Shown here: piece after piece, positions 1 to 64,000 of the stretch
How the letters are laid out: every line of letters begins with the position of its first letter
Position numbering within the stretch: position 1 is the first letter of the stretch
DNA from: an uncultured Lachnospiraceae bacterium
Lineage (GTDB): Bacteria; Bacillota; Clostridia; Lachnospirales; Lachnospiraceae
Length of the DNA: 64,000 nucleotides
Direction: 5' to 3'
Assembly (NCBI GenBank): GCA_903789615.1
Contig: CAIFEV010000003.1
Location: 186,001-250,000 of the forward strand
Position numbers and translations under genes: made by a program
Notes under the pieces: generated by a model
Seen by the model: the letters and a program-made list of their open reading frames with translations, nothing else
Database searches by the model: none
Told to the model about the DNA's origin: nothing

Positions 1-2
1 AG

Positions 3-71
3 AAAGCAGTACCTTCGGATGGTGACGATACGGCGGAGGATGAAACAAACCCGACTTCTGACGAAACGTAA
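3..71 (+). CDS. C-terminal fragment of an acidic-tailed protein, truncated by window start (ends ...VPSDGDDTAEDETNPTSDET*)
   Basis: Open frame to TAA at 69-71; only the acidic tail is visible, so the product is unknown. Confidence 0.5.
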   Translation, partial: KAVPSDGDDTAEDETNPTSDET

Positions 72-184
72 GGAGTAAACCCCCTGCCCGGGCGCATGAA
101 AACAGGCACAGAAATACGGGCAGCGTCAGAAGGATGCTGCCCGGGGACGGATTTCCGGACGGATCGGATTTTTTAAAAAAGTGC

Positions 185-213
185 TTGCTTTTTCTGTGAG
201 GGCTGATTATAAT
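185..213 (+). promoter_or_regulatory. SigA-type promoter, TTGCTT-N17-TATAAT, for the tRNA pair
   Basis: -35 at 185-190, -10 at 208-213, 17 nt spacer, about 45 nt before tRNA-Gln. Confidence 0.75.
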
Positions 214-258
214 ATCTTCTGTCGTGATGAGCGGCGGCAATTCGAAAGGCTTGTTTAT

Positions 259-330
259 TGGGCTTTCGCCAAATGGTAAGGCACTGGATTCTGATTCCAG
301 CATCTGGGGGTTCGAGTCCCTCAAGCCCAG
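259..330 (+). tRNA. tRNA-Gln(CTG)
   Basis: Cloverleaf: TGGGCTT/AAGCCCA acceptor (U1-A72 is typical of Gln), anticodon arm CTGGA-TTCTGAT-TCCAG, T arm GGGGG-TTCGAGT-CCCTC. Confidence 0.93.
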
Positions 331-373
331 CTGATCCTCCACCTTACACTGTGTGGAGGATTTTTTTAAAACT

Positions 374-461
374 GGAGACGTATCGAAGCGGTCATAACGG
401 GGCGCACTCGAAATGCGTTTGGCGGGTAACTGCCACAAGGGTTCGAATCCCTTCGTCTCCG
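374..461 (+). tRNA. tRNA-Ser(CGA)
   Basis: GGAGACG/CGTCTCC acceptor, anticodon loop CTCGAAA, long class II variable arm, T arm AGGG-TTCGAAT-CCCT. Confidence 0.92.
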
Positions 462-537
462 TACCGGAAGCTTCCGTAGGGGTTTCTCCTGCGGAAGCTT
501 TTTTGTGAAGGCTGTGGTTCAAAGGAGGCAGACTCGG

Positions 538-1302
538 ATGAAGTTTTCCTATCCGGCCATCGTCCGGTTTTCGGACTGCGGAAAAAGCGGGCTTGCACGG
601 GAAGCTGCGATCGTGAATTTCATGCAGGACTGCAGCGCCATGCAGTCGGATTCTCTGGGGATCGGCACAGACAGACTCCTGGCGGCCGGCAGGGGATGGT
701 TTGTCATCGCCTGGAATATTCAGATTTACCGGAAGATGCCGGCGAATCAGCACATCCGCGTCTGGACCTGGGCGGTCAGCTATACCGGGATATACGGGGA
801 CCGCTGTATGCAGATAACCGATGAGACAACCGGAGAGGTATATGCGGAGTGCCGCGCGCTGTATGTGTTTATGAATCTCCTGACGATGCACCCGACGAAG
901 GTGGAAGGGGAACTTGGCACCGGGTACGCGGTAAGCTCGGCTTTACAGACGGTTACACCCTGCAGCCGCAAGCTGCCGCCGGTGGCGGGTGGAGATAAAG
1001 CGGGAACATTTGCCGTGAGGAAACATGACACCGATGCGTACGGGCACATGAACAACGCGCGGTATGTGTCCTATGCGGACGACTATCTGCCGGATGGATT
1101 TGATACGTTCCGTCTGCAGGTGGAATACCGGCTGTCGGCAAGACTCGGGGACACGGTGCACGTGTTCACGAAAGAAACCGGAGCGCAGTTTGAAGTGGAA
1201 ATGCGGCGTGGCGACGGACAGGTCTTCGCCAGGGTGTTGTATACAAAAAAGGGAGAAGAAAATGATAAAACTGGGAGAGACGCAGGAACTTGCGATTTAT
1301 AA
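538..1302 (+). CDS. Acyl-ACP thioesterase (FatA/FatB-like double hotdog)
   Basis: MKFSYPAIVRFSDCGKSG...HDTDAYGHMNNARYVSYADDYLP hotdog motif; SD AAAGGAGG before ATG 538. Confidence 0.8.
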   Translation: MKFSYPAIVRFSDCGKSGLAREAAIVNFMQDCSAMQSDSLGIGTDRLLAAGRGWFVIAWNIQIYRKMPANQHIRVWTWAVSYTGIYGDRCMQITDETTGEVYAECRALYVFMNLLTMHPTKVEGELGTGYAVSSALQTVTPCSRKLPPVAGGDKAGTFAVRKHDTDAYGHMNNARYVSYADDYLPDGFDTFRLQVEYRLSARLGDTVHVFTKETGAQFEVEMRRGDGQVFARVLYTKKGEENDKTGRDAGTCDL

Positions 1303-2086
1303 AACCGTGTCCTTCGGCGTCTATCTGGGAGATGAGCGCGAGCATGTGCTCCTGCCGCGGAAGGAAGTGCTGGAAGGTGCGAAAACGGGTGAGTCCCTCA
1401 GCGTATTTGTCTACCGGGATTCGGACGACAGGCTCATTGCCACCGTGAAGACGCCGCTTGTGCGCCTCGGGGAGATGGCTGTCCTGAAAGTGAAGCAGAT
1501 AACCCGGATCGGTGCATTCCTGGACTGGGGGCTCGACAAGGATCTGCTTCTTCCTTATAAGGAACAGACGGAGAAGCTTCACGAAGGGCAGACGGTCCCG
1601 GTTGTCCTGTATATTGACAAGTCCGACCGTCTTGCAGCGACCATGCACGTCTACCGGTATCTCACCGAAGCGCCCGGGTACGAAAAGGACCGGACGGTCG
1701 AGGGGACTGTCATACAGATTAATCCGCAGATGGGGGTCTTTCTGGCGGTTGACGGCCGGTATTACGGCATGATCCCGATTCAGGAGGTGACACAGAAGTA
1801 CGCCCCCGGCGACACCGTGCACGGCCGTGTTGCCCGGGTGCGGGAGGACGGCAAGCTGGTTATCGCCGTCCGCGAGAAAGCCTGGCAGGCGATGAGCCGG
1901 GATTCCGAAAAGATCCTGCAGCTTCTTGGTGCAAACGGCGGCCGCCTTCCGTACGGCGACAAGTCCGACCCGGTGAAAATCCGCGAGGTATTCTCCATGA
2001 GCAAGGCAGAGTTCAAGCGGGCGGCCGGTCATCTTCTGAAGGAAGGGAAAATTACGGTCGGACCGTACGAGATAAAGAATACCTGA
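1262..2086 (+). CDS. S1 RNA-binding domain protein, CvfB-like
   Basis: MIKLGETQELAIYKTVSFGVYLGDEREHVLLPRKEV plus repeated S1-like segments; overlaps the previous CDS by 41 nt. Confidence 0.8.
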   Translation: MIKLGETQELAIYKTVSFGVYLGDEREHVLLPRKEVLEGAKTGESLSVFVYRDSDDRLIATVKTPLVRLGEMAVLKVKQITRIGAFLDWGLDKDLLLPYKEQTEKLHEGQTVPVVLYIDKSDRLAATMHVYRYLTEAPGYEKDRTVEGTVIQINPQMGVFLAVDGRYYGMIPIQEVTQKYAPGDTVHGRVARVREDGKLVIAVREKAWQAMSRDSEKILQLLGANGGRLPYGDKSDPVKIREVFSMSKAEFKRAAGHLLKEGKITVGPYEIKNT

Positions 2087-2193
2087 TGGCAGATGCTGCA
2101 AATGTGACGAAAGCACTTTCACAGACTTGTGAAAAATTCATAAACATTCTGTCCGGATATCGAAAATCAAAAAAAGGTACAAAAATCATCAGG

Positions 2194-2215
2194 ATATTTC
2201 AGTAAATTGAAATAT
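2194..2215. promoter_or_regulatory. Inverted repeat ATATTTCA-GTAAAT-TGAAATAT upstream of the MsmX-like gene
   Basis: Perfect 8-bp arms; the left 15 nt match the CodY box AATTTTCWGAAAATT at 12/15 positions. Confidence 0.45.
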
Positions 2216-2310
2216 GGTATTACCTCCGGAATTCAGGTATCATGAGCATAGTTAAAGCCGGCCGGGAGGCAGCATGAGTCTTCGGGCGGCACTTAATCAG
2301 GAGGAATGGA

Positions 2311-3426
2311 ATGGCAAGCTTATCTCTTAAGAACGTAACAAAAGTTTATCCCAATGGATTTGTTGCGGTAAAGAACTTCAACCTTGAAGTTGCAGACCAG
2401 GAATTCATCATTTTCGTAGGCCCGTCCGGCTGCGGAAAGTCTACGACTCTTCGTATGATCGCAGGACTTGAAGAGATTTCTTCCGGCGAACTCTGGATCG
2501 GCGACAAGCTCATGAACGATGTAGAGCCGAAGGACCGTGATATCGCCATGGTATTCCAGAACTACGCTCTGTATCCGCATATGACCGTGTACGACAACAT
2601 GGCATTCGGCCTGAAGCTCCGCAAGGTTCCGAAGGCAGACATCGACAAGGCTGTTCATGAAGCAGCCAAGATCCTTGACATCGAGCATCTTCTCGACCGT
2701 AAGCCGAAGGCTCTTTCCGGTGGTCAGAGACAGCGTGTTGCCATGGGCCGTGCCATCGTTCGTCACCCGAAGGTATTCCTGATGGACGAGCCGCTCTCCA
2801 ACCTGGATGCGAAGCTGCGTGTTCAGATGCGTGTTGAGATCTCCAAGCTTCATCAGAGACTCAATGCAACCATCATCTACGTAACCCATGACCAGGTAGA
2901 GGCTATGACGCTCGGTACCCGTATCGTCGTTCTGAAGGATGGTATCATCCAGCAGGTAGATACGCCGCAGAACCTCTACTACAAGCCGGATAATCTCTTC
3001 GTTGCCGGATTCATCGGCTCTCCGCAGATGAACCTTGTAGACGCAGTTGTTTCCCAGAACGGCGACAAGATCGGCCTGAAGCTGGATGACAAGATTACGA
3101 TCGAAGTCGGCGGCGAGAAAGCGAAGAAAGTTATCGACGGCGGCTACGTAGGCAAGACCGTTGTTGTCGGCATCCGTCCGGAGGATATCAGCGATGATCC
3201 GGAATTCATCGCAAAGCATCCGGAAGGCATCTTCGATGCGAAGATCAACGTATACGAGCTCCTCGGCGGCGAAGCAAACCTTCACTTCGATATCAACGGC
3301 ACAACCTGCACAGCCAAGGTCAGCGCTCACAACGCGATCAAGCCGGGCAGCGTAGTAAAGCTTTCCGCTGATCACACGAGAATGCACATCTTCGACAAGG
3401 AGACCGAGCAGGTTATCACACACTGA
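2311..3426 (+). CDS. Carbohydrate ABC transporter ATP-binding protein (MsmX/UgpC family)
   Basis: Walker [10 protein letters not shown], signature [14 protein letters not shown], Walker [14 protein letters not shown]-terminal TOBE region. Confidence 0.93.
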
Positions 3427-3456
3427 CCGGAATTCTGAAAAAAGCATAAACGCCCG

Positions 3457-3498
3457 GAAGCGGCAGGGAAACGCAGGTTTCCCGCCGCTTCTTTGTTT
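3457..3498 (+). terminator. Rho-independent terminator after the MsmX-like gene
   Basis: GAAGCGGCAGGGAAA...GTTTCCCGCCGCTTC stem followed by a T-rich tract. Confidence 0.75.
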
Positions 3499-3525
3499 GT
3501 ATTTATTGTCTGATATTGATATAAT
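3497..3525 (+). promoter_or_regulatory. SigA-type promoter TTGTAT-N17-TATAAT
   Basis: -10 at 3520-3525 upstream of the CdaR-like gene. Confidence 0.6.
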
Positions 3526-3588
3526 GTTATCGATTATCGCGGCTTCAGCCGCCAGCAAATGCGCCGCAATCATCAAAAGAGGTACGAT

Positions 3589-4680
3589 ATGCTTTCAAAT
3601 CAGGTATTACAGGAGACTCTTGAGGGCCTTCGCTCAATAACCCGCGTGAATATGGCAGCGGTTGATACGGACGGGCGTGTCTGCGCCGGTACATTTGAAG
3701 TGACGCCGGAGTGCCTGACGGCCGCCAGGGAGTTCTCCGATTCCCCGGCCATCAATCAGGTTGTCAATGACTATCAGTTCTTCCGGATCTCTGAGGGGGA
3801 GCACGTCAGCTATGTGCTTGTTCTGCAGGGAAGCTCGGATGAAAACTACATGGTCGGCCGGATGGCGGTGTTCCAGATCCAGCAGCTTCTGTATGCGTAC
3901 CGGGAGCATTACGACAAGGACAATTTCGTCAAGAACCTTCTTCTTGACAACATCCTGAAGGTCGATATTTTCACCAGAGCCGACAAGCTCGGCATCAAGG
4001 CGAATGTCCCGAGAATCGTCTACATCATCGAGACGCGCCACGGAAAGGATTCTTCGGCACTTGAGACCATCCGAAATCTCTATCAGGGCAAGACAAAGGG
4101 ATACATCACGGCCGTTGACGAGAAGAGTATCGTTCTGATCCGCCAGGTGGAGGGCACGGAGGAGTATGAGGAGCTCCTTCAGGAGGCCAGCACCATTGTG
4201 GATATGCTCAACACCGAGGCCATGACGGCAGCCAGGGCGTCCTTCGGCACGATCGTCCGCGACCTGCGCGATCTCTCCCGGTCATACAAGGAAGCAAAGA
4301 TGGCCATGTCGGTCGGAAAGATCTTCTACAGCGAGAAGAGTGTCATCGGCTACAGCAAGCTCGGCATCGGACGCCTGATCTACCAGCTTCCGATGTCTCT
4401 CTGCCAGATGTACATCAAAGAAGTATTCGGAGAGCACAACCCGGAGGAGCTCGACGACGAGACTCTTGTGACGGTCAACAAGTTCTTCGAACACAATCTG
4501 AATGTGTCGGAGACCTCCCGTGAGCTCTACATTCACCGCAACACGCTCGTGTACCGCCTTGACAAGCTGAAGGCCACGCTCGGACTGGACCTGACCAACT
4601 TCGGCGATGCCATCACGTTCAAGATTGCCCTGATGGTCGTGAAGTACATGCGGTATATGGAGAGCCGCGACAAGTACTGA
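3589..4680 (+). CDS. CdaR/PucR-family transcriptional regulator (C-terminal HTH_30)
   Basis: C-terminal LNVSETSRELYIHRNTLVYRLDKLKATLGLDL is the PucR-type HTH. Confidence 0.8.
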   Translation: MLSNQVLQETLEGLRSITRVNMAAVDTDGRVCAGTFEVTPECLTAAREFSDSPAINQVVNDYQFFRISEGEHVSYVLVLQGSSDENYMVGRMAVFQIQQLLYAYREHYDKDNFVKNLLLDNILKVDIFTRADKLGIKANVPRIVYIIETRHGKDSSALETIRNLYQGKTKGYITAVDEKSIVLIRQVEGTEEYEELLQEASTIVDMLNTEAMTAARASFGTIVRDLRDLSRSYKEAKMAMSVGKIFYSEKSVIGYSKLGIGRLIYQLPMSLCQMYIKEVFGEHNPEELDDETLVTVNKFFEHNLNVSETSRELYIHRNTLVYRLDKLKATLGLDLTNFGDAITFKIALMVVKYMRYMESRDKY

Positions 4681-4731
4681 TGCATCCGCATCCGTCCGAA
4701 AGATGCGGGAAGAAGAGGATTTTGAATACGT

Positions 4732-5418
4732 ATGATTATTCTTGAGAATGTGACAAAGAATTACACGCCGGAGATCGCGGCTCTGCAGAATATCAATCTG
4801 CATGTTTCCAAGGGCGAATTCGTGTTCGTCGTCGGAAAGAGCGGCTCCGGAAAGTCGACGCTGATCAAGCTCCTGCTGAAGGAGATTGAGCCGACGTCCG
4901 GCCGGATTTACATCAACAAAAAGTATCTGAATAAAATGCACCGCCGCCAGCTTCCGTATCTGCGCCGCGACATCGGCGTCGTGTTCCAGGACTTCCGGCT
5001 TCTTCAGGACCGCACGGTGTTTGAAAACATCGCATTTGCCCAGAAGGTCATTGAGGCGCCGCAGCGCAAGATCCGCACCAACGTGCTGGAGATGCTGTCC
5101 ATGGTCGGCCTCGTCGACAAATACAAGGCATACCCGAGCGAGCTGTCCGGAGGCGAGCAGCAGCGTGTTGCCATTGCGCGTGCGCTGGTGAATCACCCGG
5201 ATATTCTGCTCTGCGACGAGCCTACCGGCAATCTGGATCCGATCAACTCCGCTGAGGTCATGAAGATCATCGACAAGGCGAACAAGCGCGGAACCACTGT
5301 GCTGGTCGTGACCCACAACATGGATATCGTGCAGCAGATGAAGAAGCGCACGATCACCATGAGCGAGGGCCGCATCATCAGCGATATGGAGAAGGGCGGT
5401 TATTTCTATGAAGATTAA
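4732..5418 (+). CDS. ftsE: Cell division ATP-binding protein FtsE
   Basis: [38 protein letters not shown]; followed by ftsX. Confidence 0.93.
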   Translation: MIILENVTKNYTPEIAALQNINLHVSKGEFVFVVGKSGSGKSTLIKLLLKEIEPTSGRIYINKKYLNKMHRRQLPYLRRDIGVVFQDFRLLQDRTVFENIAFAQKVIEAPQRKIRTNVLEMLSMVGLVDKYKAYPSELSGGEQQRVAIARALVNHPDILLCDEPTGNLDPINSAEVMKIIDKANKRGTTVLVVTHNMDIVQQMKKRTITMSEGRIISDMEKGGYFYED

Positions 5419-6313
5419 TTCGTTTTTTTACCAGCTGAAGCAGGGGTTTCTGAATATTCACAGAAACCGCCTCTTCTCGCTGGCGTCGATAGCCACGATT
5501 GCGGCAAGTATATTTATATTCGGTATTTTCTACAGCCTGGTCGCCAATTTCCAGTACACGCTCAAAGACGCGCAGACGAACCTGGCTGTGACGGTTTTCT
5601 TTAATGATGACGCGGATGACGCGACGATCCAGTCGATCGGCGACAAGATTCAGGCAAGGCCGGAGGTGGACAGAATTCACTTCACATCGGCGGAGGAAGC
5701 CTGGGAGAATTTCAAGACCGAGTATCTGGGCGAGTATGAGTATCTGGCGGACGGTTTTTCGGATAACCCGCTTGCCAACTCGGCTTCCTATGAGGTCTAT
5801 CTGAAGGACGCGAGTCAGCAGCAGGAGCTTGTTGATTACATCAGCTCCCTGGACGGTGTGCGCCAGGTGAACCGCTCGGAAGACGCAGCGGCAAGCCTGT
5901 CCGGCGCGGCAAGACTCGTCGGCTACATCTCTGTGGCAGTCATCATCGTTCTTCTGGCGGTGTCAATCTTCCTGATCATGAACACGATCATCATCGGCAT
6001 CACCGTGCGAAAGGAAGAAATTTCGATCATGAAGTACATCGGTGCCACGGATGGATTTGTCAATGCGCCGTTCTTTGTGGAGGGTATCACGATCGGCGTC
6101 ATCGGCTCCATCATTCCGATGATCATCGAGTACTTCATTTATAACGGAGCGGTTGATTTTGTCCGCGACAAGTTTGCGATGCTCAACAACATTCTCCGCT
6201 TCATGTCAACGGCCCAGCTCTTCCGCGTGCTGCTTCCGGTGGCGCTGCTGCTGGGAGTTGTCATCGGTCTTCTGGGAACATTCTTCGCTGTGCGCAGACA
6301 TACAAATGTCTGA
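5408..6313 (+). CDS. ftsX: Cell division permease-like protein FtsX
   Basis: MKINSFFYQLKQGFLNIHRNRLFSLASIATIAASIFIFG, four-TM FtsX topology; overlaps ftsE. Confidence 0.92.
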   Translation: MKINSFFYQLKQGFLNIHRNRLFSLASIATIAASIFIFGIFYSLVANFQYTLKDAQTNLAVTVFFNDDADDATIQSIGDKIQARPEVDRIHFTSAEEAWENFKTEYLGEYEYLADGFSDNPLANSASYEVYLKDASQQQELVDYISSLDGVRQVNRSEDAAASLSGAARLVGYISVAVIIVLLAVSIFLIMNTIIIGITVRKEEISIMKYIGATDGFVNAPFFVEGITIGVIGSIIPMIIEYFIYNGAVDFVRDKFAMLNNILRFMSTAQLFRVLLPVALLLGVVIGLLGTFFAVRRHTNV

Positions 6314-6333
6314 TACAGCCGTTGGAGACAGAT

Positions 6334-7632
6334 ATGGATAATGACAGACAGCCGGACAGTCTGCAGGATATCGAAAGGAAAGACGGGGAGAAGACCGGGC
6401 AGGATACGGGTACGGAGCAGACGCCTGCGAAACACAGACGCACGCCGCGGGCCATCATTCTCTATACGGTTGCGATTGCGGTTCTGCTTCTCCTGATCGC
6501 CGCATTCCGCAGCAACCTGATCTCCATCCGGATCGGCCGGCTGTATATCGGCAGAGACTCCGGGAGTATCGGCGTTCAGTCGATGTACAAACTGAACCAG
6601 CTGGAGAGCACGCTGGAAGATTTCTACTTTGACAAGCCGGATCCGGATACATCGATCGAGTCGGTCGCCAAAGCGTATGTGGACAGTTATGATGATCCGT
6701 ACACCGTGTATTACACGCCGGAAGAGTTCGCATCCTTCATGCAGAGCAGCAGCGGTGTATCATACGGCATCGGCGTCATTGTGGGCAAGACGGATGAGGG
6801 TTCACTTCTCATCAGCCGGGTGATCTCCGGCGGACCGGCCGAGACAGCCGGACTTCAGGCGGGGGATCTCATTACGGCGGTTGACGGGCAGCCGGTCGCC
6901 GGAGAGGATATCCAGGACACGGTCGAGAGAATCAAGGGTGGAGAAGGGACGGATGTGACGCTTGCGATTCTGCGGGGGGATCAGACACTTGAAATCGCGG
7001 TGACCCGCGGACAGTATGACATCCCGCTTGTGAGTTACAGAGTTCTTGACGGAAACATCGGATATCTGTATCTGGCGGAGTTTGACGCCAGTGCAAAGCA
7101 ACAGTTCCTCGACGCATATCATGAACTGACGCAGGAAAAAGGTGTGTCGTCTCTCATCATTGATCTGCGGGGCAATCCGGGAGGTCTTCTGGATGTGGAC
7201 ACGGACATCCTGGATGAACTGCTCCCGGACGGGACCATCGTCTCGGTGCGGGATAAGGCCGGTAACGAAGAAGTGACAGCCGGGAGCAACCCGGATCAGA
7301 TTGAAATTCCGCTCGCCGTCCTGGTAAATGGACAGACAGCTTCCGCATCGGAACTTTTCTCTGCCGCTGTTCAGGATTACGGAGTCGGAGTTATCGTCGG
7401 GACCCAGACCTTCGGCAAGGGCATCGCCCAGACGATCCGGCAGTTCCCGGACGGGAGCGGCATCAAGTACACGGTTGAGAAATATTTCACACCGGCCGGA
7501 CGGGACATTCATCAGGTCGGCGTGACGCCGGACATCGTGGTAGAAACGGCTGACGGAGGAACGGAAGATTCCAATCCGGAGACGGATACACAGCTTGCCG
7601 CTGCAATCGCATACCTTGAGAGTGAAACATGA
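6334..7632 (+). CDS. S41 C-terminal processing peptidase (PDZ domain)
   Basis: PDZ GGPAETAGLQAGDLITAVDG, IIDLRGNPGG, NGQTASASELFSAAVQDY, TFGKGIAQT. Confidence 0.92.
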   Translation: MDNDRQPDSLQDIERKDGEKTGQDTGTEQTPAKHRRTPRAIILYTVAIAVLLLLIAAFRSNLISIRIGRLYIGRDSGSIGVQSMYKLNQLESTLEDFYFDKPDPDTSIESVAKAYVDSYDDPYTVYYTPEEFASFMQSSSGVSYGIGVIVGKTDEGSLLISRVISGGPAETAGLQAGDLITAVDGQPVAGEDIQDTVERIKGGEGTDVTLAILRGDQTLEIAVTRGQYDIPLVSYRVLDGNIGYLYLAEFDASAKQQFLDAYHELTQEKGVSSLIIDLRGNPGGLLDVDTDILDELLPDGTIVSVRDKAGNEEVTAGSNPDQIEIPLAVLVNGQTASASELFSAAVQDYGVGVIVGTQTFGKGIAQTIRQFPDGSGIKYTVEKYFTPAGRDIHQVGVTPDIVVETADGGTEDSNPETDTQLAAAIAYLESET

Positions 7633-7688
7633 GGAAGTAAACGTGACAGCCGTGCAGAACCTGCCGGCACGGGGAAAGGTAGGAGTAC

Positions 7689-8186
7689 ATGAAATCCTTC
7701 ACACAAAACCATGTGGTGACCGGACTGATCCTGATCATCTTCGGAATCGTTCTTCTGATCTGGCCGGGCAGTACACTGGACATCGTCTGTAAGATCGTCG
7801 GCGCTGCCGTGCTGATCGCCGGAATCGTCGGCGTGGCGGAAGGGCTCGCCGGCAAGAGAAAAGATCCGGCGGCTGTCGGAAATTTCGCGGGTAACGTCAT
7901 TGCAGTGATCGTCGGAATCCTCCTGATTGCGTTTTCCGGCGCGATCGTGGCGATTCTGCCATTTGTCCTCGGTATTCTGATGGTCGTCTACAGCGCCGTT
8001 GAAATTTTCGGTGCGCTGAAGGCGGACGGCGGCATTCAGACCGGAAGACTTGTCATGGCGGTTATCGAGCTCATCATCGGCATTCTGATCATGGCCAATC
8101 CGTTCAGCACCGTCACACTTCTCATCCGTGTTCTGGGGATCGGCATGATCTTCGGCGGCGTGACGCAGGTTATGAACAGGAATTGA
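7689..8186 (+). CDS. DUF308/HdeD-family membrane protein
   Basis: Six short hydrophobic helices, LIIFGIVLLIWPGSTLDIVCKIVG. Confidence 0.75.
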   Translation: MKSFTQNHVVTGLILIIFGIVLLIWPGSTLDIVCKIVGAAVLIAGIVGVAEGLAGKRKDPAAVGNFAGNVIAVIVGILLIAFSGAIVAILPFVLGILMVVYSAVEIFGALKADGGIQTGRLVMAVIELIIGILIMANPFSTVTLLIRVLGIGMIFGGVTQVMNRN

Positions 8187-8199
8187 GGCTGCGGCCTGT

Positions 8200-9579
8200 A
8201 TGGATGAATTTGAAATTTTAAAAAAGGTTGAGAGAGGAGAGATGACGGCTGAGGAGGCGGCCATCTCTCTGAAGGAAAAACCGTTCGAAGATCTTGGATA
8301 TGCCAAAGTTGACCTCCATCGTCATACCCGTCAGGGGGCGACGGAGGTTATTTATGGTGAAGGGAAAACCGCACAGCAGATCCGGGGGATCGCCGGAACG
8401 CTCAGAGACCACGGCCAGGGACATATTCTCGTGACCAGACTGGATAGCGGAAAGGCCGGAGATCTTAAGACAGACGGCGGTTTTACGTATTATAAGACGG
8501 CCCGGCTTGGCGTGTATGGCGGGCTGGAACCGGAGGCGTCTTTCCCGCGGCCGTCTGGGACGATTGCGGTTGTTAGCGCCGGGACAAGCGACCTTCCGGT
8601 GGCGGAGGAGGCGGCCCTGACTGCGCAGTTTTACGGAAACAAAGTGCTGCGGCTCTACGATGTGGGAGTCGCCGGACTCACACGGCTGCTGTCGCATCTG
8701 GACGAGCTGGTGCGCGCCTCGGTTGTCATCACCGTGGCGGGAATGGAAGGCGCGCTCGCGAGTGTCGTTGGCGGACTGGTGTCCTGTCCCGTCATCGCGG
8801 TGCCGACCAGCGTCGGATACGGCGCTTCGTTTCAGGGGCTTGCCGCGATGCTGGCCATGATGAATTCCTGTGCCTCCGGGGTGACGGTCGTCAACATTGA
8901 CAACGGATTCGGCGCGGCCTTTTCGGCCAGCCGCATCAACCGGATGGGAATGCAGCAGACCGGAAAAGAGGAGAAGGCAGCGGATACAGAGACAGCCGGC
9001 GCAGAGGCAGCTCCGGATGCCGGAACGGATGAGTGCGGCGCGGTACACGGGGGCAGCCTGACTCAGTCGCAGGACAGGGACCGCATCGGAGAACTTTCGT
9101 GCAACCTCGACGACATGAGCGGAGAGGAGATCGCATTTGCCGTGAAGAGGCTGTTTTCTGCCGGGGCACGGGATGTTTTCACTATACCTGCGGGCATGAA
9201 GAAGGGCAGACCGGGGACGGTACTGACGGTCCTGTGCGATCCGGAAAGAATAGCGGAATTTGAGAGGCGGATCTTTGCCCTGACGACGACGATCGGCATC
9301 CGTGAGACGCTGAAGGAGCGGGCTGTTCTGCGGCGGCGGGAGGAAATATGCGACACGAGTGCCGGAAGTGTGCGCGTGAAAGTGAGCGAAGGGTACGGCT
9401 GCCGGCGGGTCAAGGCGGAGGCCGATGACCTGATGGCGGCGGCCGTAAGCACCGGGAGACCGGTGAGAGATATCCGGGACGAGGTAAAGAGACAGTATGG
9501 AGGAGTACCGGAAGGCAGAGAGGAAGAGACTCAGGCAGGAACTGACGGGCACGATTGTCCGGATGGGGTATCCGGCTGA
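8200..9579 (+). CDS. Fusion of LarB (pyridinium-3,5-biscarboxylic acid mononucleotide synthase) with a LarC C-terminal (LarC2-like) domain
   Basis: N-terminus YAKVDLHRHTRQGATEVIYGEGKT...CPVIAVPTSVGYGASFQGLAAMLAMMNSCASGVTVVNIDNGFGA = LarB. After an acidic/Ala linker, IGELSCNLDDMSGEEIAFAVKRLFSAGARDVFTIPAGMKKGRPGTVLTVLC...TTTIGIRE...RVKAEADDLMAAA = LarC C-terminal domain. Confidence 0.85.
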   Translation: MDEFEILKKVERGEMTAEEAAISLKEKPFEDLGYAKVDLHRHTRQGATEVIYGEGKTAQQIRGIAGTLRDHGQGHILVTRLDSGKAGDLKTDGGFTYYKTARLGVYGGLEPEASFPRPSGTIAVVSAGTSDLPVAEEAALTAQFYGNKVLRLYDVGVAGLTRLLSHLDELVRASVVITVAGMEGALASVVGGLVSCPVIAVPTSVGYGASFQGLAAMLAMMNSCASGVTVVNIDNGFGAAFSASRINRMGMQQTGKEEKAADTETAGAEAAPDAGTDECGAVHGGSLTQSQDRDRIGELSCNLDDMSGEEIAFAVKRLFSAGARDVFTIPAGMKKGRPGTVLTVLCDPERIAEFERRIFALTTTIGIRETLKERAVLRRREEICDTSAGSVRVKVSEGYGCRRVKAEADDLMAAAVSTGRPVRDIRDEVKRQYGGVPEGREEETQAGTDGHDCPDGVSG

Positions 9580-9811
9580 ATTTGCCGAGGTTCTCGCTTT
9601 GAATCTGCGGACGGAAAAGGCCCTGGGGCGCATGTGCGGGTATCTGAGGGAAGCGCATCCCAGGTCCGCAGAGGAGATCGCCGACGAGATGATGGCCATC
9701 CTGTCGGACCGGGAAGCGTGGACGGCGAAAAAAGAAGCGCAGTATTACAATGCCCGGTACAATTCCTGGGTGCGAAAGGGGCTTGAGGCGGACGAAGAAG
9801 AAGGGGAATAA
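9497..9811 (+). CDS. Conserved hypothetical protein (104 aa), overlapping the 3' end of the lar fusion in another frame
   Basis: ORF MEEYRKAERKRLRQELTGTIVRMGYPAEFAEVLALNLRTEKALGRM...; directly abuts the next gene. Confidence 0.65.
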   Translation: MEEYRKAERKRLRQELTGTIVRMGYPAEFAEVLALNLRTEKALGRMCGYLREAHPRSAEEIADEMMAILSDREAWTAKKEAQYYNARYNSWVRKGLEADEEEGE

Positions 9812-10720
9812 ATGGTATCAGTCGTCATTCCTGCATATAATGAGGAGGAAAACATCCGGAGAGCTGCGGATACGATCAGCAGAATCCTGGAGCGGGAGAA
9901 GATTCCGTATGAGCTGCTTTTTGTCAACGACGGATCCGCGGACAGGACCTGGGAGCTGATCCGGGAGGAAGCGGCAGAAAATCCGAATATTCACGGCCTT
10001 TGCTTTTCGAGGAATTTCGGAAAAGAATCGGCGATTTTTGCGGGACTTCGGGAATCGCGCGGCGACTGCACGGCGGTGATCGACTGCGACCTGCAGCACC
10101 CGCCGGAGAAGCTGGTTGAGATGTACCGGCTCTGGGAAAAGGGGTATGAGATCATCGAGGGCGTGAAGAGAAGCCGCGGCGAGGAGTCGGGCGGCCACAA
10201 GGCGGCTGCGAAGACTTTTTACCGCATCATAAGCCGCGCGACAGGCATCGACATGTCGAATGCCTCGGACTTCAAGCTGCTTGACCGCAAGGCCGTGACG
10301 GTACTCGTGAATATGCCGGAAAAAAACGCTTTTTTCAGGGCACTCTCTTCCTGGATCGGTTTTAAAACGGCGAAAGTGGAGTACGACGTACAGGAGCGGC
10401 AGGCGGGAACATCCAAGTGGTCGACCAGAAAGCTGATAAGCTACGCGCTGACGAACATTACGTCTTTTACCACATTTCCCATGCAGGTGGTGACGGTGCT
10501 GGGCGTTATCATGCTTATTGTCGCGATCGTTCTGGGCGTCACGGCTCTTGTCCAGAAGATCATGGGCGTTGCGCTGGGCGGATTCACGACGGTGATCATT
10601 CTCCTTTGCTTCACGGGGAGCATCATCATGATCAGCCTCGGTATCATCGGGTATTATCTCGCGAAGATTTATGAGGAGGTCAAGGGGAGACCTCGCTATA
10701 TACTGGCCGAAAAGGTGTGA
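9812..10720 (+). CDS. Family 2 glycosyltransferase, polyprenyl-phosphate type (DPM1/GtrB-like), two C-terminal TM helices
   Basis: MVSVVIPAYNEEENIRRAADT, DCDLQHPPE, C-terminal hydrophobic helices. Confidence 0.9.
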   Translation: MVSVVIPAYNEEENIRRAADTISRILEREKIPYELLFVNDGSADRTWELIREEAAENPNIHGLCFSRNFGKESAIFAGLRESRGDCTAVIDCDLQHPPEKLVEMYRLWEKGYEIIEGVKRSRGEESGGHKAAAKTFYRIISRATGIDMSNASDFKLLDRKAVTVLVNMPEKNAFFRALSSWIGFKTAKVEYDVQERQAGTSKWSTRKLISYALTNITSFTTFPMQVVTVLGVIMLIVAIVLGVTALVQKIMGVALGGFTTVIILLCFTGSIIMISLGIIGYYLAKIYEEVKGRPRYILAEKV

Positions 10721-10749
10721 GGCGCACGGATGCGCGAAAGGGGTGGCAA

Positions 10750-12393
10750 ATGGTTAAAGACGGAAAAATCTGGCTGGGATCGGCCGCGGACGGAACGCAG
10801 GCTCTGCTGATCCCCGGCATGGCCAACCGGCACGGGCTGGTAGCCGGCGCGACAGGGACCGGAAAAACCGTAACACTGAAGGTGCTCGCGGAGTCATTCT
10901 CAAAGCTGGGCGTCCCGGTGTTCATGGCAGACGTGAAGGGCGATGTGACCGGGATCATGGAGCCGGGTCAGGACAGTCCGAAGGTGGCCGAAAGAAGAAA
11001 ACAGTTCGGACTGGATGAAGCCGGTTTCACGTTTGAGGGTTGTCCGGTGACGGTATGGGATCTCTTCGGGAAGACCGGAATCCCGCTGCGCACGACTATT
11101 TCGGACATGGGGCCGATGCTGCTTTCCAGGATTCTCGGACTGAATGACCTGCAGAGCGATATTCTGTCGATCGTGTTTCGAATCGCCGATACGAACCGCC
11201 TGCTTCTCATCGACACCAAAGATCTGAAATCGATGCTTGCGTATGTCGGCGATCACGCGAAGGATTTTGAGGCACAGTACGGGAGAATCTCCCAGGCTTC
11301 AATCGGAGCCATCACGCGGGCTGTTGTTGCCCTTGAGATTGCCGGCGGGGAGACATTCTTTGGCGAGCCGGCACTGTCTGTAACAGACTGGCTCACCAGA
11401 ACTCCGGACGGGCGCGGCAGCATCAGTCTGCTTGACAGCCGCAGCCTTATCGGAAATCCGGTTCTGTACTCCACGTTTCTTCTCTGGCTTGTGAGCGAGC
11501 TGTTTGAAAACCTGCCGGAGGTGGGCGACTGTGAACTGCCGAAGATGGTCTTTTTCTTTGATGAAGCGCACCTGCTGTTTGTGGACACGCCGAAGGCTCT
11601 GCAGGACAAGATTGAGCAGGTCGTGAAGCTGATCCGCTCCAAAGGCGTCGGAATCTTTTTCTGCACACAGAATCCGCGCGATATTCCGGACGGCGTTCTC
11701 TCACAGCTTCAGACGCGGATTGAGCACGGTCTCAGAGCGTACACGCCGGCCGACCAGAAGGGAGTTCGGGCTGCGGCAGATTCGTTCCGCGTGAATCCGG
11801 CATTTGACACGTATGAGACGATCCTGGGGCTGGGCACCGGCGAAGCGGTGGTGTCTCTTCCGGATGAAAACGGTGTGCCGGGCATGGCGCAGAAGGTGAC
11901 GATCCTTCCTCCGCAGTGCCTGATGAGCGCCGCGCCGGAAAGCGACGTTGACCGGTGTGTCAAGGGCAGCCTTCTCTACAGCAAATATGCGCAGGCTGTC
12001 GATCCGGAATCTGCGTACGAAAGGCTGGCGCAGCAGTCGGAGCAGGAGAAGCGGCAGGAAGAGGAAGAGACGGCCGCAGCCAGGCAGGAGAAGTTACAGA
12101 AAGCTGCAGAAGCGGCGCAGGCAAAGGCGCTGGAAAAGCAGCAGGCTGCTGAAGAAAAGGCAAGGGAAAAACAGGCGGCTGCAGAAGAAAAGGCAAGGCA
12201 GAAGGAACAGGAAGCCGCCGAGAGAAAGAGAAAACAGGCGATCAGCCAGGTGGGAAGCACACTGGCCGGCACAGTCGGCCGGGAAGTCGGAAAGAATCTC
12301 GGGAAGAATTTCGGGTCGTTCGGGAAAACTCTGGGCGGCAATGTGGGAGCCAGCATCGGACGCGGTCTGCTGAATACACTTTTGAAACGATAA
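10750..12393 (+). CDS. HerA-like helicase/ATPase (DUF853-type) with Lys/Glu/Ala-rich coiled C-terminus
   Basis: HGLVAGATGTGKTVTLKVLAESF, VFFFDEAHLLF, IFFCTQNPRDIPDGVLSQL. Confidence 0.85.
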   Translation: MVKDGKIWLGSAADGTQALLIPGMANRHGLVAGATGTGKTVTLKVLAESFSKLGVPVFMADVKGDVTGIMEPGQDSPKVAERRKQFGLDEAGFTFEGCPVTVWDLFGKTGIPLRTTISDMGPMLLSRILGLNDLQSDILSIVFRIADTNRLLLIDTKDLKSMLAYVGDHAKDFEAQYGRISQASIGAITRAVVALEIAGGETFFGEPALSVTDWLTRTPDGRGSISLLDSRSLIGNPVLYSTFLLWLVSELFENLPEVGDCELPKMVFFFDEAHLLFVDTPKALQDKIEQVVKLIRSKGVGIFFCTQNPRDIPDGVLSQLQTRIEHGLRAYTPADQKGVRAAADSFRVNPAFDTYETILGLGTGEAVVSLPDENGVPGMAQKVTILPPQCLMSAAPESDVDRCVKGSLLYSKYAQAVDPESAYERLAQQSEQEKRQEEEETAAARQEKLQKAAEAAQAKALEKQQAAEEKAREKQAAAEEKARQKEQEAAERKRKQAISQVGSTLAGTVGREVGKNLGKNFGSFGKTLGGNVGASIGRGLLNTLLKR

Positions 12394-12403
12394 GAAAAGA
12401 AAC

Positions 12404-15055
12404 ATGATCAAACAGGCAGTTATAGGAATGGTGGCTCACGTAGACGCCGGCAAGACGACGCTTTCCGAGGCGCTCCTGTACACGACAGGTATGATCCGGA
12501 AAGCCGGCCGCGTGGATCACGGTGATGCGCATCTGGATCAGGATGTGACGGAGCGCCGGCGCGGCATTACGATCTTTGCAAAGAGTGCCCGGATCCGCAC
12601 ACAGGGGCTGGATGCGGTACTTCTGGACACACCGGGACACGTGGATTTTTCAGGCGAGACCGAGCGCGCGCTTGCCGCCATGGACCAGGCGGTCCTTGTG
12701 GTCAGCGCGGCAGACGGCATTCAGGCCCACACACGGACGATCTGGCGCCTGCTTGCGGGATACCACATTCCTACTTATATATTTATCAACAAAACCGATC
12801 TGCCGAACGCGGATTTTGAGCGCGTGTACGGTCAGCTTCGCCGGGAGTTTTCAAAAGACTGCATTGACGTGCGGGGCGTACGGGCGGCCGCGGACGGGAC
12901 GCTTGAGGGATTATCTTCCCGGGCGGAGGAAGAACTGTCACTCACCGATGAAGAGCTGCTTGATTCGTATCTTGAATCCGGGAAGATTGCGCGGGACGCG
13001 GCGGCAGGAGCAGCCGCGCGCCGGCAGTTCTTCCCGGTTTTTTCCGGTTCGGCGCTTCATCTGGAAGGCGTGGATGACCTGGTGCGGGGACTGGAAATCT
13101 TTACGGTTCCGAAAAAATACCCGGATGTGTTCGGGGCCTGCGCAGTCAAGATCGGGCGTGATGCGGCCGGGCACAGGCTGACGTTTCTCAAAGTGACCGG
13201 CGGCGTGCTGAAAGCCCGTCAGACGGTCGGATACGAGACGGAAAACGGAGAGGAAATCCGGGAGAAGATCGATCAGATCCGCAGCTATTCGGGCGAGAAT
13301 TTCGAGCAGCTCCCGGAGGCGGCTGCGGGAAGCTTCGTGGCCGTGACAGGGCTCACAGCGCTGTCAGCCGGCCAGGGACTCGGCGCCAATCCCGGGGTTC
13401 GCCCGCCGCTTCTTACACCGGTGATGAGCTTTGGCGTGATCCCGCCGGAGGGCGAGGATCCTTTTATCCTGTATCAGAAGCTGAAAAGCATCGAAGCAGA
13501 AGATCCGCTTCTCGGATTCACATGGAATGAGCGCACCAGAGAAATCCAGGTCCGTCTGATGGGTCACGTCCAGGCGGAAGTCCTGAAGACGAAGGTGATG
13601 GAGCGCTTCGGTGAGGACATTTCCTTCGGGCCGGGGAAGGTTGTATACCGGGAGACGGTGGAGGAAGCGGTCGAAGGAATCGGCCATTTTGAACCACTCC
13701 GCCATTACGCTGAGGTTCACGTTCTTCTCTCACCGGCGCCGCGGGGCAGCGGCGTGACGGTTGACAGTGTCTGCCCGGTTGATGTCCTGCCCATGCGCTG
13801 GCAGAAGATGATTCTGGGAAGCCTGAGACAGAAGTGCGCACCCGGACGCGGGTTTCATGGCGCCCTGACCGGTGCGCTTCTCACGGACGTACGGATCACG
13901 CTGCTCACTGGGCGGGCGAGTGTGAAACACACCGGCGGAGGGGATTTCCGCGAGGCGGCATACAGGGCTGTAAGGCAGGGACTTATGAGCACGCGCTGTA
14001 CCCTTCTGGAACCGTATGAGGCGTTTACCGCACAATTTCCGCAGCAGGCGATCGGCCGCGTGATGACGGATCTGGAAGCGCGTGGAATTCACACGGATGC
14101 GCCGCAGATACAGGAAGACGGGACAGGTGCACATGCGGTTCTGACGGGCCGCGCTCCGGCAGCAGTCCTGGACGGATATGCGCAGCAGCTGAGAGCGGTG
14201 ACGAAGGGAAATGGAGAGATCCGGCTGGAATATGACGGCTACGACGTCTGCCATAATCCGGATGAGGTCATCGCTGCGGCCGGGTATGACCCGGAGGCAG
14301 ATCTCCTACAGCCGACCGGCTCGGTGTTCTGTGCAAACGGCGCCGGATATCCGGTCCCGTGGAATGAAGTTCCATATTATATGCACGTAGAGAGGGCGTT
14401 TCATCCGGAAGGACCGGAAGAGACGAAAACGGACGTAAACACGGCTTGCAGCGGCTCCGGGCAAAAGCCTGTCTCCGACAAAGAGAGGCGCACAAGAGAC
14501 CGGCTCGCCGAGGAGAAAGAGGAAGCCGACCTGAACGAGATCATGGCCGAGATGGCTAGGCGCGAGCACGGGAGAGGCGGCGTGAAAGGCTGGGGCCATA
14601 CAACCGTCCGCACGTACGGCAGAACCGGGCACTCCGGGGCAGCGGCAGAGCGCCCGAAGATGTACCTGATCGACGGGTATAATCTTCTCTATAAAACGGA
14701 GGAACTCGCAGCCCTTCGCGAGGTGAACCTGAACGCAGCTGCCGAGAAACTCTGCAGCATGCTGTCTGCCTGGCAGGGATGGATCGGATGCCGGGTGGTC
14801 GTTGTCTTCGACGCATACCGGAAAAAGGAAAGTCAGGGCAGCGTCGCCCGCGATGGGGAGCTTGAAGTCATCTACACAAGGACCGATGAGCCGGCGGATG
14901 CATTTATCGAAAAATATGTCCATGATGCGGCGGGCCGGTACAGAATTACCGTGGTGACGGATGACAATCTTGTGCGGCTCACCTGCCTGAAATTCGGCGC
15001 GATACCGCAGACGGACGACAGTTTTCTTGAAGAAATGAACCAGAGAGGGCTGTGA
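12404..15055 (+). CDS. TetM/EF-G-like translational GTPase fused to a C-terminal NYN (YacP/Rae1-type) ribonuclease domain
   Basis: GTPase motifs AHVDAGKTT, RRRGITIF, DTPGHVDF, NKTD; EF-G-like domains to about residue 700; then MYLIDGYNLLY...VVVVFDAYR...VVTDDNLVRLTCLKFGA of the NYN/YacP family, all in one 883-codon ORF. Confidence 0.88.
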   Translation: MIKQAVIGMVAHVDAGKTTLSEALLYTTGMIRKAGRVDHGDAHLDQDVTERRRGITIFAKSARIRTQGLDAVLLDTPGHVDFSGETERALAAMDQAVLVVSAADGIQAHTRTIWRLLAGYHIPTYIFINKTDLPNADFERVYGQLRREFSKDCIDVRGVRAAADGTLEGLSSRAEEELSLTDEELLDSYLESGKIARDAAAGAAARRQFFPVFSGSALHLEGVDDLVRGLEIFTVPKKYPDVFGACAVKIGRDAAGHRLTFLKVTGGVLKARQTVGYETENGEEIREKIDQIRSYSGENFEQLPEAAAGSFVAVTGLTALSAGQGLGANPGVRPPLLTPVMSFGVIPPEGEDPFILYQKLKSIEAEDPLLGFTWNERTREIQVRLMGHVQAEVLKTKVMERFGEDISFGPGKVVYRETVEEAVEGIGHFEPLRHYAEVHVLLSPAPRGSGVTVDSVCPVDVLPMRWQKMILGSLRQKCAPGRGFHGALTGALLTDVRITLLTGRASVKHTGGGDFREAAYRAVRQGLMSTRCTLLEPYEAFTAQFPQQAIGRVMTDLEARGIHTDAPQIQEDGTGAHAVLTGRAPAAVLDGYAQQLRAVTKGNGEIRLEYDGYDVCHNPDEVIAAAGYDPEADLLQPTGSVFCANGAGYPVPWNEVPYYMHVERAFHPEGPEETKTDVNTACSGSGQKPVSDKERRTRDRLAEEKEEADLNEIMAEMARREHGRGGVKGWGHTTVRTYGRTGHSGAAAERPKMYLIDGYNLLYKTEELAALREVNLNAAAEKLCSMLSAWQGWIGCRVVVVFDAYRKKESQGSVARDGELEVIYTRTDEPADAFIEKYVHDAAGRYRITVVTDDNLVRLTCLKFGAIPQTDDSFLEEMNQRGL

Positions 15056-15161
15056 AGCTGTAGCAGCGATCTTTTCCTTACACTTCCGTGTATTGATAAA
15101 AGAACGTCAAAGTTCCCGGAAAAGGTGTATAACAATGTTATAGAAAGTGAGGGAGTATGAG

Positions 15162-15599
15162 ATGAAGCTTGAAACACTTCAGAAAGACATGATTGCGGCC
15201 ATGAAGGCACACGACAAGGACCGCAAAATGGCGCTTTCCTCTCTTGTGTCGGCTGTGAAGAAGGCAGGAATTGACGCGGGAGAGAGAGAAAGCATTCCGG
15301 AAGAGCTCGCCGACAAGGCGATTCTGAAGGAACTGAACGCAGTGAAGGAAGAGATCGACACCTGCCCGGCCACGAGACCGGATCTGAAGGAGCAGTATAT
15401 TTTCCGCTATAAGGTGATCGAAGAGTACGCGCCGAAGATGATGAGCGAAGATGAGATCCGCGAAGTACTTATGGCGCAGTTTTCCGATCTGATCGCGACA
15501 AAGAACAAAGGTCAGATCATGAAGACCGTAATGCCGGCTCTTAAAGGAAAAGCGGAAGGAAAGACAATAAGCAAAGTTGTGGCCGGACTGCTGAAATAA
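15162..15599 (+). CDS. GatB/YqeY domain protein
   Basis: MKLETLQKDMIAAMKAHDKDRKMALSSLVSAVKKAGID...KNKGQIMKTVMPALKGKAEGKTISKVV. Confidence 0.9.
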   Translation: MKLETLQKDMIAAMKAHDKDRKMALSSLVSAVKKAGIDAGERESIPEELADKAILKELNAVKEEIDTCPATRPDLKEQYIFRYKVIEEYAPKMMSEDEIREVLMAQFSDLIATKNKGQIMKTVMPALKGKAEGKTISKVVAGLLK

Positions 15600-15655
15600 A
15601 GAAAAAAATTGCCGGTGCTTCAGAATGAGCATCGGGAAAGAGAGGGAAGGGAAAG

Positions 15656-17575
15656 ATGCCGGTAACAGTATTTTTAATTTTGTTTCCGCTCATCTGGGCG
15701 TTCGTGATCTTCGCGATCCGGGACAACAAAGTGCGCGGAATTGCTGCCTACATCGGTTCGGGGACCATCATCGCCGCCGTCGGAGTTCTTTTTGTCCAGT
15801 GGCTCATCAATGGACGGGTTCCGATCAAAATGTTCTATGACACGGAGACGGCGGACCATTTCATCCTGACGGGTGAGATCGTCCTGATGCTGGTCGTGAC
15901 GTACCTGTGCTTCAAGTACCACAAGTACTGGATCAGCATTCTGTCGATTGTGCCGACGCTTATGCTGGCGTATTTCGAACTTGCCGGCCCGGAGCTTCAC
16001 AAGATCCCGCATGTATACATTGACCATCTGTCGATGCTCATGTGCCTGATCGTCGGTATTATCGGCGGCATGATCATTGTGTACGCGGTCGGCTATATGG
16101 ACGGCTATGCGCATCATCATCCGGAGTTTGAGGACCGCCGCAATTATTTTTTGGGTCTTCTGTTTTTCTTCCTCAGCGCGATGTTCGGATTTGTCATGTC
16201 GGAGTCGCTGCTGTGGATTGATCTGTTCTGGGAGACGACCAGCGTGTGCTCGTTCCTGTTGATCGGTTACACGAGAACGGACGAGGCTGTTCACAACTCG
16301 TTCCGCGCGCTGTGGATGAACCTGGCCGGCGGTGTGGCTCTGGCAGTCGGCATTATCTATTTCGGCTATCAGTCTCACACAGTTGCTTTTCACGATCTTA
16401 TCGATCTCTCGACACAGATGCACATGGCGTACTGCGTGCTTCCTGTCGCGCTGATCGCCTTTGCCGCGCTGACCAAGGCGGCACAGTATCCGTTCTCCAC
16501 ATGGCTCATCGGAGCCATGGTCGCCCCGACTCCGTCGAGCGCCCTGCTCCACTCAGCCACGATGGTCAAGGCCGGGATCTATGTGCTTCTGCGCCTGGCT
16601 CCGGCAATGGCCGGGACTCTGACGGGTACCATGATCACATTTATCGGAGGCTTCACCTTCTTCGTCGCTTCGATCATCGCGATCGGCCAGAGCGACGGCA
16701 AGAGAGTGCTCGCCTTCTCCACGATCAGCAACCTGGGACTGATGGTGGCCTGTGCCGGTGTCGGTGCGCCTGAAACCGTCTGGGCCGGCGTCCTGCTGAT
16801 GATCTTCCATGCGGTTTCCAAGTCGCTGCTCTTCCAGGATGTCGGTGCCACGGAAAATGCGATCGGCAGCCGCGACATCGAGGATATGCACGGCCTTCTG
16901 TACCGCCTGCCCAGACTGGCAACATTCATGTTCATCGGTATCGCGGGTATGTTCCTGGCTCCGTTCGGCATGCTGATTTCCAAGTGGTCGGCTCTGCGGG
17001 CGGCTGTCGATGAGTCTAACATCCTTCTGGTTCTCTTCATTGTATTCGGTTCTGCCACGACGTCCTTCTACTGGACCAAGTGGATGGGCAAGCTGATCTC
17101 CAGAAGCCATGAAACCGGCGACAGACTGAAAGATATCACGAAGAGAAATGAAGTAGTGTCTCTCACGGTTCATGCGGCTCTGATGATCCTGCTGTGCATC
17201 CTGGTTCCGTTTATCTCCAAGGTATACGTGGATCCGCTGCTGATCGAAATGTTCGGCAAATACGAGGATGTGCTTCCGATGGGTGTTCTGTACACCATGA
17301 TCGTCGTCATCGCATTTGTCTTCCTTGTCCCGATATTCAGCTATTTCATCGGGCGCAAGATGCGCGCGAACGTGAAGCTCACCTATATGAGCGGTATCAA
17401 TACCGGTGACAACACGATGTTTGTGGATTCGCTTGGCGAGCCGAAGAGGCTGTGGCTGTCCAACTATTATTTCCGTTCCTTCATTCACCCGCATCAGCTG
17501 CGTATCTTCAGTCAGATCCTGACGACGGCGGTTCTTCTGGTGATGATGAGCATGATCATAGGAGGCGCACTCTGA
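15656..17575 (+). CDS. Ech-type hydrogenase antiporter-like membrane subunit (EchA; NuoL/HyfB family)
   Basis: Multi-TM Proton_antipo_M region: YTRTDEAVHNSFRALWMNLAGG, LTKAAQYPFSTWLIGAMVAPTPSSALLHSATMVKAGIYVLLR. Confidence 0.9.
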   Translation: MPVTVFLILFPLIWAFVIFAIRDNKVRGIAAYIGSGTIIAAVGVLFVQWLINGRVPIKMFYDTETADHFILTGEIVLMLVVTYLCFKYHKYWISILSIVPTLMLAYFELAGPELHKIPHVYIDHLSMLMCLIVGIIGGMIIVYAVGYMDGYAHHHPEFEDRRNYFLGLLFFFLSAMFGFVMSESLLWIDLFWETTSVCSFLLIGYTRTDEAVHNSFRALWMNLAGGVALAVGIIYFGYQSHTVAFHDLIDLSTQMHMAYCVLPVALIAFAALTKAAQYPFSTWLIGAMVAPTPSSALLHSATMVKAGIYVLLRLAPAMAGTLTGTMITFIGGFTFFVASIIAIGQSDGKRVLAFSTISNLGLMVACAGVGAPETVWAGVLLMIFHAVSKSLLFQDVGATENAIGSRDIEDMHGLLYRLPRLATFMFIGIAGMFLAPFGMLISKWSALRAAVDESNILLVLFIVFGSATTSFYWTKWMGKLISRSHETGDRLKDITKRNEVVSLTVHAALMILLCILVPFISKVYVDPLLIEMFGKYEDVLPMGVLYTMIVVIAFVFLVPIFSYFIGRKMRANVKLTYMSGINTGDNTMFVDSLGEPKRLWLSNYYFRSFIHPHQLRIFSQILTTAVLLVMMSMIIGGAL

Positions 17576-18450
17576 TGAACCATACAATTCTTTATGTGAT
17601 CGGAGCGGTTCTCTATATAGTGGGAGCTCCGTTTCTGGGCTGCCTGATGGACGGCGTGGAAAGAAAGCTTTCGGCGAGGATGCAGGGGAGAATCGGACCG
17701 CCGGTTCTGCAGCCGTGGTATGACTTTATCAAGCTTCTGAACAAGCAGGTCGTGACCGTTGACCGGGCACAGTTCTTCATCCTGATGTCCTATCTGGTTC
17801 TGATGGTCATGTCCGGTGCCATGTTCTTCTCCGGCAACGACCTCCTGATGACGTTCTTTGTGCTGTCGACAACCGGTACCTTCCTGTACTTCGCGGCTAT
17901 CGTTCCTTCGAGCCCTTATTCCTCGATGGCGGCCAGCCGGGAGCTGATCCAGGAAGTCTGCTATGAACCGGCTGTGCTTCTGCTCTCCGTGGGCTTTTAT
18001 CTTGCCACGGGTACGTTCAACGCAAGAGCGGTGTTCACTCAGAACACGAGCCTGGTTATGTTCCTTCCGGGGTTCCTCGCGGCCTACCTGTTTGCGATGA
18101 TCATCAAGCTGAGAATTTCGCCGTTTGATGTTTCCACTTCGCATCATGCGCATCAGGAACTCGTTCAGGGTGTCACAACCGAGATGGGTGCCAGAAACCT
18201 GGCGCTCTTCAAGCTGGCCGAGTGGTATGAGATGGTGTTCCTGTACGGCGTTGTGGCGATATTCATTCTGAACAGCTCGCCGGTGAGCATCCTGGCGGCT
18301 GTACTGGTTGACCTGGCCGTTTTCTTCTGCTTCGTGCTGATTGACAACACAAATGCCCGTGTGAAGTGGGAGAACATGCTCGGACTGAGCTGGGCTGTCA
18401 CGGGACTGTGCTCCGGTGTGAACCTGCTGATTCTGATGATGATCCGCTGA
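17575..18450 (+). CDS. Ech-type hydrogenase membrane subunit (EchB; NuoH family)
   Basis: GVERKLSARMQGRIGPPVLQPWYDFIKLLNK; NuoH-family core. Confidence 0.9.
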   Translation: MNHTILYVIGAVLYIVGAPFLGCLMDGVERKLSARMQGRIGPPVLQPWYDFIKLLNKQVVTVDRAQFFILMSYLVLMVMSGAMFFSGNDLLMTFFVLSTTGTFLYFAAIVPSSPYSSMAASRELIQEVCYEPAVLLLSVGFYLATGTFNARAVFTQNTSLVMFLPGFLAAYLFAMIIKLRISPFDVSTSHHAHQELVQGVTTEMGARNLALFKLAEWYEMVFLYGVVAIFILNSSPVSILAAVLVDLAVFFCFVLIDNTNARVKWENMLGLSWAVTGLCSGVNLLILMMIR

Positions 18451-18473
18451 CAGAAGAAATTGAGGGATAACAG

Positions 18474-19004
18474 ATGGGAAAAGTTAAAAAATCGCCGTGG
18501 CTGCTGCATTATGACGGCTCCAGCTGCAACGGCTGTGATATTGAAGTCCTTGCGACGCTGACACCCGTGTATGACGCGGAGCGGTTCGGTGTCGTCAACA
18601 CCGGAGATCCGCTTCAGGCGGATATTCTGATGATCACCGGCGGCATCAATCAGCAGAATGCACCGGTTGTGAAGCAGCTGTATGATCAGATGCCCAGACC
18701 CAAGGTTGTCGTGGCTGTTGGAACCTGTGCCTGCTCGGGCGGCGTGTTCCGCGAATGCTACAACATGCTGGGCGGTGCGGATTCCACAATCCCAATTGAC
18801 ATCTATGTTCCGGGATGTGCGGCCCGTCCGGAGTCCATCATGGACGGCATCATGAAAGCGGTGGAGCTCTTCCAGAAGCGTTCGGACGAGCATGACCGGT
18901 ATGAGAAAGAGCACAAAGGAGAGGCCGGTCCGGTAGATCCGAACATAAATACGGCCCGCGACAAGGTGAGAATGAAAGAAATGAAGGGAGCGGCAGATGT
19001 CTGA
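18474..19004 (+). CDS. Ech-type hydrogenase small subunit (EchC; NuoB family)
   Basis: DGSSCNGCDIEVLA, VAVGTCACSGGVF, PIDIYVPGCAARPE: cysteine ligands of the proximal [4Fe-4S] cluster. Confidence 0.92.
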   Translation: MGKVKKSPWLLHYDGSSCNGCDIEVLATLTPVYDAERFGVVNTGDPLQADILMITGGINQQNAPVVKQLYDQMPRPKVVVAVGTCACSGGVFRECYNMLGGADSTIPIDIYVPGCAARPESIMDGIMKAVELFQKRSDEHDRYEKEHKGEAGPVDPNINTARDKVRMKEMKGAADV

Positions 19005-19464
19005 AGAAGCAGCCGATAAGAAAACTGCCGGACTTTCCGGCAAAAGCGTGATCGTGCCGATTCAGGCCGAGGAGCTTGTACAAAAGGCAGTGGAGATGAA
19101 GAAAAAGGGCCTCCGCCTTTCCCAGGCCTGCTGCTCATGGGTGAACAATCAGTACGAGATAAGTTATTCCTTTGCGGATGATGAGACGCTGGACTATACG
19201 ACGCTCCGCATCCTCGCGGGACGCACGGATGAAATCACCAGTATATCGGAAATTTATCCGTATGCCGCCTTCTATGAGAATGAGATGGAAGAACTGTTTG
19301 GCCTGAAGATCCGGTATATCAATCTGGACTATCACAACCGGCTCTACAGGATCAAGACAAAGGCACCGTTTCTTCCGGAGGATCAGCGGGAGGTCACATC
19401 CGGACCGGCAGCAGAAAAATCGCCGGATGTTGCAGAAGCAGGGAAGAAGGAGGATGCCAACTGA
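18997..19464 (+). CDS. Ech-type hydrogenase subunit (EchD; NuoC family)
   Basis: ISEIYPYAAFYENEMEELFGLKIRYI; NuoC 30 kDa motif. Confidence 0.85.
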   Translation: MSEEAADKKTAGLSGKSVIVPIQAEELVQKAVEMKKKGLRLSQACCSWVNNQYEISYSFADDETLDYTTLRILAGRTDEITSISEIYPYAAFYENEMEELFGLKIRYINLDYHNRLYRIKTKAPFLPEDQREVTSGPAAEKSPDVAEAGKKEDAN

Positions 19465-20546
19465 TGGGGAAGAAAAGTGTAATTCCGTTCGGACCGCAGC
19501 ATCCGGTCCTTCCGGAACCGATTCATCTGGATCTTGTCGTGGAAGACGAGAGAATCGTTGAGGCGATTCCGAATATCGGCTTCATCCACAGAGGCCTTGA
19601 GGGACTTGCCCCGGACCGCGATTTCCAGAAATATCTGTATGTTGTCGAGAGAACCTGCGGAATCTGTTCTTTCGGGCATGGTCTCGGGTATGTGGAATCC
19701 ATCGAAGGAATCATGAATGTCGAGGTTCCGGAGAGAGCAAAATATCTGCGTGTTGTGTGGGCGGAGATGGCCCGAATGACCAGTCACCTGATGTGGCTCG
19801 GTTTCACGGCCGACGCTTTCGGATTCGAGTCTCTTTTCTATGAGGCGTGGAGGATCCGTGAGAAGGTCCTGGATCTGATGGAGATGACGACCGGCGGCCG
19901 GCTGATCTACTCGGTCCTGAAGGTCGGCGGTGTTCTTAAGGACATCACGCCGGATATGCAGAAGAAGATTCTGGATGACCTGAACGAGATCGAAAAAGAA
20001 ACACGCGAGATGACGAGGACGTTCCTGGACGATTATTCCGTCAAGACACGTCTTGTGGGTGTCGGTGTACTCACGAAGCAGCAGGCTCACGACGTCGGCG
20101 CCTGCGGTCCGATGGCCAGAGCGAGCGGCATCGTCTGTGACATGCGCATGCGCGGATATGAGGCATATGCGGATCTCGGGTTCGAACCGGTTGTTTCACA
20201 GGACGGTGACAGCTATGCCAGATGTGAAGTCCGTATCAATGAGATTTTTGCCTCAATTGAGCTGGTGCGCAGAGCATTTGAACGCATGCCGAAGGAAGGC
20301 GATCTTGCCGTCACCGTCAAGGGAAATCCAGACGGCGAGTATTTTGCAAGAATTGAACAGCCCAGAGGCGAGGCAATTTTCTATTCGGAAGGACACGGCA
20401 AGCCGGCGCTTGACCGTTTCCGTCTGCGCACGCCGACATTTGCCAATCTCCAGGCCCTTTGCGAGACGCTTAAAGGTGCCGAGTACGCGGATGTTCCGAT
20501 TCTGATTCTTACGATTGATCCGTGCATCTCCTGCACAGAGCGGTAA
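19464..20546 (+). CDS. Ech-type [NiFe] hydrogenase large subunit (EchE; NuoD family)
   Basis: GPQHPVLPEP, N-terminal ERTCGICSFGHG, C-terminal DPCISCTER; all four Ni-binding Cys present. Confidence 0.93.
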   Translation: MGKKSVIPFGPQHPVLPEPIHLDLVVEDERIVEAIPNIGFIHRGLEGLAPDRDFQKYLYVVERTCGICSFGHGLGYVESIEGIMNVEVPERAKYLRVVWAEMARMTSHLMWLGFTADAFGFESLFYEAWRIREKVLDLMEMTTGGRLIYSVLKVGGVLKDITPDMQKKILDDLNEIEKETREMTRTFLDDYSVKTRLVGVGVLTKQQAHDVGACGPMARASGIVCDMRMRGYEAYADLGFEPVVSQDGDSYARCEVRINEIFASIELVRRAFERMPKEGDLAVTVKGNPDGEYFARIEQPRGEAIFYSEGHGKPALDRFRLRTPTFANLQALCETLKGAEYADVPILILTIDPCISCTER

Positions 20547-20561
20547 AGGAGGGGACTGAAA

Positions 20562-21065
20562 GTGAGCAGAGTCATGAAATTTGCACCGGTTATTCTGAAG
20601 AATCTCTTCTCAAAACCGGTGACACGTCAGTATCCGGCTGTTCCGATTCAGTATCCGGAAGGGGACCGCGGCCACATCGAGATCCAGATTGACAGATGTA
20701 TCTCCTGCGGCATGTGTGTGAGAAGCTGCCCGACCGGCACACTCTCGGTCGACCGCATGAAGGGGACGTGGACAATCAACCGTTTTGACTGCGTTCAATG
20801 CGGATATTGTGTCCTGAAGTGCCCGGTGAAGTGCCTGAGCATTGTGCCGGGGTATCAGGTGCCGGAGAGAGAGAAGACGGCTCAGACGTATCAGAAGTCG
20901 CCGGAAGTTCTCAAGGCAGAGGCTGAAAAGCGCGCGAAACAGGCGGCGCTTGCCAAAGAGATGGCTGCAAAGAAGGCAGCTGCTCTGAAAGCCAAAAAGG
21001 AAGCAGAGGCGGCGGCAGCAGCCGGAAAAGCTGCGGAAGCTGCGCCGGCTCCGGCTGAAAACTGA
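20562..21065 (+). CDS. Ech-type hydrogenase 2x[4Fe-4S] ferredoxin-like subunit (EchF; NuoI family) with Ala/Lys-rich tail, GTG start
   Basis: CISCGMCVRSCPTGTL and CVQCGYCVLKCPVKCL. Confidence 0.88.
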   Translation: MSRVMKFAPVILKNLFSKPVTRQYPAVPIQYPEGDRGHIEIQIDRCISCGMCVRSCPTGTLSVDRMKGTWTINRFDCVQCGYCVLKCPVKCLSIVPGYQVPEREKTAQTYQKSPEVLKAEAEKRAKQAALAKEMAAKKAAALKAKKEAEAAAAAGKAAEAAPAPAEN

Positions 21066-21088
21066 GCCTGGAAATCCGGATTATATGG

Positions 21089-21125
21089 AAAGACCGCGGC
21101 CTGCAATAGACGGTGGTCTTTCTTT
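21089..21125 (+). terminator. Terminator-like hairpin between echF and hypC
   Basis: AAAGACCGCGG...GGTGGTCTTTCTTTT; imperfect stem with T-rich tail. Confidence 0.5.
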
Positions 21126-21152
21126 TCGTTTACAGAAAGTGGTGTTAAAATT

Positions 21153-21371
21153 ATGTGTGTAGCACTTCCGGGAAGAGTTGTTTCCGTTGACGGAGAGTAT
21201 GCGCAGGTGGATTTTGCGGGCAATGAAGTGAGAGCTCTGGCGGGGCTGGTGAAAGTGAAGCCGGGCGACAGGGTGCTTGTTCATGCCGGCTGTATCCTTC
21301 AGAAGCTCGCCGCAGATGAGGCGGATGACATGGAAGAAATCTTCCGGGAAATCGGAGAAGAATTTGCATGA
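21153..21371 (+). CDS. hypC: [NiFe] hydrogenase assembly chaperone HypC/HupF
   Basis: MCVALPGRVVSVDGEYAQVDFAGNEVRA...VKPGDRVLVHAGCILQKL. Confidence 0.93.
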   Translation: MCVALPGRVVSVDGEYAQVDFAGNEVRALAGLVKVKPGDRVLVHAGCILQKLAADEADDMEEIFREIGEEFA

Positions 21372-22411
21372 AGACACTTGACGACGTCAAAGCCTGGCTG
21401 AAAATGTATGACGGGCCTGCGATGCGGATCATGGAAGTCTGCGGAAGCCATACCGGAGCGGTCTCAAAAAACGGGATTCCCGGGATGCTTTCGGACAAAA
21501 TCCGCCTGCTCTCCGGGCCAGGGTGTCCGGTGTGTGTCACGCCGTCTGCGTATATAGACCGGCTGATCGAACTGGCCATGCGCCCGGATACCTGCGTGGT
21601 GACTTTTGGCGATCTCATCCGGGTTCCGGGGTCGGAGAAGAGTCTGGCTCTCGCGAAGGGCGAAGGCGCGAGGGTAAAGATGGTGTATTCCCCTCTGGAC
21701 ATCCTTCCGCTGGCGAAAAAAGAGCCGGACAGGATCTGGTGTTTTGCAGCGGTCGGCTTTGAGACAACGACGCCGGTTTACGCAGCGCTCATGGAGGAGC
21801 TGATCCGGGAGGATATCCGCAACGTGCGGCTTCTGACAGCGCTTAAGACCATGCCGGAGGTGATTGACTGGCTCATGCGTTCCGGCGCTGATGTGCAGGG
21901 ATTTATCGCCCCGGGTCACGTCTCGGTCGTGACGGGATCGGATATCTGGAAGCCACTGGCGCAAAAATATTCCATACCGTTTGGCGTGGCCGGCTTTGAA
22001 GGACCGGAGCTTCTTGCGGCGATAGCCGGCATTGTCAGAAACTACGGCAGAGGTGTCGTGAAAAATTATTACCCCCGTGTGGTGACACCGGAGGGGAACC
22101 GGATGGCACAGGAAAAAGTAGACCGGTATTTTGAAAAGGCGGACGTAGTCTGGAGAGGCATGGGGAAAATCGCCGGGTCCGGGAGAGTACTTAAGCCGGA
22201 GTATTCCTTCTTTGATGCCGGTAGCCGCGGGCTTGACGAGGACCGGAAGAAAAACAGTGCCTGTCACTGCGATGAGGTTCTGACGGGCAGAATCACGCCC
22301 AGACAGTGTCCTCTGTTCGGAAAGGCGTGCACACCGGTGAATCCTCAGGGAGCCTGCATGGTGTCCACGGAAGGCGCCTGTCTGTCCTGGCTGGCCGGCG
22401 GGAGAGAGTAA
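21368..22411 (+). CDS. hypD: Hydrogenase formation protein HypD
   Basis: RIMEVCGSHTGAVSKNGI, LLSGPGCPVCVTP, FAAVGFETTTP, GFIAPGHVSVV. Confidence 0.95.
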   Translation: MKTLDDVKAWLKMYDGPAMRIMEVCGSHTGAVSKNGIPGMLSDKIRLLSGPGCPVCVTPSAYIDRLIELAMRPDTCVVTFGDLIRVPGSEKSLALAKGEGARVKMVYSPLDILPLAKKEPDRIWCFAAVGFETTTPVYAALMEELIREDIRNVRLLTALKTMPEVIDWLMRSGADVQGFIAPGHVSVVTGSDIWKPLAQKYSIPFGVAGFEGPELLAAIAGIVRNYGRGVVKNYYPRVVTPEGNRMAQEKVDRYFEKADVVWRGMGKIAGSGRVLKPEYSFFDAGSRGLDEDRKKNSACHCDEVLTGRITPRQCPLFGKACTPVNPQGACMVSTEGACLSWLAGGRE

Positions 22412-22439
22412 AACTGCATTTCAGGAGTATTTCTGGTTT

Positions 22440-23447
22440 ATGGCTGAGAAAATCACAATGGCTCACGGGAGCGGAGGAAAATCCACCGATGAGCTGATTG
22501 ATACGATATTTGCAAAAGAATTCGACAATCCGGTGCTTGACGCGATGGAGGATTCGGCCGTTGTTCCGGTGACGGGAAAGATTGCCCTGACGACGGACAG
22601 CTTTGTCGTGACGCCGCTGAAATTCCGTGGAGGTGACATCGGGAGACTCTGTGTGTGCGGGACAGTCAACGATCTGCTCATGCGGGGAGCTGTGCCGGCA
22701 TGGCTCACCTGCGGCTTTATTCTGGAAGAGGGACTCGATATCGGCCTTTTGAAAGAGCTCACGGCGTCCATGGCAGCTACGGCAAAAGAGGCCGGAATCA
22801 GGATTGCGGCCGGCGACACAAAGGTCGTGGAAGGCCACGGCGGTATGTACATCAACACGGCGGGTGTCGGAATCTTTCCGGAGGAGACGAGCGGAGTGAC
22901 CGCCGGAATCTGCGCGTCCGGGGCCCGGGAGGGGGATGCGATCCTCGTATCCGGGACGATGGGGGATCACCACGCCGCGATCCTCTCGGAGCGCATGGAA
23001 ATTGAGACGGATATCGAGAGTGACAATGCGCCGCTTGTCGACATGGTCAGGAATCTGCTGAAGAGCGGCCTGCACATTCACACGATGCGGGATGTGACCC
23101 GCGGCGGCCTTGCGACAGTGCTCAGAGAACTCGCGAAGGCTTCCGGGAAGACATTTACCATACGGGAATCGGCTGTGCCGGTGAATCCGAAGGTGAAAAG
23201 CTTTGCGGGTCTTCTGGGGCTGGACCCTGTCTATATGGGCAACGAGGGAAAGATGGCCGTGATCCTGCCGGAGAGTGAAGCGCAGGAAGCACTTCAGATT
23301 ATCCGGAAATCCCGGTACGGTTCCGGAGCGGCCATTATCGGGCGCGTGACGGCCGACAAGCCGGGTGAACTGCTGATGGAAACCGATATCGGAGGCCTGC
23401 GCAGACTGGATGTGCTGCAGGGCGAGGGGCTTCCGAGGATCTGCTGA
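22440..23447 (+). CDS. hypE: Hydrogenase expression/formation protein HypE
   Basis: MAHGSGGKSTDELI, TDSFVVTPLKFRGGDIG, DVTRGGLATVLREL, terminal PRIC (conserved C-terminal Cys). Confidence 0.95.
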   Translation: MAEKITMAHGSGGKSTDELIDTIFAKEFDNPVLDAMEDSAVVPVTGKIALTTDSFVVTPLKFRGGDIGRLCVCGTVNDLLMRGAVPAWLTCGFILEEGLDIGLLKELTASMAATAKEAGIRIAAGDTKVVEGHGGMYINTAGVGIFPEETSGVTAGICASGAREGDAILVSGTMGDHHAAILSERMEIETDIESDNAPLVDMVRNLLKSGLHIHTMRDVTRGGLATVLRELAKASGKTFTIRESAVPVNPKVKSFAGLLGLDPVYMGNEGKMAVILPESEAQEALQIIRKSRYGSGAAIIGRVTADKPGELLMETDIGGLRRLDVLQGEGLPRIC

Positions 23448-23487
23448 ACAACTTTTTAGACAAGCACACCAGAACAGGAGAGAAGCA

Positions 23488-25623
23488 ATGGAAAAGAGAG
23501 ACCGGTCGTGGGCTGTCAAACAGGCAGTGGCTCTCGTGAGGCGCATGACAACCGATGAGGCCATCGGACAGCTGATGTATAATTCCCCGGCAATTCCCAG
23601 ACTGCATGTGCCGGAATACAACTGGTGGAATGAGGGACTGCACGGAGTGGCCAGGAGCGGCTGCGCGACGATGTTTCCGCAGGCAATCGGCATGGCTGCT
23701 TCCTTTGATGAAGACCTGATGGAGAAGACCGGCGCCGTGATCGGACGGGAAGGCCGTGCCATGTACAATGCCTACCGCTCACACGGCGACAGAGGGATTT
23801 ACAAAGGTCTCACGTTCTGGAGTCCGAATGTCAACATCTTCCGTGATCCGAGATGGGGACGCGGACAGGAGACATACGGGGAGGATCCGGTTCTGTCCGG
23901 AAAGCTCGGAGCTGCCTTTGTCAGGGGGCTGCAGGGAGAAGGAAAGTACCTCCAGGCAGCAGCCTGCGCAAAGCATTTCGCGGTGCACTCCGGCCCGGAG
24001 AAGTTGCGGCACGAATTTAATGCCGAGGCCTCAAAGAAAGACATGGCCGAGACATATCTTCCTGCTTTCAAGGCGCTTGCAGATGCAGGCGTGGAGGGCT
24101 TCATGGGAGCCTATAACCGCGTGAACGGCGAGCCGGCGTGTGCATCCCGTGCCCTGATGCGGATTCTGCGGACAGACTGGCGTTTTGAGGGATACTTTAC
24201 ATCGGACTGCTGGGCGATCCGCGATTTTTATGAGTCTCACAGAGTTACAAAGACGCCGGAGCAGGCAGCGGCCATGGCGCTCAAAGCCGGGTGCGACCTG
24301 AACTGCGGCTGTACATATCTCTCTCTGAAGGAGGCGTACCGGAAACACCTTGTGACGGATGAGGAAGTCCGCCGGGCAGCGGTGCATCTGTTCACAACGC
24401 GCTTTCTCCTGGGAATGTTTGAGCATACGCCGTACGATGATGTGCCTGTATCGGAAATCGAATCCGCAAGAAATATCGCCACGTCGCGCAAAATGGCCGA
24501 GGAATCGATCGTCCTTCTCAAGAACAACGGGATCCTTCCGCTGTCCCGTGTCAAGACGATGAAGATTGCAGTGGTCGGCCCGAATGCCGACAGCCGTGAA
24601 GCGCTCGCCGGAAATTACCACGGCACGTCGTCGGAATACGTGACTGTTCTGCAGGGAATCCGGGAGGCAGCAAATCCGGCAGCAAAAGTATACTATTGTT
24701 TAGGCGCACATCTATACAAGGACAGCGTGGAGAGCTGTGCCGCTCCGGATGACAAGATCACGGAAGCCGTGATCAGGGCTGAGCAGGCACAGGTAGTCAT
24801 TGTGTGCACAGGTCTCGACGAGACAATCGAAGGGGAACAGAAGGACGTCGGAAATGACAGCTATCTTGCGGGCGGAGTGTCTGACGACGGAGACCGCGTC
24901 AGCCTTGAACTCCCGAAATCCCAGCAGAGGCTGCTGCGTGCTCTTGTTGAAGTCGGAAAGCCCATCATTATCCTGAACTTTTCCGGAAGCCCGATGGACT
25001 TTTCGGAATTTGAACCGGGTGTCTCGGCCATCCTGCAGTGCTGGTACCCGGGTGCTCAGGGCGGACGCGCCATCGGCGATATCCTGTTTGGAAAAGTATC
25101 GCCGGGCGGAAAACTTCCGGTCACCTTCCCGAAGAGTCTGGAGGATCTGCCGCCGTTTACCGATTATTCGATGAAGGGCAGAACCTACCGGTACATGCAG
25201 AAGGAGCCGGCGTATCCGTTCGGATACGGACTTACATACGGCGACATCGAGCTCAAGGGGCTGCGCTTTGTTGAAGATGACAGGGAGCATCGGACGTATG
25301 TTCTGTCCGCCTTCGCTATGAACCGCGGAGGGGAGACCGATGATGTGCTCCAGGTGTATGTAAAGCCGGACAGCCCGCTCGCGCCGCCCAATCCGTCGCT
25401 GACAGATTTCTCAAGATTCCATCTGAGACGTAACGAAAGTATGGATATCCGGATTGTCATCCCGTATGAGATGTTCCAGGTGGTAAATGAAGAGGGGAAA
25501 CGGGTGTACGACGGTTCACAGGCTGAAATTTTCGTCGGACTGCAGGCTCCCGGCAGCCGCAGCGAAAAGCTTACCGGCAGAAAAGATCTTGAGATCGTCG
25601 TGAAACTTCCGGAAAAGAATTGA
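23488..25623 (+). CDS. Glycoside hydrolase family 3 (beta-glucosidase/xylosidase-like), no signal peptide
   Basis: YNWWNEGLHGVARSG, VNIFRDPRWGRGQETYGEDP, GYFTSDCWAIRDF, C-terminal fibronectin III-like domain. Confidence 0.92.
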   Translation: MEKRDRSWAVKQAVALVRRMTTDEAIGQLMYNSPAIPRLHVPEYNWWNEGLHGVARSGCATMFPQAIGMAASFDEDLMEKTGAVIGREGRAMYNAYRSHGDRGIYKGLTFWSPNVNIFRDPRWGRGQETYGEDPVLSGKLGAAFVRGLQGEGKYLQAAACAKHFAVHSGPEKLRHEFNAEASKKDMAETYLPAFKALADAGVEGFMGAYNRVNGEPACASRALMRILRTDWRFEGYFTSDCWAIRDFYESHRVTKTPEQAAAMALKAGCDLNCGCTYLSLKEAYRKHLVTDEEVRRAAVHLFTTRFLLGMFEHTPYDDVPVSEIESARNIATSRKMAEESIVLLKNNGILPLSRVKTMKIAVVGPNADSREALAGNYHGTSSEYVTVLQGIREAANPAAKVYYCLGAHLYKDSVESCAAPDDKITEAVIRAEQAQVVIVCTGLDETIEGEQKDVGNDSYLAGGVSDDGDRVSLELPKSQQRLLRALVEVGKPIIILNFSGSPMDFSEFEPGVSAILQCWYPGAQGGRAIGDILFGKVSPGGKLPVTFPKSLEDLPPFTDYSMKGRTYRYMQKEPAYPFGYGLTYGDIELKGLRFVEDDREHRTYVLSAFAMNRGGETDDVLQVYVKPDSPLAPPNPSLTDFSRFHLRRNESMDIRIVIPYEMFQVVNEEGKRVYDGSQAEIFVGLQAPGSRSEKLTGRKDLEIVVKLPEKN

Positions 25624-25645
25624 TACGGCAAAGGAGCGGAAGCAC

Positions 25646-28399
25646 TCAGTGCTTTTTCTGCCGCTTCATCAGGCTGACGGCAGAGGCCGCGATCAGCATA
25701 GCCGTGACAAAAAGCAAAGGTGTGATACCCGGACCGCCGGCATGCAGTGTCAGCGATTCCGGGTTTTTTATAATTTCCGGAGAGTCCCCTGTAAGCGCAC
25801 CGTCCTGAATCCGGATGGTAAAGTCAGAAGTGAGCAGACTGAAGCCCTCCGGGGCACGTACTTCCTGAATTCTGTACGTTCCGTCGGACAGGCCGGTGAA
25901 CGTGAAACTGCCGTCAGCTCCGGAGACGGCGGTGTATTCGCTTCCGTCCGGTGCACCGTCCCGGTGAAGCAGGTAGGCGGATCCGTCCTCCTGAAGCAGC
26001 CGGAATACGGCACCGGCAGCAGCTATTCCGCTGCCGTTCTGTTTGGTGAGTGTGGCCGATCCGGTGTACACGGAAACTTCATCGGTCAGAGACCGGATGA
26101 AAGCGGGCGTGGAGGATGTGTACGTGACATGGTTGGTCAGGGGTGTCGCAGCTTCGGCACTCCCCAGAATCTTTGCGCCGTAGACCAGGGTGAGCTGCCG
26201 GCCGGAGCAACGGGACAGAGCATCGTCTGAGAGCGAAATCAGAATCCGGTCGGAATTCCCGGTTTCTTCTGTGACGGTGTAGAGGTCAGGGTCAAGCGCA
26301 CTGCCGTTCTCAGAGAGCACGGCAGTACCGGAAACAAGCCGCACACCGGCGGGAAGCGTATCGATAAGAGAAGCGTCAAGACAGGGATACGAAGGATCTC
26401 CTGGAACGGTAAAGGTGACAGAGTAAGAGTAGATTTCATCCGCGGAATGACTCGGCTGTCCTGTGTTTTTTTCAAGAGAGGGCTGCGTGATGTGAACCTG
26501 CTCCTGAAGCCCGGTGTCTTCTGCTGTCTTCTGGCCGTTCACGAAAAGAGTCTGGCGAAGCTGCCATGTACCGTTCCCGCCGAGAGCGGCGAGTTCTTCA
26601 AACGTGAGAGGAAAATTCATCACACCGCTGCCGTCTGTCTCTGGAAAACGGTATTCCGTGTCCCAGGTCTTTGCGGTTACATCCGGACTGTTCGGATTGA
26701 AAAGTTCGGTGTGTACCTGATATGTCTCCTGTATAGAGGCACCTTTCCAGGAGACGGCGTCCTGTATTGAAACAGAAGCGCCGGCACGCTCAGCCTGGCG
26801 AAGGGTGTCCGCGGAAATTTCTTTTCCTGCGTCTTCAGAACCGGAAATATACCAGGACGCGCTGGTTTTATACTCTGTAAGCGCTGCCGGTGCATCGGTA
26901 AAGACAAGCGGACCGGCGTCAAAGACTACCGGGGAGGTGAAACCGTCGCCGTCTGAAGAGATGCACTTTTCGTCCGGGTCTTTTTCATAGCCGGCAGGTG
27001 CCTGAATTTCCCGCACGCAAAGAGTTCCGGCAGGAATCCGGTATCCAGACAGAAAAGACGGGTAAAGCAAAGAACTGGTGCGCCCCGGGTCAAGCGTGGA
27101 AAATGTGGCAGTTCCGTCAGGACCGGTTTTCAGATACCAGGTTCTCTGTGTGGCCTTGTTTCCGTCTGAATCGGTTGTGCTTTCATTCGCAGGCCGGTAG
27201 GTCACGGAAAAGACTGCGTCTGTAAGGGGAGTGCCGGAGGCTGACTGCTTGCGGATCAGAAGAGAAAAAGGCGTAATGGAAGGCTTTGGTTTTTCGATTG
27301 TGAGATGAATGGATACAGAGTTCAGAACCGTCTTCGGGCGGTGGGCGGTGACAATCTGGCCGCCGCCGCTGAAATACACGGCCGAATCACCATTCTCCGG
27401 AAGAAGATGGCTCAGTGTGACGGTCGTACTGGCATCAGATGCCTTCTCAAGCGGTACGGAAAGCCGGAGCATACCGCTTCCGGGACTGTAGGAAAGGGAA
27501 ACCTCAGGTCTGGGGCAGGAGATCTGCAGAAGAGCCGGATCGATATTTTTTCCGATATAGATTTCCGCGCTGTAGCCGGATGCCTGCTTAAGCGCCAGAG
27601 AAGAACCATCAAGGACGGCAGCGTGTGACGCGTAGGAGGCGGCGCTTATTACCTTTCCGGCAACGCTCCGGTACGTTTCGGTCATGATACCGTCCGTATC
27701 GTAGCTCCCGGTTTCCCGGCTCAGAAGCTTTGCATTCTCAAGCGCCTGTCCTGAAAGCAGCGGAAAATCCGCCGCGTCTGTGTCTTCTCCGGAGGCCGTT
27801 TTACGGCTGCTTCCGATCGGTGTGTATCTGTTCTCATCAGACCCGGCTATGTTCCAGACAAGCTGCTGGACACCGAGCCAGGAAAGATACGTTTCCTTTG
27901 GAATCGACATTGCATTGTCCGCGCTGTAGTCCGGAATGGTAAGGTCCGGAGAGAAGGCGAGCGCGAGTGTGATGGCACGCTGCTGCTGCTTGGTCAGGCT
28001 GTCAAAGGATGTGCCGGGGGTCTTTCTGGCGCCTCCGTCCAGCAGAATGTCAAACTGGACACAGTAAGCCGGAATGGCCGGGTTGAATCCGTCGCCGCTT
28101 CCGATGTAGTGCGCATACAGATCTTCAAACGGCCCGTACTTTTCATCCGGCGCAAATGTCACACCCATGCCGGCGGAAAGCTGCGGCGCACTTGTCCCGT
28201 ACGGACCGAAAGGATACGGACCGTCCTTGCCGCCGAGTTCATCCGGATATCCGCTGACGACTGTGACGGGATCCCGGAAATCCGCAGCCGTGCGTTCGGA
28301 CGCAGCCACACGGAGTGCCGGAAAGAAGGGAAGGATCATGGCGGCAAGAGTGAGCGCCGCCGCATGGCGGGCGCGCCCGCGGGCAGAAAAAGTGCGCAT
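25646..28399 (-). CDS. Large surface adhesin: signal peptide, thioester (TQXA-like) domain, SpaA-type collagen-binding-like repeats, C-terminal sorting-like signal
   Basis: YCVQFDILLDGG plus LGVQQLVWNIAG (putative Cys-Gln thioester pair), E-boxes YRIQEVRAPEGF and LCVREIQAPAGY, C-terminal TLHAGGPG-TM-KRQKKH. Confidence 0.85.
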   Translation of the reverse strand: MRTFSARGRARHAAALTLAAMILPFFPALRVAASERTAADFRDPVTVVSGYPDELGGKDGPYPFGPYGTSAPQLSAGMGVTFAPDEKYGPFEDLYAHYIGSGDGFNPAIPAYCVQFDILLDGGARKTPGTSFDSLTKQQQRAITLALAFSPDLTIPDYSADNAMSIPKETYLSWLGVQQLVWNIAGSDENRYTPIGSSRKTASGEDTDAADFPLLSGQALENAKLLSRETGSYDTDGIMTETYRSVAGKVISAASYASHAAVLDGSSLALKQASGYSAEIYIGKNIDPALLQISCPRPEVSLSYSPGSGMLRLSVPLEKASDASTTVTLSHLLPENGDSAVYFSGGGQIVTAHRPKTVLNSVSIHLTIEKPKPSITPFSLLIRKQSASGTPLTDAVFSVTYRPANESTTDSDGNKATQRTWYLKTGPDGTATFSTLDPGRTSSLLYPSFLSGYRIPAGTLCVREIQAPAGYEKDPDEKCISSDGDGFTSPVVFDAGPLVFTDAPAALTEYKTSASWYISGSEDAGKEISADTLRQAERAGASVSIQDAVSWKGASIQETYQVHTELFNPNSPDVTAKTWDTEYRFPETDGSGVMNFPLTFEELAALGGNGTWQLRQTLFVNGQKTAEDTGLQEQVHITQPSLEKNTGQPSHSADEIYSYSVTFTVPGDPSYPCLDASLIDTLPAGVRLVSGTAVLSENGSALDPDLYTVTEETGNSDRILISLSDDALSRCSGRQLTLVYGAKILGSAEAATPLTNHVTYTSSTPAFIRSLTDEVSVYTGSATLTKQNGSGIAAAGAVFRLLQEDGSAYLLHRDGAPDGSEYTAVSGADGSFTFTGLSDGTYRIQEVRAPEGFSLLTSDFTIRIQDGALTGDSPEIIKNPESLTLHAGGPGITPLLFVTAMLIAASAVSLMKRQKKH

Positions 28400-28594
28400 A
28401 AAGAAACCTCCTTGCGAAAAAATGAAAAAGGGATGAATGCCGGAAGCCGGCGGACAGGAAATACATCCTGAGAAAAATATCTAAACTCACTATATAACAC
28501 TGCGCGGCCGATTACAAGTATAAAACGCGTTTCCGGGAGTCCGGTTTATGGTATGATACATATGTTTGAAGATTTGATCTCGGAGGATAGGAAA

Positions 28595-29194
28595 ATGAAC
28601 ATTGTATGTCTGGATCTGGAAGGTGTGCTGGTGCCGGAAATATGGATCGCATTTGCGGATGCGGTCGGGATTCCGGAGCTTCACAGGACAACCAGGGATG
28701 AGCCGGATTATGAAAAGCTGATGCACTGGAGACTCGGCATTCTGAGAGAACACGGCCTGGGCCTTGTACAGATTCAGAAAGCGGCGGACAGTATTATTCC
28801 GTTTGAGGGCGCAAAAGAATTTCTGGACAGCCTCCGGAAAGGGACACAGGTCATCATTGTCAGCGACACGTTCAGAGAATTTGCTGCGCCGATCATGAAG
28901 AAGCTCGGATACCCGACGCTGTTCTGCCATGAACTGGCCGTGGATGATAACGGAATGATCTCGGATTTCCGCCTGCGGCCGCACAGCACGAAACTGGAGA
29001 CGGTGAGAGCGCTTCAGTCCATCGGTTTTGAAACGATCGCCAGCGGTGACAGTTATAACGATCTGGGAATGATCCAGGCATCGAAAGCCGGTTTCCTCTT
29101 CCGCACCACTGATAAGATCCGGGCAGATTATCCGGATATTCCGGCATATACCGAGTATGATGAACTTCTTGCTGCCATCCGGGGCGCACTGTAA
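28595..29194 (+). CDS. ThrH-like phosphoserine phosphatase/homoserine phosphotransferase (HAD)
   Basis: MNIVCLDLEGVLVPEIWIAFA, IIVSDTFREFA, IASGDSYNDLGM. Confidence 0.88.
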   Translation: MNIVCLDLEGVLVPEIWIAFADAVGIPELHRTTRDEPDYEKLMHWRLGILREHGLGLVQIQKAADSIIPFEGAKEFLDSLRKGTQVIIVSDTFREFAAPIMKKLGYPTLFCHELAVDDNGMISDFRLRPHSTKLETVRALQSIGFETIASGDSYNDLGMIQASKAGFLFRTTDKIRADYPDIPAYTEYDELLAAIRGAL

Positions 29195-29244
29195 GACTTT
29201 CCGGTGTTGCCAATCCTGTATGAAATTTGTAAAATAAATATAAA

Positions 29245-29262
29245 CGGCGGAGGGGTCCGCCG
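29245..29262 (+). promoter_or_regulatory. Short hairpin CGGCGGA-GGGG-TCCGCCG in the 5' leader of the purine permease gene
   Basis: Perfect 7-bp stem, about 20 nt before the SD; no T tract. Confidence 0.4.
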
Positions 29263-29291
29263 CAAAAAGCTTTTCCAAAAGGAGAGGGAAT

Positions 29292-30641
29292 ATGTTTGAG
29301 AAGGTTTTTAAACTGAAGGAGTACGGTACCGACGTACGCACGGAGGTTGTAGCCGGTCTTACGACATTCCTCGCCATGGCGTACATCCTGGCCGTCAATC
29401 CTTCGATTCTCGGCAATGTCATGGACGCAAACGGCGTATTTGTCGCAACCGCTCTGTCCTCCGCCATCGCCACATTTGTCATGGCGTTTCTTGCGAACTA
29501 TCCGGTGGCTCTTTCCGCGGGCATGGGTCTGAACGCGTATTTCGCGTTTACCGTGTGCCTCGGAGATCTGAAGGATGTTCCGAATGCATTCACCATCGCG
29601 CTGACAGCCGTTCTGGTGGAAGGTATCATTTTCATCCTTCTTTCGCTTTTCAAGGTGCGCGAGGCGATCGTCAACGGAATCCCGATGAACCTGAAGTACG
29701 GAATTACGGCCGGCATCGGCCTGTTCATCACGATGATCGGCCTGAAGGGTGCCAACATTGTTGTCGCGAATGAGTCCACACTTCTCGGGCTCGGCGATTT
29801 CAGCCAGGCAGATGTCGTTCTCTGCCTCATCGGTCTGATGATCATGGTTGTTCTCTCGGCGTATCACGTCAAAGGTTCCATCCTGATCGGAATCCTCATC
29901 ACGTGGGTTCTCGGCATGATCGCCCAGGTGGGCGGATGGTACACGGCTTCCGACGTGTTCCCGGATTTCTCGGCGGGAATCAATCTCTCAGGCATCAGCA
30001 ACACCGCGTTCAAGTTCAATTTCGCCTGGGCGGGTGCACATGTGGCTGAGTTCGCTGCGATTGTCTTCAGCTTCCTGTTCGTAGACCTTTTTGATACCGT
30101 CGGCACCGTGGTCGGTGTTGCGGACAAAGCACACCTGCTCGATGAGAACGGCAAACTGCCGAGAGCCGGAAGGGTTCTCCTTTCCGACGCCATCGGAACC
30201 TGCGTGGGCGCATGCCTCGGAACGTCAACCATCACCAGCTTTGTGGAATCTTCCGCAGGCGTTGCGGAGGGCGGAAAGACCGGTCTCACGTCGTTTACGA
30301 CAGCGTGCCTTTTCCTGGTATCGCTGCTGTTCGCGCCGGTATTCCTCGCAATCCCGAGCTTTGCTACGAGCCCGGCGCTCATCTATGTCGGTATGATGAT
30401 GATCATGAGTGTCACGAAGATGAGCTTTGACAAGGATCCGGCTGACGCGATCGGCGGCTTCATGGCCATCGCCATGATGCCTCTGACCTATTCCATCGCC
30501 AACGGCATCATGTTCGCGATGCTGTCCTGGGTCATCGTCAAAGTCTGCACGAAGAAGGTAAAGGAAGTATCTCCGGTTATGTGGGGCATTTTCGCGCTCT
30601 TTATCATCCGGATTCTCACGCTGGCATTCCACCTGCAGTAA
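29292..30641 (+). CDS. NCS2-family (AzgA-like) purine permease
   Basis: EVVAGLTTFLAMAYILAVNPSIL, ALSSAIATFVMAFLANYPVALSAGMGLNAYFAFTV, SSAGVAEGGKTGLTS. Confidence 0.92.
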   Translation: MFEKVFKLKEYGTDVRTEVVAGLTTFLAMAYILAVNPSILGNVMDANGVFVATALSSAIATFVMAFLANYPVALSAGMGLNAYFAFTVCLGDLKDVPNAFTIALTAVLVEGIIFILLSLFKVREAIVNGIPMNLKYGITAGIGLFITMIGLKGANIVVANESTLLGLGDFSQADVVLCLIGLMIMVVLSAYHVKGSILIGILITWVLGMIAQVGGWYTASDVFPDFSAGINLSGISNTAFKFNFAWAGAHVAEFAAIVFSFLFVDLFDTVGTVVGVADKAHLLDENGKLPRAGRVLLSDAIGTCVGACLGTSTITSFVESSAGVAEGGKTGLTSFTTACLFLVSLLFAPVFLAIPSFATSPALIYVGMMMIMSVTKMSFDKDPADAIGGFMAIAMMPLTYSIANGIMFAMLSWVIVKVCTKKVKEVSPVMWGIFALFIIRILTLAFHLQ

Positions 30642-30664
30642 AGACGGAAAATATATACCGGCTG

Positions 30665-30700
30665 ACGCCGCGGATGCAGTGTGCATTCGCGGCGTTTCTT
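30665..30700 (+). terminator. Terminator-like hairpin after the purine permease
   Basis: ACGCCGCGGATGCA-GTG-TGCATTCGCGGCGT followed by TTCTTGTG. Confidence 0.65.
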
Positions 30701-30764
30701 GTGTCGCGGCTGTAAATCGTGGTAGAATGAAAATCCGAATGCAAACAGAAGAAGGAATTCCGAT

Positions 30765-31610
30765 ATGGATAAGTTTCAGGAACTGCATGTGATCAACACG
30801 AAGCTTCTTGCGGAGCTTGACAGAGTCTGCCGGCTGCACGGGATCCGGTATTACATGGACGGCGGTACGCTCATCGGTGCTGTGCGCCATCACGGAGCTA
30901 TTCCGTGGGATGACGACGTGGATGTCACGATGAAGCGCAGCGATTATGAGCGCTTCATCAAAGAAGCTGTTCCGGATCTGGCTGAGGGGTATCAGTTCAT
31001 CCGGCCGGCGGACTACGGCGAAAACTGTTTTTATGACTATGTGTCGCACATCGCCTATGTGCATTCACAGGTGGCCGATCCGAAGGACCCGGAGATGATA
31101 TATTACAAGGGCCTTCTGAATCATATTCTGCTTGACATATTTGTCATGGATGAGATCACGGACTCCAGGCTGGGACAGAAAATTCAGGTTGCGAAGCTCA
31201 GGTTCCGCTATGGTCTGTCCTGGACATACCGCTACTCAATGGAAAAGGAAAAGTACACCAGACTTCAAAAAGCCGGAATAAAAATGCTCTGCGCTCTCGG
31301 GCGGCGGCAGAATCAGAGCCGGCTGCGGGAAAAGTTTTACAGGCTTGGCACCCGCTACGACGGAAAGGGCACGGGATTCCTGTATTCGCCGGACTACATG
31401 TTCGAGGAGCTCGGAATCATCTATTCGAAAGCATGGTTTGACAGCACGGTGGATCTGGAATATGAAGGCCATAAATTTATGGGGCCGGCCGGCTACGACA
31501 AAGTCCTCACGTCGATGTTCGGCGATTACATGAAGCTCCCGCCGGAGGATGAGCGGATCCCGAAGCACTTTGATCCGAATAATCCGTTTTTCATAACCGA
31601 TATCTCTTGA
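30765..31610 (+). CDS. LicD-family phosphotransferase
   Basis: RYYMDGGTLIGAVRHHGAIPWDDDVDVTMKRSDYERF. Confidence 0.9.
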   Translation: MDKFQELHVINTKLLAELDRVCRLHGIRYYMDGGTLIGAVRHHGAIPWDDDVDVTMKRSDYERFIKEAVPDLAEGYQFIRPADYGENCFYDYVSHIAYVHSQVADPKDPEMIYYKGLLNHILLDIFVMDEITDSRLGQKIQVAKLRFRYGLSWTYRYSMEKEKYTRLQKAGIKMLCALGRRQNQSRLREKFYRLGTRYDGKGTGFLYSPDYMFEELGIIYSKAWFDSTVDLEYEGHKFMGPAGYDKVLTSMFGDYMKLPPEDERIPKHFDPNNPFFITDIS

Positions 31611-31635
31611 CAGATGCTTCCTCATTCCATATACT
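31607..31635 (+). promoter_or_regulatory. Near-consensus SigA promoter TTGACA-N17-TATACT overlapping the licD stop codon
   Basis: -35 at 31607-31612, -10 at 31630-31635, exact 17 nt spacing. Confidence 0.75.
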
Positions 31636-31699
31636 TTGAATCATAAAACTATATTTCTTCCGGCCCGGTCAGCCGGCGGAAAGCGCGACAATTCATTCA

Positions 31700-31741
31700 G
31701 GGAGATCCGGCAGAAAACTGCCCGGTCTCCCTTTTTGTTTT
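31700..31741 (+). terminator. Rho-independent terminator/attenuator, about 10 nt upstream of the sortase SD
   Basis: GGGAGATCCGGCAG-AAAA-CTGCCCGGTCTCCC followed by TTTTTGTTTT. Confidence 0.85.
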
Positions 31742-31761
31742 AACGCGGGAAAGGAGGGGAA

Positions 31762-32604
31762 ATCAGGGTAAGAGAATGCCTGCTGCTCACAGCTGCCGTT
31801 GCTCTTCTGGCGTTTCCGGCATTCAGCGACAGCATCAGTAGGATCCGTCAGGCCCGGATGGCGGAAACGGAGCTTCTAAGTAACCGGACCGCCTTGCAGG
31901 AAGACTTGGAGGAGAAAGAACAGCTTCAGGAAGCGCTTGCTTATAACCGGGACATCCGAAGGCAGCAGCAGACCGGGTATGCGGGGTATTACGGAGACCT
32001 GGCAGATGATGGAGACACGGTGTATCATGCACTCCTCGCAGAAGATGAGAGCGGCGTTATGGCTGTAGTCTCGGTGCCGACTCTTGATATTCTGCTGCCG
32101 GTGATGCACGGAACGCACCCGGAGGAACTGCAGACGGCGGCCGGCCACATGTACGGGACATCGCTGCCGGTGGGCGGACCGGGATGCAACGCGTGTATCG
32201 CGGCGCACACGGGACTTCCAAATGCCAGCCTTTTCACGGAGCTGGTGCATATTCAGCAGGGAGACCGTGTTTATATCTACGTACTCGGTGAGAAGCACTG
32301 CTACCGGGTGGAAGAGGTGCTCACGGTGCCGCAGGGGGAGGAAGCGCCCTGGCTGATGGCAGATGAAGCAGACCGGGTCACACTCTATACCTGTACGCCG
32401 CCCGGGATCAATGATCACAGGCTTCTGGTCCGCTGCACGCGGGATCTTTTGTCTGAAGAGGCGGGAGAAGAGGGAACTTCCGGGACGCAGGATACCGGAG
32501 AGGAAGTTCTTCACCGACAGTCCGGTGAAGCGCAGGCACGCGCAGTCTCTCTGCTGGTGCTGGTACTTATTATTCCTGCTTTTTTTCTGTTTGTTTTCAA
32601 ATAA
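31762..32604 (+). CDS. Class C (pilus) sortase; 5' boundary uncertain because no ATG/GTG/TTG follows the SD
   Basis: N-terminal TM RVRECLLLTAAVALLAFPAFSDS; catalytic His in CIAAHTGLPN, Cys in TLYTC, Arg in HRLLVRC; C-terminal TM. SD AAGGAGGGG at 31751-31759. Confidence 0.85.
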   Translation: MRVRECLLLTAAVALLAFPAFSDSISRIRQARMAETELLSNRTALQEDLEEKEQLQEALAYNRDIRRQQQTGYAGYYGDLADDGDTVYHALLAEDESGVMAVVSVPTLDILLPVMHGTHPEELQTAAGHMYGTSLPVGGPGCNACIAAHTGLPNASLFTELVHIQQGDRVYIYVLGEKHCYRVEEVLTVPQGEEAPWLMADEADRVTLYTCTPPGINDHRLLVRCTRDLLSEEAGEEGTSGTQDTGEEVLHRQSGEAQARAVSLLVLVLIIPAFFLFVFK

Positions 32605-32637
32605 GATTTTTTCTCGCGATCCGAAAAGGAGTTTTCT

Positions 32638-34386
32638 ATGAAACTGCATATTTCTGGCCTTCTGGCCGCATGCTGTCTTGCCGGCATGAGTATTTTTCAT
32701 GCGCCGTGCGCATACGCTGATGTCACGGGGCAGCCTGTCATCGATACATCCGCGCCGGTAAGCCTTACGATTCACAAGTATGAGAACAATGACGCATATC
32801 AGGTCATCGGGAATGGTTATGTTCAGACTGTACCGGGCACACCGATGGAGGGGATTGAGTATTCCGTGTGCCGGATCGGCAGCTGGACGGCAGCCGGTGA
32901 TGAAAGCGAAGCCGGTTCCTATTTCACGGACCTTCCGGCAGATTTCCTAAAACTTCTGTCTGATGAAGGCGCAGAACTTACGTCCCGGACCGTCGGAGGC
33001 GTTTCTGTTTTTCTTCCGGAAGACACGCAAAGCGCGCTGCAGCGGGCGAATGCCGCCGCCGGTGAAATTCCCGGGGCAGTGCTTTTAATGGACTTTGTTC
33101 GGGAACACAGGGAAGCATCGGGGAAAACCGGGGCAGACGGAACGCTGCAGTTGACGGACCTGGAGCAGGGCGTCTATCTGGTGGCGGAAACGGACACATC
33201 CGGTCTGCACCAGAGAGAGGGAGCGGAAGCCCTGACAAGCGTTCTGGCGGGATCGGAGCCGTTCCTTGTTACGCTTCCCATGACAAGTCAGACAGAGATT
33301 TCCGGGCGCCCGGCAGGCACGCAGTGGCAGTATGAGGTCCACGTCTATCCGAAGAATGCCACGGTCTCCATTCCGAAATACATTGTCGATGAGGGCGGTG
33401 AGGCACTCCTGACAGCCGACGACAGGGCCATCGGACAGGATGCGGTTCAGATTCTTGCACCGCGGGTTCCGGCCGTCAGAGAAAATCAGGCGTATGAGAC
33501 GTACATAGTCACCGATACGATGGACGCCGGGCTTTCATTTGTCAGTGTGGACAGCGTGAAACTCGGCAGCTTTGTGGCTGATCCGAAAGGAATGAGCAGT
33601 TTTTCCGGTTTCCGGGAACTGGAGAAAGACGACTATATCGTCGAGGGGACTCCGGGAAGTCAGTCGTTTCGCGTCATCCTCTCGCAGACCGGACTTGCGG
33701 CGCTGAATTCCGTGAAAACAGAGAGTCAGCTTCTCATTACGTTTACCGGCCGCCTTAACGGCGCCGCGCCGGCGGGGACGGGTGAGAAAACAGCCAATAC
33801 CCCGGAGCTTACGTTTCAGACAAAGGACACTGTCCGTTCAAGCGTGCGGGGCAATACACCCGTCCTGTACACGTATGCGCTCGAACTCACGAAAACAGGC
33901 CTGTCAGACGGGAGTCTCGCCGCCTTTACCGTGGCGCAGGCAGACACGCCGATTACCTTTACCAGAGAGAGTGACGGCGTGTATCACGTGACGGATATAA
34001 CGGCGTCAGAGACCGGCGAAAATCAGGTGCATCCGGACAAGGCGGGAAAACTGCTTCTGAAGGGATTTGACAGCAAAACGTATACATTTACCGAGACGGA
34101 AACGGAAACAGGATGGTCTCTTCTGAAAGAACCGTTCGATATCGTGTTCTCCGGAAATGACCCGGCGGACGGGAGACTGAAGGCGGCAGAACTTGTCACC
34201 GGCGGACAGAGAAACAGTCTGGCAGTGACGGACGGAACCGCGCGCTGCACCGTGCACAATGACAAGGCCGCGATTCTGTATACGGGAGGCAGAGGCCGGC
34301 TTGCTTTTACAGTGTGCGGAGGTGCTGTCCTGTTGATTTCCCTTCTGCTTATGGTCCGGGGCACACGTACGGAACGCAGACGATAA
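32638..34386 (+). CDS. Backbone (major) pilin, isopeptide-forming, with YPK-type pilin motif and variant sorting signal
   Basis: Signal peptide, VYPKN pilin-motif lysine, E-box-like YLVAETDTSG and YTFTETETETGW, C-terminal ILYTGG-TM-RGTRTERRR. Confidence 0.87.
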   Translation: MKLHISGLLAACCLAGMSIFHAPCAYADVTGQPVIDTSAPVSLTIHKYENNDAYQVIGNGYVQTVPGTPMEGIEYSVCRIGSWTAAGDESEAGSYFTDLPADFLKLLSDEGAELTSRTVGGVSVFLPEDTQSALQRANAAAGEIPGAVLLMDFVREHREASGKTGADGTLQLTDLEQGVYLVAETDTSGLHQREGAEALTSVLAGSEPFLVTLPMTSQTEISGRPAGTQWQYEVHVYPKNATVSIPKYIVDEGGEALLTADDRAIGQDAVQILAPRVPAVRENQAYETYIVTDTMDAGLSFVSVDSVKLGSFVADPKGMSSFSGFRELEKDDYIVEGTPGSQSFRVILSQTGLAALNSVKTESQLLITFTGRLNGAAPAGTGEKTANTPELTFQTKDTVRSSVRGNTPVLYTYALELTKTGLSDGSLAAFTVAQADTPITFTRESDGVYHVTDITASETGENQVHPDKAGKLLLKGFDSKTYTFTETETETGWSLLKEPFDIVFSGNDPADGRLKAAELVTGGQRNSLAVTDGTARCTVHNDKAAILYTGGRGRLAFTVCGGAVLLISLLLMVRGTRTERRR

Positions 34387-34413
34387 GTTTATACAAATTT
34401 TCCGGGATTCGAG

Positions 34414-34442
34414 TTGAAAAGATGCCTCTTTCCACTTATTAT
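34414..34442 (+). promoter_or_regulatory. SigA-type promoter TTGAAA-N17-TATTAT upstream of degV
   Basis: Exact 17 nt spacer. Confidence 0.6.
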
Positions 34443-34522
34443 TTTAGCTGGATGAATCAAAAAATCCTGTTTGAGTGTATGGCAGGCGGTTTTCCCGCGG
34501 CCAGGAGAGGATACTACAGACT

Positions 34523-35422
34523 ATGAATGCGTCAAAGACCGCGGTTCTTACAGATTCGGCAGCGGATCTGCCGGATGAGATAAAAGAAAAATATCACATT
34601 TTTACAGTCCGGATGAAAGTCATCTATCATGACCGCATGTACGAAGACGGGGAAATTGACCCGATGTACATCTATGAGCATTTCCGGGAGGAGATTCCGA
34701 AGACTTCGACTCCGAACATGGCGGAGGTCATGGATGTCGTTGACGAGATCAAAGCACAAGGGTATGAAAACATCATCGCTGTCATGATTTCCTGCCATCT
34801 GAGCGGCACATATGGAGTCGTCCGGTCCGCTTTTGAAGAAGAGGGCATGAAAGCCTTCGCGATGGACTCAAAGAACATCTCCATCGGATCCGGGATCTAC
34901 GCGTACTACGCTGCGTATCTGCTGGAACAGGGCGCGTCTTTTGACGAGACGGTTGCGGCACTCAAAAAGAAACAGGAAGAAGGAGCCAGCGTTCTGAACT
35001 TTTACATGGACGGGCTGGATTATCTGGCAAAAGGCGGGCGCATCACACCGGCCGTGGCGCTTGTTGGCAAGGTTCTTCATCTAAAGCCGATCATCGCCTG
35101 TGACAAGGAAGGCGTGTATTATCCGGTCGCCAAGATCCGCGGGCAGGCCAAGGGTGTGAGCCGTCTGGTCGACCTGGTTCTCCCGGACGGTCTGGATATC
35201 TCAAAGTACTGGATAAGCGTCATGACCGGTGACGGCGAGAAGCTCGCCGATCAGGCGATCAAGAGAATCTACGAGAAGTACCCGGCGGCCAACATCATCA
35301 TCCGCAAGCAGATCACTGCGACAATGGCGATCCACACGGGGCCGGGGCTTCTTGGAATCGACCGCTTCGAATACAATAATAAAACTGAGACGGGTGAATC
35401 CTGCTGCGTCAGGGAATTCTGA
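34523..35422 (+). CDS. DegV-family fatty-acid-binding protein
   Basis: VLTDSAADLPDEIKEKY, SCHLSGTYGVVRSA, GPGLLGI. Confidence 0.92.
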   Translation: MNASKTAVLTDSAADLPDEIKEKYHIFTVRMKVIYHDRMYEDGEIDPMYIYEHFREEIPKTSTPNMAEVMDVVDEIKAQGYENIIAVMISCHLSGTYGVVRSAFEEEGMKAFAMDSKNISIGSGIYAYYAAYLLEQGASFDETVAALKKKQEEGASVLNFYMDGLDYLAKGGRITPAVALVGKVLHLKPIIACDKEGVYYPVAKIRGQAKGVSRLVDLVLPDGLDISKYWISVMTGDGEKLADQAIKRIYEKYPAANIIIRKQITATMAIHTGPGLLGIDRFEYNNKTETGESCCVREF

Positions 35423-35447
35423 TGCCAGGTGCACAGGTGCTCAGGCG

Positions 35448-35480
35448 GGCCGGTGAAGTTTTCTTTTCACCGGCCTTTTT
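35448..35480 (+). terminator. Rho-independent terminator after degV
   Basis: GGCCGGTGAA...TTCACCGGCCTTTTT. Confidence 0.85.
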
Positions 35481-35494
35481 AAGAAAGGGAAGGC

Positions 35495-36700
35495 ATGAAC
35501 AGACGGGAACTGAATGAAATAAAGGCTAATTTTGAGCCGGATAACTGCGAGAACGGCATGAGCATCCGCCAGATCGCCGGGGCGTATTTTGACGGAGAGG
35601 GAAAGGAAATTGTCAGCGCAAAGGAAGACCTGGAAAGTCTGAGAGTGGCGGAACGGCTCAAGTATTTTGAAATCTTCCGGAAAGTGCTCTCCGGAACGCC
35701 CGGAAAGAATCAGATAAATCCGGGCTTTTCCGATGATGCTTATGCACCGGACGGCGGACGGGCGATGCTTCTAAAACTGCGGGACAGTGAACTTAAAGAT
35801 GAGGATGCCCTGCAGGATTTTTTTCAGAAAACCGCCTCCAGTCTTTCGATGAAAGGCAATTTCCTGATTCTGCTCGCCTGGCATGCCTATGACCTTCCGG
35901 TCATCACGGAGGACGGAATCCGCGATTCCGAAAATTCAGATGAAGTATTCCGCTATATCATCTGCGCTGTATGCCCGGTAAGTCCGGAAAAGGGAGGACT
36001 GGCTTTTGACAGTGAGCTGCAGCGCTTTCGTGATCTGAACCTTTCGATGGTCGTGAATCCGCCCGTGTGCGGATTCCTGTTTCCGGCATTTAACGACAGA
36101 ACCAGCGACGAGGACAGTCTTCAGTTTTACTCCAAAAACGCCGATGATCTTCAATGCGGCTTTCTTGAGAATGTTCTTTCGTGCCGGAGGACGCTGGGAG
36201 CATCAGAGCAGAAAAGTGTCTTCTGCGATATTGTGAAGACGGCGGTCGGAGACGACATTGACTTTGAAGTGGCCAAGAAGATAGACGACAATCTCCGTGA
36301 ACTCCAGAATGAACAGAAGGCGGAAAACAGGGAAAAAGTGCCGTCCATCGACCGGAAAGAGGCCAGGGAGGTCCTTGAAAAAAGCGGTGTTCCGGAAGAA
36401 AAGCTGGAGACATTCGAGGAACAGTTTGAGATGCAGGCCGGAGAAGGACAGAAGCTTGCCATGACGAACCTGACGAAAGCCAAAGATCTGGTTGTCAGGA
36501 CATCTTCCGTCGTCGTGCACGTGAAACCGGAGGACAGCGATCTTTTGCAGACACGCGAGATCGACGGGGAGGTGTATCTGGTCATCCGCATCGATGAAAA
36601 TCTGAGCGTCAACGGAATCTCCGTGAATCCCGGCACCGGCGAAGTGACGGAGTATCCGGACAGCCCGGAGGAAGAGGACGGCGGGGAACAGATTTCGTGA
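35495..36700 (+). CDS. DUF4317-family protein
   Basis: MNRRELNEIKANFEPDNCENGMSIRQIAGAYFDGEGKEI, recognised N-terminus of the family. Confidence 0.75.
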   Translation: MNRRELNEIKANFEPDNCENGMSIRQIAGAYFDGEGKEIVSAKEDLESLRVAERLKYFEIFRKVLSGTPGKNQINPGFSDDAYAPDGGRAMLLKLRDSELKDEDALQDFFQKTASSLSMKGNFLILLAWHAYDLPVITEDGIRDSENSDEVFRYIICAVCPVSPEKGGLAFDSELQRFRDLNLSMVVNPPVCGFLFPAFNDRTSDEDSLQFYSKNADDLQCGFLENVLSCRRTLGASEQKSVFCDIVKTAVGDDIDFEVAKKIDDNLRELQNEQKAENREKVPSIDRKEAREVLEKSGVPEEKLETFEEQFEMQAGEGQKLAMTNLTKAKDLVVRTSSVVVHVKPEDSDLLQTREIDGEVYLVIRIDENLSVNGISVNPGTGEVTEYPDSPEEEDGGEQIS

Positions 36701-36704
36701 CATA

Positions 36705-36726
36705 TGACAAATGGATGCATTTGTCA
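36705..36726. promoter_or_regulatory. Inverted repeat TGACAAATG-GATG-CATTTGTCA upstream of the V-ATPase operon
   Basis: Perfect 9-bp arms without T tract; TATAAT at about 36761-36766 downstream. Confidence 0.45.
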
Positions 36727-36801
36727 CAGATTCTGTTCGTAATCCGGACGGGGAATATGATATAATCAATGCTAAATACGTATGACAGCAGAGGTGCTTA
36801 A

Positions 36802-37113
36802 ATGCAGAAAGAGGTTATCGAGCAGATCCGAAGCGCCGAGCAGAAGGCGGAGGCGCTGGAGACGGAAGCGGCGGCGAAGGCCCAGAAAATCATCTCAGAT
36901 GCTGAGAAAGAAGCGGCCGGACTGCTGAAGAAAGAGAAGGAGAAGGCGGAAAACGAGCGCCGGGAGAGCCTGGACGCGGAGAAAAAGCGGATGGACCAGG
37001 AGCTTTCCCGGACGAAAGAGGAGGCGGCCGGAGAGGCGGAAGAGATGCGGAAAGCCGCGGAAGACCGCATGCAGGAAGCGGTGAGCGCGGTCCTTAAGGC
37101 GATGGGCGGCTGA
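36802..37113 (+). CDS. V-type ATPase subunit G/H (stalk, coiled coil)
   Basis: Short Glu/Lys/Ala-rich coiled coil, first gene of the V-ATPase operon. Confidence 0.75.
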   Translation: MQKEVIEQIRSAEQKAEALETEAAAKAQKIISDAEKEAAGLLKKEKEKAENERRESLDAEKKRMDQELSRTKEEAAGEAEEMRKAAEDRMQEAVSAVLKAMGG

Positions 37114-37162
37114 CACAGCCGGGAAAGATGTGTCTGCCGATTCGGATGCGGAAAGGAGAAGT

Positions 37163-39648
<2,486 letters not shown>

Positions 39649-39651
39649 TCC

Positions 39652-40251
39652 ATGGCGGGCCTTGAGAAAATCCTTGCTGACATAGAGGAAGAAGCCCGGA
39701 CGGCAGCAGGGAGTAAAACGGATGCTGCACAGAAGAAGGCTGACCAGATCCTGGCGGATGCCAGGAGAGATGCCGATGAAGCGGTGCGGCAGATCCGGGC
39801 AGAGACAAAACGGCAGACGGAGGATCTTGCCAGAAGACAGGCTTCGGCACAGGCACTGGCAAGACGGCAGATGATGCTCGCGGCAAAACAGGATATCCTG
39901 AACGATGCACTTGAGAGAGCAAAGAAAAGTGCCGGACAACTGCCGGAAAAGGAATATTTTGACCTCTGTCTTTTAATGGCAGCAGGTGCCGCCGAAAAGC
40001 GGAGTGGCCGGATTCTGTTCGGACACAGAGATCTGGACAGAATGCCGCCGGATTTCATGGACCGGCTGAAGAGAGCCCTTCCGGAAGGAGCGTCGCTGAC
40101 TCTGGATGAATGCCAGAGAAAGATCGGCAGCGGATTTGTCCTGGATTACGGCGGGGTCGAAGAAGACTGTACGTTTGACGCGGTTTTTGCGGAACGGGAA
40201 TCGGAATTCCGGGACATCTGCAGGGAGATTCTGTTCAGAGAGGAAGCGTGA
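39652..40251 (+). CDS. V-type ATP synthase subunit E
   Basis: Position and coiled-coil N-terminus MAGLEKILADIEEEARTAAGSKTDAAQKKADQIL. Confidence 0.85.
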   Translation: MAGLEKILADIEEEARTAAGSKTDAAQKKADQILADARRDADEAVRQIRAETKRQTEDLARRQASAQALARRQMMLAAKQDILNDALERAKKSAGQLPEKEYFDLCLLMAAGAAEKRSGRILFGHRDLDRMPPDFMDRLKRALPEGASLTLDECQRKIGSGFVLDYGGVEEDCTFDAVFAERESEFRDICREILFREEA

Positions 40252-40255
40252 CTCT

Positions 40256-41221
40256 ATGGCGGATACGAAATATATATACGCTGTCGCCAGAGTGCGCACG
40301 CATGAGAAGGAGCTTCTTGACGCCGGATTTCTGGAGCAGCTGGCGGCGGCTAAGGACGAGCGCTCGGCCCTGAAAATGCTCCATGAGCATGGCTGGGGCT
40401 CCGAAGGCATGAAGGCGGAGGAGATCTTCAGCCGCAAAGAAGACGAGATGTGGGCGTTCATGCGGGAACTGCTCGGCGATATCTCGGTTTTCAATGTGTT
40501 CTTTTACAAAAATGACTTTCACAACCTGAAGGCGGCGATTAAAGAGTCCTGTATCGCCGGGGCACATCCGGGGATTTTCGCGGCGCGGGGTACGCTGGAT
40601 CCGAAGTGGATTCAGGAGAAGATTGACGGGCGCCGGTTTGGCGATCTGCCGGAATCGATGCGCGCCGTTGCAAAAGAAGCAACGGATACGCTGCTCTCGA
40701 CCCGGGACGGACAGCTTTGCGACATCATCGTTGACGCCGGAGCGCTTCGTGCGATCAAAAAGGCAGGGCAGGAGTCAGAGAGCGAAATTCTGAAGCAGTA
40801 CGGAGAACTGACGGTGGCATCATCGGACATCAAGATTGCCGTGAGAGCCGCACGGATCGGAAAATCGCCCGATTTCATGAAGATGGCACTGGTCCCGTGT
40901 GACACACTGGATGTGAAGGAACTGGGCGAGGCGGCGGCAAGGGGCGTGGACGCAGTCTATGATGTTCTGAACCGGACACCGTACCATGCGGATGTCGATA
41001 TCCTGAAGAAGAGCATGGCTCAGTTTGAGCGGCGCTGTGATGACCGTCTGATCGAGGCAATCCGTCCGCAGCGGCACAATTCCTTCGGCCTCGGGCCGCT
41101 GGCTGCGTATATTCTGGCGACAGAGACGGAAATCCGGAGCGTTCGGATCATACTTTCCGGGAAGAGAAATCATTTTCCGGAAGAGTATATCCGGGAAAGG
41201 ATCAGGCTGACGTATGCTTAA
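40256..41221 (+). CDS. V-type ATP synthase subunit C
   Basis: YIYAVARVRTHEKELLDAGFLEQLA...FFYKNDFHNLKAAIK; position. Confidence 0.88.
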   Translation: MADTKYIYAVARVRTHEKELLDAGFLEQLAAAKDERSALKMLHEHGWGSEGMKAEEIFSRKEDEMWAFMRELLGDISVFNVFFYKNDFHNLKAAIKESCIAGAHPGIFAARGTLDPKWIQEKIDGRRFGDLPESMRAVAKEATDTLLSTRDGQLCDIIVDAGALRAIKKAGQESESEILKQYGELTVASSDIKIAVRAARIGKSPDFMKMALVPCDTLDVKELGEAAARGVDAVYDVLNRTPYHADVDILKKSMAQFERRCDDRLIEAIRPQRHNSFGLGPLAAYILATETEIRSVRIILSGKRNHFPEEYIRERIRLTYA

Positions 41222-41561
41222 AGTGGCAGTCATGGGCGACTGGGACAGTATTTACGGCTTCGGCGCCCTGGGAATGGATACGTTCCGCTTTGACGAGATG
41301 AACGCACAGACGGCCGGGAAACAGCTTGAGCAGCTTTTTCACAGCGGATATGGTGTTGTGTATATCACGGAGTGGCTTGCGGAAAGAATCCCGAGGGAAA
41401 TCGAGAGCTGCCGGTCTGTGCCGGGAAAAACCGTTGTTCTGATCCCCGGAATTTCCGGCAATACAGGCGACGGGATCCGGAACGTCAAAAGGACTGTTGA
41501 ACAGGCTGTTGGATCGGATATCCTGTTTGGCGGCAGTGACAATGGGAACGATGACAGATAA
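41214..41561 (+). CDS. V-type ATP synthase subunit F
   Basis: MLKVAVMGDWDSIYGFGALGMDTF...YITEWLAE; position. Confidence 0.88.
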   Translation: MLKVAVMGDWDSIYGFGALGMDTFRFDEMNAQTAGKQLEQLFHSGYGVVYITEWLAERIPREIESCRSVPGKTVVLIPGISGNTGDGIRNVKRTVEQAVGSDILFGGSDNGNDDR

Positions 41562-41576
41562 CGAGAGAGGATAGGC

Positions 41577-43355
41577 ATGGGAGTAACCGGAGTAATTAAG
41601 AAAGTCGCCGGACCGCTGGTTGTCGCCAAAGACATGGGCGGTGCGAACATGTACGATGTTGTCCGGGTCAGCAGGCAGCACCTTATCGGCGAAATAATCG
41701 AAATGCATGGAGATGAAGCGTCGATTCAGGTTTATGAAGAGACGGCCGGACTGGCACCGGGCGAACCGGTAGAGTCTACCGGTGAACCGATGAGCGTGGA
41801 ACTGGGCCCCGGCCTGATCGGCAGTATTTATGACGGCATTCAGAGACCGCTGGATGACATCATGAAAGTGACGGGGAATAACCTTCTGGAGCGGGGCGTG
41901 TCCGTTCCGGCTCTGAAGCGGGACCCGCTGTGGCATTTCACGCCGGCTGTCAAAGCAGGCGATGCGGTCACGGGCGGTGACTGTCTCGGGACGGTTCAGG
42001 AGACGGCGATTGTCGTTCAGAAGATCATGGTTCCGCCACTTCTGAAAGGAACCGTGACGGAAATTCAGGAAGGCGATTTTCATGTGACCGATGTCGTCGC
42101 AAAGCTCACGGATGAGGACGGAGAGGTTCACGAGCTGACGATGCTGCAGCGCTGGCCGGTCCGCAGAGAGCGTCCGTACAGGAGCAAACTTTCGCCGGAT
42201 CAGCCGCTCATCACCGGACAGCGTGTAATCGACACCCTGTTTCCGATCGCCAAGGGCGGTGTGGCAGCCGTCCCGGGACCGTTCGGATCCGGCAAGACAG
42301 TTGTGCAGCATCAGCTCGCGAAATGGGCGGACGCGGATATCGTCGTCTACATCGGCTGCGGCGAGCGCGGCAATGAGATGACCGATGTACTGAATGAATT
42401 TCCGGCTCTGAAGGATCCGAAGACGGGACATTCTCTGATGGAAAGAACCGTACTGATTGCCAATACATCAGATATGCCCGTTGCTGCCCGTGAGGCCTCC
42501 ATTTACACAGGTATCACAATTGCGGAGTATTTCCGCGACATGGGATATTCCGTGGCACTTATGGCGGATTCCACATCCCGCTGGGCCGAGGCTCTGCGCG
42601 AGATGTCCGGACGTTTGGAAGAGATGCCCGGCGAGGAAGGCTATCCGGCTTACCTCTCGTCCCGTCTGGCGCAGTTCTACGAACGCGCGGGCCGTGTTCA
42701 GACGCTGGGAAGCCACCCGCAGGAGGGTGCCCTCTCGGTTATCGGCGCTGTTTCACCGGCCGGCGGTGATATCTCCGAGCCGGTCACGCAGGCGACACTG
42801 CGTATTGTCAAGGTATTCTGGAGTCTGGATTCGCAGCTCGCCTATAAGCGCCATTTCCCGGCGATTAACTGGCTGACGTCCTATTCGCTGTACCTCGAAT
42901 CCCTCGGCAGATGGTTTGACGAGCGGACCGGCGGCGAGTGGATGAAACTGCGCGGACGCCTGATGCTCATCCTGCACGAGGAATCCCGGCTCAATGAGAT
43001 GGTACAGATGGTCGGCATGGATGCACTTTCCGCCCCGGATCGCATCACCATGGAAGCGGCGAGATCCATCCGCGAGGATTATCTGCATCAGAATGCATTC
43101 CATGAAACCGATACCTATACGTCTCTGCACAAGCAGCACAAGCTTATGCTTCTGATTCTGAAGTGGTATGACGATGCCGAGGAAGCCCTGAAACACGGCG
43201 CATCTGCCGACAAGCTCATCTCGATGCCCGTCCGCGAGGAAATCGGACGTTTCAAGTATGTGGCTGAGAAAGAGACGGACGAGCAGTATGAAACCATAAG
43301 CAGGGAGCTCGACAAGGAAATGGCGGACGCGGAAGATGAGAAGGAGGCGCTCTGA
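41577..43355 (+). CDS. V-type ATP synthase subunit A (catalytic)
   Basis: [67 protein letters not shown]. Confidence 0.96.
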
Positions 43356-44728
43356 TGGCCAGGGAATACAGAACCATTCAGGAAATTGCAGGACCTCTGA
43401 TGCTTGTCCGCGGCGTCGAAGGCGTCGCGTACGATGAACTTGGAGAAATCGAACTTGCAGATGGCGAACGCCGCAGATGCAGAGTCCTGGAAATTGACGG
43501 CGGAAACGCGCTGGTACAGTTGTTTGAGAATTCGGCCGGCATAAATCTGAAGACTTCAAAGGTCCGGTTTCTCGGAAGAGGCATGCAGCTGGGAGTTTCG
43601 GAGGACATGCTCTCCAGAGTATTCGATGGACTTGGCAATCCGATTGACGGCGGACCGGAGATCCTGCCGGACGAGCGGAAGGATATCAACGGACTGCCGA
43701 TGAATCCGGCTGCCCGTGCATATCCGGAAGAATTTATTCAGACCGGCATCTCCGCGATCGACGGACTGAACACGCTGGTCCGCGGACAGAAGCTGCCGAT
43801 TTTCTCGGCTTCCGGTCTGCCGCATGCACAGCTGGCGGCCCAGATCGCAAGACAGGCCAAGGTGGTCGGTACAGATGAGCCGTTTGCCGTTGTTTTCGCC
43901 GCAATGGGTATTACGTTCGAGGAAGCCGAGTATTTCAAGAATTCGTTCCGGGAGACGGGCGCTCTTGACAGGGCGGTTCTTTTCATGAACCTCGCCAATG
44001 ACCCGGCTGTCGAGCGTATCGCGACACCGCGAATGGCCCTGACGGCAGCCGAGTATCTGGCGTTTGAAAAGGACATGCACGTTCTTGTCATCATGACGGA
44101 TATCACGAACTACGCCGATGCGCTCCGTGAAATTTCCGCAGCCCGCAAGGAAGTTCCGGGCCGCCGCGGTTATCCGGGATACATGTACACAGACCTGGCA
44201 TCGCTCTATGAAAGAGCTGGACGTCAGAAAGGAAAGAAGGGATCTATCACCCTGATTCCGATCCTGACAATGCCGGAAGATGATAAGACGCACCCGATTC
44301 CCGATCTGACCGGATACATCACTGAAGGACAGATTATTCTCTCGAGAGATCTGTACCGCAAGGGCATCGAACCGCCGATCGACGTTTTGCCGTCGCTGTC
44401 GCGTCTGAAGGACAAGGGCATCGGCAAGGGCAAGACCCGCGAAGATCATGCGGATACGATGAACCAGCTGTTTGCCGCATATGCGCGGGGCAAGGACGCA
44501 AAGGAACTGATGACAATCCTCGGCGAGGCTGCCCTGACCGATGTTGACAAACTGTACGCGAAGTTCGCTGATGCGTTTGAACAGGAATATGTGTCGCAGG
44601 GATACCGCACAGACCGCAGTATCGAGGAAACGCTGGATACCGGCTGGAAACTGCTGCGGATTCTGCCGAGAACAGAGCTGAAGCGTATCAAGGAAGAATA
44701 CCTTGACGAGTATTACGACAGAAAGTAA
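43355..44728 (+). CDS. V-type ATP synthase subunit B
   Basis: [51 protein letters not shown]. Confidence 0.96.
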
Positions 44729-44733
44729 GGTGA

Positions 44734-45465
44734 ATGGCGGTGGCAGGTACAACGGTCAATCCGACCCGGATGGAGCTGACAAGGCTCAAAAACAAACTGA
44801 ATACCGCCAGACGCGGACATAAACTCCTGAAGGACAAGCGTGATGAGCTAATGCGCCAGTTTCTGATTATGGTGCGGGAGAACATGGAGCTGCGCCGGAA
44901 GGTGGAGGCCGGGATTACGGCCGCCAACCGGCAGTTTGCCATGAGCAAGTCGTCCATGTCAGAGGAAGCGGTGCGCGTGGCGTTCATGGCGCCCCGGCAG
45001 GAGGTTCAGCTGGCGGAAGGGGACCGGAACATCATGAGTGTCGAGATCCCCGTCTATACACTGAAAACACGGACGCCGGACAAGAATGATATCTATTCAT
45101 ATGGTCTGGCATTCACAAGCGGGGATCTGGATGACGCGGTCCGGGAGCTTGCGGAAGTCATGCCGGATATGGTCCGGCTGGCGGAAGTGGAGAAATCCTG
45201 TCAGCTGATGGCTTCCGAGATCGAGAAGACCAGACGCCGCGTAAACGCTCTGGAACATGTCATGATCCCGGAGATGGAAGAGAACATCCGCTATATAACG
45301 ATGAAGCTGGATGAAAACGAAAGAAGCACGCAGGCGCGTCTCATGAAGGTCAAGGATATGATGCTTGAGAACGCGCACCATTACAAAGAGCGTGAAGAAG
45401 AGTACGCAGAAGAAGAGATGAAGGCCGAAGCCCTCACAGAGGCAGAGGAGCAGGCCGGGAGGTAA
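44734..45465 (+). CDS. V-type ATP synthase subunit D
   Basis: NPTRMELTRLKNKLNTARRGHKLLKDKRDELMRQF. Confidence 0.95.
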   Translation: MAVAGTTVNPTRMELTRLKNKLNTARRGHKLLKDKRDELMRQFLIMVRENMELRRKVEAGITAANRQFAMSKSSMSEEAVRVAFMAPRQEVQLAEGDRNIMSVEIPVYTLKTRTPDKNDIYSYGLAFTSGDLDDAVRELAEVMPDMVRLAEVEKSCQLMASEIEKTRRRVNALEHVMIPEMEENIRYITMKLDENERSTQARLMKVKDMMLENAHHYKEREEEYAEEEMKAEALTEAEEQAGR

Positions 45466-45469
45466 AAAG

Positions 45470-46360
45470 ATGCTGCTGGGCGGAATTGAAGCGGGCGGAA
45501 CCAAAATGGTGTGTGCGCTCGGCGATGAAAACGGAAATCTGACAGACAGGGTGTCCATCCCGACCAGAGAACCGGAAAAATGTGTTCCGGAGATGATCCG
45601 CTATTTCCGCGGGCGCGGCATCCGGGCGCTGGGACTCGCAACGTTCGGCCCGGCAGATCTGAACCGGAAATCTCCGACATTCGGCCACATCCTGAAGACA
45701 CCGAAGCCCGGCTGGGAAGGCTACGATTTTGCAGGCGCGTTTCGAAAAGAGCTGGGTGTTCCCGTCGGATTTGACACGGACGTAAACGGCGCGATTCTGG
45801 GCGAAGTGACCTGGGGCGCGGCGAAGGGCTGTAACTGTGCAATCTATATCACGGTCGGCACCGGAATCGGCGTCGGCGTGTACGCAAACGGCGGGCTGCT
45901 CCACGGCCTGATGCATCCGGAGGCAGGGCACATTCTGCTTTCGAGGCATCCGGATGACAAGGCATTTGCCGGAGGCTGCCCGTTCCACACAAGTTGCGCG
46001 GAAGGCCTGGCGGCAGGCCGCGCGATCGAGCTGCGCTGGGGGAAGAAAGGCGCAGAACTTTCCGACAAGCCGGAAGTCTGGGAACTGGAGAGTTATTATC
46101 TGGGACAGGCGATTGCCGATTATATCTGCACATATTCGCCGGAGAAGATTATTCTCTGGGGCGGTGTCATGCATCAGCCGCAGATGTTCGGTCTTGTCCG
46201 CGAGAAAACTCTTGAATTTCTGCACGGGTATTTCGCACAGGAAACATTCACGCCGGAAGGCATGAAAAACTACATCGTCGCCCCGGCTCTGGGCGACAAT
46301 CCGGGGATCATGGGCGCGCTGAAGCTGGCGGCCATGGAAGTTCCGGAAGGAGAAAACTGA
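45470..46360 (+). CDS. ROK-family fructokinase-like sugar kinase
   Basis: GGIEAGGTKMVCALGDENG, GTGIGVGVYANGGLLHGLMHPEAGHILLSRHPDDKAFAGGCPFHTSCAEGLAAG (Zn motif). Confidence 0.9.
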   Translation: MLLGGIEAGGTKMVCALGDENGNLTDRVSIPTREPEKCVPEMIRYFRGRGIRALGLATFGPADLNRKSPTFGHILKTPKPGWEGYDFAGAFRKELGVPVGFDTDVNGAILGEVTWGAAKGCNCAIYITVGTGIGVGVYANGGLLHGLMHPEAGHILLSRHPDDKAFAGGCPFHTSCAEGLAAGRAIELRWGKKGAELSDKPEVWELESYYLGQAIADYICTYSPEKIILWGGVMHQPQMFGLVREKTLEFLHGYFAQETFTPEGMKNYIVAPALGDNPGIMGALKLAAMEVPEGEN

Positions 46361-46361
46361 C

Positions 46362-47060
46362 GTGATCCGGGAAGAAGGACTGGACGCGATATGGGACGGC
46401 AGGTATTACAGCGGTTCTGATCTGGTGCGGTGCGCGAGCGCCGGATGCAGCGGCTGTTCGGCCTGCTGTCATTTTACATCGGACACGATCATCCTGGATC
46501 CGCTCGATGTGATGCGTCTGGAAAAGGCTTCCGGAAGCAGTTTTCTTGAACTTCTGGAAGCAGACAGGATACAGCTTTCCGTTACAGACGGACTGATACT
46601 CCCGCATATCCGGATGAAAGAGACGCCGTCCGGAGGAGAAGGCGGATGTCCGTGGCTGACGGAAGAAGGGCGATGCGGAATTCACGCGTACAGGCCCGAT
46701 TTGTGCCGCCTGTTTCCGCTCGGCAGAGTCTGGAATGAAGACGGAACCTTCCGCTATATTTTGCAGAAAGACGCATGTGTGCGTCCCGGAAAGAGTAAGG
46801 TTGAGGTCAACAAGTGGCTCGGCCTGACTACAAAAGAAAAAGTGGAAGATGACCGGATATTTCATGAGCGCTGGCACGGTCTGCTTGTGAAAATGCGCAG
46901 GAAAATGGCGCTTCTTGAGACGGATCAGCAGCGGTCTGCCCTGTCTCTGTATCTTCTGCGCAACTTCTATGAGCGCAGATGGATCGCCGACGAGGCGCGC
47001 TTTTACAGACAGTTTTCAATCCGGTGCAATCAGGCCGGGGACGGACTGGAAGGAGTTTGA
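46362..47060 (+). CDS. YkgJ-family cysteine cluster protein (GTG start)
   Basis: CSGCSACCHFTSDTIILDPLDVMRL, CPWLTEEGRCGIHAYRPDLCRLFPLGR. Confidence 0.82.
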   Translation: MIREEGLDAIWDGRYYSGSDLVRCASAGCSGCSACCHFTSDTIILDPLDVMRLEKASGSSFLELLEADRIQLSVTDGLILPHIRMKETPSGGEGGCPWLTEEGRCGIHAYRPDLCRLFPLGRVWNEDGTFRYILQKDACVRPGKSKVEVNKWLGLTTKEKVEDDRIFHERWHGLLVKMRRKMALLETDQQRSALSLYLLRNFYERRWIADEARFYRQFSIRCNQAGDGLEGV

Positions 47061-47063
47061 AAC

Positions 47064-47852
47064 ATGGCTGTTGATCTGTTCAAAATCGGACCAATTACCA
47101 TCCATGGTTATGGCCTGATGATCGGCATCGGTTTTGTGATGGCCATGCTGATGGGATTTTACCGGTTCAGGAAAAAAAATCTGGATCCGGACGCCGTCGT
47201 GGATATTGTGCTTATCTGCGGACTTGTCGGATTCGGCGGAGGAAAGCTTTTCTACATCATCGTGGAGTGGAAGAGCTTTCTGGAACACCCGCTCGAGCTT
47301 CTAGGTTCATCCGGATTTGTCGTGTACGGCGGCATTATCACGAGTGTACTTGCGATCATGCTGTACTGTCATCACAAGAAATTTGTCTTTATGGATTATT
47401 TTGATGCGCTGGTTCCGGAAGTGGCTCTGGCGCAGGGGTTCGGCCGGATAGGCTGTTTCCTCGCCGGATGCTGTTACGGAAGGCCGACGGACTCTGTGTT
47501 TGGCGTATATTTCCCGGACAATTCCTTAGGACCCGGAAGCACCGTCAAAGTCATTCCGACCGAGCTGATTTCGTCTGCTGGGGATTTCCTGATCTGCCTG
47601 GCGCTGCTTCTCATTGACAGAAAGAGTGCCGGGAAGCCCTGGAGGCGCAAGGGCGACATTGGATTTCTCTACATGGATTTCTATGCGGTAGGCCGCTTTC
47701 TGGTCGAAATTCTGCGCGGCGATCCGCGCGGCAGTGTCGGAGTCCTGAGTACCTCCCAGTTTATCTCGATTTTCATGCTGGCAGCCGGCGTTCTTCTGAT
47801 GATCCGGCAGCATCGCCTCCATCCGCAGGAAGACAGGGCGGCGGAAGTATGA
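47064..47852 (+). CDS. lgt: Prolipoprotein diacylglyceryl transferase
   Basis: HGYGLMIGIGFVMAM, FVVYGGIITSVL, ALAQGFGRIGCFLAGCCYGRPT. Confidence 0.92.
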   Translation: MAVDLFKIGPITIHGYGLMIGIGFVMAMLMGFYRFRKKNLDPDAVVDIVLICGLVGFGGGKLFYIIVEWKSFLEHPLELLGSSGFVVYGGIITSVLAIMLYCHHKKFVFMDYFDALVPEVALAQGFGRIGCFLAGCCYGRPTDSVFGVYFPDNSLGPGSTVKVIPTELISSAGDFLICLALLLIDRKSAGKPWRRKGDIGFLYMDFYAVGRFLVEILRGDPRGSVGVLSTSQFISIFMLAAGVLLMIRQHRLHPQEDRAAEV

Positions 47853-47888
47853 GGACCGCTCTGTGATAGAAATAGTTTCTGGCAAATG

Positions 47889-47935
47889 AAAAGCACGTGA
47901 GGAATCCAAAGCGGTTCCCCACGTGCTCTTCGTAT
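47889..47935. terminator. Bidirectional terminator between lgt (+) and the ABC ATPase (-)
   Basis: AAGCACGTGAGGAA...GTTCCCCACGTGCTCTT stem between convergent genes. Confidence 0.75.
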
Positions 47936-47953
47936 ATCAGGCTGTTACATCGG

Positions 47954-48694
47954 TCAGATGATTTTGGACAGGAAATCCCGCAGACGCGGATTCTTAGGAT
48001 GCGAGAAGATTTCCTCAGCACTTCCTTCTTCCTGAATCCCGCCGTCTGCACAGAAGAGGACGCGGTCGGCCACTTCTCTGGCAAACCCCATCTCATGCGT
48101 CACGACAGCCATAGTCATACCGGAATCGGCCAGCTCTTTCATGACTTCCAGAACCTCGCCGACCATCTCCGGGTCGAGTGCGGAAGTCGGCTCGTCAAAG
48201 AGCATTACTCTCGGGTGCATGGCGAGCGCCCGCACGATCGCAATCCGCTGCTGCTGTCCGCCGGATAGGGAAGACGGATAGGCATCCGCCTTGTCGAGAA
48301 GTCCCACGCGGGTCAGAAGCTTCGAGGCCTCTTCATTGGCCTCTTCCTTATTCATGTGGTGTGTTTCTACCGGCGCCAGCGTAATGTTCTCCCGGACGGT
48401 TATGTGCGGAAACAGATTGAAATGCTGAAACACCATGCCCATCTGGCAGCGCACGGCGTTAATATCGGTCTTCTTTGCCGTTATGTCTTTGCCTTCAAAG
48501 TAAATATGGCCGGATGTAGGTGTCTCCAGAAGGTTGAGGCAGCGCAGCAGCGTAGACTTGCCGGAGCCCGACGGGCCGATGATGACGACCTTCTCGCCTT
48601 CCAGGATATGCTCATTGACGTCTTTCAGGACCAGATTTCCGCCAAAGCGCTTCTGAAGATGTTCAATACGGATCAGTTCATTATCTGCGTTCAC
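47954..48694 (-). CDS. Amino acid ABC transporter ATP-binding protein (GlnQ-like)
   Basis: [52 protein letters not shown]. Confidence 0.94.
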
Positions 48695-49397
48695 TTTTTC
48701 TCATTCTCCCCTCGACGGTTCCAAGTATTTTGGTCATGATCAGGACACAGACAAGATACAGGCCTGCGATGCACAGATACGGCATGAATGCCTGATAGGT
48801 GCGCGCCTGGATCTGCATGGCGGCCTTTGTGAGATCAGTCAGTCCGATTACGGTGACCAGCGAAGTGTCCTTGAACAGCGTGATCAGCTCATTGCCCAGT
48901 GCAGGGAAAACATTCTTGATGGCCTGCGGAATGATGATTTTGCTCATGACGGTCCGGTACGGAAGTCCGAGCGAGCGCCCGGCCTCCATCTGGCCCGGAT
49001 CAATGGACATGATGCCGCTGCGGATGATCTCAGAGACATAAGCGCCCGAGTTGATGCCGAGTGTCAGGATAGCGATCCCGATCAGGTTGCGGCTCGAGAC
49101 AAATACAACAAATCCGTTGATGAGAAGCTGAACCATCATAGGCGTCCCGCGGATAACCGTTGTATAAATAATGCATATTCTGTTGATGACGGAGAGAAGA
49201 GGATTAATCCTTCCCTTTTTCTGGTCATGCGCCGTTCGGCAGATTGCGACCAGAATGCCGATCACAATGCCGATGGCCAGGGCGCCGATTGTCACGAGAA
49301 AGGATACGCCAAGACCCTTGATATAGCTCTGCCAGCGGTTCTGATCGACGAAGCTGATATAGAACTGCGAGGACAGCGATGAGAAAAATGCCTGCAA
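48681..49397 (-). CDS. Amino acid ABC transporter permease
   Basis: His/Glu/Gln-type permease with [33 protein letters not shown] loop. Confidence 0.93.
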
Positions 49398-49558
49398 ACG
49401 AGCACCTGCTTTCTTCTGCGGAAATAACGCAGAAATTGATTACCTTATACTAGCATAGAAATCCCTGTTTGGCACTTATAATTATGCGCCTCATGGCAAA
49501 TTCATGCATTTTTCTTCGTATCGCGGCGGAAGCAGAGCGTTTTGTACCGGAGGCGGAC

Positions 49559-49602
49559 AAAAAGACGGCTGCGGTTCCGTTCTTTACGGAACTGCAGCCG
49601 TC
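49559..49602 (-). terminator. Rho-independent terminator of the minus-strand 87-aa gene
   Basis: GACGGCTGCAGTTCCGT-AAAGA-ACGGAACCGCAGCCGTC then TTTTT, read on the minus strand. Confidence 0.85.
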
Positions 49603-49624
49603 CGGGGGGCATGCATGCAGCGGT

Positions 49625-49888
49625 TCACGCGACCGGTTTTGCGGACCAGGTCACGCCGTACAGGCCCTCCATCAGCTTGCGTACTTCATTCTTCATGGCC
49701 GTGCAGGCAGAGGCCTCGTCCTTGTAGTGGAGTGTTCCGACCTTTTGCTTCTTGTCCGAAAAATATACAGACCAGCCGGAAGCAGACTTCTCCATGCAGA
49801 TGCGGCCTTTATGATTTCTTCTGAGATCATACAGCCTGGACGGAACCAGATGGTCCTTGAAAAATTGTCCCAGTTCCTTTGAATTCAT
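49625..49888 (-). CDS. Small basic protein of unknown function (87 aa)
   Basis: MNSKELGQFFKDHLVPSRLYDLRRNHKGRICMEKSASGWSVYFSDKKQKVGTLHYKDEASACTAMKNEVRKLMEGLYG; SD AGGAGGTGG, own promoter and own terminator. Confidence 0.8.
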   Translation of the reverse strand: MNSKELGQFFKDHLVPSRLYDLRRNHKGRICMEKSASGWSVYFSDKKQKVGTLHYKDEASACTAMKNEVRKLMEGLYGVTWSAKPVA

Positions 49889-49945
49889 AACAGCCACCTC
49901 CTGACTCTGTTTTAACGGGCAAAAACGATATGAAAAAACGCAATA

Positions 49946-49995
49946 AGTAGTATTTAAAACTACTTGCAGTATAGCAGAATCATGAGCCGTGTCAA
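49946..49995 (-). promoter_or_regulatory. SigA promoter TTGACA-N16-TATACT followed by operator-like inverted repeat AAGTAGT-N7-ACTACTT
   Basis: Minus strand: TTGACA (about 49995-49990), TATACT (about 49974-49969), repeat at about 49946-49966 covering the expected start site. Confidence 0.65.
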
Positions 49996-50077
49996 TATCT
50001 ATTTCCGACTTCATATAATATTTACAATTTCATCCCTGCACTGTCGGCGTATTCCGATAAGAATGGCAAAAAATTTC

Positions 50078-50106
50078 TTGAAGTCCTGATGGCTTCGAGG
50101 TATACT
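50078..50106 (+). promoter_or_regulatory. SigA-type promoter TTGAAG-N17-TATACT for tRNA-Ala
   Basis: About 12 nt upstream of the tRNA 5' end. Confidence 0.65.
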
Positions 50107-50117
50107 TGAGAAGTCGC

Positions 50118-50190
50118 GGGGACGTAGCTCAGCTGGGAGAGCGTTGCGTTCGCAACGCAAAGGTCGCGGGTTCGAATCCCGTCGTCTCCA
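50118..50190 (+). tRNA. tRNA-Ala(CGC)
   Basis: GGGGACG/CGTCTCC acceptor, anticodon arm TTGCG-TTCGCAA-CGCAA, T arm GCGGG-TTCGAAT-CCCGT. Confidence 0.92.
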
Positions 50191-50202
50191 TAAAGGCACC
50201 GG

Positions 50203-50247
50203 GAACCGGAAATCAGTGTTCATGCTGGTTTCTGGGTTCTTTTTTTG
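50203..50247 (+). terminator. Rho-independent terminator of tRNA-Ala
   Basis: GAACCGGAAATCAG...CTGGTTTCTGGGTTC followed by seven or more T. Confidence 0.8.
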
Positions 50248-50262
50248 CGTCGGGCAAGAGGA

Positions 50263-50291
50263 TTTACGGCGGCATTCTCCCGGTGTATAAT
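50263..50291 (+). promoter_or_regulatory. SigA-type promoter TTTACG-N17-TATAAT for the ATPase/helicase pair
   Basis: TATAAT at 50286-50291, about 58 nt before ATG 50350. Confidence 0.5.
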
Positions 50292-50349
50292 CAAAATCGA
50301 ACAGGCGTTTGGCTGACAGACGGTCTGACTTTTATTCCGGAGAAAACTT

Positions 50350-51708
50350 ATGGAGAATCAGAATACAAAAGTGCCGAAGCGGATCGCTTCGGCTCTGATC
50401 AATTCCCTGAAAGGCGGCGTTGTGCCCAGAATCGGTCTTCCGTACATCACGGTAGGGCGCAAAAATGAGATCGCGGCGCTGCTGCGCGACGCTGAAATTG
50501 TCGAAGAGGGCGGCGCATCGTTTCGCTTTATTGTCGGCCGCTACGGAAGCGGAAAGAGTTTTCTTCTGCAGACGATCCGGAATCACATGATGGACAGGGG
50601 ATTTGTCGTAGTTGACGCAGATCTCTCGCCGGAGAGGCGCCTTCAGGGAACTCACGGCCAGGGGCTTGCCACATACCGGGAACTTCTGCGCAACATGTCA
50701 ACGAAAACACGGCCGGAGGGCGGCGCGCTGATGCTGATTCTGGACCGCTGGATCAGTTCCGTGCAGGCGCAGACCCTGCAGGAGACCGGTCTGACGCCGG
50801 ACAATCCCGCATTTCTTCCGGAGGTGGAGAGCCGGATCATGGATGTGGCGCGCCGGGTGAATGTGCTTGTGCACGGGTTTGATTTTGCCAGGCTTCTCTC
50901 GCTGTATTATCAGGCGTATATCACCCAGAACGAAGAGCTCAAGGCAAAGGTTTTGAAATGGTTCCGGGGAGAGTACACCACGAAAAAAGAGGCGAAGGAA
51001 GAACTGGGCGTTCCGATTATCATCACGGATGACGACTGGTATGAATACCTGAAGATCTTTGCGTGGTTCCTGAAGGAAGCCGGGTACAAGGGCCTGATGA
51101 TCATGCTGGATGAACTGGTGAATCTCTACAAAATCCCCAATCCCATCTCCCGCCAGTATAATTATGAAAAAATCCTGACCATGTACAATGACTGTCTTCA
51201 GGGCAAGGCACAGTACATCGGGATACTCATGAGCGGGACGCCGCAGTGTCTGGAAGACAGGAGAAGGGGAATTTACAGTTATGAGGCTCTGCGCTCCAGA
51301 CTGGCTGAGGGACATTTCTCAAAAGACGGTGCGCAGGACCTTATGGCACCGGTTATCCGGCTGAATCCGCTGACGCCGGAGGAGATGCTGGTGCTTGCCG
51401 GGAGGCTGTCGGATATTCACAGTCAGCTCTACGGGTACGAAAGTCGGATGTGCGATGAAGATCTGGCCGATTTTATCCGGATTGAGTATGGCCGGGTAGG
51501 GGCGGATTCTCACATTACGCCCCGCGAAATCATCCGGGATTTCATCGGAATTCTGGACATCCTGTATCAGAAACCGGAGCTGTCACTGCAGGACCTGCTG
51601 GGGTCAGAAGATTTTCACTTTGCCGGGCCGGACGCAGAAGGATCAGAAGACGGCAGCGGAGACGATTTGAGTGAGGGCGGGAAAGATTTTGCGGAGTTCA
51701 CGCTATGA
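50350..51708 (+). CDS. BREX-type P-loop ATPase (BrxD-like, DUF2791)
   Basis: LPYITVGRKNEIAALL, Walker A GRYGSGKSFLLQTIRN, Walker B GLMIMLDELVNLYK, ADLSPERRLQGTHGQGLATYRELLRNMS. Confidence 0.82.
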   Translation: MENQNTKVPKRIASALINSLKGGVVPRIGLPYITVGRKNEIAALLRDAEIVEEGGASFRFIVGRYGSGKSFLLQTIRNHMMDRGFVVVDADLSPERRLQGTHGQGLATYRELLRNMSTKTRPEGGALMLILDRWISSVQAQTLQETGLTPDNPAFLPEVESRIMDVARRVNVLVHGFDFARLLSLYYQAYITQNEELKAKVLKWFRGEYTTKKEAKEELGVPIIITDDDWYEYLKIFAWFLKEAGYKGLMIMLDELVNLYKIPNPISRQYNYEKILTMYNDCLQGKAQYIGILMSGTPQCLEDRRRGIYSYEALRSRLAEGHFSKDGAQDLMAPVIRLNPLTPEEMLVLAGRLSDIHSQLYGYESRMCDEDLADFIRIEYGRVGADSHITPREIIRDFIGILDILYQKPELSLQDLLGSEDFHFAGPDAEGSEDGSGDDLSEGGKDFAEFTL

Positions 51709-54095
51709 ATGCTTTTGAGCGCTATGCGCCGTTTATACAGGATTACATCTACCGCTGCGGGTGGAGAAGCCTGCGCGCCGTGCAGGCAGCGGCAGCGGAT
51801 GCCATCTTTGACACGGATGACAATGTGCTTCTGCTGGCTTCGACAGCTTCCGGGAAAACGGAGGCGGCATTTTTTCCGATCCTGACACTGCTGTCCGAAA
51901 ATCCCTCCTCGTCAGTGGGGGTCATATACATCGGCCCGCTCAAGGCGCTGATCAATGACCAGTTCAGCCGCCTGAGTGATCTGTGCGCAGAGGCAGGTGT
52001 TCCGGTGTGGCACTGGCACGGAGATGTCTCCGCCGCGCACAAGGCGAAGCTTCTAAAAAATCCGTCCGGCATTCTGCAGATAACGCCGGAGTCACTGGAA
52101 GCGCTGCTTCTGCACAAACACGGATATATCCCGAAACTGTTCGGGGATCTTCGGTTTATCGTCATTGATGAGGTGCATTCTCTGATGCGGGGCGCAAGAG
52201 GCGAGCAGTGTCTCTGCCTGATGGAGAGGCTTTCCCGTATGGCCGGTGTCAATCCGCGGCGAATCGGACTTTCGGCTACGATCGGCGATCCGGAGATGAC
52301 AGGAAAGTTTCTCTCAGCCGGAACCGGAAGGGACTGCGTGATCCCGAGGATTTCCGCCAGGGGACAGACGATGCGTCTCTCGGTGGATCAGTTCTGGATT
52401 CCGGACCCGATGCGGGAAGCGGGAACGGATAAAACGGGAGCAGCGGATAAAACGAAACGCCAGGAGACGGCTGAGGACGCGGAGGTGATATCCGGCATAG
52501 CACTTGATAAAGACGGCACGGCGCCGTCTGCGGCAGCCAGTGTAAAGACGGACCGGGCGCCGGCGGCAGCGGACGCGGGGCTTGCCTATATTTTTGAACA
52601 CACGCGCGGGAAAAAGTCTCTGATATTCTGCAACTCCCGGGAGGAGGCTGAAGGCGTCACCACGACGCTGCGGCAGTACTGCGAAGCCCGTCATGAGCCG
52701 GACCGTTTTCTCATTCATCACGGAAACCTGTCGGCGTCCTACCGTCAGTCGGCCGAGGAAATCATGCGGGACGAAAGCGCGAATTTCGCCACGGTGACGA
52801 CTTCAACGCTGGAGCTGGGAATCGATATCGGACAGCTGGAACAGGTGTTCCAGATCAACGCGCCCTTCACGGTGTCGTCCTTCCTTCAAAGGATGGGACG
52901 CTCCGGACGGCGCGGAGAACCGCCACAGATGCGGATCGTCATACGGGAGCAGATGCAGCAGGCCCGTGACATGGCGCCTGCCTGTGTCCCGTGGAGCCTG
53001 ATTCAGGCCTGTGCCCTCATCCAGCTGTATCTGGAGGAACGCTGGGTGGAGCCTCCCAGACTCAACCCGCTGCCCTACAGCCTTCTGTATCACCAGACAA
53101 TGGCGACACTGGCCTCGGAAGGCGAGATGAGTCCGGCGCAGCTCGCCGGAAAAGTGCTGAGTCTTGCGCCATTTGCCATGGTGAGCAGGGACGATTACAG
53201 GGTACTGCTCAGAGAACTGATCAAAGATGACCAGATTGAGCAGACAGAGAGCGGTGGCCTTATTGTGGGACTGGAAGGGGAGAAGATCACAAACAGCTTC
53301 AAGTTCTACGCAGTCTTTCAGGAAAATGAGGAGTTCACGGTGCGATCGGACTCACAGGAACTCGGCACCATCGTGGCGCCTCCGCCGGCGGGCGAGAAAA
53401 TCGCCATCGCGGGACATGTCTGGGTGGTCGATGAAGTTGACGTCAAGCGTCATGTTGTCTACTGCACGCAGACAAAGGGAAATATTCCGGCATATTTCGG
53501 CCAGTGCCCGGGAGACATCAACACACGGATCCTCGAGCGGATGAAGCAGGTGCTGAGCGAAGACCGGATGTATCCGTATCTGCAGAATCACGCCCGGCTG
53601 CGGCTGCAGGAGGGCAGAAGCCTGGCGGCGGAGGCGGGCTTCCTTAAATGTCCGCTCATTAACCTGGGCGGCAGCATGTGGGCTCTGTTCCCGTGGCTCG
53701 GGACCTATGCGTTTCTCGCGCTGGAGAGGCTTATAAAAATCAAGTGTGCGCCGCTGCTTGGCATCAAAGGGCTTGAGGCGTCAAGGCCGTACTATATGCA
53801 GTTCACCATGGCAGCAGCACCGGAAGAGTTCTTCCGGACTCTTGTTGACGCGGCAAAAACAGACTTTCCTGCGAAAGATCTCGTCTATAAGACGGAAGTC
53901 CCGGTCTTTGAAAAGTACGACGTCTTTGTGCCGGCTGACCTCGTGCGGAAAAGTTTCGCGCAGGGAGTGCTGGATATCGATGGTATGCGCCGACGGGTTC
54001 TTTCCTGGGAGACGTACACGCATGAGCCGGTTACCGGGAAAGCACAGGCCAGAATTACCGGACGGAGAGGGGCTGCGCCGGATTCTTCTGTATAA
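51705..54095 (+). CDS. DEAD/DEAH-box helicase, Lhr/BrxHI-like
   Basis: ASTASGKTEAAF, IGPLKALINDQ, VIDEVHSL, GLSATIGD, STLELGIDIGQLEQV, FLQRMGRSGRRG; ATGA overlap with the preceding gene. Confidence 0.88.
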   Translation: MNAFERYAPFIQDYIYRCGWRSLRAVQAAAADAIFDTDDNVLLLASTASGKTEAAFFPILTLLSENPSSSVGVIYIGPLKALINDQFSRLSDLCAEAGVPVWHWHGDVSAAHKAKLLKNPSGILQITPESLEALLLHKHGYIPKLFGDLRFIVIDEVHSLMRGARGEQCLCLMERLSRMAGVNPRRIGLSATIGDPEMTGKFLSAGTGRDCVIPRISARGQTMRLSVDQFWIPDPMREAGTDKTGAADKTKRQETAEDAEVISGIALDKDGTAPSAAASVKTDRAPAAADAGLAYIFEHTRGKKSLIFCNSREEAEGVTTTLRQYCEARHEPDRFLIHHGNLSASYRQSAEEIMRDESANFATVTTSTLELGIDIGQLEQVFQINAPFTVSSFLQRMGRSGRRGEPPQMRIVIREQMQQARDMAPACVPWSLIQACALIQLYLEERWVEPPRLNPLPYSLLYHQTMATLASEGEMSPAQLAGKVLSLAPFAMVSRDDYRVLLRELIKDDQIEQTESGGLIVGLEGEKITNSFKFYAVFQENEEFTVRSDSQELGTIVAPPPAGEKIAIAGHVWVVDEVDVKRHVVYCTQTKGNIPAYFGQCPGDINTRILERMKQVLSEDRMYPYLQNHARLRLQEGRSLAAEAGFLKCPLINLGGSMWALFPWLGTYAFLALERLIKIKCAPLLGIKGLEASRPYYMQFTMAAAPEEFFRTLVDAAKTDFPAKDLVYKTEVPVFEKYDVFVPADLVRKSFAQGVLDIDGMRRRVLSWETYTHEPVTGKAQARITGRRGAAPDSSV

Positions 54096-54209
54096 TTATT
54101 CACGAAATCTGCATTATATTCTTGACGCACCGGCTTGTCAGATGATACCATCATGGGAAACATTCCGGGTTTCGGGAAGAAAGGACAGATCCGGAAGGAG
54201 GAGGAAAAC

Positions 54210-55079
54210 ATGAAATTAAAGAAAATTGCAGCGGCAGCCCTCACGGCTGTCATGGGATTCGGACTTGCTGCCTGCGGCAGCACTTCCGGCAATACTGCGG
54301 CGACATCCGGCAGCGCCCAGGCAACGACAGCGGCAGCCGGCGCCACGACAGCAGCGGCTTCCGGGAGCACTTCCGGCAGCTTCACGACAGCCGAAAAAGG
54401 CGTTCTGCATGTTGCGACCAATGCGACGTTCCCGCCGTACGAGTCCACCACAGATGATGGCGGCTTCACCGGCATCGACATTGACCTGGCTAATGCCATC
54501 GCTGAAAAGCTTGGACTGACCGTGACGATCGACAACATGGACTTCGGATCCATTGTGGCGGCCGTTTCCGGCGGCAAGTCCGACGTCGGTATGGCCGGCA
54601 TGAGCATCACCGACGAGCGCAAGAAGAGCGTTGACTTCACGGATACGTACGCGAACTCCAAGCAGGTTATCATTGTCACGGAAGACTCCGATATCAAGAC
54701 ACCGGATGATCTTTCCAAGGCTGAAAAGATCGGATGCCAGGAGGGTACGACCGGATATATCCTCTGCTCGGACACAACCGAAAACGGCGGATACGGTGAG
54801 GATCACGTGATCGCCTATAACAACGGAATCATCGCCGTGCAGGCGCTTCTGTCCGGCAAGGTTGACGCCGTTGTCATCGATGAGCAGCCGGCCAAGGAAT
54901 ATGTAAAGTCCAATCCGGGAACCAAGATTCTTGACACTGCATTTGCCGATGAGGACTACGCGATCTGCGTGTCCAAGAACAATCCGCAGCTTCGCGAGGC
55001 GGTCAACAACGCACTCAAAGAGCTTAAGGCGGACGGAACCGTTCAGAAGATCATCGACAAGTACATCTCGGCAAACTGA
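54210..55079 (+). CDS. Amino acid ABC transporter substrate-binding lipoprotein
   Basis: Lipobox LAAC, Ala/Thr/Ser linker, periplasmic-binding-protein family 3 (FTGIDIDLANAIAEKLG...YGIAVSK-type end). Confidence 0.93.
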   Translation: MKLKKIAAAALTAVMGFGLAACGSTSGNTAATSGSAQATTAAAGATTAAASGSTSGSFTTAEKGVLHVATNATFPPYESTTDDGGFTGIDIDLANAIAEKLGLTVTIDNMDFGSIVAAVSGGKSDVGMAGMSITDERKKSVDFTDTYANSKQVIIVTEDSDIKTPDDLSKAEKIGCQEGTTGYILCSDTTENGGYGEDHVIAYNNGIIAVQALLSGKVDAVVIDEQPAKEYVKSNPGTKILDTAFADEDYAICVSKNNPQLREAVNNALKELKADGTVQKIIDKYISAN

Positions 55080-55100
55080 TCCGGGACTGATACTATCGAA

Positions 55101-55149
55101 AACAAACAGAGCTGCAGCACTTTTCCGGAAGCGCTGCAGCTCTGTTTGT
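55101..55149. terminator. Bidirectional terminator between convergent genes
   Basis: AACAAACAGAGCTGCAGC...GCTGCAGCTCTGTTTGTT. Confidence 0.9.
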
Positions 55150-55173
55150 TGTATAAAGCTGTCGCCAGGCAGC

Positions 55174-56172
55174 TCACGCACGGTTTCTGGTCACGATGAA
55201 AATGCCGCTGCACACGAGTGCCAGAGCTGTAAGCAGCAGGGCGGGACTTGCAGTCTGTTCGTGCAGAATGAGAAAGGAGAGCAGCACGCCGAATACCGGC
55301 GTCAGGAGAGAAAAGGCCGTGACGCGGGATACCGGGTTGTATTTGAGCAGCAGACTCCAGAGCGAGTAGGCCGCGGCGCTGACCAATGCGAGATAGAAAA
55401 GAAGCAGGACGCCGGCAGCCGGGAAGATACCCAGATGACCGCCGGAAAGAATCCCGGCAGCAAGAAGCATCAGCCCGCCTGCGGCAAACTGCCAGGCAGA
55501 GAGCAGGACGGGACTGAAGCGCCGTGAGAATTCCTTCATGAAAACCTGCGAGAAGGCAGCGGATACGGTTGAGAGCATGACCAGGATATCACCTGCCGGA
55601 CTGGCGCCGGAAGCGGAAGAAGCGAGCAGGGCCGGGATGTTGATCACGATGATTCCGGAGAAACCGATGAGAATTCCGGCGATTTTCCGGGGTGTCAGGC
55701 GCTCCTGGCGGAAGATGAGCGAAGAGATGAGAATTGCAAAGAACGGGCTGGTTCCTTCAATAATGCTTCCACGCACACCGGGAGTGCGGGCCAGTCCGAT
55801 GTAAAAGAAGAAGTACTGGATGGCGGTCTGAAACAGGGCGAGGACGATGACAGGCACAAAGGCGCCATGCCCCGGGAACAGCGATTTCAGTCTGCTGACC
55901 GCTTCCCTGCTTTCTGGCACTGCATACGGCGTGCCGGGGGCCGGATGTTTCATCGCACCGCTTACAAAAATAAAGAAAAGAAGCATTAATCCGGCCAGGG
56001 TAAAGCGCATGCCGGCAAATACAAGCTGCGCAGCGGTGTCATCTGATGTGACAGCCAGAAGGGCGTACCCTGCCTTGATTCCTGGAAACGCGCTTCCCCA
56101 GAGAAAATTCGCGGCCAGTGCAAAGACAAGAACACAGGGCCAGCCGGTCAGAACATTCTGTTTCGTTTCCAA
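55174..56172 (-). CDS. EamA/DMT-family transporter (TTG start inferred)
   Basis: Ten hydrophobic helices, GSAFPGIKAGYALL, EGTSPFFAILISSLIFRQERLTPRKIAGILIGFSGI; SD AGGAGGG about 9 nt before TTG 56172. Confidence 0.88.
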   Translation of the reverse strand: METKQNVLTGWPCVLVFALAANFLWGSAFPGIKAGYALLAVTSDDTAAQLVFAGMRFTLAGLMLLFFIFVSGAMKHPAPGTPYAVPESREAVSRLKSLFPGHGAFVPVIVLALFQTAIQYFFFYIGLARTPGVRGSIIEGTSPFFAILISSLIFRQERLTPRKIAGILIGFSGIIVINIPALLASSASGASPAGDILVMLSTVSAAFSQVFMKEFSRRFSPVLLSAWQFAAGGLMLLAAGILSGGHLGIFPAAGVLLLFYLALVSAAAYSLWSLLLKYNPVSRVTAFSLLTPVFGVLLSFLILHEQTASPALLLTALALVCSGIFIVTRNRA

Positions 56173-56294
56173 GGTTTTGTCCCTCCTGCGCGAAACTGTG
56201 CGCGGTGCATGAAAACATGGTACACTTGGGGTATATTCTATCACGAAATCAGGTGAATGCACTGCGCGGTGCATTTCCGGCGAAAGGAGTAACT

Positions 56295-58085
56295 GTGAAG
56301 ATCACAGTTCCGGGGTATTACCCGAAGTTCCGGTGTATAGCGGGCGCGTGCACGGATACGTGCTGCGCGGGGTGGGATGTCGACGTGGATGCGGCCGCGT
56401 ATGGCCGGTATAAAAAAATAATCGAAAACGAAAACACACCGATTGCCTGCCGGCTCAAAGAGGTATGCGTGCCGGATGAGGACGGCGGGTGCACGTTCCG
56501 GCTTGGAAAAGATTTGCGCTGTCCGTTTCTGAACGAAGAAAACCTCTGCGACCTGATAACGCAGAAAGGAGAAGAGGCTCTCTGTGAGACCTGCGCCGAC
56601 TTCCCGCGGTTTAAAACCGCGTACGGAAACCGGCTGGAGACCGGCCTGGCGCCCTCTTGTATTACGGCGGGACAGATCATGCTCTCTTCGCCTCTGCCCT
56701 TTACACTTGTGAGCGGCGGGGAGAACGGAAGGTCCCCGGAGGAAAATGACATCGATCCGCAGGAATTTTTCCGCCTTAAAAAGATACGGAAGAACATGCT
56801 TGCAAAGATCAACGATACGGCTTCGGATATCACCGGTGCACTGCTGTTCTGCCTCTGCGGGGGAACAGGAGAAGATATTCCGTCGGATGACATCACGGCA
56901 GCCGGAGGGGAGACGTACCGGAATACGGAAGAGCATCTTCTGGATGCATTTGCCGGAATGGAGATCATCAACCCGGACTGGAATCTCGTACTGCAGCGGG
57001 AGCGGAAGCTGAAAGAACATCTGCAGGAGTCGCCTGCCGGCGAGTGGGGGAGACTTCTGCGCTCAATGTACCGCGGCACTCCTGCTCTTGACGCAGAGGC
57101 GCGGCAGATCGCCGCCTACGACGTGTACCGGTATCTTCTGCCGGCCGTTTACACCGGGAATGAGCTGTGCCGGCGCAAGATCGCCGTGTTTACGTATCTT
57201 GTGACACAGCGGATGTATGCAGGGTACTACTTTGCTCACGGAGATCTTCCTTTTTCGGCGAGGGTCGACCTGCAGCATCTGTGGTCGCGGCAGTTCGAGC
57301 ATTCCTACGTGAATTTCCGCCATTACAGCCGCCTGCTTTCGGGAAGTGTCCGCTACGGACGGCACAGGCTCACGGCCGTGCTTGCGCGGGAGCAGCTTGA
57401 GCGCACAGCCGGCATGCCCCGGTTTGCAGCGGCCGGGATGCAGATCCCGCGCGTGCAGGATGAAGAGCAGCTTCGGCAGGTCCTGGGCCGTTTTGAAGTG
57501 CTGCTGTCTCCGGAAGAGCGCCGCCGGGCCGCCGGGATCAGGAAACTGTCTGACAGGGTGCTGTCTGTCGCGGGGCGGCTTCTGTATGAAGAACTCCGGA
57601 GCCGTTTTCTTGGCGGAAACACAGAGGACAGCGATAATTTCTTTCTCACGCCCTGGGAGCTTGTCCGGCGCATCACGGCCCGCCGGGCCGCCGGTGAGAG
57701 CTTTCCGCCGATACGGGAAGGGATCAACGGAAAGCCGATGGATGCGGAAGGCGCCGTACATTTTTCCATTGCGCATTCCAAATCCGCGGTCGTGTGTGCC
57801 GTATCGGACAGATGCTGCGGCATCGATATGGAGGACAGAAACCGCAAGACGACCAGAATGCTGGAGAAGATCTTTACAGATGCGGAACTGGGAGAGCTGG
57901 AAGGACTTTCCGGCCCCGCACGGATGCGCAGGACGGTCCTGCTGTTTACCCGGGCGGAGGCGGAGGTGAAACTCACGGGTGAGGGCATCGGCGGCCTGCG
58001 CGCCAGAAAGCAGAAGACAGCAGGAAATCTCATCCTTACGGAAGAAGTAAAGGGACACTTCATATCGCTTGCTTTTTTGCGTTGA
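56295..58085 (+). CDS. FliB-like (lysine N-methylase family) cysteine-cluster protein fused to an Sfp-type 4'-phosphopantetheinyl transferase domain (GTG start)
   Basis: N-terminus VPGYYPKFRCIAGACTDTCCAGWDVDVD...CPFLNEENLCDLI...LCETCADFPRF = FliB family. C-terminus HFSIAHSKSAVVCAVSDRCCGIDMEDRN...IFTDAELGEL...LFTRAEAEVKLTGEGIGGL = PPTase motifs. One uninterrupted ORF. Confidence 0.85.
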   Translation: MKITVPGYYPKFRCIAGACTDTCCAGWDVDVDAAAYGRYKKIIENENTPIACRLKEVCVPDEDGGCTFRLGKDLRCPFLNEENLCDLITQKGEEALCETCADFPRFKTAYGNRLETGLAPSCITAGQIMLSSPLPFTLVSGGENGRSPEENDIDPQEFFRLKKIRKNMLAKINDTASDITGALLFCLCGGTGEDIPSDDITAAGGETYRNTEEHLLDAFAGMEIINPDWNLVLQRERKLKEHLQESPAGEWGRLLRSMYRGTPALDAEARQIAAYDVYRYLLPAVYTGNELCRRKIAVFTYLVTQRMYAGYYFAHGDLPFSARVDLQHLWSRQFEHSYVNFRHYSRLLSGSVRYGRHRLTAVLAREQLERTAGMPRFAAAGMQIPRVQDEEQLRQVLGRFEVLLSPEERRRAAGIRKLSDRVLSVAGRLLYEELRSRFLGGNTEDSDNFFLTPWELVRRITARRAAGESFPPIREGINGKPMDAEGAVHFSIAHSKSAVVCAVSDRCCGIDMEDRNRKTTRMLEKIFTDAELGELEGLSGPARMRRTVLLFTRAEAEVKLTGEGIGGLRARKQKTAGNLILTEEVKGHFISLAFLR

Positions 58086-58110
58086 CATTTGCCGGGGGTG
58101 CGCGTACCAT
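58082..58110 (+). promoter_or_regulatory. SigA-type promoter TTGACA-N17-TACCAT for the mgtE leader
   Basis: -35 at 58082-58087, -10 at 58105-58110. Confidence 0.6.
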
Positions 58111-58171
58111 CTATATGCAGTGCGCAGGGAGATGTGCCTGCGTTTTATTCTGAACAAGGGGGTGACAAGTG

Positions 58172-58270
58172 ATGAGCGACGGAGACAGTTGCGGCCGACC
58201 TGCTTTTGGGCCGGAAGAGCAGACACGGAAGAAGCTTGGCACTGCCACCTTTTTCTTTGTGTGCTTTTAA
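58172..58270 (+). CDS. Putative 32-codon leader ORF upstream of mgtE (MSDGDSCGRPAFGPEEQTRKKLGTATFFFVCF)
   Basis: Strong SD AAGGGGGTGA at 58156-58165 with normal spacing to ATG 58172; stop 58268-58270. Confidence 0.45.
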   Translation: MSDGDSCGRPAFGPEEQTRKKLGTATFFFVCF

Positions 58271-58365
58271 AGTGAGCCGGCTCTTTTCAGAGACTGGATA
58301 ACTGCCTCCTTTTTAGCGGTACACGAGGTGTTTTTTAAAAAACACCGGCTAGAAGGAGAAAACCA

Positions 58366-59715
58366 ATGGAAAAGGAAAGAATCATCGAGGAGCTGGAGAG
58401 GCTCCTTAAAAACCATGACCTGACGGCGCTGCGGACGATGCTGTCGGACATTCAGCCGGTCGATCTGGCTGATATTTTCGAGCAGGTGCCGGAGGAGACG
58501 AGGCTGGTCCTGTTCAGGATTCTGCCGAAGGACCTGGCGGCGGACACATTTGCCGAGATGGATCATGATGAGCAGGAACAGCTGCTCACCAATTTCACCG
58601 ATCAGGAAGTGAAGAATGTCCTGAACGAGATGTACACCGATGACGCCGTGGACATGCTGGAGGAGATGCCGGCGGGCTTTGTAAAGCGGGTACTCGCGAA
58701 GGCAACGCCGGACACGAGGGCAGACATCAATGCGCTGCTCAAGTACCCGGAAGGGTCGGCCGGCGCGGTTATGACCACGGAATTTGTGAGCCTGAAGGCG
58801 ACGATGACGATCTCGGAGGCACTGCGCTGGATCCGGGCGCACGGCGATGACCGGGAGGATGTGTACACCTGTTATGTGACGGATGCCAACCGGAAGCTGA
58901 ACGGCGTGCTGACGGTCCGCGAGATGCTTTTGTGCAAGCGCGACGCGTATGTGTCCGAGCTGATGGAGGACAACATCATCTCGGTGAAGACGACGGACGA
59001 CCGGGAGCTGGCGGCTCAGCAGCTGGCCCGCTACGATCTGAACTCTCTGCCGGTCGTGGACGGAGAGGGACGGCTGGTCGGCATCATAACCGTAGATGAT
59101 GCCATCGACGTCCTGCAGCAGGAGACCACCGAGGATTTCCAGAAGATCGCCGGCACCACGCCTTCCGAGGAACCCTATCTTAAGACACCTGCATGGAAGA
59201 TGGCGGGGAACCGCATTGTCTGGCTGCTGGTTCTCATGATCTCCGACATGATTTCCGGAGGCATCCTCGGCTCCTTCGAGGATGCGCTCACAGCGCTGCC
59301 GGTCCTCATCACCTTTATCCCGATGCTGACCGATACGGGCGGAAACGCCGGCAGCCAGTCCTCGACGCTGGTGATCCGCGGCCTGGCACTGCATGAGATC
59401 TATGTCCGCGACCTGCCGCGGGTACTCTGGAAGGAATTCCGCGTGGCGATCATCTGCGGTTCGATCCTGGCGGCGTTCAACTACGTCCGTCTCAGCATTC
59501 AGTACCCGGGACAGCAGATGGTGGCGGTAACGGTGGCAGTTGCCATGTTCTTCACCGTCATGATGGCGAAGGCGATCGGCGGCGTGCTGCCGCTCATCGC
59601 GACGAAGCTGAAGATGGATCCGGCTCTGATGGCCTCACCGCTTATCACAACCATCGTCGATGCGGCTTCTCTGCTGATTTATCTGAACGTGGCCAAGGCA
59701 CTGCTTAAAATCTGA
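58366..59715 (+). CDS. mgtE: Magnesium transporter MgtE
   Basis: N domain LADIFEQVPEETRLVLFRILP, tandem CBS, TFIPMLTDTGGNAGSQSSTLVIRGLAL. Confidence 0.95.
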   Translation: MEKERIIEELERLLKNHDLTALRTMLSDIQPVDLADIFEQVPEETRLVLFRILPKDLAADTFAEMDHDEQEQLLTNFTDQEVKNVLNEMYTDDAVDMLEEMPAGFVKRVLAKATPDTRADINALLKYPEGSAGAVMTTEFVSLKATMTISEALRWIRAHGDDREDVYTCYVTDANRKLNGVLTVREMLLCKRDAYVSELMEDNIISVKTTDDRELAAQQLARYDLNSLPVVDGEGRLVGIITVDDAIDVLQQETTEDFQKIAGTTPSEEPYLKTPAWKMAGNRIVWLLVLMISDMISGGILGSFEDALTALPVLITFIPMLTDTGGNAGSQSSTLVIRGLALHEIYVRDLPRVLWKEFRVAIICGSILAAFNYVRLSIQYPGQQMVAVTVAVAMFFTVMMAKAIGGVLPLIATKLKMDPALMASPLITTIVDAASLLIYLNVAKALLKI

Positions 59716-59724
59716 TGGCAGATG

Positions 59725-59772
59725 CAAAAACACCGGAACCTGCTTGCTTTAAGCAGATCCCGGTGTTTTTAA
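59725..59772. terminator. Bidirectional terminator between mgtE (+) and pyrG (-)
   Basis: AAAAACACCGG...TGCTTGCTTTAAGCA...CCGGTGTTTTT. Confidence 0.9.
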
Positions 59773-59801
59773 AATTATGCCGGATTCCGGTGAGAGAACC
59801 A

Positions 59802-61415
59802 TCAGCGGTTCTTTTCCCCATACTCCTTTGCCGCGCCGATGAAGCCGCGGAAAAGCGGATGCGGGCGGTTCGGACGGGACTTGAATTCCGGATGTGCCTG
59901 CGTCGCGAGGAAGAACGGATGGTCTTTCAGCTCGATCATCTCGACGATGCGGCCGTCCGGGGAGATGCCGGAGAGGTCCATGCCATTTTCCATCATAACT
60001 TCGCGGTAATCGTTGTTCACCTCATATCTGTGGCGGTGGCGCTCACTGATGCGCTGCTTGCCGTACAGACGGAAGGCTGTGGAATCCGGATCGAGCACGC
60101 ACGGATATGCACCGAGGCGGAGGGTTCCGCCGATGTTGTCGATATCCTCCTGATCCGGCATGAGATGGATGATCGGGTGGGTTGTATTCTCGTCAAATTC
60201 GACGCTGTTGGCGTCTTTGTATCCCAGAACATTTCTTGCAAATTCCACGAGAGAGAGCTGCATGCCGAGGCAAAGACCAAGGAACGGGATTTTATTCACG
60301 CGCGCGTATTCAATCGCGTCGATCATTCCCTCGATGCCGCGGTCGCCGAAGCCGCCCGGAACGATGATTCCGGATACACCGGCAAGCTGTCCGGCCACAT
60401 TGTCTTTTGTGACCTGCTCGGAATCCACCCAGCGGATCTTCACGTTCACATCATTGTAGACACCGCCGTGCTTCAGGGCTTCCACGACGCTGATATACGC
60501 GTCATGCAGCTGCGTGTACTTACCGACGAGAGCCACCTCGACGGTATCCCTGAGATTCTTCCAGCGGTCGATCATGTCGGTCCATTCGGTGAGGTCCGGC
60601 TCCGGGCACGGAAGGTGCAGGCACTCGCAGGCCACCTGCGCGATGTGCTCCTTCTCCAGTGCCAGCGGCGCCTCGTAGAGGATGCCGACATCCAGGTTCT
60701 GGATGATGTGCGTCTCCGGAACATTGCAGAACAGAGCGATCTTCTCGCGCATATCCTGCGGCAGCGGATACTCCGTGCGGCACACGATCATATCCGGCTG
60801 GATGCCCATGCTCTGCAGTTCCTTCACTGCATTCTGCGTCGGCTTGGTTTTCATCTCGCCGGAAGCGCGCAGATACGGGATCAGCGTGACCTGCAGGAGC
60901 ATCGCGTTCTCACGGCCGACTTCCTGCTGAAACTGGCGGATCGCCTCGAGGAACGGCTGGGACTCGATGTCGCCGACTGTGCCGCCGACCTCGATGATGC
61001 AGATCTTGGTATCCTTTGCAGAGTCATCCCGGTAGAAGCGGCTCTTGATCTCATTGGTGATGTGCGGGATAACCTGCACGGTGTGTCCGCCGTAATCGCC
61101 GCGGCGCTCCTTCTGCAGAACCGACCAGTACACCTTGCCGGTTGTGACGTTGGAATTGCGGGTCAGACTCTCATCGATAAAACGCTCATAATGGCCCAGG
61201 TCCAGGTCGGTCTCACAGCCATCGTCCGTGACGAAAACCTCGCCGTGCTGGATCGGATTCATCGTTCCCGGGTCGATATTGATGTACGGGTCGAACTTCT
61301 GCATCGTCACAGAATACCCGCGGGCCTTCAGCAGTCTTCCCAGCGACGCGGCTGTGATGCCCTTTCCGAGACCGGAAACAACACCGCCTGTGACGAAAAT
61401 ATACTTAACTGGCAT
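59802..61415 (-). CDS. pyrG: CTP synthase
   Basis: [63 protein letters not shown]. Confidence 0.97.
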
Positions 61416-61675
61416 AGATTCCCTCCTGAACAGTACGTCTGCCATAAATTATCTATCATATTATACCCTGTTTTCCGTTAAAGTCTATCGTTATTCCTGA
61501 CCGGTCTCCTCCCTGACATTCCCATGGAAAATGTCAGAATACGAAAGATTCTTAAACTTGCATGAACTGCCAGGAGGGCACCTTGCACGCGCATTTTCCC
61601 GTGGGTATAATACAACTATGCCGAAGAAAGGACGGAGAAGGCGGAAGGTTCCTGCATTCTCCGGGGACAGTCTGT

Positions 61676-63739
61676 ATGGATAACAATTATTACAACAACG
61701 ATCATCACGGCCAGGGCGGAGGTCAGGGCGGAGGCGGAAACGGCGGCCCCAAGGGACCGAAGATCAACGCGATCATTATTGCCATCATCGCAGCTGTACT
61801 GATGTTCGCTGCGATAAGCGGCATGAGCAGTATGATCCGCGGCGCCACGTACAAGGAAAAGTCCTACACGGAATTCCTTGCGGATGTGGAGGCGGGACTG
61901 GTCGATGAGGTGGACTTCACGTCGGACCGCATCACCTATACGCTCAAGAGCGACACGGAGAGCAACATTTCCGGCCTGAAGCTTACTTATTATACAGGAC
62001 AGGTAAATGACGAAGACCTGATTCCGACGCTGAAGGCCAATAACGTCAATATCGTCGGCTATATCCCCAGCCAGAGCAACTCGATTCTCGAGTTCTTCGT
62101 GATCTGGGTACTGCCGATGATCCTGATTTACGTTGTATTTGCCCTCATCTACCGCCGGATGGCCAAGTCGGGCGGCGACATCATGGGAATGGGTGTCGGC
62201 AAGAGCACGGCCAAGGTCTACGTGCAGAAGGATACCGGCGTCACGTTCAAGGATGTGGCCGGCGAGGACGAGGCCAAGGAATCCCTGATGCAGATCGTCG
62301 ATTTCCTGCACAATCCGGGCAAGTATCAGCAGATCGGCGCCAAGCTTCCGAAGGGCGCGCTTCTTGTCGGACCTCCGGGTACCGGTAAGACGCTCCTTGC
62401 CAAGGCTGTTGCCGGCGAGGCGAAAGTGCCGTTCTTTTCCCTTGCAGGTTCTGATTTCGTGGAGATGTTCGTGGGCGTCGGCGCTTCCCGTGTCCGCGAT
62501 CTGTTCAAGGAAGCCCAGAAGATGGCGCCGGCAATCATCTTCATCGATGAGATCGATGCCATCGGTAAGTCCCGCGATTCCCGCTACGGCGGAAACGACG
62601 AGAGAGAGCAGACACTGAATCAGCTGCTCGCCGAGATGGACGGCTTCGATTCCTCCAAGGGCCTCTTTATTCTGGCGGCGACAAACCGCCCGGAGATTCT
62701 GGATAAGGCGCTTCTGCGTCCGGGCCGTTTTGACCGCCGGATCATTGTAGACAAGCCGGATCTGAAGGGCCGCGTGGCGATCCTGAAGGTGCACGCCAAG
62801 GATGTGCGCATGGACGACACGGTCGATCTGAACGCCATCGCGCTGGCGACAAGCGGCGCGGTCGGATCGGATCTCGCCAACATCATCAACGAGGGCGCCA
62901 TCGCAGCAGTCGAGGCTGGCCGCAGAGCCGTCAGTCAGAAGGATCTGATGGATGCCGTCGAAGTCGTGATTGCGGGCAAGGAAAAGAAGGACCGCATCAT
63001 GAACGATCAGGAAAAGCGGACCGTCGCGTACCACGAGGTCGGCCACGCCCTGATCGCGGCTCTTAAGAAACATTCCGAGCCGGTTCAGAAGATCACTATC
63101 GTTCCGAGAACCATGGGCGCGCTCGGGTATGTCCTGCAGACGCCGGAGGAAGAGCGGTACCTGCTGAGCAAGGATGAACTTCTCACACGGCTTGTCACAT
63201 TCATGGGCGGCCGTGCGGCGGAGGAGATCGTGTTTAACACGGTGACGACCGGTGCCAGCAACGACATCGAGCAGGCCACCAGGGTGGCGAGAGCCATGAT
63301 CACGCAGTACGGCATGAGCGAGAAGTTCGGTCTCATGGCACTTGAGACGGTGGAAGACCAGTACCTCTCCGGACGGACCGTCATGAACTGCTCGGACGCT
63401 ACGGCCGCGCAGATCGATGAGGAAGTGAAGACCGTCCTGAAGCAGGCGTATGACGAGGCAAAGCGGATTCTCTCCGAGAACCGCGACATTCTGGACAAGA
63501 TCGCCGAGTACCTGTACGAGAAGGAGACCATTACCGGCGAGGAGTTCATGAATATCCTGCATCTGGTGGAGACCGAGAGGGCACAGGCCGCGGAAGCTGC
63601 CATTGAGGCAGAGGAAAAAGAAAAAGACGCCGCAGCACAGCGGGAAGACGCCGTGGAAAGCCGGGATGCGGCGGATAGCGATCCGCAGGAAGGACAGCAG
63701 CCGTCAGGAAGAGGAGACGACAATCAGCCTTCCGACTGA
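61676..63739 (+). CDS. ftsH: ATP-dependent zinc metalloprotease FtsH
   Basis: [21 protein letters not shown]-like region, HEVGHAL zinc motif, Gly-rich N-terminus before first TM. Confidence 0.96.
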
Positions 63740-63794
63740 GGAAGCCTCACACTGCATCGCACAAACCGTATACCGATTTTTGGACAAAATCTTT

Positions 63795-63832
63795 GCGCCG
63801 GGAAGCGAACATTCGTTTCCCGGTGCTTTTTT
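63795..63832 (+). terminator. Rho-independent terminator after ftsH
   Basis: CCGGGAAGCGAA-CA-TTCGTTTCCCGG followed by TGCTTTTTT. Confidence 0.85.
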
Positions 63833-63875
63833 CTGGTATCATACAGACAGGACTTGTGAAAGGAAAACCAGGGAA

Positions 63876-64000
63876 ATGGCGTTTACGCATCTTCATGTAC
63901 ACACGGCTTACTCTCTTCTGGACGGCGCGTGCCGGCCGGAAGAGCTGGCAAAGCGCGCAAAGGAGCTGGGCTTTACGTCTCTTGCCGTCACGGATCACGG
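63876..64000 (+). CDS. dnaE: DNA polymerase III subunit alpha, N-terminal part (PHP domain), truncated by window end
   Basis: [42 protein letters not shown]. Confidence 0.9.
   Translation, partial: [41 protein letters not shown]

Follow-up and report, generated by a model that had tools for sequence, protein, structure and literature searches.

A TetM-related GTPase carrying a relocated Rae1-like nuclease domain in Lachnospiraceae is probably not a tetracycline-resistance protein

Fusions in which an EF-G/Tet-type GTPase is followed by a YacP-like NYN domain (NYN_YacP) have been known since 2015, when the architecture was reported in ten clostridial species (Clostridiales) and interpreted as the acquisition of a domain by Tet proteins, with a suggested role in resistance (Atkinson 2015; PMC4342817). 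The closest described relative of the second part is Rae1 (YacP) of Bacillus subtilis (PDB 5mq8, 5mq9), a free-standing protein some 170 residues long that is encoded between rlmB and sigH and for which endoribonuclease activity at the ribosomal A site has been reported (PMC6613710, PMC12320835); the first part resembles Tet(M) and Tet(O) (PDB 3j9y, 4v6v), and TetM binds translating ribosomes (3j9y). Here we analyze a protein with the same domain order, encoded in a 64,000-nucleotide stretch of DNA from an uncultured Lachnospiraceae bacterium (contig CAIFEV010000003.1; hereafter the window). Unlike what was described in 2015, it belongs to a set of fusions that is carried by 128 of 150 genomes of the family, that stands in place of the operon copy of yacP and whose GTPase lies outside the resistance clade.

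The preliminary description of this locus, a single 883-residue open reading frame comprising a complete EF-G/TetM-type GTPase, a linker and an NYN domain, is borne out, well above chance level, by Pfam, AlphaFold and Foldseek, and the profile search that it proposed recovered both the EFG/TetM and the NYN_YacP domains (Table 1). Pfam E-values range from 5.8e-49 to 1.5e-4 over the GTPase part, with EFG_III, EFG_IV and EFG_C passing their gathering cut-offs and EF-G_D2 scoring slightly under its own, and reach 1.1e-29 for the tail, where NYN_YacP matches residues 755-880 with 104 bits against a cut-off of 24.6. Motifs AHVDAGKTT, DTPGH, NKxD, DGYN, FDA, AD and TDD are all found and, having G1, G3 and G4 motifs as well as domains II-V, the protein is a translational GTPase of the EF2/EF-G superfamily. 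Its AlphaFold model, based on an alignment of 60 relatives (mean pLDDT 83.7), consists of two confident blocks, the GTPase and the NYN domain, and pLDDT falls below 50 at residues 672-691 and 722-747, on either side of a linker helix (692-722). The full model matches EF-G and TetM (3j9y) in Foldseek; with Tet(M) and Tet(O) the GTPase has in common the five domains and a C-terminal extension, at about 28-31% identity, and this extension is also found in unfused relatives. The tail alone matches B. subtilis Rae1 both in Foldseek (5mq9; E=6e-9, TM 0.79) and in phmmer (5mq8; 1.3e-9), and its profile score, catalytic residues, fold and position in the tree all place it in the Rae1 family.

Table 1. 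Features of the fusion gene, with positions counted from the first nucleotide of the window
Feature	Positions	Strand	Evidence or remark
Fusion gene: translational GTPase, linker and NYN_YacP/Rae1-like domain	12404..15055	+	ATG start, 883 aa
G domain, residues 6-229	12419..13090	+	Pfam GTP_EFTU 5.8e-49; AHVDAGKTT, DTPGHVDF, NKTD intact
EF-G domain II, residues 247-326	13142..13381	+	Pfam EF-G_D2 slightly under cut-off; strands in model
EF-G domain III, residues 338-409	13415..13630	+	Pfam EFG_III
EF-G domain IV, residues 411-529	13634..13990	+	Pfam EFG_IV 1.9e-9
Domain IV tip loop I, residues 427-438, family signature GHFEPLRHYAEV	13682..13717	+	Alignments; differs from TetM and EF-G
Domain IV tip loop III, residues 503-516, GRASVKHTGGGDFR	13910..13951	+	Alignments
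EF-G domain V, residues 534-618	14003..14257	+	Pfam EFG_C 5.3e-15
Conserved GTPase C-terminal extension, residues 612-661, CHN..EVI...SVFC..G.G..V.W..V..YMH	14237..14386	+	
Variable charged linker, residues 662-751	14387..14656	+	dN/dS; pLDDT
Linker motif, degenerate copy	14519..14563	+	Elsewhere ELEEIFxRTYGPIKR or EIDxIIxxTFYAN
NYN_YacP (Rae1-like) domain, residues 752-883	14657..15052	+	Pfam 1.1e-29; phmmer; Foldseek; dN/dS
D757 (B. subtilis Rae1 D7), candidate catalytic acid	14672..14674	+	111/111 fused, 34/34 standalone
D803 (B. subtilis D53), candidate catalytic acid	14810..14812	+	111/111 fused, 34/34 standalone
D832 (B. subtilis D81), candidate catalytic acid	14897..14899	+	111/111 fused, 34/34 standalone
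D854 (B. subtilis D104), candidate catalytic acid	14963..14965	+	110/110 fused, 34/34 standalone

The NYN domain shares the fold of B. subtilis Rae1, aligns with it nearly without gaps over 123 residues and keeps D7, N10, D53, D81 and D104. A loss of the acidic residues, the outcome that the preliminary description had set against its own reading, was not observed, all four being present; N10 (N760 in the window) is likewise identical in 111/111 fused and 34/34 standalone sequences. The earlier statement that both halves retain their catalytic-looking residues thus holds for the acids, but the window copy departs from Rae1 at otherwise near-invariant sites (in B. subtilis numbering, R30 to A780, Q108 to R858, W15 to T765 and R118 to P868). 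It also ends near B. subtilis residue 133, without the C-terminal helix of Rae1 (the R166 region), a longer tail being retained by many of its fused relatives; R166, the site of a loss-of-function mutation in B. subtilis (R166P; PMC6613710), belongs to the tail that is absent here. Across the fused family a C-terminal block, A116/R118/E123/L124, which is near-invariant in standalone Rae1 including the family's own, is relaxed (p 1e-4 to 1e-7, ignoring relatedness); in particular, R118 is found in 34/34 standalone but 67/110 fused domains (p about 9e-7, again ignoring relatedness).

With a branch of 3.5 against a median of 0.3, the NYN domain of the window is the most divergent in the NYN tree. 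Decay into a pseudogene, as this very long branch might suggest, is ruled out by a dN/dS of 0.035-0.066 within the genus, compared with 0.07-0.08 for the GTPase and 0.34 for the linker (the latter from one pair with measurable dS), ratios that are all approximate with synonymous distances near or above 1. Purifying selection on the NYN domain is at least as strong as that on the GTPase.

Standalone yacP usually occurs in the order cysS-mrnC-rlmB-yacP-sigH, directly 3' of rlmB, which it adjoins at all 24 loci sampled outside the family and at 7 of 8 inside it; the same position is seen in order- and class-level relatives (L151, L152). One family copy at the rlmB locus (genome G054; L308:4459-5238:+) carries a long C-terminal tail rich in lysine and serine. 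When the window genome was searched for NYN_YacP, as the preliminary description had advised, no standalone yacP was found and the fusion was the sole match. Searches with RlmB in 21 genomes carrying the fusion detected no NYN domain within 1.5 kb on either side of rlmB, and in 14 of them, the window genome (L296) included, rlmB is followed by sigH, within 130 bases in 12. In the NYN tree, the fused domains and the standalone YacP of the same family come together within clostridial YacP (support 99) and, because the tree nests it there, the occurrence of the window's NYN domain outside the rlmB-sigH interval reflects relocation rather than non-membership.

Six of the genomes with standalone yacP still have an unfused Tet-like GTPase. 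Such unfused proteins (among them those of G022, G017, G043, G048 and G137, and one from Ligilactobacillus salivarius) belong to the same clade as the fusions and carry the same domain IV signatures, but have neither linker nor NYN domain; where they coexist with standalone yacP in Lachnospiraceae, they probably represent the state before fusion. On the simplest account, the rae1 native to the lineage moved out of its operon and became joined to a Tet-like GTPase. Gene trees alone are insufficient to order these events, and those of the GTPase to tell whether the unfused clade is ancestral; it is operon synteny that settles the polarity.

The distribution of the two parts was surveyed at three levels. 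In the family sample (150 genomes, at least 90% complete), 136 genomes have a NYN_YacP match, which is fused in 128 and standalone in 8 (G005, G017, G022, G043, G048, G054, G082 and G137), with none having both; by our reading of the table and loci, 123 of the 128 fusions are a single open frame and the others (G078, G119, G033, G081 and G145) are interrupted by contig ends or frame breaks. Extra partial NYN matches occur in four family genomes. These genomes suggest that the fusion replaces ordinary Rae1. Neither an NYN domain nor a fusion-type GTPase was found in the remaining 14, a joint absence that was set aside as a sign of functional linkage, considering that loss of one fused gene removes both. 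In a phylum-wide sample, NYN was detected in 221 of 399 genomes, mostly standalone outside the family, and the fusion-type GTPase (E<=1e-90) in 35, including that of the window; 28 of these are ORFs of 857-937 residues and seven are unfused ORFs of 651-674 residues, four in genomes with a standalone NYN and three in genomes without any (G462, G484, G507). Since three of the seven lack any NYN partner, the GTPase must have some independent role. When 85,488 species genomes were scanned, at least 598 related loci came up, in Lachnospiraceae and Oscillospiraceae among other groups. Within the genus of the window the gene is present in 3 of 11 genomes and is therefore dispensable, although several of the other 8 are incomplete. 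In one draft genome of this genus (G548; 83% complete, with 5% contamination) two distinct fusions occur, one a close orthologue of that in the window (L190) and one more ordinary and perhaps due to contamination (L189).

Both automatic names and the literature, where such fusions are grouped with Tet and a resistance role is suggested (PMC4342817), imply a protein that protects ribosomes from tetracycline and has an RNase domain as an accessory, and the best NCBIfam model for the GTPase half is indeed tet_protect. The match, however, scores 381 bits, the cut-off being 775, while a real Tet(M) scores 877 and a Streptomyces OtrA homologue 696; moreover, in a maximum-likelihood tree from a quick search, Tet(M/O/W/S/36) and OtrA form one clade and the GTPases of the fusions another, each with an SH-aLRT of 99. 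The tips of domain IV also differ: loop III of Tet(M)/Tet(O) (YYSPVSTPADF; GLYYSPVSTPADFR in TetM) is replaced in the fusion family by a near-invariant AHxKHTEGGDF core (consensus GRAHxKHTEGGDFR), with ASVKHTGGGDF rather than a YYSPV-type sequence in the window, and loop I is a near-invariant GHFEPLRHYAEV instead of the IHIEVPPNPFWAS of TetM. Loop III alone is not decisive, because some substitutions in it leave Tet(M) active, as in the S508A/P509A/V510A triple mutant (PMC4750697). A distribution like that of a core gene and the existence of natural copies that retain the nuclease while domain IV is absent or degenerating, described below, also speak against a protection protein, and we regard this explanation as very unlikely.

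On cut-off, clade and loops, all of them sequence criteria, resistance is rejected as the main role: the fusion is probably not a tetracycline-resistance gene and, although it falls outside the tetracycline-protection family in these comparisons, it may well act on the ribosome like one. The earlier proposal that the fusion serves a nuclease rather than resistance is strengthened by the relocation, the separate clade, the sub-cut-off score and the constraint on the NYN domain, as well as from two natural variants that keep the NYN domain and the linker motif with GTPase domains III-V or IV-V degenerate or gone. Hundreds of chromosomal genes are probably misnamed when annotated automatically as 'TetM/TetW/TetO/TetS family tetracycline resistance', with consequences for counts of resistance genes in gut genomes. 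The L. salivarius GTPase mentioned above, encoded on a plasmid beside rpsN (S14) and annotated as tetracycline resistance (L157:3986-5920:+), sits among fused sequences in the GTPase tree and may have lost its NYN domain. That the fusion occurs in 128/150 genomes of the family rules out a mobile resistance gene; one copy, from A. rectalis, is on a replicon of 251 kb that was typed as non-mobilizable.

Although linkers differ in length and sequence, those of most members include a short conserved motif, which is degenerate in the window copy. The first of the two variants (G149; L117:1671-4457:+) is very divergent, with 25% GTPase identity; Pfam detects only its G domain and NYN domain, and the linker motif (EEIFLKTFGPIRNR) and NYN are kept while the body of the GTPase is eroded. 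The second (G115; L309 on contig 43, 1861-3930, minus strand) has 690 residues and lacks domains IV-V, with G domain, linker motif and NYN remaining; its G1 loop is altered to ASVDMGKTT. This second protein, together with the long, weakly constrained linker and the unfused GTPases of several families, would fit a fusion that is mainly a device for tethering or co-expression, in which the GTPase has a factor role of its own (for example, relieving specific pauses), the NYN domain is independent and location on the ribosome is a concentration effect. That standalone Rae1 has been replaced and not supplemented in 128 family genomes, and that most members have kept a short motif in the linker, which argues for more than a passive leash, make such an arrangement rather unlikely in our judgment.

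A role of the rRNA/tRNA-maturation type was first proposed for YacP by Anantharaman and Aravind (2006). As a factor for ribosome assembly or rRNA/tRNA maturation, the fusion would place its GTPase on assembling subunits, which are also possible targets of EF-G-like GTPases, and its NYN domain would trim rRNA or tRNA; the ancestral operon partners are RlmB (a 23S methylase) and the RNase III-like MrnC, and in B. subtilis loss of yacO/rlmB and loss of rae1 phenocopy each other (PMC6613710). Direct reports on Rae1, on the other hand, concern A-site mRNA cleavage (PMC12320835, PMC6613710), and the GTPase retains the EF-G/TetM set of domains by which the 70S decoding center is read, so that we find a maturation factor unlikely.

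Comparison of the sequences makes it very probable that, jointly, the tail is the lineage's own Rae1 relocated onto a non-resistance relative of TetM, that it is the only Rae1 of its genome, and that its acids and the G motifs are under purifying selection while the linker drifts. The fuller statement, that the fusion is a Rae1 tethered to a GTPase, an mRNA endonuclease directed to the ribosome and not a tetracycline-resistance protein, acting by the hand-over outlined here, is one that we favor by a modest degree. The GTPase in its GTP state would recognize paused ribosomes with an accessible A site, its specialized domain IV tip loops probing the decoding center, and would retract after GTP hydrolysis; the nuclease, on a flexible leash of roughly 90 residues, could then enter this A site, or one on a neighboring ribosome, and cut the mRNA, and the truncated message would pass to tmRNA rescue and decay (tmRNA is present in the genome). 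Since the A site would be needed by a TetM-type domain IV and by Rae1 alike, docking of both at once is unlikely and we assume a sequential hand-over; the non-catalytic surface of the nuclease could relax because docking would be supplied by the GTPase. A-site docking, GTP-dependent delivery, the order of events and mRNA cleavage by the fusion are inferred, and the loss of the R30, Q108 and R118 equivalents and of the Rae1 C-terminal helix in the window copy counts against them, as do the dispensability of the gene within the genus, the independent role of the GTPase and the absence of a conserved neighborhood.

More broadly, though we hold this tentatively and at somewhat under even probability, Lachnospiraceae and some related Clostridia may have turned Rae1 from a diffusible A-site mRNase into one controlled by a GTP switch, by relocating it from the rlmB-sigH operon to a dedicated, non-resistance TetM relative; this would define a class of ribosome quality-control factors in which a translational GTPase first inspects the A site and then brings in the nuclease attached to it. 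If the mechanism is true, a ribosome-scanning GTPase covalently linked to an A-site mRNase is widespread in a major gut family, and the choice of paused ribosomes by Rae1 becomes testable in a single protein.

As regards genomic context, a conserved neighborhood was sought at about 80 loci and none emerged beyond an ABC-transporter-like family found at 15, and a role in anti-phage defense was discarded, no PADLOC model having matched. Copies of the fusion are also present on two unverified 'Bacteriophage sp.' scaffolds from human feces (L164 and L165; MT835563, MT835514), possibly mis-binned bacterial DNA. In the window, the gene is flanked by a HerA_C-type ATPase (10717-12393) and a YqeY-like protein (15147-15599), which are not conserved beside the fusion elsewhere; further downstream (15656-20546) lie subunits, judged by eye, of a membrane-bound NADH-dehydrogenase/hydrogenase type.

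Follow-up and report, generated by a model that had tools for sequence, protein, structure and literature searches.

A gene fusion joining a FliB-like protein to a probable housekeeping phosphopantetheinyl transferase in three related Lachnospiraceae

The holo-ACP synthase AcpS is a protein of about 120 residues. In Sfp, a phosphopantetheinyl transferase (PPTase) of Bacillus, we take D107 and E109 to be metal ligands and E151 and K155 to be catalytic; K150 of the WxxKEA motif is usual in Sfp-type PPTases, and we know of no report that it is indispensable. FliB of Salmonella contains a [4Fe-4S] cluster bound by the CX4CX3CC cysteines C17, C22, C26 and C27, and [4Fe-4S]/SAM chemistry has been proposed for this protein (PMC8598068). 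We found no literature on FliB together with a PPTase, or on PPTase fusions in Lachnospiraceae. Here we analyse a single gene that combines both, found in a 64,000-nucleotide stretch of DNA (hereafter the window) from an uncultured Lachnospiraceae bacterium. The fusion is genuine: it joins two known families in a novel combination and is restricted to one lineage. We propose, with a probability of roughly 0.6, that it encodes a bifunctional protein which unites the sole holo-ACP synthase of the genome with a FliB-family methylase of a protein other than flagellin, and that it arose once from linked genes. The C-terminal PPTase would move 4'-phosphopantetheine from CoA to a serine of AcpP and of four other carriers, and the N-terminal FliB-family [4Fe-4S] half would use SAM to methylate lysines of a non-flagellin protein.

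The fused gene occupies positions 56295 to 58085 of the + strand, as are all features below, in a single open reading frame of 596 codons plus TGA, starting with GTG at 56295, stopping with TGA at 58085 and free of internal stops. All FliB and Sfp motifs quoted in the original prediction were located within this frame. A ribosome-binding site, AAAGGAG (56283 to 56289), precedes the start by 5 nt and is also found in hRUG884 and UBA4285, the two other species carrying the fusion. Immediately 5' of this site stands a near-palindrome, AATGCACTGC/GCGGTGCATT (56256 to 56275), which is kept in all three fusion species and is operator-like, a putative operator. A direct repeat, TGCGCGGTGCAT, lies near it at 56199 to 56210. 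Rfam searches for structured RNA gave no match in the region 54000 to 61600, and PADLOC gave none that would indicate a defence role for the gene.

By its sequence, the N-terminal half is a FliB-family protein with a predicted [4Fe-4S] site. The FliB-like domain (residues 1-342, 56295 to 57320) matched the NCBIfam FliB profile NF038110 over residues 6-342 and profile positions 1-371 of 373 (E=8e-53), scoring 180.3 bits against a curated cut-off of 85 and bearing out the FliB signature first read from the sequence. The predicted cluster site (56334 to 56366) has a spacing, C14-X4-C19-X3-C23-C24, identical to the CX4CX3CC of Salmonella FliB, and its four cysteines were 100% conserved among 53 FliB proteins. 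A second cysteine group (C76, C85, C97, C100 and C122; 56520 to 56660) was 94-100% conserved in the same 53 proteins; in all, the fusion keeps 39 of the 40 alignment columns that are at least 90% conserved, nine cysteines included. Similarity to the annotated Salmonella fliB, detected by tblastn over residues 1-237, was 26-27%, and the FliB profile matched no relative of solved structure. This half is thus classified with FliB and is most likely a SAM-using protein-lysine methylase. The genome contains two more FliB-like genes (L111:5462-6706 and L112:4662-5756), one a strong match and one below the cut-off, neither adjoined by a PPTase gene.

The original prediction remarked on the absence of flagellar genes from the window; for flagellin this extends to the whole genome, in which the search for Flagellin_N (PF00669) gave no match. 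Across a sample of 299 Lachnospiraceae, whose membership was inferred from genus counts, 68 genomes encoded FliB together with flagellin, 70 had FliB alone, 87 had flagellin alone and 74 had neither, and the presence of the two was uncorrelated (Fisher p=0.42). About half of the FliB-encoding genomes of this sample therefore lack flagellin, despite the flagellin-methylase name of FliB. Because FliB and flagellin are independent across the 299 genomes, "flagellin lysine-N-methylase" cannot be right as a name for much of the family. Because, in addition, this genome is itself without flagellin, the FliB half of the fusion probably acts on something else. By analogy to Salmonella FliB, lysine methylation of another protein by [4Fe-4S]/SAM chemistry is the most economical inference, and carrier proteins, as well as the attached PPTase, would be natural candidates, because FliB proteins of this clade and PPTases are encoded by linked genes, as described below.

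Orthologous fusions were found in other species. hRUG884, a Lachnospiraceae metagenome assembly, contains a full-length orthologue with 74% identity. In UBA4285, fusion residues 1-381 run to a contig end, and in G005, residues 363-596 begin at a contig end; because these two ends have about 57 identical bases in common, the halves are most likely one fusion gene split by assembly. The original reading of an open frame with no stop between the domains thus holds in the window, in the full-length orthologue and across the matching contig ends. An alignment with the separate proteins of a close relative (G010) places the junction at about residues 351-380 (57345 to 57434), a linker which connects the C-terminal helix of FliB to the N-terminus of the PPTase, both parts being full length and joined end to end. 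Comparing the window with hRUG884, we obtained dN/dS values of about 0.14 for the FliB part and 0.13 for the PPTase part; residues 351-400 were the least constrained (dN 0.37, dN/dS 0.29). Both halves are under purifying selection. Near the junction, the methionines have no ribosome-binding site and are not shared by all three fusion species, which argues against a separate PPTase made by internal initiation; a single fused protein is therefore expected. A survey of the fusion across the family had been suggested, and it showed that at least three related Lachnospiraceae carry it; among the matches listed, it was detected in three close species only: that of the window, hRUG884 and UBA4285. 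Plasmid and phage collections gave FliB-only or PPTase-only matches but never the fusion, and a mobile or phage origin was rejected.

Unfused relatives suggest how the gene arose. In G010, a genome assigned to the same genus as the window, a FliB gene is followed directly by a separate PPTase gene, and the pair adjoins pyrG and ftsH, as the fusion does. FliB and PPTase genes are also adjacent and unfused in G304. Elsewhere ABC-transporter genes stand between them: two half-transporters in G018, an ATPase and two membrane proteins in L104 and L105, and all five in G383. In this last genome (L109:4969-13527), FliB, two ABC half-transporters, an ABC ATPase, two ABC-2 membrane proteins and the PPTase are co-directional, possibly an export operon, and relatives of G383 retain different subsets of the set. 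In a FliB tree of 53 proteins, picked partly for their closeness to the FliB of the window, the nine FliBs with a downstream PPTase formed one clade (support 100/100) that included none lacking this neighbour; in every sampled member, the PPTase follows on the same strand at a distance of 0-7 kb. Within it the three fusions formed one clade (100/100) beside G010 (99/99). The PPTase tree also united the three fusions (100/100) and placed them beside G010 with weaker support (88/77), its deeper forks being poorly supported. The stem branches of the fusions were unusually long in both trees (1.41 changes per column for FliB, 1.86 for the PPTase), which leaves room for a change of function. One alignment (A3), which combined fusions with FliB-only and PPTase-only sequences and misplaced the short rows, was left out of the modelling.

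Synteny and trees together show that the fliB-like and PPTase genes are an old linked pair in their FliB clade. They also show that the fusion arose once, in an ancestor of hRUG884, UBA4285 and the window species, when a fliB-like gene was joined in frame to the PPTase gene that followed it in the same direction. The simplest history would be an old FliB-(ABC)-PPTase operon that lost its ABC genes and then underwent a single in-frame fusion. In G132, the FliB gene (L087, G132:C1:832501-833574) lies in an open frame of 587 aa, as against the usual ~390 aa, and the PPTase of that genome sits elsewhere, away from FliB.

Such a history could also have joined two activities that have nothing to do with each other. 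The fusion may be a bystander event, in which unrelated functions were merged by loss of a stop and kept since the PPTase is essential and the FliB useful in itself, a possibility that we take seriously while holding it to be short of probable. The end-to-end junction between two full-length parts, the weak constraint on the linker and the confinement of the fusion to three close species, among the matches listed, are all in keeping with it. What it fits poorly is the age of the linkage, which preceded the fusion and is clade-wide: chance adjacency would not strongly predict this.

The same linkage may be read as a sign of functional coupling, the FliB half methylating or redox-gating the carrier-protein or PPTase step, for instance by acting on lysines of a carrier protein or of the PPTase, so that the whole would be a regulated holo-ACP synthase. 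A coupled enzyme acting on a carrier protein was also one of the two readings offered in the original prediction. Within the one FliB clade, the FliB-PPTase neighbourhood persists across several genera though the intervening ABC genes differ or are absent; the set of G383 is whole despite flanks that differ from those of its congener G018; and the FliB-linked PPTase is the sole one of its genome, being the only PF01648 match in each of G010, G018, G304 and G383. We nevertheless consider coupling unlikely. Among the matches listed, FliB lies near only a minority of Lachnospiraceae PPTases, and a PPTase near only a minority of FliBs; much of the synteny, pyrG and ftsH included, is common background. 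Adjacency outside the PPTase-linked FliB clade was found once, in G305 and in reversed order, and this one independent case is within chance. The family-wide adjacency and fusion counts are taken from the best ~155 matches and are lower bounds. The specific proposal that a FliB-type [4Fe-4S] enzyme works in the acyl-carrier-protein pathway, modifying or redox-gating the sole holo-ACP synthase or the carrier proteins, seems to us doubtful, somewhat more so than coupling at large. If it were true, lipid synthesis would be tied to iron and oxygen status or to protein-lysine methylation, and FliB-like proteins of non-flagellated bacteria would function outside flagella.

We return to the bifunctional protein that we favour, and to its PPTase half. 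The Sfp-type PPTase domain spans residues 381-596 (57435 to 58082). Its Sfp motifs and presumed ACPS domain were supported by a Pfam match to PF01648 over residues 508-568, at 32.7 bits against a cut-off of 25, and a custom profile (A1) built from this domain and related domains matched Sfp (1qr0) with E=1.2e-16. The Sfp fold that the original prediction implied was predicted for these 216 residues with medium confidence (pLDDT 65.5, pTM 0.65); the full-length model (pLDDT 34) was left out of the analysis. The best PDB fold matches were Sfp (4mrt and 1qr0), human AASDHPPT and mycobacterial PptAb, with probability 1.00 (4mrt_A, E=6e-7). Residues equivalent to five key positions of Sfp are kept: D511 (D107) and E513 (E109), the Mg-binding pair (57825 to 57833), H494 (H90), and E555 (E151) and K559 (K155) within the motif FTRAEAEVK (residues 551-559, 57945 to 57971). 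E151 and K155 are invariant among the 45 PPTases compared. The only key residues changed are K150, replaced by A554, and W147, replaced by F551. A lysine occupies the K150 position in 39 of 45 Sfp-type proteins of the Lachnospiraceae set, and G010, the nearest unfused relative, has a histidine there. A divergent activity, suspected from the altered FTRAEA motif, is thus plausible given the two substitutions, but the change is milder than implied: because the metal-binding and catalytic residues are kept, the PPTase half is likely active.

The suggestion that the fusion serves as the housekeeping holo-ACP synthase gained good support. The genome assembly is 99.57% complete in 21 contigs, and searches of it with PF01648 and with profile A1 each returned one match, the Pfam match being the fusion gene. 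A further acpS, for which a check had been advised, was not found genome-wide with TIGR00516 even at E<=10, although gaps between the 21 contigs could in principle hide one. In each of the two remaining fusion genomes PF01648 likewise matched once, and among the matches listed Lachnospiraceae usually have one PPTase, either AcpS-sized or Sfp-sized. The genome encodes five carrier proteins whose serine motifs are intact (LGLDSLD, LGVDSLD, LGVDSMN, ILDSLAF and VLDSFAI), the first mapping to the plsX-acpP-rnc locus. With a sole PPTase and five intact carriers, it is very probable that the PPTase half acts as the housekeeping holo-ACP synthase. Every carrier domain found in the genome lies in a short open frame (77-139 aa), and therefore no modular NRPS or PKS system is indicated. 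PPTases occur in other long frames in the family: an AcpS-type PPTase begins a 696-aa open frame in G162 (L094:2577-4664), apparently a different PPTase fusion, and in G020 (L043:944-2584) an Sfp-type PPTase takes up part of an open frame of 547 aa, the long remainder of which is unassigned.

It could still be argued from the K150 and W147 substitutions and the long stem branch that the PPTase half has lost its catalytic activity and that the carrier proteins depend on a different PPTase that escaped recognition. This is highly improbable in our view: the equivalents of D107, E109, H90, E151 and K155 are all kept, dN/dS is 0.13, three profiles find no other PPTase in the genome, and G010, with its histidine at K150, likewise has its linked PPTase only. 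That two genes were joined by an error of assembly or sequencing, or that a stop is read through, is ruled out by the conserved in-frame linker and by the same fusion in independent assemblies of other species.

Our preferred reading, a sole holo-ACP synthase fused to a non-flagellin methylase, makes the gene a concrete lead to a role of FliB outside flagella, the partner being a probably essential enzyme, and a case of a presumably essential PPTase evolving within a two-domain protein. The fusion shares with FliB a full-length match to NF038110, and the C-terminal PPTase is particular to it; moreover the flagellin on which the flagellin methylase acts is absent from the genome of the window. 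The adjacent pairs of G010 and G304 and the FliB-ABC-PPTase sets of G018, G383, L104 and L105 match it in FliB clade, gene order and strand, but they are unfused and have up to five ABC-exporter genes in between. It resembles AcpS in its probable role as sole holo-ACP synthase, whereas the acpS model TIGR00516 does not match its PPTase sequence. The likeness to Bacillus Sfp (1qr0/4mrt) covers the fold, the size of ~216 aa, the Mg ligands, the catalytic E and K, and the GKP and FSIAHS motifs; unlike Sfp, the fusion has FTRAEA for WxxKEA, is joined to FliB, and apparently serves a housekeeping function, as against the secondary metabolism served by Sfp.
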